Shown: in pieces, positions 1 through 61,177 of the stretch | Position numbering within the stretch: the stretch's first letter is position 1 | Layout: each line of letters begins with the position of its first letter | DNA from: Syntrophobacteraceae bacterium | GTDB taxonomy: Bacteria > Desulfobacterota > Syntrophobacteria > Syntrophobacterales > Syntrophobacteraceae | Length of the DNA: 61,177 nucleotides | NCBI GenBank assembly: GCA_031292215.1 | Contig: JARLHO010000035.1 | Span: 1-61,177 of the forward strand | Reading direction: 5' to 3' | The notes under the pieces: model-generated | Databases searched by the model: none | Told to the model about the DNA's origin: nothing | What the model saw: the letters and a program-made list of their open reading frames with translations, nothing else | Made by a program: the position numbers and the translations under genes

Positions 1-105
1 TCCACGCCCCCTGCCCATCCGACCCACAACCCCGTGTTCCCAGCCTTCGACATTGAAAGCTTCAGGACCCCTTCTTCAGCTCTTAGAGGGCACATCCGGG
101 CTTCA

Positions 106-720
106 TCATTTTTTGAGGAAACAGTATATCGAATATCCAGCTTTTAACTGCATCCAATCGCTTATGCGAAGGAGCCCCGGGGCGGGTTCGTCTCGGTTCC
201 AGGGCTGTTCGAACAAAAGAGGCTCAAGGCCTGCCTCTTTTAGGTGGTTGCAGGTTTCCAGCCGGTCTTCGACGAAATAGTGAATGCCCATCCGATGGAG
301 GATGGCGAGCTTGGATTCGGGAGAGCCGGAGGCGATGACGGTTATCTTGGTTCGAGAAACGTCGGGGAGGATCGAAAAAATCCACTCGGAGATGGACTCC
401 GCGCCGCAGCGGGCGGTTACAAACCGGAGCGGGGCGGCCTTGGCAAGTTCGGTAAGCACTTCGGGGGCGCCCGGAATCGGCGGGATCTCCCGGGTGTGTT
501 CTTCATCGAGAGTCAGGTCTATCAGGTCGTCGATGATTTTTTTCTCCAGGCCCAGACAATCATAGAGGTTGTAGCAGAGCATGTCCTGCTTGGAAAGGCG
601 AGTTAAGCCGTATCTTTCGTGGGCAAGCCTTACAAAGACGGCCATGGTGTCGGCCACCACCCCGTCGATGTCGAAGGCGAGAACTCCGGGGTCTATGGGT
701 AGGACGTGCGGCCGGCTCAT
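106..720 (-). CDS. HAD-superfamily hydrolase
   Basis: A 204-residue protein of the haloacid dehalogenase fold. The N-terminus carries the nucleophile motif DIDGVVADT (near residues 17-25), and a conserved basic and acidic C-terminal part (FVTARC, then VEDR near residue 150) fits HAD motifs II-IV. Such proteins are usually phosphatases, but the substrate cannot be read from the sequence. The start ATG overlaps the stop of the upstream CoA-transferase gene by four bases (ATGA), so the two are probably translationally coupled. No gene follows downstream within the window. Family call is firm; specific role is unknown. Confidence 0.85.
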   Translation of the reverse strand: MSRPHVLPIDPGVLAFDIDGVVADTMAVFVRLAHERYGLTRLSKQDMLCYNLYDCLGLEKKIIDDLIDLTLDEEHTREIPPIPGAPEVLTELAKAAPLRFVTARCGAESISEWIFSILPDVSRTKITVIASGSPESKLAILHRMGIHYFVEDRLETCNHLKEAGLEPLLFEQPWNRDEPAPGLLRISDWMQLKAGYSIYCFLKK

Positions 721-2612
721 TTGTATTCTTCCGTACGGCAGGCCATAGCGGGTTCATCGAAGCGGAGCCATACCTCGTAGATGCCTTCCTCCAGTTTCGA
801 ATGGACAGCGTAGCCAAGACAGTGGAACACGGCGAGCATCGCCCGGTTGGCGGCCAGAACGTAAGCTACAAGTCCGGTGATTCCCTTGTCCTTGGCAATT
901 TCTGCGACATAGTGGACAAGGAAGGTGCCGATCCCCTTGTGCTGCCACCCGGAGCCGACCGCGACATCGATTTCGGCCATATTGGTCTTCTGATCCAGGA
1001 TGTAGCGGGCGATCCCCGCGATCTTCTCGGCGCCTATCTCCCCGGTAACGGCGATAACCGACATGACATGCTCGTAGTCGATATTGACCATCGCCTGGAC
1101 GTTTCTGTGCGGGAAGGCCTTCATCGCCGAAAGGAAACGAAAATAGATGTCTTCGAAAGGAAGGGTGTAGAAAAACTCCTGGAGCGCGCGCTCATCGGTT
1201 GGCTTTATCGGGCGGATAAAAAGCGGCATATTGGGCGGAAATACCTGGCTGGTCTCCCACTGCCCGGGATAGAGAGGCTCGTAGATGGGCGGAGCTATTT
1301 GATCTTCGTAGACGTAGTGAATACTTTTGGCCTCGTTCATCAACTGATCGCGAAAGCGTGGATGGGCAATGTTTATAAGGGCCAGCGCCCGTTCGCGGAT
1401 AGTTTTGCCGTGCAGGTAGGCAACGCCGAATTCGGTGGCGACATAGCCAACCGTGCTTCGAGGACTCACGACTCCCGCGCCGTCTGTCAGATGGCTCACA
1501 ATCCGGGATTTTCTGCCATCCGAAGTCGTGGAGGGCAACACGATAATTGTCTTTCCCCCTGGCGAGCTGGAAGCGGCGTGCATAAAGTCGACATAGCCCC
1601 CTATCCCGCTGTAGACCTTGTGGCCCATCGACTCGGCGCAAACCTGCCCGCTAAGATCTATTTCCAGCGCCGAGTTTATGGCGACCATGCGATAGTGCTG
1701 CCGAATGAGTTTGCGGTTATAGACGTATTCGACCGGGTAGAACTCCACTTCGGGATTGTTGTCTACAAAATCGTAGAGTTTCCTGCTGCCCATGCAGTAG
1801 GTGGCGACGATTTTGCCGTGGTTTAACGTTTTTTTAAGCCCTGTTACAGCGCCCGAATTGATAAGATGCAGGTGAGCATCGGTAAGGACCTCCGTATGGA
1901 TGCCCAGGTCCTTTTTGCCTTCGAGATAGATCATGACCCAGTTGGGGATTCTTCCCACTCCCGTCTGGATCGTGGAGCCGTCCTCGATGAGCGGAGATAT
2001 GTATCGGGCTATGCGTTCGGCGACCGCGCTTCTTTCCCGGAAGACGATCTCGGGCAGAGGCTCGTCATGTTCCATGGTGTAGTGAAACCGCGACGAGTGG
2101 ATAAAGGAGTCCCCAAGCGTTCTTGGCATTTCGCGATTAATCTGGGCGAAAACCACGCTTGCCGATTCGACGGCGCATTTGTCCATGCCAACCGATATTC
2201 CCATCGAGCAGAAACCGTGTTCGTCGGGGGGCGATACCTGGACCAGGGCGATATCGAACTTCCAGAGGGGGTCTTCCTGGAAAAGACGGGGTATGGAAGA
2301 AAAATAGATGGGGATGTAGTCGGCCAGCCCATCATTTACCGCATCCCTGGATTTTGGCCCGACAAAGAGGGTCTTCAGCCGGGCGTTTTCCTCAAGCGGC
2401 TTCCAGTCTTGGGGAAGCGAACCCATGGAAAGGTTTTGGACTATCTCGATATCGCGATGCCGGGGCAAAAGCCTTAGCAGGGCGCGCACCAGGTGCTGAG
2501 GCTCTCCGCAACCCGACCCGATATAGATCCGGAGTCCGTCGCGCAAGATCTGGCGCAGTATTTCGAGCTCGCTTACTTTGCGCTGTCGAACTTTGTCTTT
2601 GTATCCGTTCAT
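717..2612 (-). CDS. Acetyl-CoA hydrolase/4-hydroxybutyrate CoA-transferase-like protein fused to a C-terminal GNAT domain
   Basis: About 631 residues from the ATG at 2612, which has a GGAG 11 bases upstream; the reading frame stays open to 2690. Residues 1-450 are a class I CoA-transferase of the acetyl-CoA hydrolase/4-hydroxybutyrate CoA-transferase family: a glycine-rich IYIGSGCGEP start and the motif CAESMGHKVYSGIGG, whose glutamate sits where the catalytic CoA-ester glutamate lies in this family. From about residue 460 a GNAT acetyltransferase domain follows, with the acetyl-CoA pyrophosphate loop WQHKGIGTFL. The architecture suggests an acyl-CoA handling enzyme with an acetyltransferase module that may act on a protein or small molecule. 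Cotranscribed with the HAD gene. Acyl specificity is not determinable here. Confidence 0.85.
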   Translation of the reverse strand: MNGYKDKVRQRKVSELEILRQILRDGLRIYIGSGCGEPQHLVRALLRLLPRHRDIEIVQNLSMGSLPQDWKPLEENARLKTLFVGPKSRDAVNDGLADYIPIYFSSIPRLFQEDPLWKFDIALVQVSPPDEHGFCSMGISVGMDKCAVESASVVFAQINREMPRTLGDSFIHSSRFHYTMEHDEPLPEIVFRERSAVAERIARYISPLIEDGSTIQTGVGRIPNWVMIYLEGKKDLGIHTEVLTDAHLHLINSGAVTGLKKTLNHGKIVATYCMGSRKLYDFVDNNPEVEFYPVEYVYNRKLIRQHYRMVAINSALEIDLSGQVCAESMGHKVYSGIGGYVDFMHAASSSPGGKTIIVLPSTTSDGRKSRIVSHLTDGAGVVSPRSTVGYVATEFGVAYLHGKTIRERALALINIAHPRFRDQLMNEAKSIHYVYEDQIAPPIYEPLYPGQWETSQVFPPNMPLFIRPIKPTDERALQEFFYTLPFEDIYFRFLSAMKAFPHRNVQAMVNIDYEHVMSVIAVTGEIGAEKIAGIARYILDQKTNMAEIDVAVGSGWQHKGIGTFLVHYVAEIAKDKGITGLVAYVLAANRAMLAVFHCLGYAVHSKLEEGIYEVWLRFDEPAMACRTEEYK

Positions 2613-2986
2613 GGACTGGAATTCTCCGCCGAGCTGGTTTGAAAAGTTCCCGGCGGGCCGCGTTCCGCCAGGCCCGCCCACCGGCCCCAACTACTAGAAG
2701 CCGCCAACGTGAAAAGGACTTTTCCCGAGTTTCAATTCGTCCATTGGCGGGGGGCGACTGCCCAAAAGAAATGTGCTACTTATAGCATAGAGGACTGCAA
2801 AAAGGGATTACATAATGGGCCGGCGGCCGAAGGGGGGGGCGCAAAGCCAGGCCCCGGCCAAATGGCTGGGATAATGCTAAAATGAGTGGATAGGTAAATT
2901 AGTTGCTTTGTAAAATCGCGGAGATAGTTTAGCATAGCGGCCGTGAATCGGTTTCTCCGCGCGCTAAATAACTTTTTAAATCGGAA
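2613..2986. other. Intergenic stretch upstream of the AAA ATPase gene
   Basis: About 370 bases between divergently transcribed genes. It holds a G-run (2832-2840), a small palindrome TGCTA-CTTA-TAGCA (2773-2786), and an extended -10-like TGCTAAAAT at 2875-2883 that could drive the downstream pair, although no good -35 precedes it. The last 40 bases are AT-rich. No coding potential or RNA gene was recognised. Confidence 0.4.
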
Positions 2987-4009
2987 ATGGGCTGGAATTG
3001 CATGAATGCCGATATTCTCAGACGAGTCGTTCGGGCCATTGCCGAGGGTTCACAGAACGATCTTGATCGACTAGCCGATAAGATTGTTGAATCAGAGCGG
3101 AGCTCTGGCCATGTAAAGCTTGCCGCTCAACTCGAAGGAATTCTCAAACAACCTAAACGACGCCGACCGATTACTTCCCCAAAAGCGGATATCGGGGGTG
3201 CCCTCAATGAGCTGCCGCTCAGTCGGAGGCACGGCGAATCTCTTGCCACACTTCTAGCCACGGAATCACTAGAGCACCACATGGTGCTGCCGCCTGCGAC
3301 CGAGGAGCGCTTTGCCCGTATTGAATCTGAGTACGCCGCCAGGGATAGACTGCGACTATATGGACTTCGACCGAGGAAAACGGTTCTTCTTTATGGTCCG
3401 CCCGGGTGCGGGAAATCGCTCGGAGCCAAGCGCCTGGCATGGAATACGGGCTTGCCGTTAATGAAGGTTCGCTTCGATGTTCTCATTTCGTCTTTCTTTG
3501 GAGAGTCAGCGATCAACCTTCGTGCCATCTTCGTCGCAGCCAAAGAGCGCCCTTGCGTCTTATTGCTCGATGAATGCGACTTCATCGCACGCTCACGAAC
3601 GAACACCAAGGATATCGGAGAGGCGTCGCGGATCGTCAATTCTCTCCTCCAATTGATGGAGGAATACGATGCGCCGGGTCTGCTCGTTGCGACAACAAAC
3701 GTCGAGTCATCGCTCGATTCGGCATTGTTTCGCCGGTTTGACGATGTGTTCCTGGTGCCATTGCCCGGCCCCAGTGAAATTAAGAAGCTATTGAGGATGA
3801 CTCTGTCCACAGTAAAGCTCGCCGAGCCGATCGACTGGGGGCGGCTTGTTGAGCATCTGTCCGGTGCATCGGCAGCGATGGTTGTCAAAGCAGCGCAAGA
3901 CGCTGCTAAGACCGCAGTCCTCGGAGGGCGGGAACTCGTTACTCAAGCCAACCTTCAGCAAGCTATCGCTGAGCAGCAAAGAACCGATGCGTCCGCGCGA
4001 GGGGAATAG
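2987..4009 (+). CDS. ietA: AAA-family ATPase, IetA-like component of a two-gene anti-phage system
   Basis: A 340-residue single-domain AAA ATPase. Walker A GPPGCGKS lies at residues 137-144, Walker B VLLLDECD at 191-198, a sensor-1 asparagine in VATTN near 238, and paired arginines (RR, 249-250) before FDD as likely arginine fingers. The N-terminal ~110 residues are helical and charged, with no recognised domain. The start could be 2987 or the ATG at 3002 (MNADILRR); neither has a strong ribosome site. The gene is followed after three bases by a subtilisin-like protease. This ATPase plus S8 protease pair matches IetAS, first described as an Agrobacterium plasmid stability/incompatibility locus and later as a phage-defence system. 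The identification rests on order and architecture. Confidence 0.8.
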   Translation: MGWNCMNADILRRVVRAIAEGSQNDLDRLADKIVESERSSGHVKLAAQLEGILKQPKRRRPITSPKADIGGALNELPLSRRHGESLATLLATESLEHHMVLPPATEERFARIESEYAARDRLRLYGLRPRKTVLLYGPPGCGKSLGAKRLAWNTGLPLMKVRFDVLISSFFGESAINLRAIFVAAKERPCVLLLDECDFIARSRTNTKDIGEASRIVNSLLQLMEEYDAPGLLVATTNVESSLDSALFRRFDDVFLVPLPGPSEIKKLLRMTLSTVKLAEPIDWGRLVEHLSGASAAMVVKAAQDAAKTAVLGGRELVTQANLQQAIAEQQRTDASARGE

Positions 4010-4012
4010 CGA

Positions 4013-6697
4013 ATGTCGAACGAGCACAATTTCGAATATCTTCCTTTGATTCGCCGGTATCAAGGTCGCGCACGCCTACGCGGCGGTGGAGAACCGTCCC
4101 CTCTGACACTGGCAAATCGGATTGCCCGGCAAGCACATAGCTCGGATCTACGCGCCGCCGCACTATCACTCAGCGCAAACTGGCAGGAGCGCAAGGCGCA
4201 AAGAGAGGGGCAGGCGCTTCCCGCTATCCCGAAAGACATTCCCATTCTCTTGCAGGTTGACCCGGGTCTTGACTTGGATGCACTGCGGAAAAAATTCTCG
4301 TTCGAAATTGTCGCGGAGCAGGAAGAAGGCTACGTCATTGTTGCATCTGAAGATATTCAGATTACTCCGTTTCTTGCAATGCTCGATGGCTTTGCCGGGG
4401 AAGTCTACGGCTCGGCAACTATCGCGCAGGTACACAGACTATTTGACGATCCGGATCAAACCGACCGCCTTGGGCGTATTCTCTCCGAACGTCTCATGGA
4501 TGAATGGGGGTACATCGGCAACGATCAAGTTTATATCGTTGATATCGGAATTGCCTGTGCAGGCACCCAAGAGATCCCGGTTCGTCCCACGCGCGGCAAT
4601 CGAAACACGGACGCTAAGTGGGCGGCGAAGCAATCCGAGTGGTCACAAGCGCGAGCTAATGCATATGACTTGTGGGACAGAATAAAGATCGACCGAGAAG
4701 AGGAAATTACTCGGTTCGCCAATTTTTATCATGCTGAGATTCTGCACCTCATCGACGGCGCGGAATTTGATGCCGGCATCCTTCCTGACAGTTTTACTAT
4801 CAGGCTCAAAATCGTTGGCAAGGGATTAAAGGATTTTGTTCTCAACTATCCCTATGTCTTCGAGGTTGTCGAGCCGGAAGACATTGTTCTACCCCAGAGA
4901 AAAGTGGGTGAGGGCACCCGGCCCGAACTTGCCGCGGCGCCCACCGAACCTGATGCCGATGCGCCGTCGGTCTGCCTGATCGACAGCGGCATCCAGGAGG
5001 GCCATGTCCTTATTCAGCCGGCCATCGATCAAGGAACATCGCATTGTTTCTTGCCTGGGAAAAATGCTGGTGACGTGGGGGACGAAGTTGGCCCTGGCGG
5101 GCATGGAACGCGCGTGGCCGGCACCATCCTCTATGGCGAAGTCGTGGCCAGGGCGGGCACACCACCACTCCCGTTTTGGATTCAGAACGCCCGCGTGCTG
5201 GACGAAAACAACCGAATGCCCGTAGAGCTTTTTCCGCCGGAGGTGATGCGCTCGGTTGTTGAACGATTCCACAACGGCGCGCGCCGAACACGTATTTTCA
5301 ATCATTCGATTAATGCCCAAGGGTACTGCCGCACGAGATACATGTCCGCGTGGGCAGCGGAGATCGACTTGCTTTGCGCAGAAAATGACGTCCTTATCAT
5401 TCAGAGTGCCGGCAATCTGCCAATATCCGGGCAGACTCCGTACTTGGGCGTTAAAGATCATTTAAACGCCGGCCGCAACTATCCGTTGTATCTGTGCGAG
5501 CCATCGGCACGCATTGCCAATCCCGGGCAAAGCCTCCAAGCGCTCACGGTCGGTTCGGTCGCTTACGGCGCATTGGAAGCTGGCGACTGGCGTACTTTCG
5601 CGCCAGAGTCCAATTATCCATCGGCATTCTCGCGAACCGGACCTGGTATCTGGAATGTCATCAAACCGGAGGTCGTGGAGTACGGCGACGACGACATTCG
5701 TACGAGAAACCAACCGCCAGACGTGCAGGCCGGTGGCGGAATACCATTGGCGTGTCCCGAGCTTGTTCGCTCGACAATGTTTCCGCCGGGGCCGGCGGTT
5801 GACCGGGACGAGGCGGGAACTTCCTTTGCCGCACCGAAAGTGGCCCGCATCGCCGCGCAATTGCAGCGACTCTTGCCAACAGAACCCGCGCTTTTGTATC
5901 GTGCGCTCCTCGTTCAGTCCGCTCAGTGGCCAACATGGGCGGAGAACATCTTGGCCCGGCTTCGTGCGCAAGAGTTCGAACTAAGCGGCGAGCAACGGCA
6001 GAAACTCCTGGATAACGCATCATGGATAATCCGTTCCATCGGGTATGGGATTCCTGACGAGACCCGTTCAACGGTTAACACAGACCATCGCACGACCCTA
6101 ATCACGAGCGGCGAAACGCACATCCACACCGGGGAGTGCCATGTCTACCAAGTTCCTATTCCAGCGCCGTTGCGCCGGCAATCCGATGAGTTCGAAATCC
6201 GGATCGATGTGACTCTGTCCTACGTTGCTCAGCCGCGTCGCACGCGGCGGAACCTGCGACACTATCTATCAACCTGGTTGGACTGGAAGACCAGCAAGCT
6301 GGGAGAAGGGATCAACGACTTTCGCATCCGTGTAATGAAGGATACGGAAAACGACATTGAGCCACTACCTGGCTCGGTCCTTCCCTGGACTCTTCAGGAA
6401 AGCCCGAATAGCGGCTTTATACGCGCTACCAAACGCAACAGCGGCACTGTGCAGAAAGATTGGGCCATTGTCAGATCAAACACATTACCCGATCACTTCT
6501 GTATTGCAGTCCAGGGCCACCAAGGGTGGAGTCGCGATCCAGACTCTACGGCGCGCTATGCGTTGGCGGTCACATTTGAAATTGTCGGGCAAGAAATTAA
6601 TATCTACGACCCCTTGCGGACGGCAGTTATCGAGGTTCAAGCAGAGGTTGAAGCTGAGGTTAACGAGGTAGAGGTCGAGGTAAACGAGGATGAGTAG
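4013..6697 (+). CDS. ietS: Subtilisin-like serine protease, IetS-like component of a two-gene anti-phage system
   Basis: An 894-residue cytoplasmic S8-family protease with no signal peptide. The catalytic triad is intact: Asp324 in LIDSGI, His364 in GGHGTRVAG and Ser604 in GTSFAAPKVA, with an oxyanion asparagine in QSAGN near 466. About 310 residues precede the protease domain and have no recognised fold; they may be the sensing or ATPase-contact region. The C-terminal ~200 residues look beta-rich. The protein ends in an acidic, valine-rich tail of alternating Glu/Val/Asn. It starts three bases after ietA and is surely cotranscribed. It should be the effector, activated with or by the ATPase during infection. 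The trigger and the protease targets are not visible here. Confidence 0.82.
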   Translation: MSNEHNFEYLPLIRRYQGRARLRGGGEPSPLTLANRIARQAHSSDLRAAALSLSANWQERKAQREGQALPAIPKDIPILLQVDPGLDLDALRKKFSFEIVAEQEEGYVIVASEDIQITPFLAMLDGFAGEVYGSATIAQVHRLFDDPDQTDRLGRILSERLMDEWGYIGNDQVYIVDIGIACAGTQEIPVRPTRGNRNTDAKWAAKQSEWSQARANAYDLWDRIKIDREEEITRFANFYHAEILHLIDGAEFDAGILPDSFTIRLKIVGKGLKDFVLNYPYVFEVVEPEDIVLPQRKVGEGTRPELAAAPTEPDADAPSVCLIDSGIQEGHVLIQPAIDQGTSHCFLPGKNAGDVGDEVGPGGHGTRVAGTILYGEVVARAGTPPLPFWIQNARVLDENNRMPVELFPPEVMRSVVERFHNGARRTRIFNHSINAQGYCRTRYMSAWAAEIDLLCAENDVLIIQSAGNLPISGQTPYLGVKDHLNAGRNYPLYLCEPSARIANPGQSLQALTVGSVAYGALEAGDWRTFAPESNYPSAFSRTGPGIWNVIKPEVVEYGDDDIRTRNQPPDVQAGGGIPLACPELVRSTMFPPGPAVDRDEAGTSFAAPKVARIAAQLQRLLPTEPALLYRALLVQSAQWPTWAENILARLRAQEFELSGEQRQKLLDNASWIIRSIGYGIPDETRSTVNTDHRTTLITSGETHIHTGECHVYQVPIPAPLRRQSDEFEIRIDVTLSYVAQPRRTRRNLRHYLSTWLDWKTSKLGEGINDFRIRVMKDTENDIEPLPGSVLPWTLQESPNSGFIRATKRNSGTVQKDWAIVRSNTLPDHFCIAVQGHQGWSRDPDSTARYALAVTFEIVGQEINIYDPLRTAVIEVQAEVEAEVNEVEVEVNEDE

Positions 6698-6725
6698 GTC
6701 AATTTGGCGATAAAGGAAGCGGTGG

Positions 6726-6775
6726 GTGAAGAGTAAAGAGTGAAGGAAAAGGAGTTTTTTCCGTTTACTCTTCAC
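6726..6775 (+). terminator. Inverted repeat after ietS, possible terminator
   Basis: Twelve-base arms GTGAAGAGTAAA (6726-6737) and TTTACTCTTCAC (6764-6775) are exact inverted complements. An inner GGAAAA...TTTTCC pair can extend the structure. There is no T-run directly after the stem, so termination is uncertain. It lies between ietS and nadE and ends 26 bases before the nadE start codon. Confidence 0.45.
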
Positions 6776-6801
6776 TGCTCACTGTAGGGAGGGAACGGGT
6801 A

Positions 6802-8803
<2,002 letters not shown>

Positions 8804-8807
8804 GCGG

Positions 8808-9060
8808 GCGGCGTGTCGCCGCTGACGGGGTTGCCGCTTGCAGAATCGCCGCGGAAAAGCTGTTAGGCTGGCGTGCGTGAGGGTGCGGCGTGTCGCCGCT
8901 GACGGGGTTGCCGCTTGCAGAATCGCCGCGGAAAAGCTGCTGAGACTGTGTGACGGGGTGGCGTCGCTTACTACAATAGGCCCGCTTGCAAAAAACGCCG
9001 CTGAAAAGCTGTGTGGAGATGTTCCGACGGACATGGTTGCCGGGCCGGCTTTGCAAAAAA
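8808..9060 (+). repeat. Degenerate tandem repeat between glnB and glnD, about 77-bp period
   Basis: A 55-base unit containing CCGCTTGCAGAATCGCCGCG occurs essentially identically at 8808-8862 and 8885-8939, an offset of 77 bases. A diverged third copy (CCGCTTGCAAAAAACGCCGC, then TGAAAAGCTG) lies at about 8950-9012, and a trace of a fourth at 9045-9066. The units contain GCGGCG/CGCCGC arms able to pair, so the glnB-glnD spacer transcript would be highly structured. No conserved coding frame was found. Confidence 0.75.
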
Positions 9061-9085
9061 TCGCCTGGCGCGCGAAAGAGCCAAT

Positions 9086-11674
9086 ATGAGTATTCATCCC
9101 AGTGTTATTCGAAAGTTAAAGCATCTGCGAGACCATTTCGCCAACCAATGTCGAAGCGACGTTCCAGGGTTGCTTGCGGCGCGCACTTATGCGTCCAATT
9201 TACGGGGGGCGCTAGCAGACGCGCCTGACGAAAACTCGCCCCGCGAGGGTTGGGCGCTGGCCGCAGTCGGCGGCCTTGGCCGCGGCGAACTAAGCTTTGC
9301 TTCGGACCTTGATTTGCTTTTCCTCTACAAAAAGCGGCTTCCCCAGCACCTGGCCGAATTCGTGCACGATCTGGCATACGGCTTGTGGGACACTGGATTC
9401 GAAGTCGGACACGCCACCGCTTCGGTCTCAATGATCCGCGATATGGTGCAAAACGATTTCACCATCCTCACAAATTACCTTGAAGCCGGATTTATAACCG
9501 GGGATAAAGAGTTTTTCGACGAGTGGAAGAGCTCTTTTCTCAAACTCTTCGGCAAGACGGGAAAGCGTAGATTTCTCGAACACCTGAGGGCCTACAGGGA
9601 TGAGCGGCTGAGGCAGTTTGGCGAGAGCGCTTATCTGCTGGAGCCCAACGTTAAAGATGGAGTGGGAGCGCTTCGCGACCTCCATTCGATCCGGTGGGCA
9701 GGCATCGTGTACCTCCAGGACCCCTCGCACGAGGCGATGGTTGGCCCCGGTTGGCTTATGGAGTCCGAAAAGCTTTGGCTCGACCAGTGCTATGATTTTT
9801 TGTGGCGGGTAAGGCTCCAGTTGCACCAGTTGGGCGGCAGAAGGCAGGACCGGCTGCTTTTCCCCGAACAGGAACTCATCGCCAAGCGGATGGGGTGCAT
9901 GGACGGGGCCGAAGGAACGGCGGTGGAAGCTTTCATGCGCCTCTATTACCGAAGCACTTCGCGGGTCAGCAGAACGACCTCTTTTTTTCTGGAAAGGCTC
10001 GGGGAGCCCAAGAGAAAATTCCCCGGTTTCCACCTGCGCCGGCGAATTTTGCCCGGTCCGTTCCTTCTGGAAGGCAAGCACCTACACTTCATGGAGCCCG
10101 AGTGGGTGGGAAAAGACCCGCTTTTGCTCATGCGGTTTTTCTGGCAGGCGGCTTGCTCCGACGCCTACTTCCACCATAACGCGGGAAGAACAATACGGGA
10201 AAATTTAGGGGGCTTTGGAGAAAAGGAAAGGAAAAATCCGCTGGCGATAAGCCAGTTCTTCGACATCCTGCTCGATCCCCGCCATTCTTTCCGGGTGCTC
10301 AATACCATGCTGGAAACCGGGTTTTTGCAGACGTTCATCCCTGAATTTTCCGGCGTGCGCTACAAGGTCCAAGATGACGTTTATCATGTGTATACGGTCG
10401 ACGAGCATCTTTTGCGCACGGTACGGGAGCTCCACCTGATCGAGGCCGGCGAGGTGGACGGCGAGGGACCCCTTGCAAGCGCCAAAGAGCTGATAAGTCC
10501 CGAGCAAAGGCGTATCCTTTTTCTCTCCGGGCTCTTGCACGATATCGGCAAAGGGTTCGGGAAAAATCATTCCATCCGCGGCGCACGAATTGCCCGGGAA
10601 ATCGGGGAAAGGATGGGGTTGGGCGAGGAGCAAAACGATCTGCTCTGTTTTTTGATCGAGCACCATCTGCTTCTTGCCGAGACTGCCCTTAAACGGGATC
10701 TTATGGACGAAAAGCCCATAGCGCAATGCGCGGTGGCCATTAAGGACCGCAGGAGATTGCTTCTTCTCTACCTGCTTACGGTCGCAGACAGCCGCGGGAC
10801 CGGAACCGAGGCATGGAACGCGTGGAAGGCCTCGCTTTTGCGCGAGCTTTTCTTAAAAGTCGACAGGCTGCTGCAGCGTCCCGACCTGGAACCGGAAAAC
10901 ATCGAGGCGCGGACTGTAAAGACGCAGGAAAAAGTCATGGCGCTTTTGAGCGACCAGGCCGAGAGCGAAAAGATAGCCGAGTGGATGGAGAAGCTTTCCT
11001 TCCGATATCTTTTATCCCAGCAACCTGCGGACATCCTGAAGCACTATGCCATGGAAAAGGAGTTGGCGGTGCGCTCCGTTTGTCTTCGGGCTGAACCGAT
11101 CGAAGGCGAGATGTGGCAGATAACGGTCGCAACGCGCGACAAACCCGGACTGTTCGCCCTGATTACCGGGGTGCTGTGGGCGCGCGGCCTAAATATCCTC
11201 TCGGCCGACATATTCACCCGCGAACCCGGCGTAGTCTGCGATGTACTAAGGGTCGAGAAAATCCCCGATCCTCTTCATGCGGGTGAGCTGTGGAGCAGAG
11301 TGCAGGTCGATTTCGGGCGCGCGCTGGAGGAGACCTCATATCTGGATCAAATGCTGGGCGAAAGGCGAAGGCCCTCGGTCCTGGAGACTAAGCGCCTTCC
11401 TCGCAAAGACGACAAGGTAATAGTCGATGAGGACGCATCCGATTTTTACACCTTGATCGAAGTCTACACTTGGGATCGGCCCGGCGTATTGCATGCGATC
11501 ACCAATGGCCTGTTTGAGCTGGATCTAAATATCCAGCTTGCCAAGATATCGACGCCGGGGGCGCAGGTAGCCGATATCTTTTACGTTACGGATTTGAGCG
11601 GCGAAAAGCTCATGAGCTACGATAAACATGAGATGGTAAGAGAAAAGCTCCTTTCGTGCCTTTCCGAGGTGTAG
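9086..11674 (+). CDS. glnD: [Protein-PII] uridylyltransferase/uridylyl-removing enzyme
   Basis: About 862 residues from the ATG at 9086 (MSIHPSVIRK); an upstream in-frame ATG at 9011 lies in repeat sequence and is unlikely. The nucleotidyltransferase domain has GGLGRGELSFASDLDLLF near residues 68-85. A central HD phosphohydrolase domain carries LLHDIGKGFG, and two ACT domains at the C-terminus (RDKPGLFALI and WDRPGVLHAI) sense glutamine. The enzyme uridylylates PII when glutamine is low and reverses it when glutamine is high. It sits between its substrate gene glnB and the final target glnA. Domain content and length match the family. Confidence 0.95.
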   Translation: MSIHPSVIRKLKHLRDHFANQCRSDVPGLLAARTYASNLRGALADAPDENSPREGWALAAVGGLGRGELSFASDLDLLFLYKKRLPQHLAEFVHDLAYGLWDTGFEVGHATASVSMIRDMVQNDFTILTNYLEAGFITGDKEFFDEWKSSFLKLFGKTGKRRFLEHLRAYRDERLRQFGESAYLLEPNVKDGVGALRDLHSIRWAGIVYLQDPSHEAMVGPGWLMESEKLWLDQCYDFLWRVRLQLHQLGGRRQDRLLFPEQELIAKRMGCMDGAEGTAVEAFMRLYYRSTSRVSRTTSFFLERLGEPKRKFPGFHLRRRILPGPFLLEGKHLHFMEPEWVGKDPLLLMRFFWQAACSDAYFHHNAGRTIRENLGGFGEKERKNPLAISQFFDILLDPRHSFRVLNTMLETGFLQTFIPEFSGVRYKVQDDVYHVYTVDEHLLRTVRELHLIEAGEVDGEGPLASAKELISPEQRRILFLSGLLHDIGKGFGKNHSIRGARIAREIGERMGLGEEQNDLLCFLIEHHLLLAETALKRDLMDEKPIAQCAVAIKDRRRLLLLYLLTVADSRGTGTEAWNAWKASLLRELFLKVDRLLQRPDLEPENIEARTVKTQEKVMALLSDQAESEKIAEWMEKLSFRYLLSQQPADILKHYAMEKELAVRSVCLRAEPIEGEMWQITVATRDKPGLFALITGVLWARGLNILSADIFTREPGVVCDVLRVEKIPDPLHAGELWSRVQVDFGRALEETSYLDQMLGERRRPSVLETKRLPRKDDKVIVDEDASDFYTLIEVYTWDRPGVLHAITNGLFELDLNIQLAKISTPGAQVADIFYVTDLSGEKLMSYDKHEMVREKLLSCLSEV

Positions 11675-12052
11675 TTACAGTCAGTGAAGAATAAAGGAAA
11701 AGAACTCCGACCTTTTACCTTGTTGCTTTCATCTTCTCGGTGGGTGGGGGGCGGCGCAAGGCTGGGTACATTTTTGTTCCAGCCCGGGCTATACTTGGTG
11801 ATATGACATTGCTGTGAGGTTTCAGGTATTTAGATCTTTAGCCGTCTTTGAGGCGCACCCCTTTTGTAAATAGTGGGGCCGATATGTAACGAAAATGTTT
11901 TTTTTACTCCTGGTTCCAGCCGTTATAAAAAGGCTTGAGTGGTTACTGGGAGCGGAGAGAAAGAAAATTGTTGACGTTGGTAAGCAATTTGCTTAGACAT
12001 ACCGGACCGAATTGTTAAATACCCCTATTTTGAAAACTCTCAGGAGGAGAAT
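11675..12052. other. Intergenic region and leader upstream of glnA
   Basis: About 380 bases without a gene. Apart from the sigma-54 promoter listed separately and the glnA ribosome site CAGGAGGAG, I see no RNA gene. No clear NtrC-type dyad (GCACC-N5-GGTGC) is visible. Confidence 0.5.
11977..11994 (+). promoter_or_regulatory. Sigma-54 promoter of glnA
   Basis: TTGG at 11977-11980 and TTTGCTT at 11988-11994 place the invariant GG and GC exactly 10 bases apart, matching the -24/-12 consensus TTGGCAC-N5-TTGCW. Transcription would start about 12 bases downstream, some 45-50 bases before the glnA ATG. An RpoN promoter fits a nitrogen-regulated glutamine synthetase. Confidence 0.75.
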
Positions 12053-13465
12053 ATGACCCCAAAGGAAGTATTGGCGTTTGCGAAAGAAAACGGCGCAAAG
12101 ATAGTAGATTTCAAATTCATGGATTTTATTGGCGTATGGCAGCACTTTTCGGTTCCCATGCACGAGCTGGGCGAAGGGGATTTTCAAACCGGCTACGGTT
12201 TCGACGGGTCGAGCATCCGTGGCTGGCAGCCCATTCACGCGAGCGACATGTTGATCATCCCGGATCCGGAAACTGCGGTAATGGACCCGTTCATGGCCGT
12301 TCCGACGATTTCTTTGATTTGTAATATAGTCGATCCGGTGACGATGGAAAGATACTCTCGCGATCCGAGAAATATCGCTCAAAAGGCTGAACAATATCTG
12401 AAGTTCACCGGGATCGGCGATATGGTCTGGATTGGTCCGGAAGCCGAGTTTTTCATTTTTGACGATGTCCGCTACGACAGTACGGTCAACTCCAGCTACT
12501 ACTATGTGGATTCGGTCGAAGGGCAGTGGAACACGGGCAGGATCGAGGGGCCCAACCTCGGGTACAAGCCCCGGTACAAAGAGGGCTATTTCCCCGTGCC
12601 CCCCATGGATTCGCAGCAGGATATCCGTACCGATATGATTTTGACCATGGAGCAGGTGGGGATCGAGACGGAATGTCAGCACCACGAGGTGGCCACCGGC
12701 GGCCAGGCCGAAATCGATATGAAGGCGGCGCCCCTGGTGAAAATGGCCGATAATCTTGCGTGGTACAAATATGTCCTAAAGAATGTGGCCAGGAAACACG
12801 GCAAGACGGTTACACTCATGCCCAAGCCGCTGTTTGGCGATAACGGCACCGGCATGCACACCCATATAAGCATCTGGAAGGAAGGCAATCCGCTTTTTGC
12901 CGGCGATAAGTACGGCGGACTGAGCCAGATGGCCCTTTGGGCAGCGGGCGGAATTCTAAAGCACGCTCCGGCCCTTTGCGCCATCACCAACCCGACCACC
13001 AATTCCTACAAGCGGCTGGTCCCCGGGTACGAAGCGCCGGTTAACCTGGCCTATTCGAGCCGCAACCGCAGTGCGAGCATTCGTATCCCGATGTATTCGA
13101 CATCCCCCAAGACCAAGCGTCTCGAGGTCCGTTTCCCCGATCCTTCCTGCAACGGCTACCTGGCTTTTAGCGCGCTCCTGATGGCTGCCCTGGACGGCAT
13201 CGAAAACCGCATCGATCCGGGCGAGCCTCTCGATCAGGACATCTACGGCCTTAGCCCCGAGGAACTGGCCAAGGTTCCCTCGACTCCCGGCGCTTTGGAC
13301 GAAGCCCTGAAAAACCTCGAAAAAGACCACGAATTCCTGCTAAAGGGCGATGTTTTTACGCAGGACGTTATCGACACGTGGATCGAGTACAAGACCAAAA
13401 ACGAAGTGGACGTTGTGCGTATGCGTCCGCATCCAATGGAATACAAGCTCTATTTCGACATATAG
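12053..13465 (+). CDS. glnA: Type I glutamine synthetase
   Basis: A 470-residue GSI-beta type glutamine synthetase that makes glutamine from glutamate, ammonia and ATP. Conserved blocks include the FDGSSIRGW loop, GPEAEFF with metal-binding glutamates, [10 protein letters not shown] and NRSASIRIP. Tyr398 in DIYGLSPEE aligns with the adenylylated Tyr397 of the E. coli enzyme, so adenylyltransferase control is likely. The ribosome site is CAGGAGGAG. It is preceded by a sigma-54 promoter and followed by a strong terminator, so it is a single transcription unit. Confidence 0.97.
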
Positions 13466-13503
13466 GTTCGACTGATAGGTTGAGATTCGACTGAGTTTGG
13501 CGA

Positions 13504-13551
13504 ATAAATCCCTCCGGCCCGCTGTAAAGCGGTCCGGGGGGATTTTTATTT
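13504..13551 (+). terminator. Rho-independent terminator of glnA
   Basis: Stem AAATCCC(T)CCGG-CCCGCT, loop GTAA, then AGCGG-TCCGGGGGGATTT, followed by TTTTTATT. It begins about 40 bases after the glnA stop codon. Confidence 0.85.
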
Positions 13552-13581
13552 GGGGGGGATGGTGGGGAGGGGATTGGTCAT

Positions 13582-14172
13582 GCGAAGCCGCGAAGACGCG
13601 AAGAAAAAAAGATGCTAAGAAACAAGGATATGAGAAGATAAGAAGATGATGCCTTGTGTTACCCGGTTGGTTTCAAGATCGGTTTTGTTGGGTTTGGCTT
13701 CACTCAACCCAACCTTGTATCGTAAGAGAGCATGGGATTAAGAATAGGGAGGGAGTTTACTCCGTGCTGTACGAACGGAGTCGAAATCCCCCCAACCCCC
13801 CTTTGAAAAAAAGGGGGGCGATAGGGCCAAGCCCCTTCTTGCGCTTCTCCGGTTAAGGGGTAAGTGGGGGCGGGCGTGTGGGGAAGTCTAAGGATAACGG
13901 GTGCGCCCACTCACAAGAGGCTATAGGAGCCGTCCTTGTATGCTTAAAAGAGCATGGGATCAACCAGCGCTCCTGTTTGTTGGGCTGCGTTGCGCTTAGC
14001 CCAACGGCGAGTGTTGCGTCCTGAAAATTCAACGATACTGGAAAGCAGGCAGTGAGCTTCGCGCCTTCGCGGCTTCGCGAGAGATAACTTCGGTGAGGAC
14101 CGGAGGGCATGATGCCAGGTTGGTTTTTAAGGTCGGTTCGTTGGGTTTCGCTTCACTCAACCCAACCTACAG
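13582..14172. repeat. Composite repeat region between glnA and the cupin gene
   Basis: No gene is supported in about 600 bases. The block is bounded by a ~22-base inverted repeat, GCGAAGCCGCGAAGACGCGAAG (13582-13603) against its near-complement at 14057-14080. Inside is an imperfect palindrome (AATCCCCCCAACCCCCCTTT with AAAGGGGGG, 13784-13822) that recurs at 52.0-52.3 kb. The unit GTTGGGTTT(C/G)GCTTCACTCAACCCAAC occurs at about 13688-13714 and 14138-14166, with a relative at 13979-14003. AGAGCATGGGAT occurs twice (about 13725 and 13949). Open frames here are repeat-derived. Confidence 0.7.
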
Positions 14173-14183
14173 GGGGGCTTCGC

Positions 14184-14510
14184 GTGATAAAGAAGGGAAA
14201 CATATACGCGGCTACGGCGAACCACTCGCCGGAGGAAATTTTCGAGACCCTTATCGATTCGGGAAAAGTAAGGATTGAAAGGATCCTTTCGTATTCGAGC
14301 CGTTCGCCGGATGGGTTCTGGTACGACCAGGAGGAAGCCGAATGGGTACTGGTGATCTCCGGGAGCGCGGGGCTAAAATTTGAGGGCGAGGAGGACATCC
14401 TGGTTTTAAGGCCGGGGGACTGGGTCGAGATCGGGGCCCATGTGCGCCATCGGGTGGAATGGACCGATCCCGGAGAAAAAACCGTTTGGCTTGCGGTGTT
14501 TTATAGATAG
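14184..14510 (+). CDS. Cupin-domain protein
   Basis: A 108-residue small cupin from a GTG start at 14184; the frame upstream runs into repeat sequence and is not conserved-looking. The core has RSPDGFWYDQEEAEWV, a hydrophobic strand WVLVISGSAGLKFEG, then LRPGDWVEIGAHVRHRVEW, the usual cupin motif 2 with PGD and a metal-type HxxH-like histidine pair. Such proteins bind a metal or small ligand; the function is unknown. It ends six bases before the stop of the converging molybdopterin oxidoreductase. The start is uncertain because no strong ribosome site is present. Confidence 0.7.
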   Translation: MIKKGNIYAATANHSPEEIFETLIDSGKVRIERILSYSSRSPDGFWYDQEEAEWVLVISGSAGLKFEGEEDILVLRPGDWVEIGAHVRHRVEWTDPGEKTVWLAVFYR

Positions 14511-14516
14511 TGAATT

Positions 14517-16598
14517 TCACAAGGCCTTTCGGATTCTGCACGGCAGGTTTTTGATGTTGGGGGTCCCGAATTCCCGGCCGAGTTTATCTATCGAAGTGAG
14601 CATATTAAAGTTTGCGCTGCGCCAGTCGAATTGGCCGCTCGCCTCGCTTTCCGGAAACCACCAGCCCAGGGCGGCGCTGACTACCCCCGGATGGACGATG
14701 TCTGTTAGCCTGGCTGTCTGAGTTATTTCGCCGTGTCGGGTGGAGATAACGACGGAATCGCCCTCGGCGATGGCAAAGGCCTTGGCCGTTTCGGGGTGGA
14801 TTTCAACGAGCGGGCGGGGGCGTTTGGCGCGAAGTTTTTCCACCCAGCGGTAGGAGGAAAGAAGATAGTAGCGGCTCTTGGCGCTTATTAGAATCAGCGG
14901 GTAGTCCGGGTCATCTTCTTCGGGAAGTCCGCTGAATTCGGGGACCGGCTTAAGCTTATATTTTTCCGCTGTGCTGAGTTTTAACTCCACCTTTCCGGTG
15001 GGCGTTTTGAACCCCTTTTCCCTGTGGAGACCAAACCGGTCCGGCCCCTTGAGGTAGCCTTTGGCGGCAAACTCCGCGTAGGTAAGTCCTGCGGGCTTTA
15101 CCACGTCTTCGAGGAATTCTTCGAAGTCGTCTCGCCACAATTTCGGGTCCGACACCCGTTTTCCCAGTTCGTTCATAATCTTTATATCCGGCCGGCATTC
15201 GGTGGGGGGCTCGACTATTTTGGGCCGGGCGACGATCATGCCGTGTCCTATTCCGTAGTGGCCGATATCGTTTATTTCATACTGGTGGGCGACCGGGAAG
15301 ACAATATCTGCAAAAGAGGCGGTTGGCGTCATGAAGATATCGGCCACGGCGATAAAATCCAGGCTCATGAGGGCCTTATAGGTAAACGGGCTGTCGGCCC
15401 AGGCGACCAGGGGATTGGTGCACATGCCGTAGTAGCCCCTTACCGGATAAGGGATGGAGTCCAACACAGCTTGGCGAAAATATGCCGGAGGAACGGTCAT
15501 CATTTTGGGAATCGTGCCATGGAAAGCGCCGATCATGTCTTTACGCTTATCGGGAATGAGGTCGGCGCGAACGAACTGGGCCAGCCCCTGTATCGCGGGA
15601 TCGTGGGCGTTTATATTGCCCCCCGGGACTTCCAGGTTGCCGCAGACGGCCATGAGGCAGACAAGGGATCTCGCGGCATCGAATACGTTTACGTCGTGTT
15701 CGATGGCGTTGCCCCACTGGAGGGCCGCGGGTCGGGCTGTCGCGTAAAGCCTTGCGGCTTTTTGGATCAGTTCGGGAGAAATCCGGGTAATGGAGGCCAC
15801 GGTTTGTGGGTCGTAGGGTTTGACCTGCCGGGCGAGGTCGGCGAAGCCGCAGGTGTATTTTTCGACAAAGTCCGAGTCGTAGAGGGCTTCTTCGATAATT
15901 ACGTGAAGAAAGCCAAGAGCGAGTGCTTGGGTGGTCCCTGGCCATATCTGAAGCCACAAATCGGCCCTTTGGGCAAGTTCTGTCCTTCGTGGATCGACCA
16001 CTATCAGCCGGGCGCCGTTTTTTAGCTGCTCAAGCATGAGGCCTGCGATCTGCCCTTCTTCGCTGGTCGAAAGAACATTGCTCGCCCACGAAAGGATGAG
16101 GCCGGTAGGGTTGTGCAGATCGGCCACCGGATAGAACCCGCAGGTGTGAACGCCGGTGACCTCCCGGGGGGCATGGCATACGTCCTGGGAAGCGACTACG
16201 TTGGGGGAGCCGAAAATATTGGCAAGGCGAATCAGGACGAAATGCTCGAGCCCTTTGGGCATCCCGGCGCCAAAGCCAACCGCCCTCGCCCCGTATTTTT
16301 CCCGGATGGCGAGCAGACTAGTCGCCGTCACATCGAGGGCTTCCTCCCAGGAGATTTGTCGCCATTTCCCCTCGCCTCTTTTGCCGACCCGTCTTAGCGG
16401 GTGGCGGAGACGGTCGGGGTGATAGAGGCGCTCTGCCGACACCGTGCCTTTGTAGCAGGTGTACCCCCTGTTCAGGTAGCCTTCGGGGTCTCCTTTGACC
16501 TGGACGATCTTATTTTTCAAAACGCCCACGAGCAGCGCGCAGCCGCCATGATCCATTCGGGCGCAGTGGGTCTTGGCCCATCGAATTTGTTCCGCCAT
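14517..16598 (-). CDS. Molybdopterin-dependent oxidoreductase with an atypical N-terminal iron-sulfur motif
   Basis: A 693-residue bis-MGD (DMSO reductase superfamily) enzyme for Mo or W. The N-terminal cluster motif is unusual: Cys12, Cys20 and Cys48 are present, but the second cysteine of the canonical CxxCxxxC is replaced in CARMDHGGC. Residues 139-142, DVCH, align with the Sec140-His141 of E. coli formate dehydrogenase H, so Cys141 is the likely Mo/W ligand. VVDPRRTELA and GWWFPESEASGQFDWRSANF fit MGD-binding regions. No Tat signal is seen, so it is probably cytoplasmic. No iron-sulfur or membrane partner lies beside it. It is divergent from a second molybdoenzyme. The substrate is unknown; a formate dehydrogenase, acetylene hydratase or other tungsten enzyme are all possible. 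Confidence 0.8.
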   Translation of the reverse strand: MAEQIRWAKTHCARMDHGGCALLVGVLKNKIVQVKGDPEGYLNRGYTCYKGTVSAERLYHPDRLRHPLRRVGKRGEGKWRQISWEEALDVTATSLLAIREKYGARAVGFGAGMPKGLEHFVLIRLANIFGSPNVVASQDVCHAPREVTGVHTCGFYPVADLHNPTGLILSWASNVLSTSEEGQIAGLMLEQLKNGARLIVVDPRRTELAQRADLWLQIWPGTTQALALGFLHVIIEEALYDSDFVEKYTCGFADLARQVKPYDPQTVASITRISPELIQKAARLYATARPAALQWGNAIEHDVNVFDAARSLVCLMAVCGNLEVPGGNINAHDPAIQGLAQFVRADLIPDKRKDMIGAFHGTIPKMMTVPPAYFRQAVLDSIPYPVRGYYGMCTNPLVAWADSPFTYKALMSLDFIAVADIFMTPTASFADIVFPVAHQYEINDIGHYGIGHGMIVARPKIVEPPTECRPDIKIMNELGKRVSDPKLWRDDFEEFLEDVVKPAGLTYAEFAAKGYLKGPDRFGLHREKGFKTPTGKVELKLSTAEKYKLKPVPEFSGLPEEDDPDYPLILISAKSRYYLLSSYRWVEKLRAKRPRPLVEIHPETAKAFAIAEGDSVVISTRHGEITQTARLTDIVHPGVVSAALGWWFPESEASGQFDWRSANFNMLTSIDKLGREFGTPNIKNLPCRIRKAL

Positions 16599-16886
16599 AT
16601 CCCGTTAATCCCCTCAAAGATCTATCGTTGACCTTACTATACTAACATAACCCGGGTCCGTCCCGGTCCACTATGTGGACGCAGCGACTTTCGGTCCGCT
16701 AAAAAAGATGAGGGCATAGCCCCAGAGCCGGCATAAGAGATCCATTTATTTGGAAAAGCTTCGGCGGGCGTTTCTGTAAAAATACAGCATCCAACCTATT
16801 TGCACCTTGTAGACGCGGCGCTAGTTTGAAACACCAGAAATATAACCCGGCTTTGCCGGCCACACCTTTAGAGGAGGCAGCCCGAG
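16599..16886. other. Divergent promoter region between two molybdopterin oxidoreductase genes
   Basis: 288 bases separating the two divergent genes. A short hairpin CCGGC-TTT-GCCGG at 16851-16863 sits just upstream of the second gene's ribosome site (GAGGAGG). I could not assign promoters or a molybdenum-cofactor riboswitch with confidence. Confidence 0.4.
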
Positions 16887-19800
16887 ATGGAGTTGCGAGG
16901 ACAGGAACGGCGGGCTTTGTGCGGGATATGCCCGGCAGGTTGTTGGGTGATCGTTACTTACGGCGCAGACGGAAAAATGGCTTCGGTACGGGCCGACGAA
17001 AATTCCCCCCTGGGCTTACTTTGCAAGCTCGGCGAGCATTCGGCCGAAATCGTCTATTCGGAAAACCGTCTTCACTATCCCTTGCGCCGCAGGGGCGCAA
17101 AGGGGACCTATGAGTTTACGAGGATAAGCTGGGAGGAAGCCTTCCGGGAGATTGCCGGAAGACTAGACGGCATAAAGAGGCGGCGCGGCGCGGAGGCGAC
17201 TGCAGTCTATACGGGCCGGGGAAGCTTCGAGCAGGCCCTGTGCGACGTTTTTCAGCCAAAGGATGTCGCGGTGTCCTCGGCCTCAAGCGTTCTTTTTCCC
17301 TTCGGATCCCCCAACACCATGGGTGTGGGGGCCCTGTGCTATGTCTCCTTTGCCATGATCGCTCCCCATGTCACGATGGGCGGGATGCTCATCAATATGT
17401 TTTCGGAGTTAGAAAACGCGGAGCTTATCGTGGTCTGGGGCGCTAATCCGGCGACGGACTGCCCCCCGCTCGATCTCAAAAGAATCCTGGAGGCGGAGAA
17501 TCGTGGGGCGAAAGTCGTTGTAATCGATCCGAGACGGACCAAGACAGCCAGGCTGACCAACGCGGAATGGATCCCGATCCGGCCGGGAACCGACGGCGCC
17601 CTCGCCCTGGGGCTTTGCCAGGTCCTTATCGAGGAAGAGTTATACGATGAGCCCTTCGTGAAGCAATGGACCCGGGGATTTGCGGAATTCGCTCGCTACG
17701 CGCAGCACTTTAGACCCGAGGTCGTGGAGGCGATTACCGGCGTTGCCCGGGAGTCCGTGCGTGCTCTTGCTCGAAAGATAGCGAACGCCCGAGGGGCAAG
17801 TCCTGTCATGTATTCGGGGCTTGAGTACAGCGATTCCGGCGTCCAGGCCATCCGGGCCACAATGGTGCTGTGGGCCCTGGCCGGACAGCTCGATGTGCCG
17901 GGGGGGCGATGTTTTACGATGGAGCAAAATAGATTTCCGATCAACCGGGAAGGGCATATCCCCAACCCGAATCCGAAAAGGGCCCTGGGGGTCGAAAGGT
18001 TCCCCGTCTACAGCGCCTACCGGGGCGAGTCGCACGCCAACTGTCTGCCGGACTCCGTTTTGAGAGGGAAACCGTACCGGATCGAGTCCCTGATAATCCT
18101 GGGAGCTTCGATGATCACCGCCTGGCCCCGGCCTGATGTCTGGCGCAAGACCCTCGAAGCTCTAGACTTTCTGGTCTCAATCGATGTAAATCTTACGGCC
18201 GATTGCGCCTATGCCGATATTGTGCTGCCGGCTGCTACTTCCTACGAGATCGACTCCTACATGACCTACGGCCCGATCTTCCGGCTCCGCGAGAAGGTGA
18301 TCGAGCCGGTTGGCGAAGCGAGAAATTCATTTTTCATCATGACCGAATTGGCCGAAAGACTGGGGTACGGCCACCTCTACCCGCGAACGGAAGAGGAGCT
18401 TCTACGGCATGTGCTCAAAGGCTCGCCCTTTACCCCGGAACAAGTTCGCGCGGCCGGAGGCCAAGTTCAGGTCGATACCGTTATGATGCAGTATAAGAAA
18501 TGGGAAAAGGGGCTGCTCCGAAAAGATGGGCAACCGGGGTTTGAGACCCCGACCGGAAAGTTCGAGATTTCCTCGACAATCCTTGAAGAGCACGGCTACG
18601 ACCCTTTGCCCGTCTACAGCGAACCTGCGGAAAGCCCTCTTAGCCAGCCTGCTCTGGCCGCAAAGTTTCCGCTGGTCTTCAATTCGGGATCAAGGGTCGC
18701 CACGGACTTTCGGAGCCAGTTCCACGGGATCCCCGGGCTGGTAGACGAGCGGCCGGAGCCGACCGTTACGATCAATACCCGGGATGCCGCAGCCAGGCAA
18801 ATCCGCAATGGCGACCGGGTGATTCTTCGCAGCCCGAGGGGATCTGTGCGGTTGCGGGCGCTTGTAACCGAAGACATCCTGCCGGGCGCAATCGATGCGA
18901 ACATGGGCGGCGGAGGTCCCCTTGGGCCTAAGGCGTGGCGGGAATGCAATATCAACGATCTAACCGATTTGAAATACGACCCGATCTCCGGGTTTCCGAT
19001 CTATAAGGCCCTCCTTTGCGAAGTCGAAAGGGCCCCGGAATCCGGGAAGGCGGTGGAAATGGATTCGGGTGAACCGGGCGGTGTTTTATTTGCGCAAACC
19101 GGGTCTCGGTTGCAAGCCCGGGAGAGCATCTACCTCGATCATAACGCCACCACGCATCCCGATCCCGAAGTGCGAGCTCTTATGGACGACTATATGGAGA
19201 GCCGGTACGGGAACCCTTCGGCCATTCACCGGGAAGGCCGGGAGGCGAAGGCGGCCATAGAGCAAGCCCGCCGGAAAGTGGCGAGACTCCTGGGATGCAC
19301 GGCCCGAAGGATCATTTTTACCGGGGGCGGCACCGAGGCCAATAACCAGGTGATAAAGAGCCTGGCCCTGGCCAACTGGAAGTCCAAAAAAAGGCTTATT
19401 ACCTCGTCTATCGAGCATCCTTCCATCTTGAAGGTCTGTGCGTGGCTCGAAAATTTCGGGTTTCCCCTCACCTGCCTGCCGGTGGATTCCTACGGACGGC
19501 TAAGACCCGAGGAGCTCGAAGAGGCGATGACAGACGATACCTTTCTGGTGAGCATCATGGCCGCCAATAACGAAACGGGGTCGCTGCAGCCCATAGCCGA
19601 TCTCGCCGGGATCGCTCGCCGCCGGGGCGCGCTTTTTCATACCGACGCCGTCCAGGCCGCCGGAAAGATCCCGTTGGATGTGGAAGCGCTGGGGGTGGAT
19701 TTTCTAACCCTTTCGGGCCACAAGTTTCACGGGCCAAAAGGTGTGGGCGTCCTCTATGTGCGCAAAGGGATAGCGCTTGAGCCCCTGCTTCACGGCGGCG

Positions 19801-20282
19801 AGCAGGAAGGGGGGCTGCGGGCCGGAACGGAAAATACCGTCGCCATTGCCGGGGTGGGGAAAGCGGCCGAACTGGCCGAAAAGCGCCTTCCCGAGATGGA
19901 CCAGCGCGTTCGGATGCTGCGGGACCGGCTCTTTGAGGGTATTCGGCGGCTGATTCCTGAGGCAAAGCTAAACGGGCATCCGGAATACAGGCTCCCCAAT
20001 ACTCTTAACGTCTCCTTGCCGGGGATTCGGGGAGAGGCGATGGTGCTTGCCCTCGATCAAAAAGGCGTATTTCTTTCCTCGGGGTCCGCCTGCCGGGCGG
20101 GTTCTCCAAAGCCTTCCCATGCCCTCTTAAACATGGGCTTATCGGAGGAGGAGGCTCACTGCGCCCTGCGAATCTCTCTTGGCGCAGGCAATACGCAGAC
20201 ACAGATCGACCAGACGCTCGATCGCATCGAGGAAGTAATCCGCGAGTCCATGACGACCGTAGGTTTTGTCCCCTGCCGATAG
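16887..20282 (+). CDS. Fusion protein: molybdopterin oxidoreductase plus NifS/IscS-type cysteine desulfurase
   Basis: One open frame of 1131 residues. Residues 1-~715 are a complete bis-MGD oxidoreductase: a CGICPAGC N-terminal [4Fe-4S] motif (Cys12, 15, 19, 46), a likely Mo/W ligand Cys151 in VGALCYVS, and GANPATD and VVIDPRRTKTARL blocks. After a ~30-residue linker, residues ~748-1125 are a full PLP cysteine desulfurase: YLDHNATT, GTEANN, HTDAVQAAGK, the PLP lysine near 946 in LSGHKFHGPKG, and the catalytic Cys1069 in SSGSACRAGSP. Both halves keep their active residues. An internal ATG at 19060 could also yield the desulfurase alone. Formate-dehydrogenase-type enzymes need sulfur placed on their cofactor by IscS and FdhD, so the fused desulfurase may serve its own molybdenum site. 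A flavoprotein and SnoaL-like gene follow. Confidence 0.85.
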   Translation: MELRGQERRALCGICPAGCWVIVTYGADGKMASVRADENSPLGLLCKLGEHSAEIVYSENRLHYPLRRRGAKGTYEFTRISWEEAFREIAGRLDGIKRRRGAEATAVYTGRGSFEQALCDVFQPKDVAVSSASSVLFPFGSPNTMGVGALCYVSFAMIAPHVTMGGMLINMFSELENAELIVVWGANPATDCPPLDLKRILEAENRGAKVVVIDPRRTKTARLTNAEWIPIRPGTDGALALGLCQVLIEEELYDEPFVKQWTRGFAEFARYAQHFRPEVVEAITGVARESVRALARKIANARGASPVMYSGLEYSDSGVQAIRATMVLWALAGQLDVPGGRCFTMEQNRFPINREGHIPNPNPKRALGVERFPVYSAYRGESHANCLPDSVLRGKPYRIESLIILGASMITAWPRPDVWRKTLEALDFLVSIDVNLTADCAYADIVLPAATSYEIDSYMTYGPIFRLREKVIEPVGEARNSFFIMTELAERLGYGHLYPRTEEELLRHVLKGSPFTPEQVRAAGGQVQVDTVMMQYKKWEKGLLRKDGQPGFETPTGKFEISSTILEEHGYDPLPVYSEPAESPLSQPALAAKFPLVFNSGSRVATDFRSQFHGIPGLVDERPEPTVTINTRDAAARQIRNGDRVILRSPRGSVRLRALVTEDILPGAIDANMGGGGPLGPKAWRECNINDLTDLKYDPISGFPIYKALLCEVERAPESGKAVEMDSGEPGGVLFAQTGSRLQARESIYLDHNATTHPDPEVRALMDDYMESRYGNPSAIHREGREAKAAIEQARRKVARLLGCTARRIIFTGGGTEANNQVIKSLALANWKSKKRLITSSIEHPSILKVCAWLENFGFPLTCLPVDSYGRLRPEELEEAMTDDTFLVSIMAANNETGSLQPIADLAGIARRRGALFHTDAVQAAGKIPLDVEALGVDFLTLSGHKFHGPKGVGVLYVRKGIALEPLLHGGEQEGGLRAGTENTVAIAGVGKAAELAEKRLPEMDQRVRMLRDRLFEGIRRLIPEAKLNGHPEYRLPNTLNVSLPGIRGEAMVLALDQKGVFLSSGSACRAGSPKPSHALLNMGLSEEEAHCALRISLGAGNTQTQIDQTLDRIEEVIRESMTTVGFVPCR

Positions 20283-20362
20283 GGGATTACCCGGGAGGAG
20301 ATCACCCGGGCCGCAATGGATACGAGGTGGGCTGTGTTTTAAGTGCTCGAAAGGATTGGAAG

Positions 20363-21733
20363 ATGAAATACGATGCCATCGTCATTGGCTCGGGGCAAGC
20401 CGGGAATCCGCTTTCGCAGCAACTGGCAGACCTTGGTTGGACAGTCGCCCTGATCGAGAAAAGCCACCTCGGCGGCGCCTGCATCAACACGGGGTGTACG
20501 CCGACCAAAACCATGGTCCACAGAGCGCAGGTGGCCCACTACGTGCGCCAGGCCGAGCGGTGGGGCGTTCGGTCCGGACCGGTTGGCGTAGATCTCGAGC
20601 GTATTGTCCTGCAAAAAGACAAAATCGTCGGGAGCTTTCGTAGCGGCCAACAAAGACAAGTCGATCGGCGGCCGTCCTTGCGACTTTTTCGCGGAGAGGC
20701 CCGATTCGTTAGCCCCCATCAAATCCAAGTGGGAGAGCATTTGCTGGAGAGCGAAAAAATCTTCATCGACACGGGCTCTCGCCCCTTTATTCCAGATATC
20801 CCGGGGTTGGCTACGGTCGACTATCTGACCAACGAAAGCATTATGGAATTAACCCGGCTCCCGGTCCACCTGATAATTCTTGGGGGCGGCTACATCGGGT
20901 TGGAGTTCGGGCAGATGTTTCGCCGTTTCGGCAGCCGGGTTACGGTAATCGATAGCAGTAAACAGATCCTGGCCCGAGAAGACCCGGAGGTTGCAGTCGA
21001 GCTTCAGAAAGCTCTTGCGGCGGAGGGCGTGGACTTTTTGCTCGATACTCGGACAACGGCTGTGGAAAAGAACAACGGCTCGATTATCCTGGCCGTGGAG
21101 GCAAGCCGTGGACAATCCACGGTTACCGGGTCAAACCTTCTTGTCGCCGTCGGGCGCCAGCCAAACAGCGACGACCTGGGTATTGAGAAGGCGGGAATTG
21201 AAACCGACAGGAAGGGTTTTATAAAGGTGAATGGCCGGCTGGAGACAAATGTAGCCGGCATCTGGGCGCTGGGCGACGTGAAGGGCGGGCCCGCTTTTAC
21301 CCATATCTCCTATAACGATTTCCAGATTGTTTATGGGAACCTGGTCGAAGGCCGGGCGCTGTCGATAGACAATCGTAGTGTTCCTTACTGCGTGTTCACC
21401 GATCCCCAGTTGGGGCGCGTCGGCATGACGGAGAGTGAGGCAAGAGCAAAAGGGTATAGCCTTAAGGTCGGTCATATTGCGATGGCCGGCGTGGCGCGAG
21501 CGCTTGAGCGCGACGAGACTGCCGGGCTCATGAAGATTGTCGTTGACGGGGCAAACGATCATATCCTCGGTGCGTCCATTCTATCGACGGAGGCGGGTGA
21601 ACTAGTGCAGATCCTTGGTACTCTTATGCTTGCCAACCAGCCTTACACACTCCTTAAGGGGGCGGTCTATATTCATCCGACTCTGGCCGAAGGATTTTTC
21701 TCGCTCATGGAGGATGTGAAGGCGGTGGAATAA
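20363..21733 (+). CDS. Pyridine nucleotide-disulfide oxidoreductase, mercuric reductase/dihydrolipoamide dehydrogenase-like
   Basis: About 456 residues from the ATG at 20363, which gives the FAD-binding N-terminus DAIVIGSGQAGNPL. The redox disulfide is in GGACINTGCTPTK, an NAD(P)H Rossmann motif in IILGGGYIGLEFGQ, and a second FAD motif in GIWALGDV. The C-terminus has YIHPTLAEG, which fits the active-site histidine region of the interface domain. It lacks the N-terminal HMA domain and C-terminal vicinal cysteines of true MerA, so it is a MerA-like or dihydrolipoamide-dehydrogenase-like flavoprotein with an unknown disulfide partner. It lies 80 bases after the molybdoenzyme-desulfurase gene and is likely cotranscribed, so it could provide electrons or recycle a thiol carrier. 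Confidence 0.88.
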   Translation: MKYDAIVIGSGQAGNPLSQQLADLGWTVALIEKSHLGGACINTGCTPTKTMVHRAQVAHYVRQAERWGVRSGPVGVDLERIVLQKDKIVGSFRSGQQRQVDRRPSLRLFRGEARFVSPHQIQVGEHLLESEKIFIDTGSRPFIPDIPGLATVDYLTNESIMELTRLPVHLIILGGGYIGLEFGQMFRRFGSRVTVIDSSKQILAREDPEVAVELQKALAAEGVDFLLDTRTTAVEKNNGSIILAVEASRGQSTVTGSNLLVAVGRQPNSDDLGIEKAGIETDRKGFIKVNGRLETNVAGIWALGDVKGGPAFTHISYNDFQIVYGNLVEGRALSIDNRSVPYCVFTDPQLGRVGMTESEARAKGYSLKVGHIAMAGVARALERDETAGLMKIVVDGANDHILGASILSTEAGELVQILGTLMLANQPYTLLKGAVYIHPTLAEGFFSLMEDVKAVE

Positions 21734-21754
21734 AAGAGCGGTAGGGAGAAGACG

Positions 21755-22138
21755 ATGGAAGAGCAAAATATCCGGGATCTGATTGACCGGCACTGGGCCG
21801 CGTCCGCGGCAGGAGATCTGGAAAAGGAACACGATATTTATCACGACGACGCCATATGCGACTACCCGCAATCGGGTGAGCGCATCCGTGGACGTCGAAA
21901 CATCCAGGGGCTGCGGGCCAATCATCCGGGAAAGCCGTCGGGTTTTGAGGTTCGGCGCGTGCTGGGCAAAGGAGAGCTGTGGATCACCGAGTACATAATC
22001 GCTTACCGGGGAAATCCGACCTTCACGGTGAGTATCATGGAGTTTCGAGACGGCCTGGTGATGCATGAAACACAATATTTTGCGGATCCCTTCGAGGCGC
22101 CTGCCTCGCGCGCGCAATGGGTCGAGCGGATGATGTAA
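21755..22138 (+). CDS. SnoaL/NTF2-like protein
   Basis: A 127-residue protein of the SnoaL-like NTF2 fold: an N-terminal helix RDLIDRHWAASAAGD, then DIYHDDAICDYPQSGERIRG, and a beta-rich second half. The start ATG at 21755 has a GGGAGAAG ribosome site and lies 21 bases after the flavoprotein stop, so it probably closes that operon. Members include small isomerases, cyclases and binding proteins. The specific activity is unknown. Confidence 0.8.
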   Translation: MEEQNIRDLIDRHWAASAAGDLEKEHDIYHDDAICDYPQSGERIRGRRNIQGLRANHPGKPSGFEVRRVLGKGELWITEYIIAYRGNPTFTVSIMEFRDGLVMHETQYFADPFEAPASRAQWVERMM

Positions 22139-22563
22139 GGAAATAGTGAAGCCGAGCTCACCGCGCGGGGGGGGGGGCTGCTCGCGGGCAAAGGGCCGGT
22201 CGGAGGCGCTAAGTGCGAAGATCGGCGTTAGGCCTGTTTGGGCCGCGCTCCGGGAGCCGGCAGCTTCGGCCTTCCGCTGCGAAGTCTAGCCACTACCATC
22301 CCCAACAAATCCGTGGATTTTGATGCATTCGATCCGGAATTCACTGCCCGGACCGACAAATACCTGGAGTAATCATCTTGCGCAATCCGGCGGCCGCTGC
22401 TTTAATGGCGGTTGGCGACCTGGTCGTGGGCCTTACGCTTGGGATGGCCTCCGAAGGTGTCTGTGGTGGAGCTCATCGGTTTGATGGAGTGGTGGAGGGG
22501 ATGGCGCCGCAGGGCGGGAACATGCTTTGCCGCGTTAGAAGAGTCAGCTTACAGGAACGTGTA
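22139..22563. other. Intergenic region between the SnoaL-like gene and ywbE
   Basis: 425 bases with no supported gene. It contains a run of eleven or more G (about 22167-22178). An open frame at 22378-22563 continues into the YwbE frame, but its residues do not look like YwbE and there is a better internal start. No promoter was assigned. Confidence 0.4.
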
Positions 22564-22770
22564 ATGAACGGACAAAATCGCAAGGACATTCGACCCGGTC
22601 AGCGTGTTGAAATTGTATTGAAAAAGGATCAACGAACCGGTCGCCGGACGGTCGGGGTTGTAAAGGATATACTCACGTCTTCGGCCTACCACTCCCGCGG
22701 GATCAAGGTGCGACTCGATGACGGCCAGATCGGGCGGGTGCAGCAGGTTCTTTCGGACCAGCAGTCGTAG
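22564..22770 (+). CDS. YwbE-family protein
   Basis: A 68-residue protein starting MNGQNRKDIRPGQ, with the ribosome site AGGA seven bases before the ATG. The sequence RPGQRVEIVLKKDQRTG followed by GIKVRLDDGQIGRVQ matches the small conserved YwbE family (DUF2196), whose role is unknown. It looks like a compact beta-barrel-like protein. It appears to be a stand-alone gene facing the convergent methyltransferase-like gene. Confidence 0.85.
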   Translation: MNGQNRKDIRPGQRVEIVLKKDQRTGRRTVGVVKDILTSSAYHSRGIKVRLDDGQIGRVQQVLSDQQS

Positions 22771-22836
22771 CGGTGATACAACCCGGGCGCGACTTGATTA
22801 AATCGTCTGCTGCCGAGGAAAACCCGGTTGCGGAAT

Positions 22837-23853
22837 TTAGTCGTTTTTGATTCGTTGGGCGGACTTCTTCCAATCCGTGTAGGCCGCAACAGTGGTGTAC
22901 ATGTCGATTTTGCGTCCCATTTCAGGGCTTGGCGCCAGATGCCATTGCCAGGTAAGGTCGGCCGGAGGCAGCCTCAAGCCATGGAGAGGGTCCCACTCTT
23001 TCGCAATGTGCTCGTCGCGTGTGATGCGTTGCAGGGCGATGTCGGTGATAAGGACCGTACGGCCGGGAAGTCTTTGGAGATATTCGAGGTGCGCCTCGAT
23101 CAGGTGCTTTTGAAAGGCGGCGACCGTGGTCTCGTCTCGCAGGCCGCGCAGATACCTGCCGGGGACATGGCCGAGTTGTGAAAGCAGGTTTACGGAAAGG
23201 GTGAGATCGAGCCGGCAATCGTCTACAAACAGCGCGGGATGGGATACGGGCAGCGCACTCCGGCGAAGAGGGGCGAGCCGCTGGAGCTGTTCCATAACGC
23301 CGGTTATGTCGGCTGAGATTTGGGTTACATTGCGGAAGCGCCGGACGCAAATGCGGCTTAACCAGGGGTGAACGATATCCACCAAAATCACTTCTGTAAA
23401 TAGTGCCGACAGCTCCTTTAACGGGATGTCGTGCAGGAGGCCGGCCCCCAGCACCGCAGCCCTGCGGCGGCACGGACATTGCCTTGCCGCTTCCAAAATG
23501 ACGTGTCGCGTCTTTTCCATATGGGGCGCCCAAACTCTTTTGCAACGCCGGAAGCGCGCCCGCACCCGCATCGAAGACGAAAGAAATCCCATCGATCTGC
23601 CAGTCTTCGAACACGAGCTCATGAGGTATTCCAGGAACTCAAGTATCATGGCGTCCAATACCTTTGGAGGGGGTGTCGTTGGTATCCCGATCAAGCGGCC
23701 ACGGTAATGGGACAAGCAGCCCGCATCACCCGCCTGTTGGCTTAAGTATTCCCAGTGTAACTGTTTGCCAGAGGGCCTGGAGCGATAATCTTCCGAGAAA
23801 AGCGGTAGACGACTGATCCAAAACTCCAACTCCCGATGTTCAGGAACTCGCAT
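22837..23853 (-). CDS. Uncharacterised protein with an S-adenosylmethionine methyltransferase-like core
   Basis: About 338 residues from the ATG at 23853 (MRVPEHREL). The frame is open to 23904, but that would reach the terminator of tRNA-Arg. The centre looks like a Rossmann methyltransferase: AAVLGAGLLHDIPL (motif I glycine loop) near residue 135, EVILVDIVHP with the acidic residue of motif II, then SADITG and a VDDCRLDLTLSVNLL stretch in place of motif IV. The N-terminal 110 residues are arginine-rich and have no recognised domain. It stands alone, and substrate and partners are unknown. The fold call is by motif reading only. Confidence 0.6.
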   Translation of the reverse strand: MRVPEHRELEFWISRLPLFSEDYRSRPSGKQLHWEYLSQQAGDAGCLSHYRGRLIGIPTTPPPKVLDAMILEFLEYLMSSCSKTGRSMGFLSSSMRVRARFRRCKRVWAPHMEKTRHVILEAARQCPCRRRAAVLGAGLLHDIPLKELSALFTEVILVDIVHPWLSRICVRRFRNVTQISADITGVMEQLQRLAPLRRSALPVSHPALFVDDCRLDLTLSVNLLSQLGHVPGRYLRGLRDETTVAAFQKHLIEAHLEYLQRLPGRTVLITDIALQRITRDEHIAKEWDPLHGLRLPPADLTWQWHLAPSPEMGRKIDMYTTVAAYTDWKKSAQRIKND

Positions 23854-23888
23854 CCCCTCCCCGAAGGTGTGGACAAACCGAGCGAAAT

Positions 23889-23934
23889 AAAAAAAAGGAC
23901 TCAACGGCCAACCCGCTAAGTCCTTGATTTTTTT
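23889..23934 (-). terminator. Terminator of the tRNA-Arg gene
   Basis: Read on the minus strand, AAGGACT...AGTCCTT forms a seven-base stem with a ~20-base loop and is followed by a T-run. It lies directly 3' of the tRNA gene. Confidence 0.75.
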
Positions 23935-23936
23935 AG

Positions 23937-24010
<74 letters not shown>

Positions 24011-24473
24011 GCTGGGTTTGGAAAGTCCATGCGAAATTTCTATGGGGAACGTCAACAACCGGTCGGCCTTTCGCAAGGCTGGGAGCCATTTCCACCTTCG
24101 AAACCACGCAAGCTGTGACTCTTATATACTTTCTGCGTTTTCATTGCAAGGGGTGGGCGTGTTCCACGCACATTCGGGAAGGGCGGCGGTAAAAGATGTG
24201 GGAGCCGAAGACCGGGGTGGCCGGAAAATGGATTTCGGCCGGTCCGCTCGAAAAAACGTTATTTGACCAGGGAAGTTAATGGGATTTCTGATTTGTATCG
24301 GAAAATGGTTATCCGAGTGGTTCTTTTTTTTTGCCTTTTGAACAAAAAGTCGCTAGGTATGCCAAATCTTGGGGAGCATCTCCGGCGCAAGGCTCGGCGT
24401 TAGAGTTTTCCCCGGGGCATGTTATAATCGGGCCAAGTTAAAGTTTACGGATCGAGTTCCTGGAGGGTAGCTC
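24011..24473. other. Intergenic region upstream of a small membrane-protein gene
   Basis: About 460 bases without a supported gene. A perfect TATAAT lies at 24423-24428, preceded by the palindrome CCCCGGGG. The -35 region (TTAGAG at a 17-base spacing) is poor. It could promote the small gene at 24474 and lysS. I found no RNA fold I can name. Confidence 0.4.
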
Positions 24474-24650
24474 ATGGGTCAATCGATGCAGTGGCTCAGC
24501 TTGACGGGCGGAGTGATAATCTTTGGATACGGGATTTTCAAGCTGGACTGGGTTCCTTTGATTCTGGGGCTTCTGATCGTGGCTTTTTCCGTTTCGAAGA
24601 TGATGAAGAGCAAAGAAAAAGGTCAATCCAAAAGGAATGGCCAACTGTGA
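24474..24650 (+). CDS. Small membrane protein of 58 residues
   Basis: An ATG at 24474 with the ribosome site GGAGGG seven bases upstream opens a 58-residue frame. A hydrophobic stretch from LTGGVIIFGYGIF to WVPLILGLLIVAFSV forms one long or two short membrane helices, followed by a lysine-rich cytoplasmic tail (SKMMKSKEKGQSKRNGQ). The layout is typical of small single-pass inner-membrane proteins. The family is not recognised. It lies about 200 bases before lysS. Confidence 0.65.
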   Translation: MGQSMQWLSLTGGVIIFGYGIFKLDWVPLILGLLIVAFSVSKMMKSKEKGQSKRNGQL

Positions 24651-24857
24651 GGCAGGCGCTGGTTGTCCTAGAGGCTGGGTGAGTCGCGCCAAGGGACCGG
24701 GATAAAGATAAGGGTCTTGACGCGGCAGGCCAAATCATCTAACGTTTCCAGTTTGCGGCCGGCGGACAGAAGAGGCGGGGTCTCGGATGAATCCGCGCAA
24801 TAACTGGACAAAAATATCGATAGAGGCGTACTGCGCTTTTTTTGAAGGTTTTGGGCA

Positions 24858-26351
24858 ATGGAAGATTTAAATATCGTTGTGCGGGAGCGGCTGGAGAAGG
24901 CCGCCGAATTGGAACGACAGGACGTAGCGCTCTATCCCAATGGCTACGAGGTGGCGGATAGGATAAAGTATCTTTTGGCAAATTCGGCCGCAAAAAAAGC
25001 CGAGGAGCTTGAAGCCGATCAAACTGCCTACACGATAGCCGGCCGCGTGCTTTCGGTTCGCTCTTTCGGCAAATCCATCTTCATGCATATCGTGGATTCG
25101 GATGCAAAAATCCAGATATACGTCCAGAAGAACCTGCTCGGCGAGCCGAGCTACTCCTTGGCCAGGCGCATAGACATCGGGGACATCATTCGTGTTGGCG
25201 GATCTCTTTTCCGGACGAAAACCGATGAGCTGACGTTGGCTGTAAAAGATTTTGTTTTGCTTACCAAGAACCTGCGGCCTCTGCCCGAAAAATTCCACGG
25301 CCTAAAAGACATCGAACTGCGCTACCGCCAACGCTACGTGGACCTGATGGTAAACGAGCAGGTAAGGGAGACTTTCCGAAAAAGGGCCAGGATAATTTCT
25401 TCGATCAGAGGTTTTTTTACCGAGCGCGATTTCCTGGAAGTGGAGACCCCCATGATGCATGCCATCGCAGGCGGGGCTGCGGCAAAGCCTTTCAAGACGC
25501 ATCACAATGCTCTGGACATGGATCTCTATCTGCGAATAGCGCCTGAGCTCTATCTCAAGAGGCTCCTTGTCGGGGGGTTCGAGCGAGTGTTTGAGGTCAA
25601 CCGCAATTTCCGCAATGAAGGGGTTTCGACCAAGCATAATCCCGAATTCACGATGGTCGAATTCTATCAGGCCTACGCGACGTATCGCGACCTCATGGGG
25701 CTGACAGAAGAGCTTTTCGCCCAGTTGTGCCGGGAGGTAAACGAGGGGAAAACGAGCCTGGAATACCAGGGCGACGTTATCGATTTCTGTGCGCCATGGG
25801 CGCGCTACACTTTCCTTGAAGCGCTCACCACCATTGGGGATGTGCCCCAAGAGGCAGTGGAGAGTCTGGAGGGGGCCGTCCATTGCGCAAGGTCTTTGGG
25901 GATAGGTATCGAGCGCTTCGAGGGCCACGGAAAGCTTTTGACCAAGATTTTCGACCTGGTGGTCGAACCAAGGCTTGTGCAGCCGACCTTTATATACCAA
26001 TACCCGCTCGAGGTATCGCCTCTATCGAGGAAAACCCAGGGGGCGCCGGAATTTGTGGATCGCTTCGAGCTGTTTATCGCCGGCCGCGAAATGGCCAATG
26101 CATTCTCGGAGCTAAACGATCCGAGGGACCAGCGCGAGAGGTTCGAACTGCAGCTCGCCGCATTCCAGGCTGGTGACGAGGAAGCCCATCAGATGGATGA
26201 TGACTATATTCGAGCCCTCGAGTACGGAATGCCCCCGGCGGCCGGGGAGGGTATCGGCATCGATCGGCTGGTCATGCTTTTCACCGACTCGCCTTCCATA
26301 AGGGATGTGATCCTTTTTCCTCAAATGAGACCAGAAAAGAAGGGCCTGTAA
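24858..26351 (+). CDS. lysS: Lysyl-tRNA synthetase, class II
   Basis: A 497-residue class II enzyme charging tRNA-Lys. An N-terminal OB-fold anticodon-binding domain (AGRVLSVRSFGKSIFMHI) occupies about residues 60-150. The catalytic domain has motif 1 near FLEVETPMMH, motif 2 in FEVNRNFRNEGVSTKHNPEF and motif 3 in GIGIDRLVMLFT. The length is standard. It begins the envelope block and is followed after 11 bases by the lolC/E-type gene, so they may be cotranscribed. Confidence 0.96.
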   Translation: MEDLNIVVRERLEKAAELERQDVALYPNGYEVADRIKYLLANSAAKKAEELEADQTAYTIAGRVLSVRSFGKSIFMHIVDSDAKIQIYVQKNLLGEPSYSLARRIDIGDIIRVGGSLFRTKTDELTLAVKDFVLLTKNLRPLPEKFHGLKDIELRYRQRYVDLMVNEQVRETFRKRARIISSIRGFFTERDFLEVETPMMHAIAGGAAAKPFKTHHNALDMDLYLRIAPELYLKRLLVGGFERVFEVNRNFRNEGVSTKHNPEFTMVEFYQAYATYRDLMGLTEELFAQLCREVNEGKTSLEYQGDVIDFCAPWARYTFLEALTTIGDVPQEAVESLEGAVHCARSLGIGIERFEGHGKLLTKIFDLVVEPRLVQPTFIYQYPLEVSPLSRKTQGAPEFVDRFELFIAGREMANAFSELNDPRDQRERFELQLAAFQAGDEEAHQMDDDYIRALEYGMPPAAGEGIGIDRLVMLFTDSPSIRDVILFPQMRPEKKGL

Positions 26352-26362
26352 GCATCGCGATC

Positions 26363-27601
26363 ATGGGCTTCGAATTTTTCATAAGCATTAGATATCTTTT
26401 GGCCAAACGAAGACAAACGTTTGTGTCTTTGATTTCTTTTATTTCCATCGCAGGGGTGGGGGTGGGGGTTACCGCTCTTATAGTCGTCCTGGCGGTTATG
26501 AACGGGTTTCACGCAGACCTTCGCAACCGCATCCTTGGCGTCACGGCCCATGTAAACATCACCAGCTATGCGGGATCGATATCGAGCTATAAAGAAGCAA
26601 TGAGCAAGGTCGACAGGCAGAGTGGGGTGGTGGAATCTACGCCCTATATTTACGCTCCTGTCATGATGTCGGCAAACAGGAGTTCGGGGGCCATCCTGTA
26701 TGGAATCGATCCGTTTTCGGCTTCAAAGGTCATAAGGCTGCAGCAAAATCTTATTGAGGGAAAACTCGCGGATCTTACGCAGTCTTTGGATAAAAAGAGC
26801 GGAAAAAGTTATCCTGGGATCATACTGGGCAGCGAATTGGCAAGCAGTCTCGGGGTGAGGGTCGGAGATTACCTGACGATAATTTCTCCCACCGGGAGAT
26901 TGACTCCCATGGGGCAGGCGCCGAGAAGCGAGCTCTTCGAGGTGGTAGGCCTTGTTCGGTCGGGAATGTACGATTACGACAGCACGCTTGCTTACATCGA
27001 TCTTCCCGTGGCACAGCAATTCCTCGGCATGGGGGACAGTGTAACCGGCATGGAGGTACGGGTCCGTGACATATACAAGGCGGGCGAAATCGCCAAGGCG
27101 TTGAAAAAGTCTCTTGGCTACCCGTTTTATGTGACCGACTGGATAAAGATGAACAGCAATTTTTTCTCGGCTCTCAAGCTGGAAAAAACGGTAATGTTTG
27201 TAATCCTTACCCTTATAATTCTGGTGGCGTCCTTTAATATTGTGAGTTCTCTTACCATGCTGGTCATGGAAAAGGGCAGGGATATAGCCATACTGAAAGC
27301 CATGGGCGCCACGACGGCCAGTATAAGAAAAATATTCGTGATGGAAGGGTTTCTCATTGGCACGTGCGGGACTGTCCTCGGGCTTCTGGGCGGCAGCGTT
27401 TTATGCGATCTGCTCAAAAGGTACAAATTCATAGAGTTGCCTCAGGACGTCTATCACATATCCACCCTTCCGGTGAAAATGGAAGCCTCCGATTTGGCTT
27501 TAATCGCACTTTCGGCAATTTGCATCAGCCTTGTGGCGACTCTTTACCCGTCGCGCAAGGCTGCCGGACTCGACCCCGCAGAAGCCCTTAAGTATGAATG
27601 A
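26363..27601 (+). CDS. lolC: Lipoprotein-releasing ABC transporter permease, LolC/LolE family
   Basis: A 412-residue inner-membrane protein with four expected membrane helices: one after the N-terminus (LISFISIAGVGVGVTALIVV) and three C-terminal ones. The large periplasmic MacB-like domain lies between residues ~50 and ~270. The N-terminal FEFFISIRYLLAKRR and the MVMEKGRDIAILKAMGA coupling loop are typical of Lol permeases. With LolD it moves outer-membrane lipoproteins from the inner membrane to LolA. Only one permease gene is present, so it may act as a homodimer (LolF-like). lolD overlaps its stop by eight bases. Confidence 0.92.
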   Translation: MGFEFFISIRYLLAKRRQTFVSLISFISIAGVGVGVTALIVVLAVMNGFHADLRNRILGVTAHVNITSYAGSISSYKEAMSKVDRQSGVVESTPYIYAPVMMSANRSSGAILYGIDPFSASKVIRLQQNLIEGKLADLTQSLDKKSGKSYPGIILGSELASSLGVRVGDYLTIISPTGRLTPMGQAPRSELFEVVGLVRSGMYDYDSTLAYIDLPVAQQFLGMGDSVTGMEVRVRDIYKAGEIAKALKKSLGYPFYVTDWIKMNSNFFSALKLEKTVMFVILTLIILVASFNIVSSLTMLVMEKGRDIAILKAMGATTASIRKIFVMEGFLIGTCGTVLGLLGGSVLCDLLKRYKFIELPQDVYHISTLPVKMEASDLALIALSAICISLVATLYPSRKAAGLDPAEALKYE

Positions 27602-28322
27602 TGTCACGCAAAGTATAGAAGTCCACACCTTGGGACTCTCCAAAGCATTCGAAAACGGAAGCCACACGATCGAGCTTTTTAAAGACCTCGATCTCGTGAT
27701 CCGCAAGGGGGAGAGGGTCGCCGTTGTCGGGAGTTCGGGGGCGGGGAAATCGACGCTTCTAAACATCCTCGGAACCCTTGAGAAGCCGAGCGCCGGAAAG
27801 GTTTTTTACGGGGGCTCCGATGTGTTCCTGCAGGGTGAGCGCGAACTGGCTCATTTCAGGAATCGAAACATTGGTTTTGTATTTCAGTTGCACTGTTTGT
27901 TGCCCGAATTCACCGCTATCGAAAATGTAATGATGCCCGGTTTGATTGCGGGACTCCCCAAGGCGGAATCCCGGTTGAGGGCCTGCGACCTGCTCGACAG
28001 GCTCGGTTTATCCGATCGGCTCAAACACCGCGTCGGAGAGCTTTCGGGAGGCGAACAGCAAAGGATCGCAGTGGCCAGGGCGCTTTTGCTCAAACCCAGA
28101 CTGTTTCTGGCCGATGAACCGAGCGGGAACTTGGACAGCCGAACCGGGCGCTCTCTTCATGATTTGCTGGTCTCACTAAACGAGTCGGATGGGCTGACCA
28201 TGGTAATAGTTACCCACAACCAGGAGCTGGCCTCGATGATGCACAGGGTTCTACGACTAAAGGACGCCCGCCTCATCGAGGAACGGGAACGGCCTGCAGA
28301 GTGCCTGACGGTTACGGTATGA
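27594..28322 (+). CDS. lolD: Lipoprotein-releasing ABC transporter ATPase
   Basis: A 242-residue ABC ATPase starting at the ATG within the end of the permease gene. Walker A GSSGAGKST, the ABC signature LSGGEQQR, Walker B LFLADEPSGNLD and the switch histidine in VIVTHN are all present. It powers lipoprotein release to the periplasmic carrier. The eight-base overlap with lolC indicates translational coupling. It leads into bamA after about 180 bases. Confidence 0.93.
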   Translation: MNDVTQSIEVHTLGLSKAFENGSHTIELFKDLDLVIRKGERVAVVGSSGAGKSTLLNILGTLEKPSAGKVFYGGSDVFLQGERELAHFRNRNIGFVFQLHCLLPEFTAIENVMMPGLIAGLPKAESRLRACDLLDRLGLSDRLKHRVGELSGGEQQRIAVARALLLKPRLFLADEPSGNLDSRTGRSLHDLLVSLNESDGLTMVIVTHNQELASMMHRVLRLKDARLIEERERPAECLTVTV

Positions 28323-28502
28323 TCTTCACCTTCAGGGGGGGGCGGAGCGGATTTGTGTGGTTGGACAAATTTCTATTGGGCATGCGTTGAGAAGGATGGT
28401 ATTAGATAGGTCCTAAAAATTGCCTTGAAAAAACATCCAGGGTGCGGGGGCTTATCGCGCCTTGATTCGCCGCGAAAGCGCATTGAGGGGGGCTTCGAGA
28501 TC

Positions 28503-31163
28503 ATGCCGGGTAAGAGAAGAGCTGGGATAATAGTATGTCTTTTAACTTTCTTTGTTCTGGGCTTTCCGAGAGCATGGTGCGAGGAAGCGCAGCCAAGGGT
28601 CGCCATCCTGCCTTTTGTAATTTATGGCGCCTCAACCTCGGCCAAGACCCAAAGGTCTTTGGATGAACTATTTGCCAGGCTGGGCGCGCGAGTCGGGTTG
28701 GCGCTAATCGAGCCGGCCCGGGTTGAAAGGGCTGCCGGCGGCCCGGTGCGTTCCGAGGCCCAGGCCAAGTCGATCGGGAACAAACTCGGCGCCTCCTACG
28801 TAATGTTTGGCAATTACAAGCAGACCGGTGAGTCCATATCCATTCAGGCTACGCTGGTGGATATGTCCGGGGAAAAAAAGCCCGTCGTTCTTTTAGCCGA
28901 GCAGCAGGGGACGGAAAATCTGGCTTCCGCCGTCGAAAAAATCGTTGGTCAAACGACTGTCGATGTGGTTGGGAAGTCGGTGATCGCCGAGGTTCGGGTC
29001 GCAGGGAACACGCGCATAGAATCCGCCGCTATAGAAGAGGCGGTCAAAAGCAAGAAAGGGCAATTGTACAATCCGGTCCAGGTAAGCGATGATATTCGGG
29101 CCATATTCAAGATGGGCTACTTCGAGAAGGTCGATGCCGAAGTCAAAAACACTTCTGCAGGAAAGATCCTGACATTTGTTGTTAAAGAAAATCCGATCAT
29201 CAGTAAACTGGTAATCAAAGGCAATAAGAAGGAAAAGAAAAAGGACATCCTGGCCGCCGTTACAACGAAACAATATGCGGTTTTAAAACGCAGCGACATC
29301 GCCGGTGACGTTCAAAAGATACGGAAGCTCTACCAGGAAAAGGGTTACTACAACGTCGATGTTTCTTCCGATATTACCTTCCCAAATAATCTGCACGAGG
29401 CTGTAGTTACTTATGATATCAATGAGAACGGTAAGGTTTATGTCAAGTCTATAAAGTTTACCGGCAACAAGCATATAAAGTCCAGCAAGTTGATAGGAGA
29501 GATGCAAACCAGGCCATGGAGTTTATTGTCATATGTAACTGATAGGGGCATTCTCCAACGTGATATATTGGAAACAGACATTGAACGCCTGAATGCATAC
29601 TATCATGACATTGGATATATGGATGCTGTGGTTGGGTCTCCTGACATAAAACTTGAAAAGGACGGTTTTCACATTACTATACCAGTCGATGAAGGTTACC
29701 GATATAAAATCGAGTCGGCTACCCTTTCCGGAGATCTTATCGACGATTACAAAGATAAGATTGAAAAAAAGTTAGAGACAAAAGCAAATGAATTTTTCAA
29801 CGGCGGCAAAATTCGACACGACCTTGACCTTATAAAATCTATTTACATGAATGAAGGATATGCAAAGGTCGAAGTGGATCCGCGAGTAAAGCGCGATCCT
29901 GCGACACATACGGTCGCTGTCGATCTGTTGGTTAAGAAATATGGGATAATTCGCATCGGACGGATTACCATCACCGGGAATACAAGAACCCGAGACTATG
30001 TCATTCGTAGAGCGATGAAGATAGCCGAAGGCGATATTTTTAGCGCCAAGGCTATTCAGGATAGCCAATATGCGCTAAGGCGCCTTGACTTCTTTAAAGA
30101 TGTTGAGATTGTCCCGGTCGCTACGCCACAATCAAACATTATGGACTTAAATGTCAAGATAACTGAGAAGCAGACGGGCACCATAAGCGTAGGCGGCGGC
30201 TACTCTACTCAGGATGGCCTTTTTGCGACCGGCCAGATACAGCAGAAAAACCTGAACGGGACCGGGCAATACCTTGGGTTACAAGCCATGGTTGCCCAGA
30301 GTGCGCAGTATTACATGCTAAGCTATACGAAACCGTGGATTTTTGACACGCGTTTTTCGGGAGGCTTTGACATATATGACTGGGTTAGAGGTTACCAGGA
30401 TTTTATGGTGAACACCTACGGAGTCAAATTGCGCACCGGGTATCCTCTCGGAAATTACAGCAATGTGACCGCGTACTACGTAGTTGAAAACTCAGAGATT
30501 AACAGCCTGGATGCGTTGGCGTCTAATGATCCGGTCTTCCTGAATGCGGAAGCCAATGGATGGCAATTAAAGAGCGGGGTTGGCGTGGGTTTCGAAAGAA
30601 ATACGACCGACCAGCCATTTTTGCCTACGATAGGTTCCTACATGGGAGTTACCGTGGAGTATGACTCCAAAAATCTCGGGGGCAGCTACAACCTTTTAAA
30701 GCAAGATTATCACGTGGGTTATTATCATCCGCTCTTCTGGAAATTTATCGGCCATGTGCGCGCCGAGGCGGGCTTTGAGAACGGCACAGCGGACATCCCG
30801 ATATTCGAACGCTATTTCCTGGGTGGAATCGATTCGATGCGCGGGTGGAAGTTCGGCTACCTTGGGCCGAAGGACGCTAACGGCTTGGTGGTGGGCGGCA
30901 ACAAGTACGCGGTTATAAATACCGAAGTGCTCTTTCCCATACTGGAGCATTACGGGGTGCGCGGCCTTGTGTTCTTCGATTATGGAAATGCGTTCCCTGC
31001 CGGTCAGCAAATTGATTTTTCGAATTTTAAGGAGGATATTGGCCCGGGCATTCGATGGAATTCACCGTTTGGGCCGCTTCGAATTGAAATGGGCTATGTT
31101 CTCAACAAGAAAACGGGCGATCCAACATACGAGTGGCAGTTTTCTGCCGGAGCATTCTTCTAA
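28503..31163 (+). CDS. bamA: Outer membrane protein assembly factor BamA with an extra N-terminal domain
   Basis: About 886 residues from the ATG at 28503, which opens a signal peptide (hydrophobic core GIIVCLLTFFVLGF). The reading frame extends to 28425 without signal features. Residues ~30-150 are a domain absent from E. coli BamA: QPRVAILPFVIYGAS and KLGASYVMFGNYK resemble the TolB-N/FlgO-like fold. POTRA repeats follow (VRVAGNTRIESAAIEEAVK, KLVIKGNKKEKKK, VKSIKFTGNKH, then SATLSGD and GRITITGNTRTRDYVIRRAM). The C-terminal beta-barrel has the GGIDSMRGW lid motif and ends in aromatic Phe-Phe. It inserts outer-membrane proteins. skp follows after ten bases. Confidence 0.93.
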   Translation: MPGKRRAGIIVCLLTFFVLGFPRAWCEEAQPRVAILPFVIYGASTSAKTQRSLDELFARLGARVGLALIEPARVERAAGGPVRSEAQAKSIGNKLGASYVMFGNYKQTGESISIQATLVDMSGEKKPVVLLAEQQGTENLASAVEKIVGQTTVDVVGKSVIAEVRVAGNTRIESAAIEEAVKSKKGQLYNPVQVSDDIRAIFKMGYFEKVDAEVKNTSAGKILTFVVKENPIISKLVIKGNKKEKKKDILAAVTTKQYAVLKRSDIAGDVQKIRKLYQEKGYYNVDVSSDITFPNNLHEAVVTYDINENGKVYVKSIKFTGNKHIKSSKLIGEMQTRPWSLLSYVTDRGILQRDILETDIERLNAYYHDIGYMDAVVGSPDIKLEKDGFHITIPVDEGYRYKIESATLSGDLIDDYKDKIEKKLETKANEFFNGGKIRHDLDLIKSIYMNEGYAKVEVDPRVKRDPATHTVAVDLLVKKYGIIRIGRITITGNTRTRDYVIRRAMKIAEGDIFSAKAIQDSQYALRRLDFFKDVEIVPVATPQSNIMDLNVKITEKQTGTISVGGGYSTQDGLFATGQIQQKNLNGTGQYLGLQAMVAQSAQYYMLSYTKPWIFDTRFSGGFDIYDWVRGYQDFMVNTYGVKLRTGYPLGNYSNVTAYYVVENSEINSLDALASNDPVFLNAEANGWQLKSGVGVGFERNTTDQPFLPTIGSYMGVTVEYDSKNLGGSYNLLKQDYHVGYYHPLFWKFIGHVRAEAGFENGTADIPIFERYFLGGIDSMRGWKFGYLGPKDANGLVVGGNKYAVINTEVLFPILEHYGVRGLVFFDYGNAFPAGQQIDFSNFKEDIGPGIRWNSPFGPLRIEMGYVLNKKTGDPTYEWQFSAGAFF

Positions 31164-31173
31164 GGAGATGAAA

Positions 31174-31689
31174 ATGAATAGATTTTGGGGGTCTTTGCTG
31201 GTGGTGGCCGGAATTACTTTTGCCTTTTGCACCCATGCGGTTGCGTCCAGTCAAAAGGTGGGCTTTTTGGATGTGGCCAAGGTAATTTCGCAATCTCACT
31301 GGGGCAAACAGATCAGCAATAACCTAAAGGGTGATCAGGTACAACTGACCAATGCCGTACAGCAGCAGAAAGAGCAATTTACGTCCGCCAGGGACAGCTA
31401 TATGAAAAAAAGAGACATTATGGATGCGAAGGCCAGGGCGCGAAAGGAACAGCAACTGGAACAGATGGCTGCCAAGTTGCAGAAGCTTCTCTCCGATTCT
31501 CAGGCTAAATGGACCGAAGAGAAAAAGCAGGCTATGGAACCTCTGTTCAAGAAAATGTACGAAGTGGCCAACAAGGTGGCCAAAAGTGAGAATTACGACC
31601 TGGTTGTCGACAGGAGCGCTCTCATTGTGGCCGACCCCAAAAACGACATTTCATCCAAGGTGATTTCCGAACTTGACCGTTCGCACTGA
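31174..31689 (+). CDS. skp: Periplasmic OmpH/Skp-family chaperone
   Basis: A 171-residue protein starting at the ATG at 31174, six bases after an AAGGAG ribosome site. The signal peptide (LLVVAGITFAFCTHAVAS) ends near residue 23. The mature region has QKVGFLDVAKVISQSHWGK, a long charged coiled coil (KARARKEQQLEQMAAKLQKLL), and the closing YDLVVDRSALIVADPKNDISSKV, all Skp-like. It holds unfolded outer-membrane proteins for BamA, which lies just upstream. A terminator follows. Confidence 0.92.
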   Translation: MNRFWGSLLVVAGITFAFCTHAVASSQKVGFLDVAKVISQSHWGKQISNNLKGDQVQLTNAVQQQKEQFTSARDSYMKKRDIMDAKARARKEQQLEQMAAKLQKLLSDSQAKWTEEKKQAMEPLFKKMYEVANKVAKSENYDLVVDRSALIVADPKNDISSKVISELDRSH

Positions 31690-31720
31690 TGTGATCTAAT
31701 TTCGTATAATTGCTCTGTCG

Positions 31721-31745
31721 AGGCGGGACTTAGTCCCGCCTTTTT
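31721..31745 (+). terminator. Terminator after skp
   Basis: GGCGGGAC-TTA-GTCCCGCC followed by TTTTT. It separates the bamA-skp unit from lpxD. Confidence 0.88.
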
Positions 31746-31849
31746 GGCAGATCGGGCTGCGAAGCTGCTGGTGCAGGCAGGCCTTCGCTCCACAATCTTA
31801 AAATTATTTGCGACTTCCCGGTGTTGTTTATAGCCGAACGGAAACCAGC

Positions 31850-32914
31850 GTGAGCGAGAAACAAATTCGAGAGGGTTCTTTTTCCCTGGCTGAACTAGGC
31901 GGCCTGCTTGGCGCAGAAGTGAAGGGCGACCCGGAATTGATTTTGAGCGGGATAGGGCCGCTTGATTCAGCAACTCCCGGACAGCTCAGCTTTTTGACTG
32001 ATTCGCGGTACGTACACCTGCTCTCCGAGTGCAGGGCATCGGCCCTGATTGTTTCCCCCAAGTTCCGGGAAGTCGATTTCGATCTTCTTGTCGTTGAAAA
32101 TCCCTATCTTGCACTGGCCAAAGCGGCGCAGTTGTTTTCGCCGCCTCCCGCAGACGTTGGCGTTGTCCACCCGGCAGCCTTTATCGGTCTGCGAGTATCG
32201 CTTGGGGAGGGAGTTTCGGTCGGTCCGCTTGTTCACATCGGTGAGGATTGCGCAATTGGGAGTGGAACGACAATCGGGGCTTCGGCCTACGTTGGATGCC
32301 ATGTTCAAATCGGCGAGGGGTGCCTTATACATCCCAGAGCCGTGATTCTCGATGGGTGCATCCTCGGGAACCGGGTCATCGTTCATGCGGGCGCGGTTAT
32401 AGGTGGTGATGGCTACGGGTATGCCCTGGACCAGGATGGAAAGCACATAAAAATCCCTCAGATCGGTATCGTTCAGATCGACGATGACGTAGAGATCGGG
32501 GCCAATACCACGATTGATCGGGCGACTTTTGGCAAGACCTGGATAAAACGGGGCGTAAAGATTGATAACCTGGTAATGGTCGCCCACAATGTCGTAGTTG
32601 GTGAAGACACTCTTTTGGTTGCTCAGGTGGGCATATCGGGCAGCACCAGGATTGGAAATAACGTCGTGTTGGCCGGAAAGGCCGCGGTGGCCGGCCATAT
32701 CGAGATTGGCGACGGGGCCAAAGTTGCGGCAATGGCGGGCGTTCATTCTTCCGTCAAGGCAAACCAGGTTATCGTTGGCAGCTTTCCCGGCATTGCCTAC
32801 GATGAGTGGTTCAAGATGTACGGCGACATAAGACGATTGCCCAGGCTCAAGGAAACTTTGAAACGACTGGATGAAAAGGTCAATAGAATCGAGGAGGTCC
32901 TTAAAAAAGGATGA
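31850..32914 (+). CDS. lpxD: UDP-3-O-acylglucosamine N-acyltransferase
   Basis: About 354 residues from a GTG at 31850; a TTG at 31808 is also in frame, and neither has a clear ribosome site. The N-terminal substrate domain is [17 protein letters not shown] followed by [10 protein letters not shown]-type and LSFLTDSRY motifs. A left-handed beta-helix of hexapeptide repeats follows ([14 protein letters not shown], the catalytic [20 protein letters not shown]). It adds the second acyl chain in lipid A synthesis. Its stop overlaps the fabZ start. Confidence 0.94.
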
Positions 32915-33348
32915 TGGACGTTTTGCGGATTAAAGAACTCCTTCCACACCGCTATCCTTTCCTGCTTGTCGATAGGATTGTCGAGTGCTCCTCCGAGGCG
33001 ATTGTGGGGATAAAGAACGTATCGGTGAACGAACCGTTTTTTCAGGGGCATTTTCCAAACGATCCGATTATGCCCGGGGTCCTTATCTTGGAAGCCATGG
33101 CCCAGACCGGCGGTGTTCTGGTCTTTACGGTTTTTCCCGAACTAAAGGACAATCCATTTTATTTCGCCGGCCTGGACAAGGTGCGATTTCGAAAACCCGT
33201 GCGCCCCGGGGACCGGTTGGTAATGAAAGTGAAGCTTCAGAAACAGCGCGGCGGCTTTTTCAAAATGTTCGGTGAAGCTTTCGTAGACGATGTACTTGTG
33301 GCCGAAGCCGAAATGATGGCCAATGTGATAGCCGCGCCTGAAATTTAG
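32911..33348 (+). CDS. fabZ: 3-hydroxyacyl-[acyl-carrier-protein] dehydratase
   Basis: A 145-residue hot-dog-fold dehydratase for fatty acid elongation. [14 protein letters not shown] holds the conserved histidine, and [23 protein letters not shown] holds the catalytic glutamate. The start ATGATG overlaps the lpxD stop. fabZ between lpxD and lpxA is the classic lipid A order, balancing acyl supply with endotoxin synthesis. Confidence 0.96.
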
Positions 33349-33463
33349 CCTCGCCCCCCGCTGTAATCCTACCAGGGGTGTCCAGCCACCGGAATAGGCG
33401 GGTGTATTCCGACAACGGGCGGATTTGCCCCCGGACAGGCGGCTGGAAGAATATGGAGAATAC

Positions 33464-34243
33464 ATGGTGATCCACCCTACTGCGATTATTTCCCCCAGTG
33501 CTGAACTTGCCGAAGACGTTACCGTAGAGGCATACAGCGTAATTGGTCCTGACGTGGTCATTGGCGCCGGGACCGTCGTGGGGCACCATATAGTGATAGA
33601 GGGCAAAACCACGATTGGAGAAAACAACCGCATATTTCCATTTGCCTCCATAGGTCTTCCTCCCCAGGATGTAACCTACGCCGACGAGGATACAAGCGTT
33701 TCGATTGGAAATAACAGTATCATTCGAGAATACGTTACTATCCATCGCGGCACGGTGAGGGGCCATGGGGTCACACGGATCGGCGACGGGGTATTTCTGA
33801 TGGCCTATTGCCATGTGGCTCACGACTGCCAGGTCGGAAACGGGGCTCTACTGGCGAACTCGGCCACCCTGGGGGGGCATGTTGACGTGGGCGAGTATGC
33901 GGTGATCGGCGGTATCGTGGCCGTCCATCAGTTCGTGAGGTTGGGAGAATACAGTTGTACGGGCGGGTTTTCGGCCGTGCGCATGGACATTGCCCCTTAC
34001 ATGCTTGCCACTGGCGCCGAGGGCGCAAAGCTTTTTGGTCCTAATCTCATCGGCCTTAAGCGCAGGGGCTTTTCGGCAGAATCCATTCAGGCGATCAAAA
34101 AATTTTATAAAATATTTTTCCGTTCCGGGCTCACCCTAAAGGATGCGATTGTAAAGGTCCGAGAGGAAGTAGAGCCGCTGCCGGAAGTGGAAAGGCTAAT
34201 CGAGTTCGTTGAGGCCGATTCCAAGCGAGGTCTTACCAGATAA
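33464..34243 (+). CDS. lpxA: UDP-N-acetylglucosamine acyltransferase
   Basis: A 259-residue left-handed beta-helix enzyme that starts lipid A synthesis. The ATG at 33464 (MVIHPTAIISP) has a GGAG site. Hexapeptide repeats run from PTAII to VAHDCQVGNGALLANSATL, including the catalytic His in LMAYCHVAHDC. The C-terminal helices GLKRRGFSAESIQAIKKFYK are typical. The stop overlaps the next start (TAATG). Confidence 0.96.
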   Translation: MVIHPTAIISPSAELAEDVTVEAYSVIGPDVVIGAGTVVGHHIVIEGKTTIGENNRIFPFASIGLPPQDVTYADEDTSVSIGNNSIIREYVTIHRGTVRGHGVTRIGDGVFLMAYCHVAHDCQVGNGALLANSATLGGHVDVGEYAVIGGIVAVHQFVRLGEYSCTGGFSAVRMDIAPYMLATGAEGAKLFGPNLIGLKRRGFSAESIQAIKKFYKIFFRSGLTLKDAIVKVREEVEPLPEVERLIEFVEADSKRGLTR

Positions 34244-36180
34244 TGTCTTTGGAACAGGATCGGGGTTCGGGGGACAGGATCAGGGAGGTCGGCCTCATTG
34301 CCGGAAGCGGGCAGTTCCCCCTTCTTTTTGCCCACGCGGCCCGTCAGGCCTCGGTGCGGGTGTTTGCCGTAGGCTTCGATGGAGAAACCGATCCCACGCT
34401 TGCAAAGTATGTCGATGAATTCCACATGCTAAAGCTCGGGCAGTTGAACCGGCTGGTCAGGACTTTTCGAACCGCTGGAATCACCCACGCGGCCATGGCC
34501 GGGGCAATCAACAAGACCCGTATGTACGCTAAGCTTCGGCCCGATTGGAGGGCTGTCCGGTTTATCAACAAGCTTAGAAACCGAAAAGACGACTCTCTTC
34601 TAAGAGCTCTTGCCGATGAACTTGAATCCGAAGGGATATTGATTCAGCCTTCCACTATTTTTTTGCCTGAGCTTTTGGCGCCTGAGGGGATACTCACGAG
34701 GCGAAAGCCCAACCGCAGGGAGCAGGCCGACATTGCTTTCGGATGGACTCTGGCAAAAGCCATCGGAAGGCTCGATATCGGTCAGTGCCTGGTTGTGAAA
34801 AACCAGGCAGTGGTTGCAGTCGAGGGCATAGACGGAACGGACGCAACCATTATGCGTGGCGGGCGGCTTTGCCGGGAAGGCGCGGTTATCGTCAAGGTGA
34901 GCAAGCCCATGCAGGACATGCGCTTCGATGTTCCCGCGGCCGGTTCGGACACCATAGAGGTCATGAAGAGGGTCAACGCTCGCGTGCTTGTGCTTGAGGC
35001 AGGCAAAACGCTTCTGTTCGACCGGGAAAGGACGATAGATGCTGCCGATTCCGCGGGCATATCGATCCTCGTGCAGAGCGAAGGGGCTCAGGTAAACGAA
35101 CAGCAAGACGATGACGCGCTTGCGGTTCTTGAGTCCAATAGTAACCGCTGGCGCCCGCCCGTGGAGCACGCCCAAGAACAGCCGCACCCGGTATCGAGGG
35201 CAGTGCTGGTGCGCGCTCCTCGCCCCGGGGCTATACGGACGGCAGTAGTTGGAGTTGGCTACCTTGGTCGTTTTCACGCTCAAAAATATGCCAGGCTTCC
35301 CGAAGCCGATCTGGTTTCCATCGTAGACATCGACTCGGCGCGGGCAGAAGAGGTTGCCGCGGAAGTGAAGTCTGTGGCCGTAAATGATTACAGGGAGCTT
35401 ATCGGCAAGGTGGATGCCGTAAGCATTGTTACGCCCACTCCTTATCATTTCGCCGTAGCGCGGGAGTTTTTGTCCGCCGGGGTCCATGTTCTTCTTGAAA
35501 AGCCTATGACAAAGAACCTGGAGGAAGCCGACGAACTGATCGCAATCGCTAAAAAAAGCGGAGCGATTCTTCAGGTTGGTCATCTGGAGAGGTTTAATTC
35601 CGCCTTTGCGGCTATTCGCAACCGTTTGTCCAACCCCATGTTCGTAGAGGCCGACAGGCTTGCGCTATTTAATGAAAGAGGCCTTGAAGTCGACGTTGTC
35701 CTGGATTTGATGATTCACGATATCGACATCGTATTGAGTATTATCGGGGCCCCTTTAAAAAACCTTCAGGCTTCCGGCGTCTCGGTCCTGAGCCATCTTC
35801 CCGATATTGCCACCGCCCGGATGGAATTTGAAAACGGGGCTGTGGCAAATCTTACGGCAAGTCGAATTTCAATCAAAAGCATGAGAAAGTTGCGCATCTT
35901 TCAGGAAAATTGTTATTTTTCGGCTGACTATTCAGAAAAGCGCGCCTATGCAGCCTACAAGGAAGCCGAGCCGGGCGAGGACGGCTATCCCCAGTTGTCG
36001 CTTGAAAACTTTGAAATAGTTGAAAAGGACGCCCTCGAAGAGGAGATTGCAGCCTTTGTTCGCTCGGCTATGACCGGCAGTCGGCCTGAAGTGGACGGGG
36101 AGCAGGGGCGCCGGGCGCTTGCCGTGGCGCTAGAGATTTCGAGTATGATCGAGGAGCAAATGCGCACCAAACACTCCTAG
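34243..36180 (+). CDS. lpxI: Fusion of LpxI (UDP-2,3-diacylglucosamine hydrolase) with a Gfo/Idh/MocA oxidoreductase
   Basis: A 645-residue single frame. Residues ~12-275 are LpxI (DUF1009): GLIAGSGQFPLLFA, AGAINKTRMYA, and DIGQCLVVKNQAVVAVEGIDGTD. A Gln/Asp-rich linker spans ~280-328. Residues ~330-645 are a Gfo/Idh/MocA oxidoreductase: a Rossmann motif in VVGVGYLGRFHAQ, EKPM, and DLMIHDIDIV. LpxI makes lipid X from UDP-diacylglucosamine, the step between LpxD and LpxB, matching its place between lpxA and lpxB. The oxidoreductase partner is unassigned; a Gfo/Idh enzyme (GnnA) near lpxA makes 3-aminated lipid A sugar in other bacteria, but no aminotransferase (GnnB) is seen here. Start ATG overlaps the lpxA stop. 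Confidence 0.88.
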   Translation: MSLEQDRGSGDRIREVGLIAGSGQFPLLFAHAARQASVRVFAVGFDGETDPTLAKYVDEFHMLKLGQLNRLVRTFRTAGITHAAMAGAINKTRMYAKLRPDWRAVRFINKLRNRKDDSLLRALADELESEGILIQPSTIFLPELLAPEGILTRRKPNRREQADIAFGWTLAKAIGRLDIGQCLVVKNQAVVAVEGIDGTDATIMRGGRLCREGAVIVKVSKPMQDMRFDVPAAGSDTIEVMKRVNARVLVLEAGKTLLFDRERTIDAADSAGISILVQSEGAQVNEQQDDDALAVLESNSNRWRPPVEHAQEQPHPVSRAVLVRAPRPGAIRTAVVGVGYLGRFHAQKYARLPEADLVSIVDIDSARAEEVAAEVKSVAVNDYRELIGKVDAVSIVTPTPYHFAVAREFLSAGVHVLLEKPMTKNLEEADELIAIAKKSGAILQVGHLERFNSAFAAIRNRLSNPMFVEADRLALFNERGLEVDVVLDLMIHDIDIVLSIIGAPLKNLQASGVSVLSHLPDIATARMEFENGAVANLTASRISIKSMRKLRIFQENCYFSADYSEKRAYAAYKEAEPGEDGYPQLSLENFEIVEKDALEEEIAAFVRSAMTGSRPEVDGEQGRRALAVALEISSMIEEQMRTKHS

Positions 36181-36195
36181 CCGGGAGGGAGGAAA

Positions 36196-37338
36196 TTGGA
36201 AATATTTATAAGCGCCGGGGAAGCCTCCGGAGATCTTCACGGCGCCGGTCTTGCCCGCGCGATATTGTCCATTGCCCCCCAAACCAGGCTCTCCTGCCTC
36301 GGGGGACCTCATATGAGCGCCGCCGGTGTTACGGTGATCGTAGACAATCGAAAAATTTCAGTTGTCGGCATCTCTGAAGTCTTTGCGCAAATGCGGTCGA
36401 TATATGGGGCATGGGTAAAGATCCGGTCCTACCTTCTTGCCAACCGCCCATCTCTTGTCGTAGTGATTGACTTTCCCGATTTCAATCTTTTCCTTGCACG
36501 ATTTGCCAAAAGGATCGGCGCCAGGGTTTTTTTCTATATAAGCCCTCAAGTCTGGGCCTGGCGGGAAAATCGGGTAAGAAAAATCGGAAGGCTCATGGAC
36601 GGGATGGCTGTTATACTGCCTTTTGAAAAAGATTTTTATGCCTCGCACGGAATCGATGTCGACTATGTGGGCCATCCTCTGGCCGATTCGATGAATGGAC
36701 TGCCCGATAAGGCCGAGTGCGATCGGGTGTATCATGATTTTGAAGGACCTCTCATCGGGCTTTTGCCAGGCAGCAGGCGAAAGGAAATCGAGCGCTTTTT
36801 CGACATGCTGATGGAGGCGGGGCGGATCATCCGGACATCTTTTCCCGATGCGCGGTTTATAATGCCGGTGGCCTCTTCGATTGATGCGAGGGAGGTGGAA
36901 AACCGGGCAGCCTGCAGGGCGCTGCCGGTTCGGGTGGTCACAAGCGACACGTACAGGGCGGTTAGGGCTTGCGACCTGATCTTGACCAAATCCGGCACGG
37001 TGACACTGGAAGCTGCAATTCTTCAAACACCCATGGTGGCTTTCTATAAGGTTTCAAGGCTAACAAAACGGATCGGTGAGTTGCTTGCCACGACCAATTT
37101 TATTGCCTTGCCCAACTTGATAGCGGGAAGACAGATCGTCCCGGAATTTGCTCGCAGGGAGCCCACGGGGCAGCTTTTGGCTGAATGCGCTCTAGGGCTT
37201 TTGAAATCCCCGGGCCTCCTTGAGGAGCAACGGTTGGAGCTGGGGCGAATTCGCGATCGACTTGGCTCAGGTGCTATATCCGAGAAGGTGGCGCGCCTTG
37301 TGCTGGATACCGCGCATGGAAAAAGGCGACAGCGATGA
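36196..37338 (+). CDS. lpxB: Lipid-A-disaccharide synthase
   Basis: A 380-residue GT19 glycosyltransferase joining lipid X and UDP-diacylglucosamine. It starts at TTG 36196 with the ribosome site GGGAGGGAGG. N-terminal EIFISAGEASGDLHGA, central VFFYISPQVWAWRENRVRK and LLPGSRRKEIERF are signature blocks. It closes the lipid A cluster; its stop overlaps the truncated ORF that follows. Confidence 0.95.
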   Translation: MEIFISAGEASGDLHGAGLARAILSIAPQTRLSCLGGPHMSAAGVTVIVDNRKISVVGISEVFAQMRSIYGAWVKIRSYLLANRPSLVVVIDFPDFNLFLARFAKRIGARVFFYISPQVWAWRENRVRKIGRLMDGMAVILPFEKDFYASHGIDVDYVGHPLADSMNGLPDKAECDRVYHDFEGPLIGLLPGSRRKEIERFFDMLMEAGRIIRTSFPDARFIMPVASSIDAREVENRAACRALPVRVVTSDTYRAVRACDLILTKSGTVTLEAAILQTPMVAFYKVSRLTKRIGELLATTNFIALPNLIAGRQIVPEFARREPTGQLLAECALGLLKSPGLLEEQRLELGRIRDRLGSGAISEKVARLVLDTAHGKRRQR

Positions 37339-37484
37339 GTGCGCTAAACCTCGACCCTGTGCAAACTGCTGTAATCGTTATTGACCTGCAGAAAGGTATC
37401 GTGGGTCGCCAATGCGCTCACTATTCGCACCGAACAGGTTATTTCGGCCTTCGCTTAAGTTTTGGACGGGATTTACAGGATTAG
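37335..37484 (+). pseudogene. Truncated isochorismatase-like gene
   Basis: An ATG overlapping the lpxB stop (ATGA) opens a 49-residue frame: LDPVQTAVIVIDLQKGIVGRQ is the conserved N-terminus of isochorismatase-family hydrolases, including the catalytic Asp. After about 25-30 residues the match is lost, and the frame runs into the repeat array and stops. The remaining ~150 residues of the family are absent. It looks like a gene cut off by the repeat block. Confidence 0.7.
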
Positions 37485-37936
37485 TATTAGGGGAATAAAG
37501 AACCGGCGGCTTGGAAGGAATGGGGCGCCTGGAATTAAAAAATCCTGTAAACCCTGTAAATCCTGTCCAAGTCTTTTGTTTTATGGGGGCGGCACGGATA
37601 AGGCAAAACACTTGGACAGGATTAACAGGATTAGTATTAAGGGCCGGCGCGATCCTGAATCGCAGCGAGTAAAAAAACAGGTGAGGTTTTAGCGGCTTGG
37701 AAGGAATGGGGCGCCTGGAATTAAAAAATCCTGTAAACCCTGTAAATCCTGTCCACGTCTTTTGTTTTATGGGGGCGGCACGGATAAGGCAAAACACTTG
37801 GACAGGATTAACAGGATTAACAGGATTAGTATTAAGGGTCGGCGCGATCCTGAATCGCAGCGAGTAAAAAACAGGTGAGGTTTGAGCGGCTTGGAAGGAA
37901 TGGGGGGTACGGGGAATAAAAAATCCTGTAAATTAT
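37452..37936. repeat. Tandem repeat of about 186-194 bp with internal inverted repeats
   Basis: The phrase TTGGAAGGAATGGGG begins at 37511, 37697 and 37891, giving offsets of 186 and 194 bases. Each full unit carries CCTGTAAATCCTGTCCA(A/C)GTCTTTTG, then CACTTGGACAGGATTAACAGG, which can fold as a long hairpin, and a GGGGGCGGCACGGATAAGGC core. About 2.3 copies are present and the last is truncated. Similar CCTGTAAATCCTGTCC repeats are widespread in bacteria. The minus-strand open frame here is repeat-derived. Confidence 0.85.
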
Positions 37937-38460
37937 GAGTCGTTTAAGAGCCTGTAAATCTCCTCTGCAATGTGCGCCGGGGGTTTTTCTTCGGTGTCGA
38001 TGACCAGGTTGGCGACCTCTGAGTAGAGCGGATTGCGCTCGGAGAGCGTTTTTTCGATTTCCTCGGCCGGGGACAGGCAGGAAAGCGCCGGGCGAGTGAG
38101 GGGCGAGTCGGGATCGGCGTTTAAGCGAGCGATGATCGTTTGCCGCGTTGCTTTGAGCCAAATAGTGAGAAAGTCTTCGCGTAGCGTTTGGAAGTTTAGC
38201 CGGTCGAGGACAATTCCGCCCCCGGTCGCCACCACCAGGCCCTGGCGCTGGCGAAGGATTTCCAGAAGCCCTGATTCGGCCCTTCTAAAAGAGTCCCATC
38301 CGTTGAGTTTGACCCAGGCCGCTATATCGCGTCCCGCATCGTGTGCGAGGCGGCGGTCCATATCGATGAAGCTCCGGCCCAACTTAAGGGCTAGAATTTC
38401 TCCAACCGTGCTCTTGCCGGTTGCGCGAAATCCAATAAGTGCTATATTGCGCTGTCTCAT
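37933..38460 (-). CDS. aroK: Shikimate kinase
   Basis: About 175 residues from the ATG at 38460 (MRQRNIALIGF), with a GAGGC-type ribosome site. Upstream in-frame starts at 38496 and 38538 lack one. Walker A is GFRATGKST, the shikimate-binding DMDRR follows near residue 33, and VATGGGIVL and an LTRPAL lid arginine are present. It phosphorylates shikimate in aromatic amino acid synthesis. The repeat array ends at its 3' end. It is divergent from the DUF374 gene. Confidence 0.92.
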   Translation of the reverse strand: MRQRNIALIGFRATGKSTVGEILALKLGRSFIDMDRRLAHDAGRDIAAWVKLNGWDSFRRAESGLLEILRQRQGLVVATGGGIVLDRLNFQTLREDFLTIWLKATRQTIIARLNADPDSPLTRPALSCLSPAEEIEKTLSERNPLYSEVANLVIDTEEKPPAHIAEEIYRLLNDS

Positions 38461-38494
38461 TGCCTCTACATCTTGGAAGTTATAGAGCGTTTTC

Positions 38495-39187
38495 ATGAAT
38501 TCAACTATACACGATAAGCCCAAGAAGCGCCGAAACATTGCGGCGCTTGCCCCGGTTTTGCCTCGCCTCGCTGCCGCCGGTATAAGACTGCTTCACCGGA
38601 CTTGCAGGTTCAAGATCGTGGGGGAGGAAAACTGGTTTGGCGTAAACGAGATCGAAGCGCCCAAAATAGCCGCTTTTTGGCATTTTACCTACCCGACTAT
38701 TCTATACTTTTTTCGCGACAGAGGCTATTTAACAATTACGAGCCGCAGCCGAGACGGCGAGTTCGCCGCCAAAATCGTGGAAAGTCTGGGGTTTTTCGCC
38801 TTTCGAGGTTCCCCTGGAAAGGGGGGGGCGGCGGCGCTAAAGAGTATGATTTCGGTCTTTAAAAAAAGTGCGGGAGGCGGGATTGTAGCCGATGGCTCTC
38901 AGGGGCCGGCGGAAATTGCCCAAAAAGGGCTCCTGGTCCTGGCGATGTATTCGGGTTCTCCGATCATACCGGTAAGTTTTGCCGCCGACAGGTGCCGGCG
39001 GCTGCGAAGCTGGGACAAAACGATGATCCCGATGCCTTTTTCCCGGATAGTCGTGTCCTATGGGCCCCATATCAGGGTGGAGCGGAACGCATCCTCGGAG
39101 GAGATCGAAAAATACCGGGTCCAACTCGACCGGACGTTAAACGAAATCACTGCTCGTGCCCGCAAGGAGGCCGGAGCGTTTGCATAA
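38495..39187 (+). CDS. DUF374-family acyltransferase-like protein
   Basis: A 230-residue protein of the lysophospholipid acyltransferase-like DUF374 family. IAAFWHFTYPTIL holds the conserved histidine. TSRSRDGEFAAKIVESLGFFAFRGS, ADGSQGPAEIAQKGLLVLA and SGSPIIPVSFAADRCRRL follow the family layout. Such proteins are thought to act on membrane lipids or lipid A, which would suit the nearby lipid A genes, but activity is unproven. The ATG lies 34 bases upstream of the divergent aroK start. Confidence 0.88.
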   Translation: MNSTIHDKPKKRRNIAALAPVLPRLAAAGIRLLHRTCRFKIVGEENWFGVNEIEAPKIAAFWHFTYPTILYFFRDRGYLTITSRSRDGEFAAKIVESLGFFAFRGSPGKGGAAALKSMISVFKKSAGGGIVADGSQGPAEIAQKGLLVLAMYSGSPIIPVSFAADRCRRLRSWDKTMIPMPFSRIVVSYGPHIRVERNASSEEIEKYRVQLDRTLNEITARARKEAGAFA

Positions 39188-39207
39188 CGCTTCAAATCTG
39201 CTAATAT
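39180..39207 (+). promoter_or_regulatory. Candidate promoter of rnpB
   Basis: TTGCAT (39180-39185), 16-base spacer, TAATAT (39202-39207). It overlaps the end of the DUF374 gene and would give a transcript with a ~40-base leader ahead of the RNase P core. Confidence 0.45.
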
Positions 39208-39256
39208 ATTTATTGGAAGTGCGGACGCGACTTGGCTGAGAACAAAAAAGAGAAGG

Positions 39257-39650
39257 GGAACCGGAGTAGGGCGGATGATCGCCGGTCGCCTTTAACGGCG
39301 GCGGGAGGAAAGTCCGGGCTCCACAGGGCAAGGTGCTGGGTAACTCCCAGTCTCGGCGACGAGGAGGAAAGCGCAACAGAAAGCAGACCGCCTCTTGGCT
39401 CTTTGCGCAAGGGGTAAGGGTGAAAGGGTGAGGTAAGAGCTCACCGGTCCCGGTGGCGACATCGGGAGCCAGGCAAACCCCACTTGGAGCAAGACCGAAT
39501 AGGAGAGCGTTCGAGGGCTGCCCGCCCGATGCTCTCGGGTTGGTCGCTTGATCCCGTCGGTAACGGCGGGGCTAGAGGAATGATCATCCCCTGGCCGCCT
39601 TCGGGCGTTCGGGGAACAGAACCCGGCTTATGCCCTGCTCCGGTTCTTTT
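39257..39650 (+). ncRNA. rnpB: RNase P RNA, bacterial type A
   Basis: The catalytic core is clear: GAGGAAAGTCCGGGCTCC, GGTAAGGGTGAAAGGGTGAGG, AGAGCTCACCG, and ACAGAACCCGGCTTATG near the 3' end. P1 closes the molecule: GAACCGGAGTAGGGC (39258-39272) pairs with GCCCTGCTCCGGTTC (39632-39646). A T-rich tail follows. RNase P matures the 5' ends of tRNAs. Ends are set by P1 and could shift by a few bases. Confidence 0.95.
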
Positions 39651-39676
39651 CTTTTTCCCATGTCGATTGTCTAGCA

Positions 39677-40393
39677 ATGATGAATAATACGTGCGTGATC
39701 GTCCCCGCTGCCGGAAGCGGCGTCAGGATGGGCGGGGCGATACCCAAGCAGTTTTTGAACCTGGCCGGACGGCCGATATTGCATCACACGTTGAGTGCTC
39801 TGGTAAAGATGCCTTCTCTGTCGATGATTTTGCTGATAGTGGCCGAGGGGTACGTGGCCAAGACTCGGCAACTGGTATCGCAGTGGCGACTCGGGCAACC
39901 GGTAACCGTGGCCGAGGTCCGCGTTGCGGCGGGGGGCAGGGAGCGAAGCGACTCGGTCTATAACGGGCTGGGGATGCTGCCTGAGGAGTGTGAATGGGTG
40001 ATGATCCATGACGCGGTGCGTCCGTTTGCCTCGCCGGCGCTTATCCGGGCGGTCTGGGAAGGGGCCAGGGCAACAGGCGCCTGCATAGCCGCTGTGCCTT
40101 CGACCGACACAGTCAAGCTTGTGCGCGATGGAAACGTTTGTCAAACCCTTGCGCGCGATGAGGTCTGGCTTGTGCAAACGCCTCAGGTTTTCCGAAAGCA
40201 GATCGTTACGGCGGCTTATGAAAGGGCCGTTTCGAAAGGGTGGAAGGGAACCGATGACGCCTCTTTTGTCGAACGCATGGGGTCCCCTGTGTCCATCGTG
40301 GAGGGGGAGCGCACCAATATCAAGGTGACCTCGCCAGAAGACCTGCAGTGGGCTGAATGGTATATTGCGACGATTGAGTCGGGGAGGCGGTGA
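39677..40393 (+). CDS. ispD: 2-C-methyl-D-erythritol 4-phosphate cytidylyltransferase
   Basis: A 238-residue enzyme of the MEP isoprenoid pathway. The CTP-binding N-terminus is [20 protein letters not shown], with [21 protein letters not shown] and TPQVF further on. It starts at an ATGATG, and its stop overlaps the ispF start (TGATG), a common ispD-ispF arrangement. Confidence 0.96.
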
Positions 40394-40884
40394 TGCGGGT
40401 TGGTTTCGGCTATGACGTGCACAGGCTTGTGCCGGGGCGGCCACTTGTTCTTGGCGGGATCGAAATTGAGTACGAGCGCGGACTCCTTGGCCACTCGGAT
40501 GCCGATGTGCTTTTGCATGCCATCTGCGATGCCATGATCGGGGCGGCTGCCATGGGAGACATTGGCGTTCATTTCCCGGATACCGATCCGCGGTTAAAGG
40601 ATGTGTCGAGCCTTGTGCTGTTGCTCAAAACTTACGAGCTCATTACGGAACAGGGGTTCAGGTTGAAAAATATCGACTCTACCATCGTGGCCCAGAGGCC
40701 AAAGCTTTCTGCTTTCATCCCTCGCATGGTCGAGAGGATTTCCTGCCGGCTGGGGCTAAGCCCGGGTTGCGTCAACATTAAGGCCAAAACGACCGAGATG
40801 CTGGGTTTTGCGGGGCGCGAGGAAGGAATAGCGGCTTATGCCGTGGCGCTCTTGGAAGAGACGCGAGCAGTGAACGGCAAGTAG
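40393..40884 (+). CDS. ispF: 2-C-methyl-D-erythritol 2,4-cyclodiphosphate synthase
   Basis: A 163-residue enzyme following IspD in the MEP pathway. RVGFGYDVHRL holds the zinc-binding Asp and His; GHSDADVLLHAICDA, GDIGVHFPDTDP and KAKTTEMLGFAGR are signatures. The ATG overlaps the ispD stop. cysS follows after 57 bases. Confidence 0.96.
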   Translation: MRVGFGYDVHRLVPGRPLVLGGIEIEYERGLLGHSDADVLLHAICDAMIGAAAMGDIGVHFPDTDPRLKDVSSLVLLLKTYELITEQGFRLKNIDSTIVAQRPKLSAFIPRMVERISCRLGLSPGCVNIKAKTTEMLGFAGREEGIAAYAVALLEETRAVNGK

Positions 40885-40941
40885 TGATCAGGGTCTTCTC
40901 TTTTCACCGATTACTTTTACTTTTTTAGGGGACCGGCGGCA

Positions 40942-42444
40942 ATGGCGTTGCAGATATACAATACTCTGACGGGTAAAAAGGAGGAATTCGTCCCCTTGGA
41001 ACCCGGCAGGATTAGAATGTACGTGTGCGGGATCACCGTCTACGATTTTTGCCATATCGGACACGCCCGCTCGGCCATTGTCTTCGATGTGATCTATCGC
41101 TTCCTGACGAGCCTGGGCTACCAGGTTTCCTACGTACGCAACTTTACGGATATCGATGACAAAATCCTGCGGCGGGCTGCTTCCGAGGGGGTGGATTACA
41201 AAACGATCGCCGACCGTTTCATCGGGAGCTTTCATGAGGATATGGAAGCCCTGGGGCTTTTGCCCCCCACCATGGAGCCGCTTGCAACCGAGCACATCTC
41301 CGAGATGATCGAAATTGTCCGCCGGCTGGTGGAAAAAGGTGTGGCCTACAAGGCCGGAACGGACGTCTATTTCAGTGTCGAGCTGTTTTCCGGCTACGGG
41401 AAGCTCTCCGGTCGAGACCTTGTAGATATGGTGGCGGGCGCAAGAGTCGAGGTGGATGAAAACAAACGTAACCCGATGGATTTTGTCCTCTGGAAGGGCA
41501 GCAAACCCGGGGAGCCTTTCTGGGAGAGCCCATGGGGGCCCGGCAGGCCCGGCTGGCATATCGAGTGCTCCGCCATGGCGAGAAAATACCTCGGGGCAAC
41601 CATCGACCTGCACGGGGGGGGGAAAGACCTTGTTTTCCCTCACCACGAAAACGAGATCGCGCAAGCCGAAGCGGCCTTCGATACGCCTTTTGTCCGCTAC
41701 TGGATCCACAACGGATTCGTTAATATCAATAACGAGAAAATGTCAAAGTCGCTTGGAAATTTTATCACTATTCGAGACGTCCTCGAATCTGTGCACCCTG
41801 AATCCCTTAGGCTATTCGTCATAAGCAAGCATTACCGGAGCCCGGTTGATTTTTGCGATGAAACCGTCGGGGAAGCCGAGCGCGGACTGGAGCGGCTCTA
41901 CGCAACCGTTGAAACCGCCCTGGAAAAAACGGCCAAAGAGGGGGGAGCGGACTACCCGGCCGATGAGCTAAAAAGGCAGGATGGCGAGCTCTATGAGAAA
42001 CTGGACTCGCTTTCGGCTCTCATTGCCGAGGCAATGGAAAACGATTTTAACACCGCCCAGGCGGTGGGCTATATTTTTACGCTCCAAAGAAACCTCCAGC
42101 GCTTCCTGGATAAATCCGGCAGAAAAGACTTAAAGGGTGCTGCCGCGCGGCTTGCCGCGATGGCAGCGGATTCGCTGGTAAGGCATTGCCGGGCGATGGG
42201 GCTTTTGATGGTGGCCCCGGAGGTTTTTTTCGATCGTCAAAGAAGGCTAAAACTCAAGGCGACCGGCATGAGCGAAGATGAGCTAAACGATTTGATAGCG
42301 CTACGCCACCAGGCCAGGGTTGAAAAAAACTTTGCCGAATCCGACCGAATCAGGAAGGAACTCGAAAAAAGGCGCATCCAACTGGAAGACACTCCCAAGG
42401 GCACGAAATGGCGGGTAAGTCTTTTGCAGCCGCCAAACGAGTGA
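40942..42444 (+). CDS. cysS: Cysteinyl-tRNA synthetase
   Basis: A 500-residue class I enzyme. The HIGH motif is HIGHARS and the KMSKS motif is KMSKSLGNF. Zinc ligands include the cysteine of CGITVYD and the Cys/His of WHIECSAMA and PHHENEIAQ. The C-terminal anticodon-binding helices are normal in length. It is placed directly after ispDF, as in many bacteria. Confidence 0.97.
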   Translation: MALQIYNTLTGKKEEFVPLEPGRIRMYVCGITVYDFCHIGHARSAIVFDVIYRFLTSLGYQVSYVRNFTDIDDKILRRAASEGVDYKTIADRFIGSFHEDMEALGLLPPTMEPLATEHISEMIEIVRRLVEKGVAYKAGTDVYFSVELFSGYGKLSGRDLVDMVAGARVEVDENKRNPMDFVLWKGSKPGEPFWESPWGPGRPGWHIECSAMARKYLGATIDLHGGGKDLVFPHHENEIAQAEAAFDTPFVRYWIHNGFVNINNEKMSKSLGNFITIRDVLESVHPESLRLFVISKHYRSPVDFCDETVGEAERGLERLYATVETALEKTAKEGGADYPADELKRQDGELYEKLDSLSALIAEAMENDFNTAQAVGYIFTLQRNLQRFLDKSGRKDLKGAAARLAAMAADSLVRHCRAMGLLMVAPEVFFDRQRRLKLKATGMSEDELNDLIALRHQARVEKNFAESDRIRKELEKRRIQLEDTPKGTKWRVSLLQPPNE

Positions 42445-42481
42445 TCCGGACCGGAAGGGCTGTCGGGCAAAGGCCTTAGGT

Positions 42482-42685
42482 CTAATCCCATGCAGTTGTG
42501 GGTTTTTCCTCATAGCCCGCCAAGAGAAGATGCAGGTCTTCCCTCTGGAGTTCGCGAACCTCCCGAGGTTGCCAGCGGTATTTGTCAACGATATACCTGT
42601 AAACGCCATCGAGTCCCTTAAGACCTGTGTAACCTTCTTTTTCGGCAATGCGGTCGCCAATTTTTTCAAGCAACGGATCGTTCAT
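42482..42685 (-). CDS. Small conserved hypothetical protein
   Basis: A 67-residue soluble protein with an AAGGAG ribosome site eight bases before the ATG. It is charged and helical (PLLEKIGDRIAEKEG, then GVYRYIVDKYRWQPREVREL). The family is not recognised. It lies convergent to cysS and divergent from the iron-sulfur protein gene. Confidence 0.6.
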   Translation of the reverse strand: MNDPLLEKIGDRIAEKEGYTGLKGLDGVYRYIVDKYRWQPREVRELQREDLHLLLAGYEEKPTTAWD

Positions 42686-42814
42686 GCGCGCGCTCCTTCT
42701 TTAGCGATAGGTTAAAGTGTCCAGAATATATTTACGGTCGGCTGCCGGGGCAAGGCCGTAGAGAAAAGAACTTTGGATCGACTTTTCTCATGATCCATGG
42801 AAGGGAGTTCGAGG

Positions 42815-43021
42815 ATGGTGATATGTCATTGTTTCGGCTACACCGCGGCCGATATAGAGCGGGATGTGGTGGCAAACACTAAATCCACGATTTTCGATAA
42901 AATTATCAGCGAAAAAAAGTCCGGCGGCTGTCAGTGCGCCGCGTTAAACCCCACGGGCCGCTGATGCCTTGGCGATGTCCGCCGGTTGGTGGATGAAGTC
43001 ATGAAAAGGCAGTTAGGCTAA
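42815..43021 (+). CDS. Candidate selenoprotein with a CopZ N-terminal/BFD-like iron-sulfur domain (in-frame TGA at codon 50)
   Basis: Read as a normal gene it stops after 49 residues, but the same frame continues 18 more codons across TGA 42962-42964 to TAA. The text is MVICHCFGYTAADI..., then GGCQCAALNPTGR-TGA-CLGDVRRLVD. This follows the small [2Fe-2S] CopZ N-terminal domain, with CxC near the start, CxC in the middle and a C-C pair in NPxGxCCLG. The TGA replaces the first cysteine of that pair, giving a U-C redox pair. Downstream of the TGA, after 11 bases, UGUCCGCC-GGUU-GGUGGAUG forms an eight-pair hairpin with a guanine-leading loop, fitting a bacterial SECIS. The ribosome site is GGAG. 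Sec machinery is not in the window. Confidence 0.75.
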
Positions 43022-43034
43022 GCCGCGATCGAAA

Positions 43035-43715
43035 TTACCTGGCCGGTGTTTTTGCGGTTTTTTCCGCCGCACCCTCCAGACCCGCCAGTAAAGCTTCGTT
43101 ATCCCCGGGAATGGTCATCTCAAAGACCGAATCCACGGTCGTATAGTCGTAATAGCCCAGTCGGGCCAGGGGACGGATAGCGGCGACGTCTATTTTTCCG
43201 TTGGGGCCGATTACCTCATCTTTAATATGGACCCGGACTACCCGACCAATAATGACATCGACTGTTCCCATAATGCCGCTGCCGGGCAGGCGGAGGGTCT
43301 GGTAGTAGACACATTCGAACTGGATGGGAGATTCGGCGACCCTGGAGGGTTTTACCATGATGGAGGGAGCTTTGGTGAGCCCGGCCAGTTCGAATTCATC
43401 GATTTCCGGGGCGACTTCTGCCGCGGAGCGATTGAGGGCTTCCCGCAAATCGTAGGTGGCCATGTTGTATACGAACTCACCAGTTTGCTCGACGTTATTC
43501 ACCGTGTCTTTTCGTTTTCCCCGAGTGTTTTGATTTGCTGAAAAAATCACGTAAGGGGGATCGAAGGTCAGGTTTTGGAACTGGCTAAAGGGGGCCAGGT
43601 TATGGACGCCGTTTTCGGAAATAGTTGAGATCCATCCGATGGGGCGAGGTAAGACACAGGACTTAAAAGGGTTTTGGGGCAAACCATGGTCGTTTGCAAT
43701 CGGATCGTAATTCAT
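43035..43715 (-). CDS. Flavin reductase-like FMN-binding protein
   Basis: About 226 residues from the ATG at 43715, with a GGAGG ribosome site. This is the flavin-reductase/NADH:FMN family split-barrel fold: PRPIGWISTISENGVHNLAPFS near the N-terminus, then FNMATYDLREALN-like and GIMGTVDVIIGRVVRV segments. These proteins bind FMN and reduce flavin with NAD(P)H or act as ferric or thiol oxidoreductases. The partner is unknown. It is convergent with the preceding gene and divergent from the AhpF-like gene. Confidence 0.88.
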   Translation of the reverse strand: MNYDPIANDHGLPQNPFKSCVLPRPIGWISTISENGVHNLAPFSQFQNLTFDPPYVIFSANQNTRGKRKDTVNNVEQTGEFVYNMATYDLREALNRSAAEVAPEIDEFELAGLTKAPSIMVKPSRVAESPIQFECVYYQTLRLPGSGIMGTVDVIIGRVVRVHIKDEVIGPNGKIDVAAIRPLARLGYYDYTTVDSVFEMTIPGDNEALLAGLEGAAEKTAKTPAR

Positions 43716-43954
43716 CGATGTCCTCCATTTTTTCGGGATACGTTCCAAACGGGCTATTTTTACGGAAAATCCCTTTTAAATCAAGAAAGATTAAGAAGAG
43801 GAAACGACCATCGGGCAGGCGGGCCCCAACGCCTTGGGCCGCGGTTTTGCCTTGATGCTCATGGAACCGGGAACCGATAGTGCTTATAGTATTTAACCTA
43901 TCGAGGTTGCGATAGCGGTGGAGTGAGTTTAATCAAGGTGGGAGAGGGTGAAAA

Positions 43955-45607
43955 ATGGCGGAAAAAAAGTCGGAAAGAGAGCAAAATTCTCTTTGGAGCG
44001 CCGAGGTGGAGAAAAACCTGAGGGTTGCCTTCGATTCGCTTCCAAACGCTGTCCCGGTGATGCTCTTTACCGAGAAGGGCGGAAGTGAAGTCCTAAACAG
44101 TGCGGCGCAGGATCTGCTAAGAGGTTTTGCCAAAATATCCAAGAAGGTGGTGTTAAAAGAGTTCGACGTAAAGAGCGAAGAGGCAAGGGAGCGGAATGTG
44201 ACCAGCGCCCCGACGCTAATCTTTGACCCGGACAGGTATGCGATAAGGTATCTTGGCGTTCCCTACGGTGAGGAGGGCAGAACGCTTGTCGGAATGATTC
44301 TACTTATCGGGTATCGCACGGGCAATATGAGCGAGCCGTCGCTAAAGGTCTTAAAAAGGATAAATTCGAGAAGGGAAGTGAAGGTATTTGTCAGCCCGAC
44401 CTGTCCCTATTGTCCGGAGCAGGCGATAAACGCGGTAAAGTGCGCCATCGAGAGGCCCGATATCGTAGCGCTGGAAATAGTCGATATCCAGTCCAACCAG
44501 GAGATGGCCAATCGCTATTCGGCGTTTAGCGTTCCGCAAACCTTTGCAAACGACATTCTAATCGCTCACGGGGCGCAGCCGGAAGAACTTTTTGCCGTCT
44601 CTCTTGAAAAGCTCGAACAGCAGACCGTCTTCATCCCGGAAACCGACGCGGAGGTAATCGAAACCGATGTGGTGATCGTAGGAGGGGGGCCGGCGGGACT
44701 TGCCGCAGGGATTTACACGGTTCGAAGCGGGCTAAGGACAGCGATTATCGAGCGGGGAGCACTCGGGGGGCAGGTGGCCACAACCCCGGTTGTGGAGAAC
44801 TATCCGGGGTTTGCAAGGGTGCCGGGAAAAACGCTGGTCGATATCCTTACAAGCCATGCCCTGGAGTATGTCCAGATATTCCAGGGAGAGGAAGTGGGGG
44901 TTATTCAGCCCGGTCCGCCGCTGGAGGTGAGGACAGGGAGGAGAAAATTTGTGGCAAGGGCCCTCATACTTGCTACGGGCGCCAACTACAAGAAGCTGGG
45001 AGTGGCCGGCGAGATAAATTTCATGGGGCGCGGGGTAAGCTACTGCGCGACCTGTGACGGCCCGTTATTTAAAGACCGCAAGGTCATCGTGGTCGGCGGG
45101 GGGAACTCGGCTGTGACCGAGGCGCTCCATCTGCACAACATCGGGGTGCAGGTCGTAATGGCGCATAGACGAAACAGCCTGAGGGCCCAGGATCATCTGG
45201 CCAAAAATATCTTTTCAAACAACATCGAGGTGCTCTGGGATACCGAGGTCGTGGAGATACGGGGTAAGGAAAAGGTCGAAGAGGTGGTGTTGCGAAATCA
45301 CCGGACCGGGGAGGATTACCCGTACCCGGTGCAGGGGGTCTTTGTGGCGATCGGCTATGAGCCCTCGGTTGGTCTGGCGAAGGGGCTGGGTGTCGAACTC
45401 TCGCCGGAGGGTTTTATAAAGCATGACTCCCATCATAGGACCAACGTTTCCGGGGTCTATTCGGCCGGGGACGTGGAAGGGGGCTATAAGCAGATCGTAA
45501 CGGCGATGGGGCAGGGGGCCGAGGCGGCCCTTGCGGTGTATGAAGATCTTGCCCATCCGTATTGGACCACCGATCAAGAGAAGCAAAATAGCGTGGCGAG
45601 GATGTAG
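43955..45607 (+). CDS. AhpF-like NAD(P)H disulfide reductase with N-terminal thioredoxin folds
   Basis: A 550-residue protein. Residues 1-~220 carry two thioredoxin/PDO-type folds. The second has the CPYC redox site (VSPTCPYCPEQ) and FSVPQTF; the first has lost the CxxC. Residues ~235-550 form a thioredoxin-reductase-like flavoprotein: VVIVGGGPAGLAAGIY, GGQVATTPVVENYPG, the catalytic CATC pair (SYCATCDGPLF), VVGGGNSAV, and a GVYSAGDVEGG FAD motif. This is the AhpF layout, which reduces AhpC or another peroxiredoxin. No ahpC lies nearby. The ribosome site is GGGAGAGG. A terminator follows. Confidence 0.9.
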   Translation: MAEKKSEREQNSLWSAEVEKNLRVAFDSLPNAVPVMLFTEKGGSEVLNSAAQDLLRGFAKISKKVVLKEFDVKSEEARERNVTSAPTLIFDPDRYAIRYLGVPYGEEGRTLVGMILLIGYRTGNMSEPSLKVLKRINSRREVKVFVSPTCPYCPEQAINAVKCAIERPDIVALEIVDIQSNQEMANRYSAFSVPQTFANDILIAHGAQPEELFAVSLEKLEQQTVFIPETDAEVIETDVVIVGGGPAGLAAGIYTVRSGLRTAIIERGALGGQVATTPVVENYPGFARVPGKTLVDILTSHALEYVQIFQGEEVGVIQPGPPLEVRTGRRKFVARALILATGANYKKLGVAGEINFMGRGVSYCATCDGPLFKDRKVIVVGGGNSAVTEALHLHNIGVQVVMAHRRNSLRAQDHLAKNIFSNNIEVLWDTEVVEIRGKEKVEEVVLRNHRTGEDYPYPVQGVFVAIGYEPSVGLAKGLGVELSPEGFIKHDSHHRTNVSGVYSAGDVEGGYKQIVTAMGQGAEAALAVYEDLAHPYWTTDQEKQNSVARM

Positions 45608-45619
45608 GCGCCGGTAAAT

Positions 45620-45642
45620 CCCGGGGCCGCTTTGGCCCCGGG
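45620..45642. terminator. Bidirectional terminator between the AhpF-like gene and phoU
   Basis: CCCGGGGCC-GCTTT-GGCCCCGGG, a perfect nine-base stem between two converging genes. A T-run follows at 45654 on the plus strand. Confidence 0.8.
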
Positions 45643-45662
45643 TAAAGCTTTAGGTTTTTTCG

Positions 45663-46364
45663 CTAATCGGCCGGTGGATGGTGGGGCTTTGCGGCTTTAG
45701 GGGGGAGCCGGTCGTCGAATTCTATCAATTCGCCGGTCACCGTAAAGATTATGCGCTCGCAGATGTTTACGACGCGGTCGGCCGCGCGTTCCAGGTTGTG
45801 AGCAACCCACATGAGGTGGCTTGCCCCGTCGATGTTTCTCGGGTCTTCGAGGACGTAGGTCATGAGTTCGCGGTACACCTGATCGTAGAGATCGTCTACC
45901 TGCTGGTCTTCCTCGGGAATCGCATAGGCTGCCCGGGTGTCCCGATCGACAAATCCCAGGAGCGCTCTGTGGAGCATGTCGGAGGCAAGGGCGGCCATCC
46001 TCGGAATGTCTACAAGGGGCTTTACGAGGGGCTTTGTCCCGAGGTTGAGTACAATTTTTGCGATCCCCTTGGAATAGTCGGCTATTCTTTCGAGTTCGCC
46101 GGCGATTTCGAGTATGGCCGCAAGGGTGCGAAGATCTTTGGCCATAGGCTGCTGCCTGGCGATCAGGATGAGGGTATCCGTTTCAATTTGATACCGTCTG
46201 CGGTTTATCTCCGCATCGGATTGAATCAGCCGTTTAGCCCGCTCGCCATGGCGTTCGCCAAGAATATCGACTGCTTCGATTATGGTGCGCTCAACCATCA
46301 CGCCGAGGTCGACCAGTTGGTCCTGGAGCCCTTCGAGTTCCTTTTCCAGTGGAGTTTTCACCAT
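45663..46364 (-). CDS. phoU: Phosphate signalling protein PhoU
   Basis: A 233-residue all-helical protein of the PhoU family with two three-helix PhoU domains. The sequences ADYSKGIAKIVLNLG and RAADRVVNICERIIF carry the conserved ExxD-like metal sites. It normally restrains Pst phosphate uptake and the PhoR kinase. No pst or pho genes are beside it here, so it is an orphan in this window. Confidence 0.92.
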   Translation of the reverse strand: MVKTPLEKELEGLQDQLVDLGVMVERTIIEAVDILGERHGERAKRLIQSDAEINRRRYQIETDTLILIARQQPMAKDLRTLAAILEIAGELERIADYSKGIAKIVLNLGTKPLVKPLVDIPRMAALASDMLHRALLGFVDRDTRAAYAIPEEDQQVDDLYDQVYRELMTYVLEDPRNIDGASHLMWVAHNLERAADRVVNICERIIFTVTGELIEFDDRLPPKAAKPHHPPAD

Positions 46365-46548
46365 CTAAGAGAGTCCCCTCCTCGCCTGGGCGATGCCGCT
46401 TACAATACAAGGTTTGCCAGATGGGTCGCGCTTTGCTCCACCCATCTGGATGTGTCCCAAAGTCGTATTCTACCTCCGGTTGGGCAAAAAATGCAAGAAA
46501 TCCGCCCGAAAGAGTTAATTACCGCACATCCTAAGGGGCAGTAAATAA

Positions 46549-46587
46549 GGAAAGCCCCCGGACCCATGGAGGGGGCCGGGGGCTTCC
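46549..46587. terminator. Terminator of groEL
   Basis: GGAAAGCCCCCGG and CCGGGGGCTTCC form a long stem on the 3' side of groEL (minus strand); it could work in both directions. Confidence 0.8.
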
Positions 46588-46646
46588 TATTCAGGCAAGA
46601 GCCGACATCGAGCGACACTCAGGTTCGTAGTGTCAGCGGTTTTTTT

Positions 46647-48314
<1,668 letters not shown>

Positions 48315-48602
48315 TTACTCGATAATTGCGAGGATGTCGTCTTCGCGCATGATCAGCACTTCCTGGCTCTCGAGGGTGATCTCGGTGCCGGCATATTTGC
48401 CGAAAAGAACGCGGTCGCCCTTTTTTACGTCGAGAGCTCTTTTGGAGCCATCTTCCATGGTCTTGCCGTTGCCTGCGGCTATGACTTCGCCCTGGATTGG
48501 CTTTTCTTTGGCCGTATCGGGGATGATGATCCCTCCTGCGGTTTTTTGTTCTTCTTCCATACGCTTGACCACTACGCGATCATTTAGCGGTCTGAGATTC
48601 AT
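48315..48602 (-). CDS. groS: Co-chaperonin GroES
   Basis: A 95-residue co-chaperonin starting at the ATG at 48602 ([18 protein letters not shown]) with an AAGGAG ribosome site. The mobile loop [18 protein letters not shown] and [23 protein letters not shown] are typical. It is first in the groESL operon, behind a CIRCE element. Confidence 0.98.
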
Positions 48603-48671
48603 AGTAACTCCTTTCGGGTTGAATAAATTGAAATTGGGCAAGGGAGTAAAACGAGCTCTCCGCCGTTCGTG

Positions 48672-48698
48672 TTAGCACTCGGTCTTGATGAGTGCTTT
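48672..48698 (-). promoter_or_regulatory. CIRCE operator of groESL
   Basis: TTAGCACTC-N9-GAGTGCTTT, matching the HrcA-binding CIRCE consensus with two mismatches in the right arm. It lies 70-95 bases upstream of groES. HrcA would repress groESL at normal temperature. Confidence 0.92.
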
Positions 48699-48723
48699 TA
48701 ATCATCGAATCTTCATTTGGCAA
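48696..48723 (-). promoter_or_regulatory. Candidate sigma-70 promoter of groESL
   Basis: On the minus strand, TTGCCA (48718-48723), a 16-base spacer, then TTAAAA (48696-48701). The -10 abuts the CIRCE site, so HrcA could block it. It overlaps the 3' end of pilS. Confidence 0.4.
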
Positions 48724-50434
48724 GCGAAAAAGAAGCGCTGGGGGGGAAAAAAAGTGAAAAGGTGGTTCCTGCACCCGAGGCGAGGCGGTTTACCTCGACT
48801 CTTCCGGAGGCTTTTTCGACCAGTTGGTAGACAATGCTAAGTCCCAGACCCGTTCCGTTGGATTTGGTCGTAAAAAAGGGATCGAAAATTTTTTTAAGGG
48901 CGGGATCGGGTATCCCGCATCCCGTATCGCCTATGTCAATTCTAACAGGTTCGCCGGTATTGTCCAGGACGCGTTCGATGAGAACCGATATCGTCAGCTC
49001 GCCTCCCTCGGGCATGGCTTCGAGCGCGTTTACCAAAAGGTTCCACAGGATGCGGTGCAGATGGAGCGGATCGATTGAGATCGTGGGGTTTGAGCGGAAA
49101 TCGGTTCTTATGGTGTGGGAGGCGGTGGCCTTTTTATTGGCCCGAAGAAGGGCGAGGATTTCCTCGATTACCGGGCACACCGCGACGTCTTCTCTTCTGG
49201 CGGACTGGGGGGAACCTTTGGCCATCCAGAGAAATTCGGTTACAAGCAAGTTTACACGCTCGATTTCCCGCTCCAGGATTCCAAGGAGTCGCTCGTTTAG
49301 GGGGCTAAGAGTGGTTTCGTCCTGCAACATTTGAACAGCCCCGCTCATGGCCGCCAGCGGGTTTTTGATTTCATGGGCGATCTCGGCGGCAAGTTTTCCC
49401 GCCAAAGCAAGGCGCTCCATGGTCTGAAGATGTTCTTCCAGCCGCTTCAGGCGCGTAAGATCGGTGAAAATGATGAGCCAGCCGAAGGTTTTTCCCTCTT
49501 CATCGGTTAAGGCCGAGGCCGAGTAGCCGAGTAGCGTCCGGATGCCCGCCGGATGGCGGTAGGAGGATTCCAGGCGGCGGGGCTGTTGCGGGCCGGCTTG
49601 CCGGGAGCTAAGTTTCATCTGCGCAAAGTCGATGTCGGAAAAGAGCTCTGAAACCATTCGCCCCGTAATCTCTCCGGGCTTTACTGCCAGTATCTTCTGG
49701 GCGGCGGTGTTTGAGAATATGACGCGTCCTTGGAGATCGACGGTCAAAAGGCCGCTCGACATGCTTTTCACGATGCTCGTGTGAAGGGCTACGAGCGTGC
49801 TCAGGTCTTTTTGACTTTCACGAACGCGCAGCTTGGACCTTTGGAGTTCACGGGCGAGGTAGCCGGCAACAAGGCCGGCGAGGAAATAACCCGCCGTATT
49901 TATAAGGATCTTAAAAAAACAGGCGCTGGAATCGCGCGCCTGCTCTCCGCCTGCTGCCAGGTGGAGCGGAGAAATCCAGCCAAAGTATTGAAGATCGAGA
50001 AGAAGGCCATAGACCAAAGAGCAGGCGGAAGCGGTCAAAAGGCTTGCGCGGGGGTGCAGCAAAAGGGCCGCGGAAAAGATGACAAGCATGTAGAGCGTTG
50101 AAAAGCTGGACTCGATGCCCCCCGTCATATAGACCAAAACGGTTACGGCCCCCAGGTCGAAAAGAATCTGGACCAGGGCAAACCTTTGGAGACGGCGCAC
50201 GCGCGCAAGGCTAAGAGCCCCCAGGATCGTGAACAGGAAGAGTATGCCGGAAAATATATAGAGCGGATGAAAGAGGGCGCTAAGAAGGTCTCCATCCGTT
50301 TTGCTCTGTACGGCGATAGTTGCCGCGAGGAAAAAAACGGCAAGGATCAACCGATAGAGCAGAAGTTTTTTAAGCTTACCCCTAAGTCGGTGGTCCTCGG
50401 TGTCGTTTAGCCCTCCGGCGGGGAGCTCTACCAT
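48713..50434 (-). CDS. pilS: Membrane sensor histidine kinase, PilS-like
   Basis: A 573-residue kinase. Residues ~25-200 hold about six membrane helices. A PAS domain follows (~215-330, LLTVDLQGRVIFSNTAAQKIL and GWLIIFTDLTRLKRLEEHL). The HisKA domain has phospho-acceptor His354 in AEIAHEIKNPLAAM, and the ATPase domain has NLLVNALEAM, DTGCGIPDPALKKIFDPFFTTK and GTGLGLSIVYQL. The family is NtrB/PilS. It lies eight bases after pilC in a pil operon, so PilS, which with PilR controls pilin expression, is the likely identity. No response regulator gene follows it here. Confidence 0.85.
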   Translation of the reverse strand: MVELPAGGLNDTEDHRLRGKLKKLLLYRLILAVFFLAATIAVQSKTDGDLLSALFHPLYIFSGILFLFTILGALSLARVRRLQRFALVQILFDLGAVTVLVYMTGGIESSFSTLYMLVIFSAALLLHPRASLLTASACSLVYGLLLDLQYFGWISPLHLAAGGEQARDSSACFFKILINTAGYFLAGLVAGYLARELQRSKLRVRESQKDLSTLVALHTSIVKSMSSGLLTVDLQGRVIFSNTAAQKILAVKPGEITGRMVSELFSDIDFAQMKLSSRQAGPQQPRRLESSYRHPAGIRTLLGYSASALTDEEGKTFGWLIIFTDLTRLKRLEEHLQTMERLALAGKLAAEIAHEIKNPLAAMSGAVQMLQDETTLSPLNERLLGILEREIERVNLLVTEFLWMAKGSPQSARREDVAVCPVIEEILALLRANKKATASHTIRTDFRSNPTISIDPLHLHRILWNLLVNALEAMPEGGELTISVLIERVLDNTGEPVRIDIGDTGCGIPDPALKKIFDPFFTTKSNGTGLGLSIVYQLVEKASGRVEVNRLASGAGTTFSLFFPPSASFSLAK

Positions 50435-50442
50435 TTGGGGCT

Positions 50443-51654
50443 CTACCTGCCGACAACATCGGCCAGGTTAAAGATCGGCAAGTACATGGCCACCAGCAGA
50501 AAACCAATCGTTACGCCGAGAAAAAGAATCAGCAAGGGTTCCAGCATTGCCGTCAAATTTCCGACGGCCGTATCGACTTCCTCATCGTAGAAATCGGCTA
50601 TCTTGGTGAGCATGTTGTCGAGGGCGCCCGTGGCTTCGCCAACGGCTATCATCTGCGTCACCATGGGGGGAAAGACGTTTGTTTCGGCCAGGGGTTCGGC
50701 TACCGGGCGGCCTTCGGAAATGGACATGCGGGCTTTTCGGATGGCGTTTTCTATGACCGAGTTGCCAGCCGTTGCGGCGACCACTTCCAGGCCGTCCAGG
50801 ATCGGCACCCCGCTTGAGAGCATTGTTCCAAGGGTCCTCGTAAAGCGCGCCACGGCAATCTTTCGAAGCAAAAGGCCAAAGACGGGGGCCCGCAGGAACA
50901 TCCGGTCAAACAGGAGTCGACCTTTTGGCGTTTTGCCAAACCTGCGCAGTGCGTATACGGCCAGGCCAAGACCGAGGATGGCCCAGTGGATGTAGTTTTT
51001 TACGAAGTCGCTTAAATTCATGACTATCAATGTCATGGCGGGCAGTTTCACTCCCGCATCGGTAAAGAGCTTGGTGAAAACCGGTATGACGAAGATGAGA
51101 ATGACCGCCACGACGATTACGGCGATCGAGACCACGATGGCCGGGTAAGTGAGGGCGCCTTTGACCTTCTTTTTGAGCTTGGCCATCTTTTCGATGTAGA
51201 TGGCGAGCCGGTTTAGAATTACGTCCAAGATGCCTCCGACCTCTCCTGCGGCCACGAGGTTGTGAAACAGGTTGTCAAAGACCTTGGGGTGGTTTTTGAT
51301 TGCATCCGAGAGGGTCGAGCCTTCCTCGACATTCTTTTTGATCTGTCGAATAACTCTTTTGAAATTCGCGTTTTCCTGTTGTTCCTGCAAAATATCGAGG
51401 CACTGCACCAAAGGCAGGCCGGCATCGATCATGGTTGCAAACTGGCGAACGAATATGACTTTATCCTTGTCCTTTATTTTTGCGGCCATCGCCGGCAGGT
51501 AGTCCTGCAGGGACTTGGGTTTTAATTTGACATCCTTTACGGTTATCCCTTTTCTGATAACCATCTGGCGGGCCAGGGGAAGGTTATCGGACTCTATTTC
51601 ACCTTTTTGTTTTTTGCCTGAGCGATCTTTGCCCGACCACAGATAGATGGCCAT
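50443..51654 (-). CDS. pilC: Type IV pilus inner-membrane platform protein PilC
   Basis: A 403-residue GspF/PilC protein with two homologous GspF domains and about three membrane helices. IYLWSGKDRSGKKQKGEIE, FVRQFATMIDAGLPLVQCLDIL and LGTMLSSGVPILDGLEVVA are characteristic. It sits in the inner membrane and couples the PilB motor to pilin assembly. The ribosome site is AGGAG. Confidence 0.95.
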   Translation of the reverse strand: MAIYLWSGKDRSGKKQKGEIESDNLPLARQMVIRKGITVKDVKLKPKSLQDYLPAMAAKIKDKDKVIFVRQFATMIDAGLPLVQCLDILQEQQENANFKRVIRQIKKNVEEGSTLSDAIKNHPKVFDNLFHNLVAAGEVGGILDVILNRLAIYIEKMAKLKKKVKGALTYPAIVVSIAVIVVAVILIFVIPVFTKLFTDAGVKLPAMTLIVMNLSDFVKNYIHWAILGLGLAVYALRRFGKTPKGRLLFDRMFLRAPVFGLLLRKIAVARFTRTLGTMLSSGVPILDGLEVVAATAGNSVIENAIRKARMSISEGRPVAEPLAETNVFPPMVTQMIAVGEATGALDNMLTKIADFYDEEVDTAVGNLTAMLEPLLILFLGVTIGFLLVAMYLPIFNLADVVGR

Positions 51655-52364
51655 GCGGTGTTCTCCTGTCGAGTCGATAGATGATGGTAAAAAGATAGCG
51701 ACACAAATTTAAGCAATTAGCGGGCCATAATCGGTGTGGAACAGCGAAAAGGATGGTTTGCGTAGCCCGGTTGGGTCCAACCGGTTGGAAAACCTAACGG
51801 CTGATAAAACAGGGAAAAAACTTTGCCTGTCTGGTTAAGTTGCCGTTAAGTTGCCGTAGCAATTGTGAATAGTTGGTTCTGTTTATTCCAAATAACGGCT
51901 CTGCAAGCGCCTGTAACAGCGTTAATGACATCGTGCGTAACAGCGTTATAATAGCGTTAATAACAGCCTGGCGCGGGCGCGCGGCATAACCTCGCTCTTT
52001 TTACCGGCTGCGGGAGAGAAAATCCCCCCGGCCCCCCTTTGAAAAAAAGGGGGGCGAGCGAGCCCAGCCGGTCCATGCGCGTCATTGCAAGCGGCTGGAG
52101 AGAAAATCCCCCCAACCCCCCTTTGCAAAAAAGGGGGGCGATCAGGCCAAGCCCCTTTCTTGGGAGTCTCCGCTAAGGGGTAAGTGGGCGCATGTGTGGG
52201 TAATTGTCAGTTTTGAAAAAAAGGGGGGCGATTGGGCCTGGCCGGTCTGCGGGAGTTATTGCCTGCTGCGGGAGGGGTAAAATCCCCCCGGCCCCCTTTT
52301 GAAAAAGAGGGGGGTGATCGGGCCAAGCGCCTCTATGCGCGTCATTGCCAGCTGCGGGAGTCCA
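51655..52364. repeat. Repeat-filled gap between pilB and pilC
   Basis: About 710 bases with no gene where pilT often lies. Four copies of an imperfect palindrome (CCCCCC(A/G)(A/G)CCCCC...TTT...AAA...GGGGGGCGA) occur near 52021-52056, 52105-52140, 52211-52232 (partial) and 52281-52316. The stretch 52125-52210 is nearly identical to 57051-57135. AACAGCGTTA-type short repeats occur at about 51915-51970, and GTTAAGTTGCCG is duplicated at about 51835-51858. Confidence 0.75.
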
Positions 52365-54062
52365 TCAATCTTTTGCCGAAGACCGGATGACTTCCTCAAG
52401 CGAGGTCACCCCCTCTTTTAGCTTATTTATGCCTGCCCGCCTTAAGGTCGTCATGCCCAGGCGAATGGATTCCTTTTTGATTTCGGAAGCGGAGGCGCCC
52501 ATAAGGACGAGTTCCCGGATCTGCTCATACATCGGCATGATCTCGTAGAGGGCGATGCGTCCGCGGTAGCCCGTATCGTTACAGGCCGAGCACCCCGCTC
52601 CGCGATAGCAGGCAAAGGCGCCGATTTCTTCATCCATGACCCCGAGGTCGAGCAGTGTTTCGGCCGGGACCTCTTCGAGGATCTTGCATTCCGGGCAAAT
52701 CCTTCGAACGAGCCTTTGGGCCAGAACGAGGTTTACCGCAGACGAGACCAGAAAGGCTTCCACGCCCATATTGAGCAACCGGTTGATGGTGCTCGGGGCA
52801 TCGTTTGTATGGAGGGTGCTGAGCACCAGGTGGCCGGTGAGGGCGGCCTTTACGGCAATCTCCGCGGTTTCGAAGTCCCGTACTTCTCCAACCATTATGA
52901 TGTCGGGGTCCTGGCGCAGAAAGGCCCGCAGGGCAGCGGCAAAGGTAAGGCCGATGGACTCGTGAATCTGGACCTGGTTAATGCCTGCGAGGTTGTATTC
53001 GACAGGGTCTTCGGCGGTCGAGATGTTTTGGCCCACCTTGTTTAGATCGGAGAGCGCGCTATAGAGGGTCGTGGTTTTGCCGCTGCCGGTGGGGCCGGTT
53101 ACAAGCACCATTCCAAAGGGCAAGTAGATGGCGTCGCGGAAATTTTTGTACTGGAGCTCCTCAAAGCCCAGCCGGGTCATATCCAGTTGGAGACCGGCCT
53201 TATCGAGCAAGCGCAAGACGATCTTTTCACCAAAAAGGGTCGGCAGCACCGATACCCGAAAATCCATCTCGCGGTTTTTTGCCTTGAGCCGTATTCGTCC
53301 GTCCTGGGGCAGCCTTCTTTCGGCTATGTCGAGGCGGGCCATGATTTTTATGCGCGATATAATGGCATTTTTCAAATGGACGGGGGGCCGCATCACTTCG
53401 TAGAGCACGCCGTCAATGCGCAAGCGGATACGCACCATCTTCTCATAGGGTTCGATGTGGATATCGCTTGCCTGTTTTCGGATGGCGTCCATCAGGACGA
53501 GGTTGACCAGCTTTACGACGGGGGCCTGCTCGGCGGCATTTTCAAGCGTCGAGAGGTCCATCTCATCGGTTGCCTGGACGAGATCGACATCGACCTCGTC
53601 TTTTAGCATTCCCAAGACTTCGTCGAGTGTATCCTCTTCGGTAACGCAGGCGCCGATCACCTGCTTTATGACCGAATCGGAGGCCACATGAACCTGGACA
53701 TTTTTCCGGGTGAGGAAGCGAATGTCGTCGATGATAAAAAGGTTGCCCGGATCCGACATGGCTACATGGAGGGTATTGCCCATGAGGCCGAAGGGGAATG
53801 CCTGGTACTTGTGCATAATGTCTAAAGGGATGAGACCGATGATGTCTTTTCGAATATCGAGCCGGGTAAGATTTACCTGGGGACAATTAAACTGCCTGGC
53901 TATGAAATCGCAAAGAATATTCTCATCGATTACGCCGTGCTTTACGAGCGCAGCCCCGAGGCGTTCTCCGCTATGGCGCTGTTCTTCGAGCGCGCGGTTT
54001 AGCTGCTCGGAGGTGATCAGCCCCTCCTGGACCAGCAATTCCCCTATCTTCTTTTTGGCCAC
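52365..54062 (-). CDS. pilB: Type IV pilus assembly ATPase PilB
   Basis: A 565-residue GspE/PilB ATPase starting at GTG 54062. The N-terminal domain opens KKKIGELLVQEGLITSEQLN. Walker A is GPTGSGKTTTLYSAL, the Asp box region STAEDPVEYN, Walker B ILRAFLRQDPDIIMVGEVRD-like, and HLVLSTLHTNDAPSTINRL follow. The zinc motif CPEC...CSAC is intact. It powers pilus extension. Minus strand, upstream of pilC. Confidence 0.95.
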   Translation of the reverse strand: MAKKKIGELLVQEGLITSEQLNRALEEQRHSGERLGAALVKHGVIDENILCDFIARQFNCPQVNLTRLDIRKDIIGLIPLDIMHKYQAFPFGLMGNTLHVAMSDPGNLFIIDDIRFLTRKNVQVHVASDSVIKQVIGACVTEEDTLDEVLGMLKDEVDVDLVQATDEMDLSTLENAAEQAPVVKLVNLVLMDAIRKQASDIHIEPYEKMVRIRLRIDGVLYEVMRPPVHLKNAIISRIKIMARLDIAERRLPQDGRIRLKAKNREMDFRVSVLPTLFGEKIVLRLLDKAGLQLDMTRLGFEELQYKNFRDAIYLPFGMVLVTGPTGSGKTTTLYSALSDLNKVGQNISTAEDPVEYNLAGINQVQIHESIGLTFAAALRAFLRQDPDIIMVGEVRDFETAEIAVKAALTGHLVLSTLHTNDAPSTINRLLNMGVEAFLVSSAVNLVLAQRLVRRICPECKILEEVPAETLLDLGVMDEEIGAFACYRGAGCSACNDTGYRGRIALYEIMPMYEQIRELVLMGASASEIKKESIRLGMTTLRRAGINKLKEGVTSLEEVIRSSAKD

Positions 54063-54291
54063 AGCTTAAAAAATCCTTCCAAAGGAGCCCGATTTTGAAG
54101 GCTCGCACCGGACCTTTTCCCGACACCTTTTGCGATCCTGGTGGAACTGGAGCATATAGTTCAATATTCAAGTAAAATCGAATAAAAAAAAAGGACAAAA
54201 TACCTTGACAGCAAATATTTCCCGGTTATTATTCGCAACGCTTTCTCCGAGAAGAGAGAAGGGATAATACCAGAATCAGGGGGTGGTTGTC

Positions 54292-54573
54292 ATGATTTGC
54301 TCTACGGTGAAGGCCGGTATCGAATGCGCCTTCATGACCAAAGCAGGCTGCGGCTATAGTGGCGGCGCCTGCCTTCCGATCGTCGAACAGTGCGCGGGGT
54401 GCCAGCGCGCTGTTGAATTTCCCGCCGGGAAGTTTTGCTCCAGCTATCCAAATCCTGCCATAAAATGGAAAGCCGGCACGTGCAATTTCGCAACGCACAC
54501 CAAGCTGGAAGTGCAGGACAAGCAGAAAGTCAATCCTCTTAAGGCTTCCAAAAGACAAAACAAAAAGAAGTAG
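54292..54573 (+). CDS. PxxKW-family cysteine-rich protein
   Basis: A 93-residue protein from the ATG at 54292. It has nine cysteines in MICSTVKAGIECAFM, GCGYSGGACLP, VEQCAGCQRAV, FCSSYPNPAIKWKAGTC, and the NPAIKW signature that names the family. Such proteins are frequent in Desulfobacterota; they may bind metal, but the role is unknown. The tail is Lys/Gln-rich. It stands alone upstream of a long hairpin. Confidence 0.85.
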   Translation: MICSTVKAGIECAFMTKAGCGYSGGACLPIVEQCAGCQRAVEFPAGKFCSSYPNPAIKWKAGTCNFATHTKLEVQDKQKVNPLKASKRQNKKK

Positions 54574-54576
54574 CAT

Positions 54577-54838
54577 CCATCGCCGGTGTGTGAGAGCGGC
54601 CTCGAAAAAAGGGCCCTGCGTCCGGGAGGTTCGCTCTCACCAGTGCAATGGGCCCATGTTGAGCCTTGCCGTCGATTTCAATTCCAGTACGGTTACCGTT
54701 GATTTTCGGTTTTCGTTTGACTTCTCAGGCGCCCATCCGTTATGGAAATACGGGTGAACTTCGCTCACCGGCAGCGCCCCCGTGTATCAAGGCAATTCGC
54801 GCTGTTTGCCGGGGGGCCCCGAGAAAGGATGCGCAACA
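54577..54838. other. Intergenic region before the por genes, with a long hairpin at 54590-54640
   Basis: GTGAGAGCGGCCTC (54590-54603) pairs with GAGGTTCGCTCTCAC (54626-54640), with small internal mismatches and a central GGGCCC. It could be a terminator for the PxxKW gene or a leader structure for por. No T-run follows the stem. The rest of the region shows no gene. Confidence 0.5.
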
Positions 54839-56044
54839 GTGGAACAAACTTTGATTCTGACCGGCGCCCAGGCGGCCGCGGAAGCCGCAAGGCTTAGCCG
54901 TGTCCAGGTGATCGCCGCCTATCCCATAACGCCCCAGTCCAAAATTCCGGAGACGCTCTCCGCGTATGTGGAACGGGGGGTGCTACAGGCCCAATTCGTG
55001 CGGGTGGAAAGCGAGCATTCCGCGATGGGGGTGTGCATCGCCGCATCGATTGCCGGAGCGCGTGCATTTACGGCCACCTCGGCCAATGGCCTGGCCTATA
55101 TGCATGAGCAGCTTCACTGGGCCGCCGGATCGCGTCTTCCAATCGTTATGCCGGTAGCCAACCGGGGGGTGGCCGCCCCCTGGACGATCCTAAACGACTG
55201 CCAGGACACCATCTCGCAACGCGACACCGGATGGATGCAGATCTACTGCATGAACAACCAGGAAGCGCTCGATCTTGTCGTCGTGGCGTTCAAGGCGGCC
55301 GAACAGCTTCTTATCCCCTGCATGGTGTGCTTTGACGGTTTTTTACTCTCGCACACCTTCATGCCGGTCTCGATGCTTGGACAAGAGGACGTGGATTCCT
55401 ACCTTCCCCCCTATGTCCCGTTTCACACCCTCGATGCCGATAACCCGGTAAACATCAACCCGGTGATAACGAGCGACCCGATTGCCGATCCCGACGGCGT
55501 GATGTCGCCGGGCTATATGGGCATTCGCTTCAGGCTGCAGAAAAGCCTGGAGGAGGCGCTGCCGGTACTACGGCAAGCCGGCCGCGAGTTCGGCGAAATT
55601 TTCGGCCGCTCCTACGAGGACCCGCTTTTTCGCTACAGGACAGAAGATGCGGATTTTGTGTTCGTGGCGATGGGGGCGCTTGCGGGCGAGGCCTCGGAGG
55701 CTGCCGATGCTTTGCGAGAAAAGGGCGTAAAGGCAGGGGTTTTGGGAGTTCGGGTATACCGGCCGTTCCCTGCGGCCGAGCTCTACGAGGCGCTTTGCGG
55801 GCGGCGCGTTGCGGCTGTGATCGAAAAGGCCATAAGCTACGGGTACGAGGGGGCGCTTTCTTCCGAGATCAAGGCCTCCTTCTACGCAAAGAGCGGGCCG
55901 GCTCCGGCGATTACCAATTATATAGTGAGCCTTGGCGGAAAGGACGTCGCCGCCGCGGACCTGATCCAGGTGGCAACTGAGAGCATTGCGGCGGCCAAAA
56001 GCGGCACGGTGTCCGATAGGGCGCGATGGCTTGGATTCGAATAG
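54839..56044 (+). CDS. porA: 2-oxoacid:ferredoxin oxidoreductase, alpha subunit
   Basis: About 401 residues from the GTG at 54839 (VEQTLILTGAQAAAEAA); an upstream start at 54782 would add an unlike N-terminus. AYPITPQSKIPETL and ESEHSAMGVCIAASIAGARAFTATSANGL are signature blocks, and YGYEGALSSEI lies near the end. This subunit carries the substrate-binding part of pyruvate- or 2-oxoisovalerate-type ferredoxin oxidoreductases. porB follows after 26 bases. Gamma and delta subunits are not beside it. Confidence 0.9.
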   Translation: MEQTLILTGAQAAAEAARLSRVQVIAAYPITPQSKIPETLSAYVERGVLQAQFVRVESEHSAMGVCIAASIAGARAFTATSANGLAYMHEQLHWAAGSRLPIVMPVANRGVAAPWTILNDCQDTISQRDTGWMQIYCMNNQEALDLVVVAFKAAEQLLIPCMVCFDGFLLSHTFMPVSMLGQEDVDSYLPPYVPFHTLDADNPVNINPVITSDPIADPDGVMSPGYMGIRFRLQKSLEEALPVLRQAGREFGEIFGRSYEDPLFRYRTEDADFVFVAMGALAGEASEAADALREKGVKAGVLGVRVYRPFPAAELYEALCGRRVAAVIEKAISYGYEGALSSEIKASFYAKSGPAPAITNYIVSLGGKDVAAADLIQVATESIAAAKSGTVSDRARWLGFE

Positions 56045-56070
56045 AGAAAAAACAGATAAAAGGCAAACTC

Positions 56071-56976
56071 ATGTCAGGGCAAACTGCACTTCTCGACTCT
56101 CCTGAGCAGGAATATATCCTTCCGGGCAACCGGCTTTGTGCCGGCTGCGGGGTCACCATAGCATACCGATTTATTCTAAAGGCGCTGGGAAAAAAGACCG
56201 TCGTATGCGTACCGGCCTCCTGCCTGACCATTTTGCACGGCATCTACCCCAAGACGCCGGTCATGGCGACGACCGTAAACAATACCTTTGCGGGGACAGG
56301 CGCTGCCGCTTCGGGAATATCCGCAGCCCTAAAGGCCACGGGGCGCGAGGACTGGCATGTTTTAGCCATGGCCGGAGACGGCGGGACGTTCGACATGGGG
56401 ATTCAGTCCCTTAGCGGCGCTGCCGAACGGGGCGAAAACATCATCTATGTCTGCTACGACAACGAAGCATACATGAATACGGGGTCGCAGAGATCTAGCG
56501 CCACACCTGTCGGGGCCGTGACCACTACCACGCCGATAAATCCCAAGGAGCAGCCCAAAAAGGATTTCATGAAAATCATGGAGGCCCACTCGCTGCCCTA
56601 TATGGCGGCGGTGTCGAGTTCCTATCCGGGAGATGTCTACAATAAGTTTTTAAAGGCCAGGGAGATCAAGGGCACCCGGTTTTTCCACCTCTCCGCGCCC
56701 TGTCCGACCGGCTGGTGGTATCCGACCAAAGATACGGTAAAAATCGGCAAGATGATGGTCGAGGCCTGCATATTCCCGCTCTACGAGGTGGAAGAAGACC
56801 GCGTGAGCCTTACCGGCAAAAGTCTTAGCATCGCCAGAAGCGGCGGGAAAAAGCCAATCGATGACTACATAGCCATGCAGGGTCGATTTAAGAAGATCTT
56901 GCCCGAGCAGGTTCGCGAGTTTCAACGGCTGGTGGATAAGAGGTGGGAAGCGCTGCTTGCCAGGGCGGGGTATTAA
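56071..56976 (+). CDS. porB: 2-oxoacid:ferredoxin oxidoreductase, beta subunit
   Basis: A 301-residue thiamine-diphosphate subunit. The N-terminal LCAGCGVTIAYR, the TPP motif AGDGGTFDMGIQSL...YDNEAYMNTGSQRSSATP, and the C-terminal HLSAPCPTGWWYPT are typical of PorB. It transfers electrons from decarboxylated 2-oxoacids toward ferredoxin through a cluster bound by its cysteines. It is paired with porA and is followed by a MITE-like insertion. Confidence 0.92.
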   Translation: MSGQTALLDSPEQEYILPGNRLCAGCGVTIAYRFILKALGKKTVVCVPASCLTILHGIYPKTPVMATTVNNTFAGTGAAASGISAALKATGREDWHVLAMAGDGGTFDMGIQSLSGAAERGENIIYVCYDNEAYMNTGSQRSSATPVGAVTTTTPINPKEQPKKDFMKIMEAHSLPYMAAVSSSYPGDVYNKFLKAREIKGTRFFHLSAPCPTGWWYPTKDTVKIGKMMVEACIFPLYEVEEDRVSLTGKSLSIARSGGKKPIDDYIAMQGRFKKILPEQVREFQRLVDKRWEALLARAGY

Positions 56977-56990
56977 AAGACGCTCCCTCC

Positions 56991-57145
56991 CCGGGCGACG
57001 CTTACAATTATTACCCACACTTGCGCCCACCTATCTCCTTTTGCAAAGTTGCAAAAAAGGGGGGCGATCAGGCCAAGCCCCTTTCTTGGGAGTCTCCGCT
57101 AAGGGGTAAGTGGGGCATGTGTGGGTAATTGTCAGCCGGGCGACG
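56991..57145. mobile_element. MITE-like insertion with terminal inverted repeats and 10-bp target duplication
   Basis: A 135-base element (57001-57135) lies between two copies of CCGGGCGACG (56991-57000 and 57136-57145). Its left end CTTACAATTATTACCCACAC mirrors the right end, whose complement reads CTGACAATTACCCACACATG; the inverted repeat continues through TGCxCCCAC. The element has no coding frame. Its interior 57051-57135 recurs at 52125-52210. It sits in the porB-waaF gap. Confidence 0.85.
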
Positions 57146-57188
57146 GGAGGGGATGCGGCGGATTCCAGCAAAGAGCCGAAGCGAAAAA

Positions 57189-58217
57189 ATGGGGACGCGG
57201 TTTATAGGAAATAGTGGAAAAATTCTTGTGCGCGCGCCCAACTGGATCGGGGATGCTGTCATGTGCACCCCGGCCCTTGGCGCCCTAAGGGGCGCTTTCC
57301 CCTCTGCGCAGATTGTGGTTGCGGCCAACCCCGCTGTCTGCGAACTTTTGAGTCCCCACCCGTTTTGCGATTCCGTGATCGTTTTCGATAAAAGGGGCGC
57401 TCACAAGGGGGTGGCAGGCCTTGTACGGTTTAGCCTGCGCCTTGCCGCGGAGCGGTTCGATCTGGCGATTCTTTTTCAAAACGCTATCGAGGCCGCGATA
57501 ATCGCAGTCCTTGCCGGGATAAAACAAAGAGCGGGATATAGCACCGACGGGCGAAGGCTTCTTCTTACCCATGCGGTGCGGGTGTCCGGGCAGGCTTTAA
57601 GGCTGCACCACACGCGATACTACCTGGAGATGCTGGCCGGGCTGGGGATAGCTCCGGCAGGGTTTGCAACCAGGCTCGAGTGCACGACACAAGAATTGGA
57701 GTGGGCGGCGGGAGTTTTGGGCCCGGGGCGGTGGGCGGCGATAAATCCCGGGGCGGCTTTTGGCTCGGCAAAAAGATGGAGCCCGGAAAGGTTTGCGCAG
57801 GTTGGCGACGCTTTGGCCACGGGTTTTGGCTATAAGGTGCTTTTGGTGGGCGGGCCGGGTGAGGCGGCAATAGGTGCGCAGATCTCTTCTAAGATGCGCG
57901 AGGCGCCCCTCAACATGACCGGCGCGACGTCCATCCGGCAGCTCATGGCCCTTCTTTCCCGGGTGGAGTTGGCCGTAACCAACGATTCCGGCCCCATGCA
58001 CATCGCTGCCGCCTTCGATAGATCTGTTGTGGCCCTCTTTGGCCCAACCGACCACCGCGTCACTTCGCCTTTATGCTCCAAGATGTTCCTGGTGCGAAAG
58101 GATACGGAGTGCGCGCCCTGTCATCAAAGAGAGTGCCCCCGCGACCACCGCTGCATGGCCGATATTAGCGTCGAAGACGTTCTGGGCGGAGTCGAGGCCC
58201 TGGTGAGGGGCAAATGA
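57189..58217 (+). CDS. waaF: ADP-heptose:LPS heptosyltransferase II
   Basis: About 342 residues from the ATG at 57189; ATG 57153 with a GGGAGGGG site is an alternative start. The GT9 heptosyltransferase pattern is clear: ILVRAPNWIGDAVMCTPAL, AAINPGAAFGSAKRWSPERF, NDSGPMHIAAAFDRSVVALFGPTD, and GECAPCHQRECPRDH-like cysteines. It adds the second heptose to the LPS inner core. Its leader is interrupted by the MITE. The stop overlaps the waaC start. Confidence 0.92.
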   Translation: MGTRFIGNSGKILVRAPNWIGDAVMCTPALGALRGAFPSAQIVVAANPAVCELLSPHPFCDSVIVFDKRGAHKGVAGLVRFSLRLAAERFDLAILFQNAIEAAIIAVLAGIKQRAGYSTDGRRLLLTHAVRVSGQALRLHHTRYYLEMLAGLGIAPAGFATRLECTTQELEWAAGVLGPGRWAAINPGAAFGSAKRWSPERFAQVGDALATGFGYKVLLVGGPGEAAIGAQISSKMREAPLNMTGATSIRQLMALLSRVELAVTNDSGPMHIAAAFDRSVVALFGPTDHRVTSPLCSKMFLVRKDTECAPCHQRECPRDHRCMADISVEDVLGGVEALVRGK

Positions 58218-59233
58218 AAAAATTCCACGTTCCCTCTTCCGGTTTCCGTAAAATTCTCATCGTAAAGCCAAGCGCCTTCGGCGATGTCATTCATGGTCTT
58301 CCGGTGCTCCAGGCGCTAAGCGAGAGGTTTCCCGAAGCAGAGCTTCACTGGGTGGTGGCCAGGCAATTTGCGGGAATACTTAAAGATCATCCCCTGATTC
58401 ACAGGCTCTGGGTCATAGATAAAGATGGGTGGAAACGGCCCGGGAGGTTTGGCCGCACCTGTTCGGAACTTGGGAAACTGCGGCGCGGACTCCGGGAGGA
58501 AAAATTCGACCTGGTAATCGACCTGCAGGGGCTTTTCCGGAGCGCTCTGATAGTGCTTTTTACGGGCGCCCGGGAAACGGTTGGCTTTGAGTCCGCCCGG
58601 GAAGGGGCCAGGTTTTTTTATAAATACAGGGTGAGAACCGAACCGGAACTGCACGCTGTTGAAAAAAACCTGCTGATCGCACGCTTTGTCGGCTGCAAAG
58701 AGGCCGCGGCCCAATTTCCACTGGCCGATCCGGGCGAGGTCCCTGAGATCGTGCGCGGCCTTGGGCGCTATGCGGTTATCGCTCCTTCTGCGGGAACGCT
58801 CGTAAAGAGGTGGCCGGCGGAGTATTTCGGACGTCTCGCCTCTCTTTTGTCCGTTCCCTCCGTTGTCGTCGCGGGAGGCTCGGATGTTGCGCTGGGAGAA
58901 AAAATCGCGAGCCTTTCGGGCGGACGGGCGGTATCGCTTGCCGGAAAGACAAGCTTACAAGGACTCTGTGCGGTGATTAAGGGCGCACAGTTTCTAGTCA
59001 CCTGCGATTCAGGACCCATGCACCTGGCAGCGGCCCTTAAAGTCCCCGTTTTTTCCCTCTTTGGTCCCACCAGCCCGGTTAGAACCGGCCCCTACGGAAG
59101 TATCCATACGGTCCTGCGACTCGATCTTGCCTGCTCTCCCTGTTATACGAGAAAGCCTTGCCCTGACTGGCGGTGCCTTTTGGAGATTACGCCTGAGATG
59201 GTTTTAGAGGCTATCGGTTCCAAGGGGTTTTAG
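58214..59233 (+). CDS. waaC: ADP-heptose:LPS heptosyltransferase I
   Basis: A 339-residue GT9 enzyme. ILIVKPSAFGDVIHGLPVL, IAPSAGTLVKRWPAEYFGRL and VTCDSGPMHLAAALKVPVFSLFGPTSPVRTGPYG are signatures. It adds the first heptose to Kdo. The ATG overlaps the waaF stop, and the two form the only core-sugar genes here. Confidence 0.92.
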   Translation: MKKFHVPSSGFRKILIVKPSAFGDVIHGLPVLQALSERFPEAELHWVVARQFAGILKDHPLIHRLWVIDKDGWKRPGRFGRTCSELGKLRRGLREEKFDLVIDLQGLFRSALIVLFTGARETVGFESAREGARFFYKYRVRTEPELHAVEKNLLIARFVGCKEAAAQFPLADPGEVPEIVRGLGRYAVIAPSAGTLVKRWPAEYFGRLASLLSVPSVVVAGGSDVALGEKIASLSGGRAVSLAGKTSLQGLCAVIKGAQFLVTCDSGPMHLAAALKVPVFSLFGPTSPVRTGPYGSIHTVLRLDLACSPCYTRKPCPDWRCLLEITPEMVLEAIGSKGF

Positions 59234-59370
59234 GAAAAGAAGCGGGGAGCGGGAATGACCTGGTTTTCCGCCGGAGAGCGTGTGTTTTTGTTTTGCGCGC
59301 GAAGAGGCGGAGGGCGAAGAGTGAAGATGGGGGTATCGGGTGGCAGGTAGAATTTGAATCGGGACTGGCT

Positions 59371-59664
59371 ATGTCTCGGGTACGTGAATTAAGGTATGAG
59401 CACGACCATGAACATGGCAGTTGGAACCTGGAACGGGAACCGGAGCCTGGCCTGGACCCCGGGGGGCCCCAACAAGACGATTTTGTAAGCCTCTACCGGA
59501 ACGCCTTCAAGGAGTTTGGCGCTCGCGCTTTGTGGAATATGCGTCCCGTTGACGAGTCGACGCAGGCCGACGCGCTCGCGATCACGCAAGCCCTGCGAAC
59601 ACACGGCGGGATGGACGGGCGGCGTCTGGCGGAACGGATAGAGAGGCTATGCCGTGCCGGTTAG
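59371..59664 (+). CDS. Small uncharacterised protein upstream of a nucleotidyltransferase pseudogene
   Basis: A 97-residue frame from an ATG at 59371. The first part is Glu/His/Pro-rich and may not be coding from the start. The second half, FVSLYRNAFKEFGARALWNMRP then ITQALRTHGGMDGRRLAERIERL, looks like a real folded protein. Its end overlaps the pseudogene start by 11 bases, so it could be the partner (possibly antitoxin-like) of the nucleotidyltransferase. The family is not recognised. Confidence 0.5.
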   Translation: MSRVRELRYEHDHEHGSWNLEREPEPGLDPGGPQQDDFVSLYRNAFKEFGARALWNMRPVDESTQADALAITQALRTHGGMDGRRLAERIERLCRAG

Positions 59665-60361
59665 TAAGCTTCAGTACCATGTGTTGCGCGTTCTAGCAGC
59701 ACAGCGCAGCCCTGATAGCTATATCGCCTGAGGGATTGCGCTTAACATCGACGGGCCACGGTTTTCCGAGGATATAGATATTTTTCAGGATTCCGAGGAG
59801 CGCCTTGTAACCGCCGCCAAAGCCGATGAAGCGGCCTTGGTCGAAGCCGGCCTGAATGTCACTTGGCTTAGGGAGCATACCGGAAAGCGGCAGGCCCTTA
59901 TTGAGGGCCTTGGCGCAACCATGCAGCTCGATTGGGTTGCGGACAGCGACTTTCGTTTCTTTCCGGCCCAGCCCGATGAACTTTTCGGCTATGTGTTACA
60001 CCCTGTCGATTTAGCCACGAATAAAGCTGCCGCCGCAGCGGACCGGCGCGTGCCCCGAGATATTGTCGATCTTGTTACAATCCATGAAAACATTCTCCCC
60101 CTTGGGGCTGTTGTCTGCGCGGCAGTCGGGCGTTTTCCCGGACAAAGCCCCGAAGAACTGCTTTCTGAAATCACGCGGCACAGTCGCTTTACAGCGGAAG
60201 AGTTTCGCGTGCTTGCCGTAGAGCGCCCTATCGACGTACCGGAGCTTCACCGGCGTATACGGCGCATGATAGAGGATGCGGAGATTTTTATCCGCCGGAT
60301 TCCAAGTGAAGCTGTCGGCGTGGTTTTTCTGGATGGCGTACGCCCGTTCAGCCCGATCTGA
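59654..60361 (+). pseudogene. Nucleotidyltransferase (AbiEii/AbiGii-like) gene with one in-frame stop
   Basis: A continuous frame from GTG 59654 to the stop at 60361, except for TGA at 59729-59731. Before it: VSKLQYHVLRVLAAQRSPDSYIA; after it: GIALNIDGPRFSEDIDIFQD, the nucleotidyltransferase core with the metal-binding Asp pair. The family has GG at this point (AGGTALN-like), so the TGA is best explained as GGA to TGA, a nonsense mutation. The downstream 210 codons are intact, so inactivation looks recent. Internal translation from 59837 would lose the catalytic motif. Confidence 0.75.
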
Positions 60362-61177
60362 ACGTCTTGGAAAAATATCGGCGCCACCCCGGAGCGCGGC
60401 GCGGTCTTTGGCCGTCATCTTCTGAAATCTCAAGCGCCATGCTTGAACGCTACAATAAACCGCCTACTCCCTAAACGGGAAAAAAGATAAACGACCGAAA
60501 ACACCTCTCTACGCGCGAGGTGGAAAAGCTTATGAGCGCCGCCAAGGGCCTCCGCTTTGAAGCCCGCGACCGTTGTTTGCTGCCGATGATGCTCCGGCAT
60601 GGTTTGCGCCTTGCAGCTTGAGCAGGTGGACACCGAAAGCCGCGTAATGCACGTTGCGCGGCTTAAAAAAGGACTGTCCACCAACGCACCCGCCACGCGC
60701 TGCGCGTCATCAAGGCTGCCGCCGAGCGGGCCAGAATAATACCCGCCCTGCAGGACGTTTTTTGTCAGCCGGAAGCTAAAACCGTTTGACCAGCGCTCCG
60801 CCTGGCTTAGTATCCGCAAATACGGCGACCTGCCCGCTCACCCGCACCCGCTCCGCCCCACGCTTGCGGCTTCGCCCTGGCCGACCAGGGCGCGGACACG
60901 CGGCTTATTCAGGACTAACTCGGACATCGGACATTCGGGGGCACGCCGTCATTTACACTGCGACCAATCCTGCGCGGTTTGAGAGGCTTTGGCGGCCAAC
61001 GGCAAGGGCAAACAAAGTCGCCCTGTTGGAAATTTAGTAAGCGTTCACCACGAAGCCCCATTTTTCCCTTCGCGCTCTTTGTGTTCTTCGTGGTTGAATC
61101 CCGGTATTGCTCTCAGTTCAGACCTCCGGGTCAGTAGCCAACCACGAAGAACACGAAGAGCACGAAGGAAGAGCAAA
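60362..61177 (+). pseudogene. Degraded tyrosine recombinase (site-specific integrase) remnant
   Basis: Broken frames match one XerD-like integrase: SLRAREVEKLMSAAKGLRF and LLPMMLRHGLRLA near 60510-60615, LEQVDTESRVMHVARLKKG near 60620-60675, LACGFALADQGADTRLIQD near 60860-60918, and VIYTATNPARFERLW near 60950-60990. At least three frame changes and two stops separate the parts, so it is dead. It would have integrated a mobile element next to the nucleotidyltransferase genes. Confidence 0.75.
61067..61177. repeat. Inverted repeat, 'accacgaagaacacgaag' type
   Basis: TTCGCGCTCTTTGTGTTCTTCGTGGTTG (about 61067-61094) is mirrored by CAACCACGAAGAACACGAAG (61139-61158) and the following AGCACGAAGG. 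This short repeat type is dispersed in many bacterial genomes. It ends at the window edge. Confidence 0.7.

Follow-up and report, generated by a model that had tools for sequence, protein, structure and literature searches.

Probable selenocysteine decoding of an in-frame TGA in a gene for a stand-alone CopZ N-terminal/BFD-like domain of a Syntrophobacteraceae bacterium

The window analyzed here is the whole 61,177 nucleotide stretch of contig JARLHO010000035.1 from a Syntrophobacteraceae bacterium (assembly GCA_031292215.1). It contains a small gene whose in-frame TGA is almost certainly read as selenocysteine (Sec), which results in a short iron-sulfur-type protein. That this is a selenoprotein gene is very strongly supported; as to what the product does, we infer only [2Fe-2S] redox chemistry or the handling of soft metals.

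The gene and its product

The open reading frame at positions 42815–43021 of the + strand displays a single in-frame TGA (42962–42964), and both the frame and the TGA are exactly where an earlier sequence-only reading of this DNA had placed them. With the TGA translated as Sec the product has a chain length of 68 aa, MVICHCFGYTAADIERDVVANTKSTIFDKIISEKKSGGCQCAALNPTGR-U-CLGDVRRLVDEVMKRQLG, with Sec at position 50 (U50), and it displays the motif C4-x-C6 … C39-x-C41 … NPTGR-U50-C51. Ordinary gene calling truncates the gene at the TGA. The features of the locus are as follows.

42799..42814, + strand: purine-rich, RBS-like stretch that includes GGAAGGGAG, directly 5′ of the ATG at 42815 (putative, from reading the sequence)
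42815..43021, + strand: selenoprotein gene, stand-alone CopZ N-terminal/BFD-like [2Fe-2S] domain (frame; Fer2_BFD E 0.0022; CopZ_Nterm_CC 49.7 bits; homologues)
42962..42964, + strand: Sec UGA codon, U50 (TGA at the same codon in 27/27 homologues inspected by column)
42976..42995, + strand: SECIS hairpin UGUCCGCC-GGUU-GGUGGAUG (folding, covariation, published bacterial SECIS constraints)
42978–42983 and 42988–42993, + strand: six-pair conserved core UCCGCC/GGUGGA of the hairpin, with the loop at 42984–42987
43019–43021, + strand: stop codon TAA of the Sec gene

The Sec gene stands alone between two minus-strand open reading frames, a 67-codon ORF and a flavin reductase. Approximately 0.9 kb 3′ of it, at window positions 43955–45607, is an AhpF-like fusion of a thioredoxin-like sequence (CPYC) with a pyridine-nucleotide-disulfide reductase. 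Elsewhere in the window, a bacterial RNase P RNA of class A (321.6 bits) is found at positions 39263–39645, where it is overlapped by several spurious ORFs. Positions 37462–37900 display a 128-nt direct repeat in two copies, 186 nt apart and with 99% identity. The unit is built of ACAGGATTAACAGGATT-type intergenic repeats, and the ORFs called over this region look spurious.

Conservation of the TGA codon

A search of 148 relatives shows homologues with one internal TGA, in genomes that range from congeneric ones to others of the phylum. In a phylum-wide draw of 395 genomes, 58 had a match at E <= 1e-9. Exactly one in-frame TGA is present in 57 of the 58 matches, the remaining one is a long Cys form without a TGA, and neither TAA nor TAG replaces the TGA in any of the 58.

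Twenty-seven sequences, the window's own included, were extracted and compared by column. All of them have the TGA at one and the same codon, with Cys as the next residue. Conservation continues beyond the TGA, i.e. at C51 (27/27), L52 (23/27), V55 (26/27) and V59 (25/27), and also at D54. Cys relatives from other groups (Deltaproteobacteria, Neomarinimicrobiota, Acidobacteria and others) display GRCC at the Sec site. A stand-alone form with Cys at the Sec codon has not been found in the genomes searched.

A second copy in a same-genus genome (G009:C1, L055 2206–2397) was considered as a candidate for Sec encoded by UAG and was rejected, as its TAG is elsewhere in the frame. This copy is degenerate: the Sec codon is replaced by Arg, Cys39 is lost and the TAG is found further on. 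A more divergent BFD-like relative with TGA-Cys (NPRRR-U-C), from the same family of genomes (G017, L087 1501–1662, minus strand), escaped the direct protein search.

The SECIS hairpin

Eleven bases separate the TGA from the hairpin, and the distance from the UGA to the loop is 19 bases. In RNA folding the structure of minimum free energy is this hairpin, at −14.9 kcal/mol for 42 nt (z = −2.07); as good a fold is seen in 6 of 200 shuffles, and the 27-nt core alone has −10.5 kcal/mol. The bacterial SECIS model has a loop of 3–9 nt, a stem of 4–16 bp, a G in the first two loop positions, a distance of 16–37 nt from UGA to loop and a minimum free energy <= −7.5 kcal/mol (PMC13188914). With a 4-nt loop (GGUU), a stem of 6–7 bp, the 19-nt distance and the energy of the core, the hairpin is within all of these limits. 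Rfam at gathering thresholds gave no match over it. The fold alone is only moderately above chance, and it is conservation that raises the case for a real hairpin and a real Sec TGA beyond chance.

In the alignment of the 27 sequences 91.5% of the cells in the hairpin are paired, and every slid register is far worse. The loop-closing pair is changed on both sides, from C-G to A-U, in five sequences (shuffled mean 1.5, with 0 of 500 shuffles as high). Such double changes are confined to this one pair of the helix, and the same pair is broken in 5 of the 27 sequences. On the A side an amino acid codon has changed (to AAG or AGG), on the U side a third position (to GTT or ATT), which amounts to compensation at the RNA level. 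The hairpin also displays a synonymous freeze, i.e. Val55 is GTC in 25/26, Arg56 is CGC in 21/21 and Val59 is GTG in 24/25; most conserved codons outside of the hairpin vary freely at the third position (e.g. Gly37, Ile30 and Leu52).

Selenium machinery and the decoding of the TGA

The same genome encodes SelA (E 6e-156), SelB (361.9 bits, cut-off 242), SelD (384 bits) and a tRNA-Sec (74 bits, gathering score 47) with the anticodon TCA according to ARAGORN. SelA is present in all 26 genomes that have the Sec form; its co-occurrence carries little weight, however, because 139 of the 148 relatives have SelA. The SelD gene of this genome (L059, G000:C53:69730–70644) has one in-frame TGA and is itself probably a selenoprotein gene.

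Decoding of the UGA at 42962–42964 as selenocysteine by SelB with Sec-tRNA(UCA) is very strongly supported, and it would be directed by the hairpin within the coding sequence, which starts 11–13 bases 3′ of the UGA. Alternatively, the TGA may be a true stop or the locus a decayed copy, with a 49-residue peptide as the product. The standard gene call does end at the TGA, and the degenerate L055 copy shows that decay has occurred in one relative. However, a pseudogene or a true stop would not give exactly one TGA in 57 of 58 phylum matches, a Cys51 kept past the TGA in 27 of 27 sequences and a hairpin constrained at the RNA level. This reading is very improbable and for practical purposes is already refuted. 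Reassignment of UGA, or near-cognate read-through as Trp or Cys, has the open frame as the one point in its favor within the genome. Against it are the complete Sec system with its TCA anticodon, the homologue column, which shows Cys and not Trp, and the other genes of the window, whose products are of ordinary full length when translated with the standard bacterial code. We regard such reassignment as extremely improbable.

Selenocysteine insertion, on the other hand, agrees with what the sequence-only reading had proposed. Its claim of read-through into homologous sequence is borne out by the conservation of the TGA and of the sequence beyond it, and homologues do run past the TGA site, with CC or UC. 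The hairpin that it described, 11 bases after the TGA with 19 bases from UGA to loop and G first in the loop, fits the bacterial model and is the structure that folding returns. The genes that it would have the genome contain (selA, selB, selC and selD) are all present, selC as the gene for tRNA-Sec(UCA).

Relation to known families

Reviews list a “(2Fe-2S)-binding protein, copper chaperone CopZ family, form 1”, cd10141 (PMC9312934, PMC13188914). One review gives the form 1 motif as GxUC; the family is credited to a 2008 GOS survey, and a form 2 has the motif CU (PMC9312934, PMC13188914). The main text of the 2008 GOS paper does not mention CopZ, and the credit is the reviews' own. Form 1 is of the same domain family and has Sec at the same place, and GRUC in the window protein fits GxUC; the reviews give form 1 a table row only, with WP_245779778.1 as the listed example, and the likeness is one of motif and domain family. 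The CopZ-like Fer2_BFD domain of form 1 is also found here (NF047645, E 4e-13; Fer2_BFD, E 0.002). It is well supported that the Sec gene adds a member to an already listed selenoprotein family and does not define a new one.

The best NCBIfam match is CopZ_Nterm_CC (NF047645, putative iron-sulfur cluster-binding metallochaperone), which scores 49.7 bits (cut-off 100) over residues 2–55. This model spans 138 positions, and the window protein lacks its N-terminal Cys-rich region; the C-terminal half aligns, and the members of the family have CC compared with UC here. CopZ_Nterm_CU (NF045877, Csac_0668 family (seleno)protein, i.e. form 2) represents the same domain family in a Sec form, but its motif is CU instead of UC, it is longer than the window protein, and its cut-off of 190 is not reached (18 bits). 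Pfam Fer2_BFD aligns over residues 2–60 with 18.7 bits, below the gathering score of 26. The stand-alone form thus reaches neither the NCBIfam cut-offs nor the Pfam gathering score.

Fold, candidate cluster ligands and the place of Sec

A profile of 16 sequences found a lone PDB entry, 2HU9, the N-terminal domain of Archaeoglobus fulgidus CopZ. In the profile alignment C4, C6, C41, U50 and C51 pair with Cys75, 77, 109, 118 and 119 of 2HU9. The [2Fe-2S] cluster of 2HU9 is presumably held by Cys75, 77, 109 and 119. Because U50 pairs with Cys118 and the presumed ligand is Cys119, U50 would be a non-ligand beside the ligand C51; judged from this alignment, Sec probably does not bind the cluster but adjoins a presumed ligand. 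C4, C6, C41 and C51 are invariant in the 16-sequence alignment and are the candidate ligands. C39 is near-invariant in the Sec form (26/27, compared with 27/27 for C41) and would be an extra residue outside of the ligand set if the presumed ligands hold. The A. fulgidus domain differs in having Cys at position 118, in its Zn-binding part, and in the lack of the extra C39. According to the literature, its parent protein also carries an HMA domain.

The AlphaFold model has a pLDDT of 96.4. Foldseek against the PDB is weak for this protein (best E-value 1.2), and Pseudomonas Bfd [2Fe-2S] ferredoxins come out on top in the structural comparison (Z about 6 to 6.5, 52–53 residues, rmsd 2.2–2.4). 2HU9 is absent from the fold-search matches, which says nothing either way. 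Bfd, the bacterioferritin-associated ferredoxin (4E6K, 6E6R), may be alike in fold, with an identity of only 17–23%. It has a CxC at the N-terminus and is not known to have a vicinal CC/UC; the window protein for its part shows no sign of a link to bacterioferritin.

The sequence-only reading described the gene as a hidden selenoprotein in which Sec takes the place of a cluster cysteine, which is correct in part. Sec does stand where homologues have Cys (CC), but it aligns with Cys118 and not with the presumed ligand Cys119, so that the mention of a cluster cysteine is probably wrong. The gene is hidden in that standard gene calling cuts it; the family, however, is in the reviews with its GxUC motif.

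Gene neighborhood and possible function

No conserved neighbor of the Sec form was found in 28 loci from relatives; outside of close relatives no gene recurs as a partner. Nearby genes in some of the Sec-form loci encode a universal stress protein or a metal-resistance protein, with no consistent pattern. The long Cys relatives show a different picture: MerT-like genes adjoin three of them (L005, L007 and L034), a Cu/Zn efflux permease is near another (L008), and a flavoprotein of the MerA superfamily, whose best NCBIfam score is to dihydrolipoyl dehydrogenase and below cut-off, is near L003. At the L034 locus (25–2055, minus strand) the CopZ N-terminal CC domain and a mercuric reductase, MerA (568 bits), are parts of one open frame. 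For Archaeoglobus CopZ, the Fe-S domain has been described as the part that mediates the reduction of Cu(II) (PMC7558416). Any metal role for the Sec form is a transfer from distant Cys relatives, because the Sec form has no conserved neighbor.

Given the mer/metal neighbors of the Cys relatives and the Cu(II) reduction by the CopZ domain, our best guess is that the Sec protein may be a small redox protein of the [2Fe-2S] type, in which a reactive selenol adjoins the cluster and which acts on soft metals or thiols. By homology and from the model, the product would be a stand-alone BFD/CopZ N-terminal domain that binds one [2Fe-2S] cluster via C4, C6, C41 and C51. With less certainty, U50 beside the ligand C51, together with the extra C39, may form a redox-active or soft-metal-binding selenol/thiol site by the cluster. 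As a small cytosolic redox protein it might pass electrons to, or capture, soft metals or oxidized thiols, in a manner comparable to Archaeoglobus CopZ. It would act separately and is probably monocistronic, with no dedicated partner gene adjoining.

Two departures from this scheme are to be considered. U50 might itself be a [2Fe-2S] ligand through an Fe-Se bond, leaving C51 or C39 free. U50 and C51 are adjacent, the second known form has CU, so that apparently either vicinal member can be Sec, and C39 is conserved about as well as C41; the pairing of U50 with Cys118 and of C51 with the presumed ligand Cys119 opposes this, and we hold direct ligation to be quite unlikely. The protein might instead be a trafficking chaperone for mercury, organometals or copper and not an electron carrier, with Sec giving soft-metal affinity. 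This is possible though doubtful. It draws on the MerT-like neighbors, the MerA fusion, the MerA-superfamily flavoprotein that precedes the L003 relative, the efflux permease and the NCBIfam name of the Cys family (metallochaperone), but such genes do not consistently adjoin the Sec form and the protein has no HMA domain. Sec read-through yielding a [2Fe-2S] domain with a selenol/thiol site is the best explanation overall and is considered probable. A more specific proposal is rather unlikely: that the U50 selenol flanks or even ligates the cluster and, by way of selenium, tunes the protein as an Fe-S electron donor or a reductase of soft metals (Hg/Cu). It would then be, in a stand-alone Sec version, the equivalent of the Fe-S domain found in Cys forms close to mercury-resistance genes.

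Significance

Since the gene is cut by standard calling and scores below the NCBIfam and Pfam thresholds, dozens of genomes of the phylum probably carry it with a wrong annotation. The locus represents a clear example of Sec adjacent to a predicted [2Fe-2S] cluster. That the stand-alone form is without a Cys version in the genomes searched suggests that selenium matters to the chemistry of this protein.
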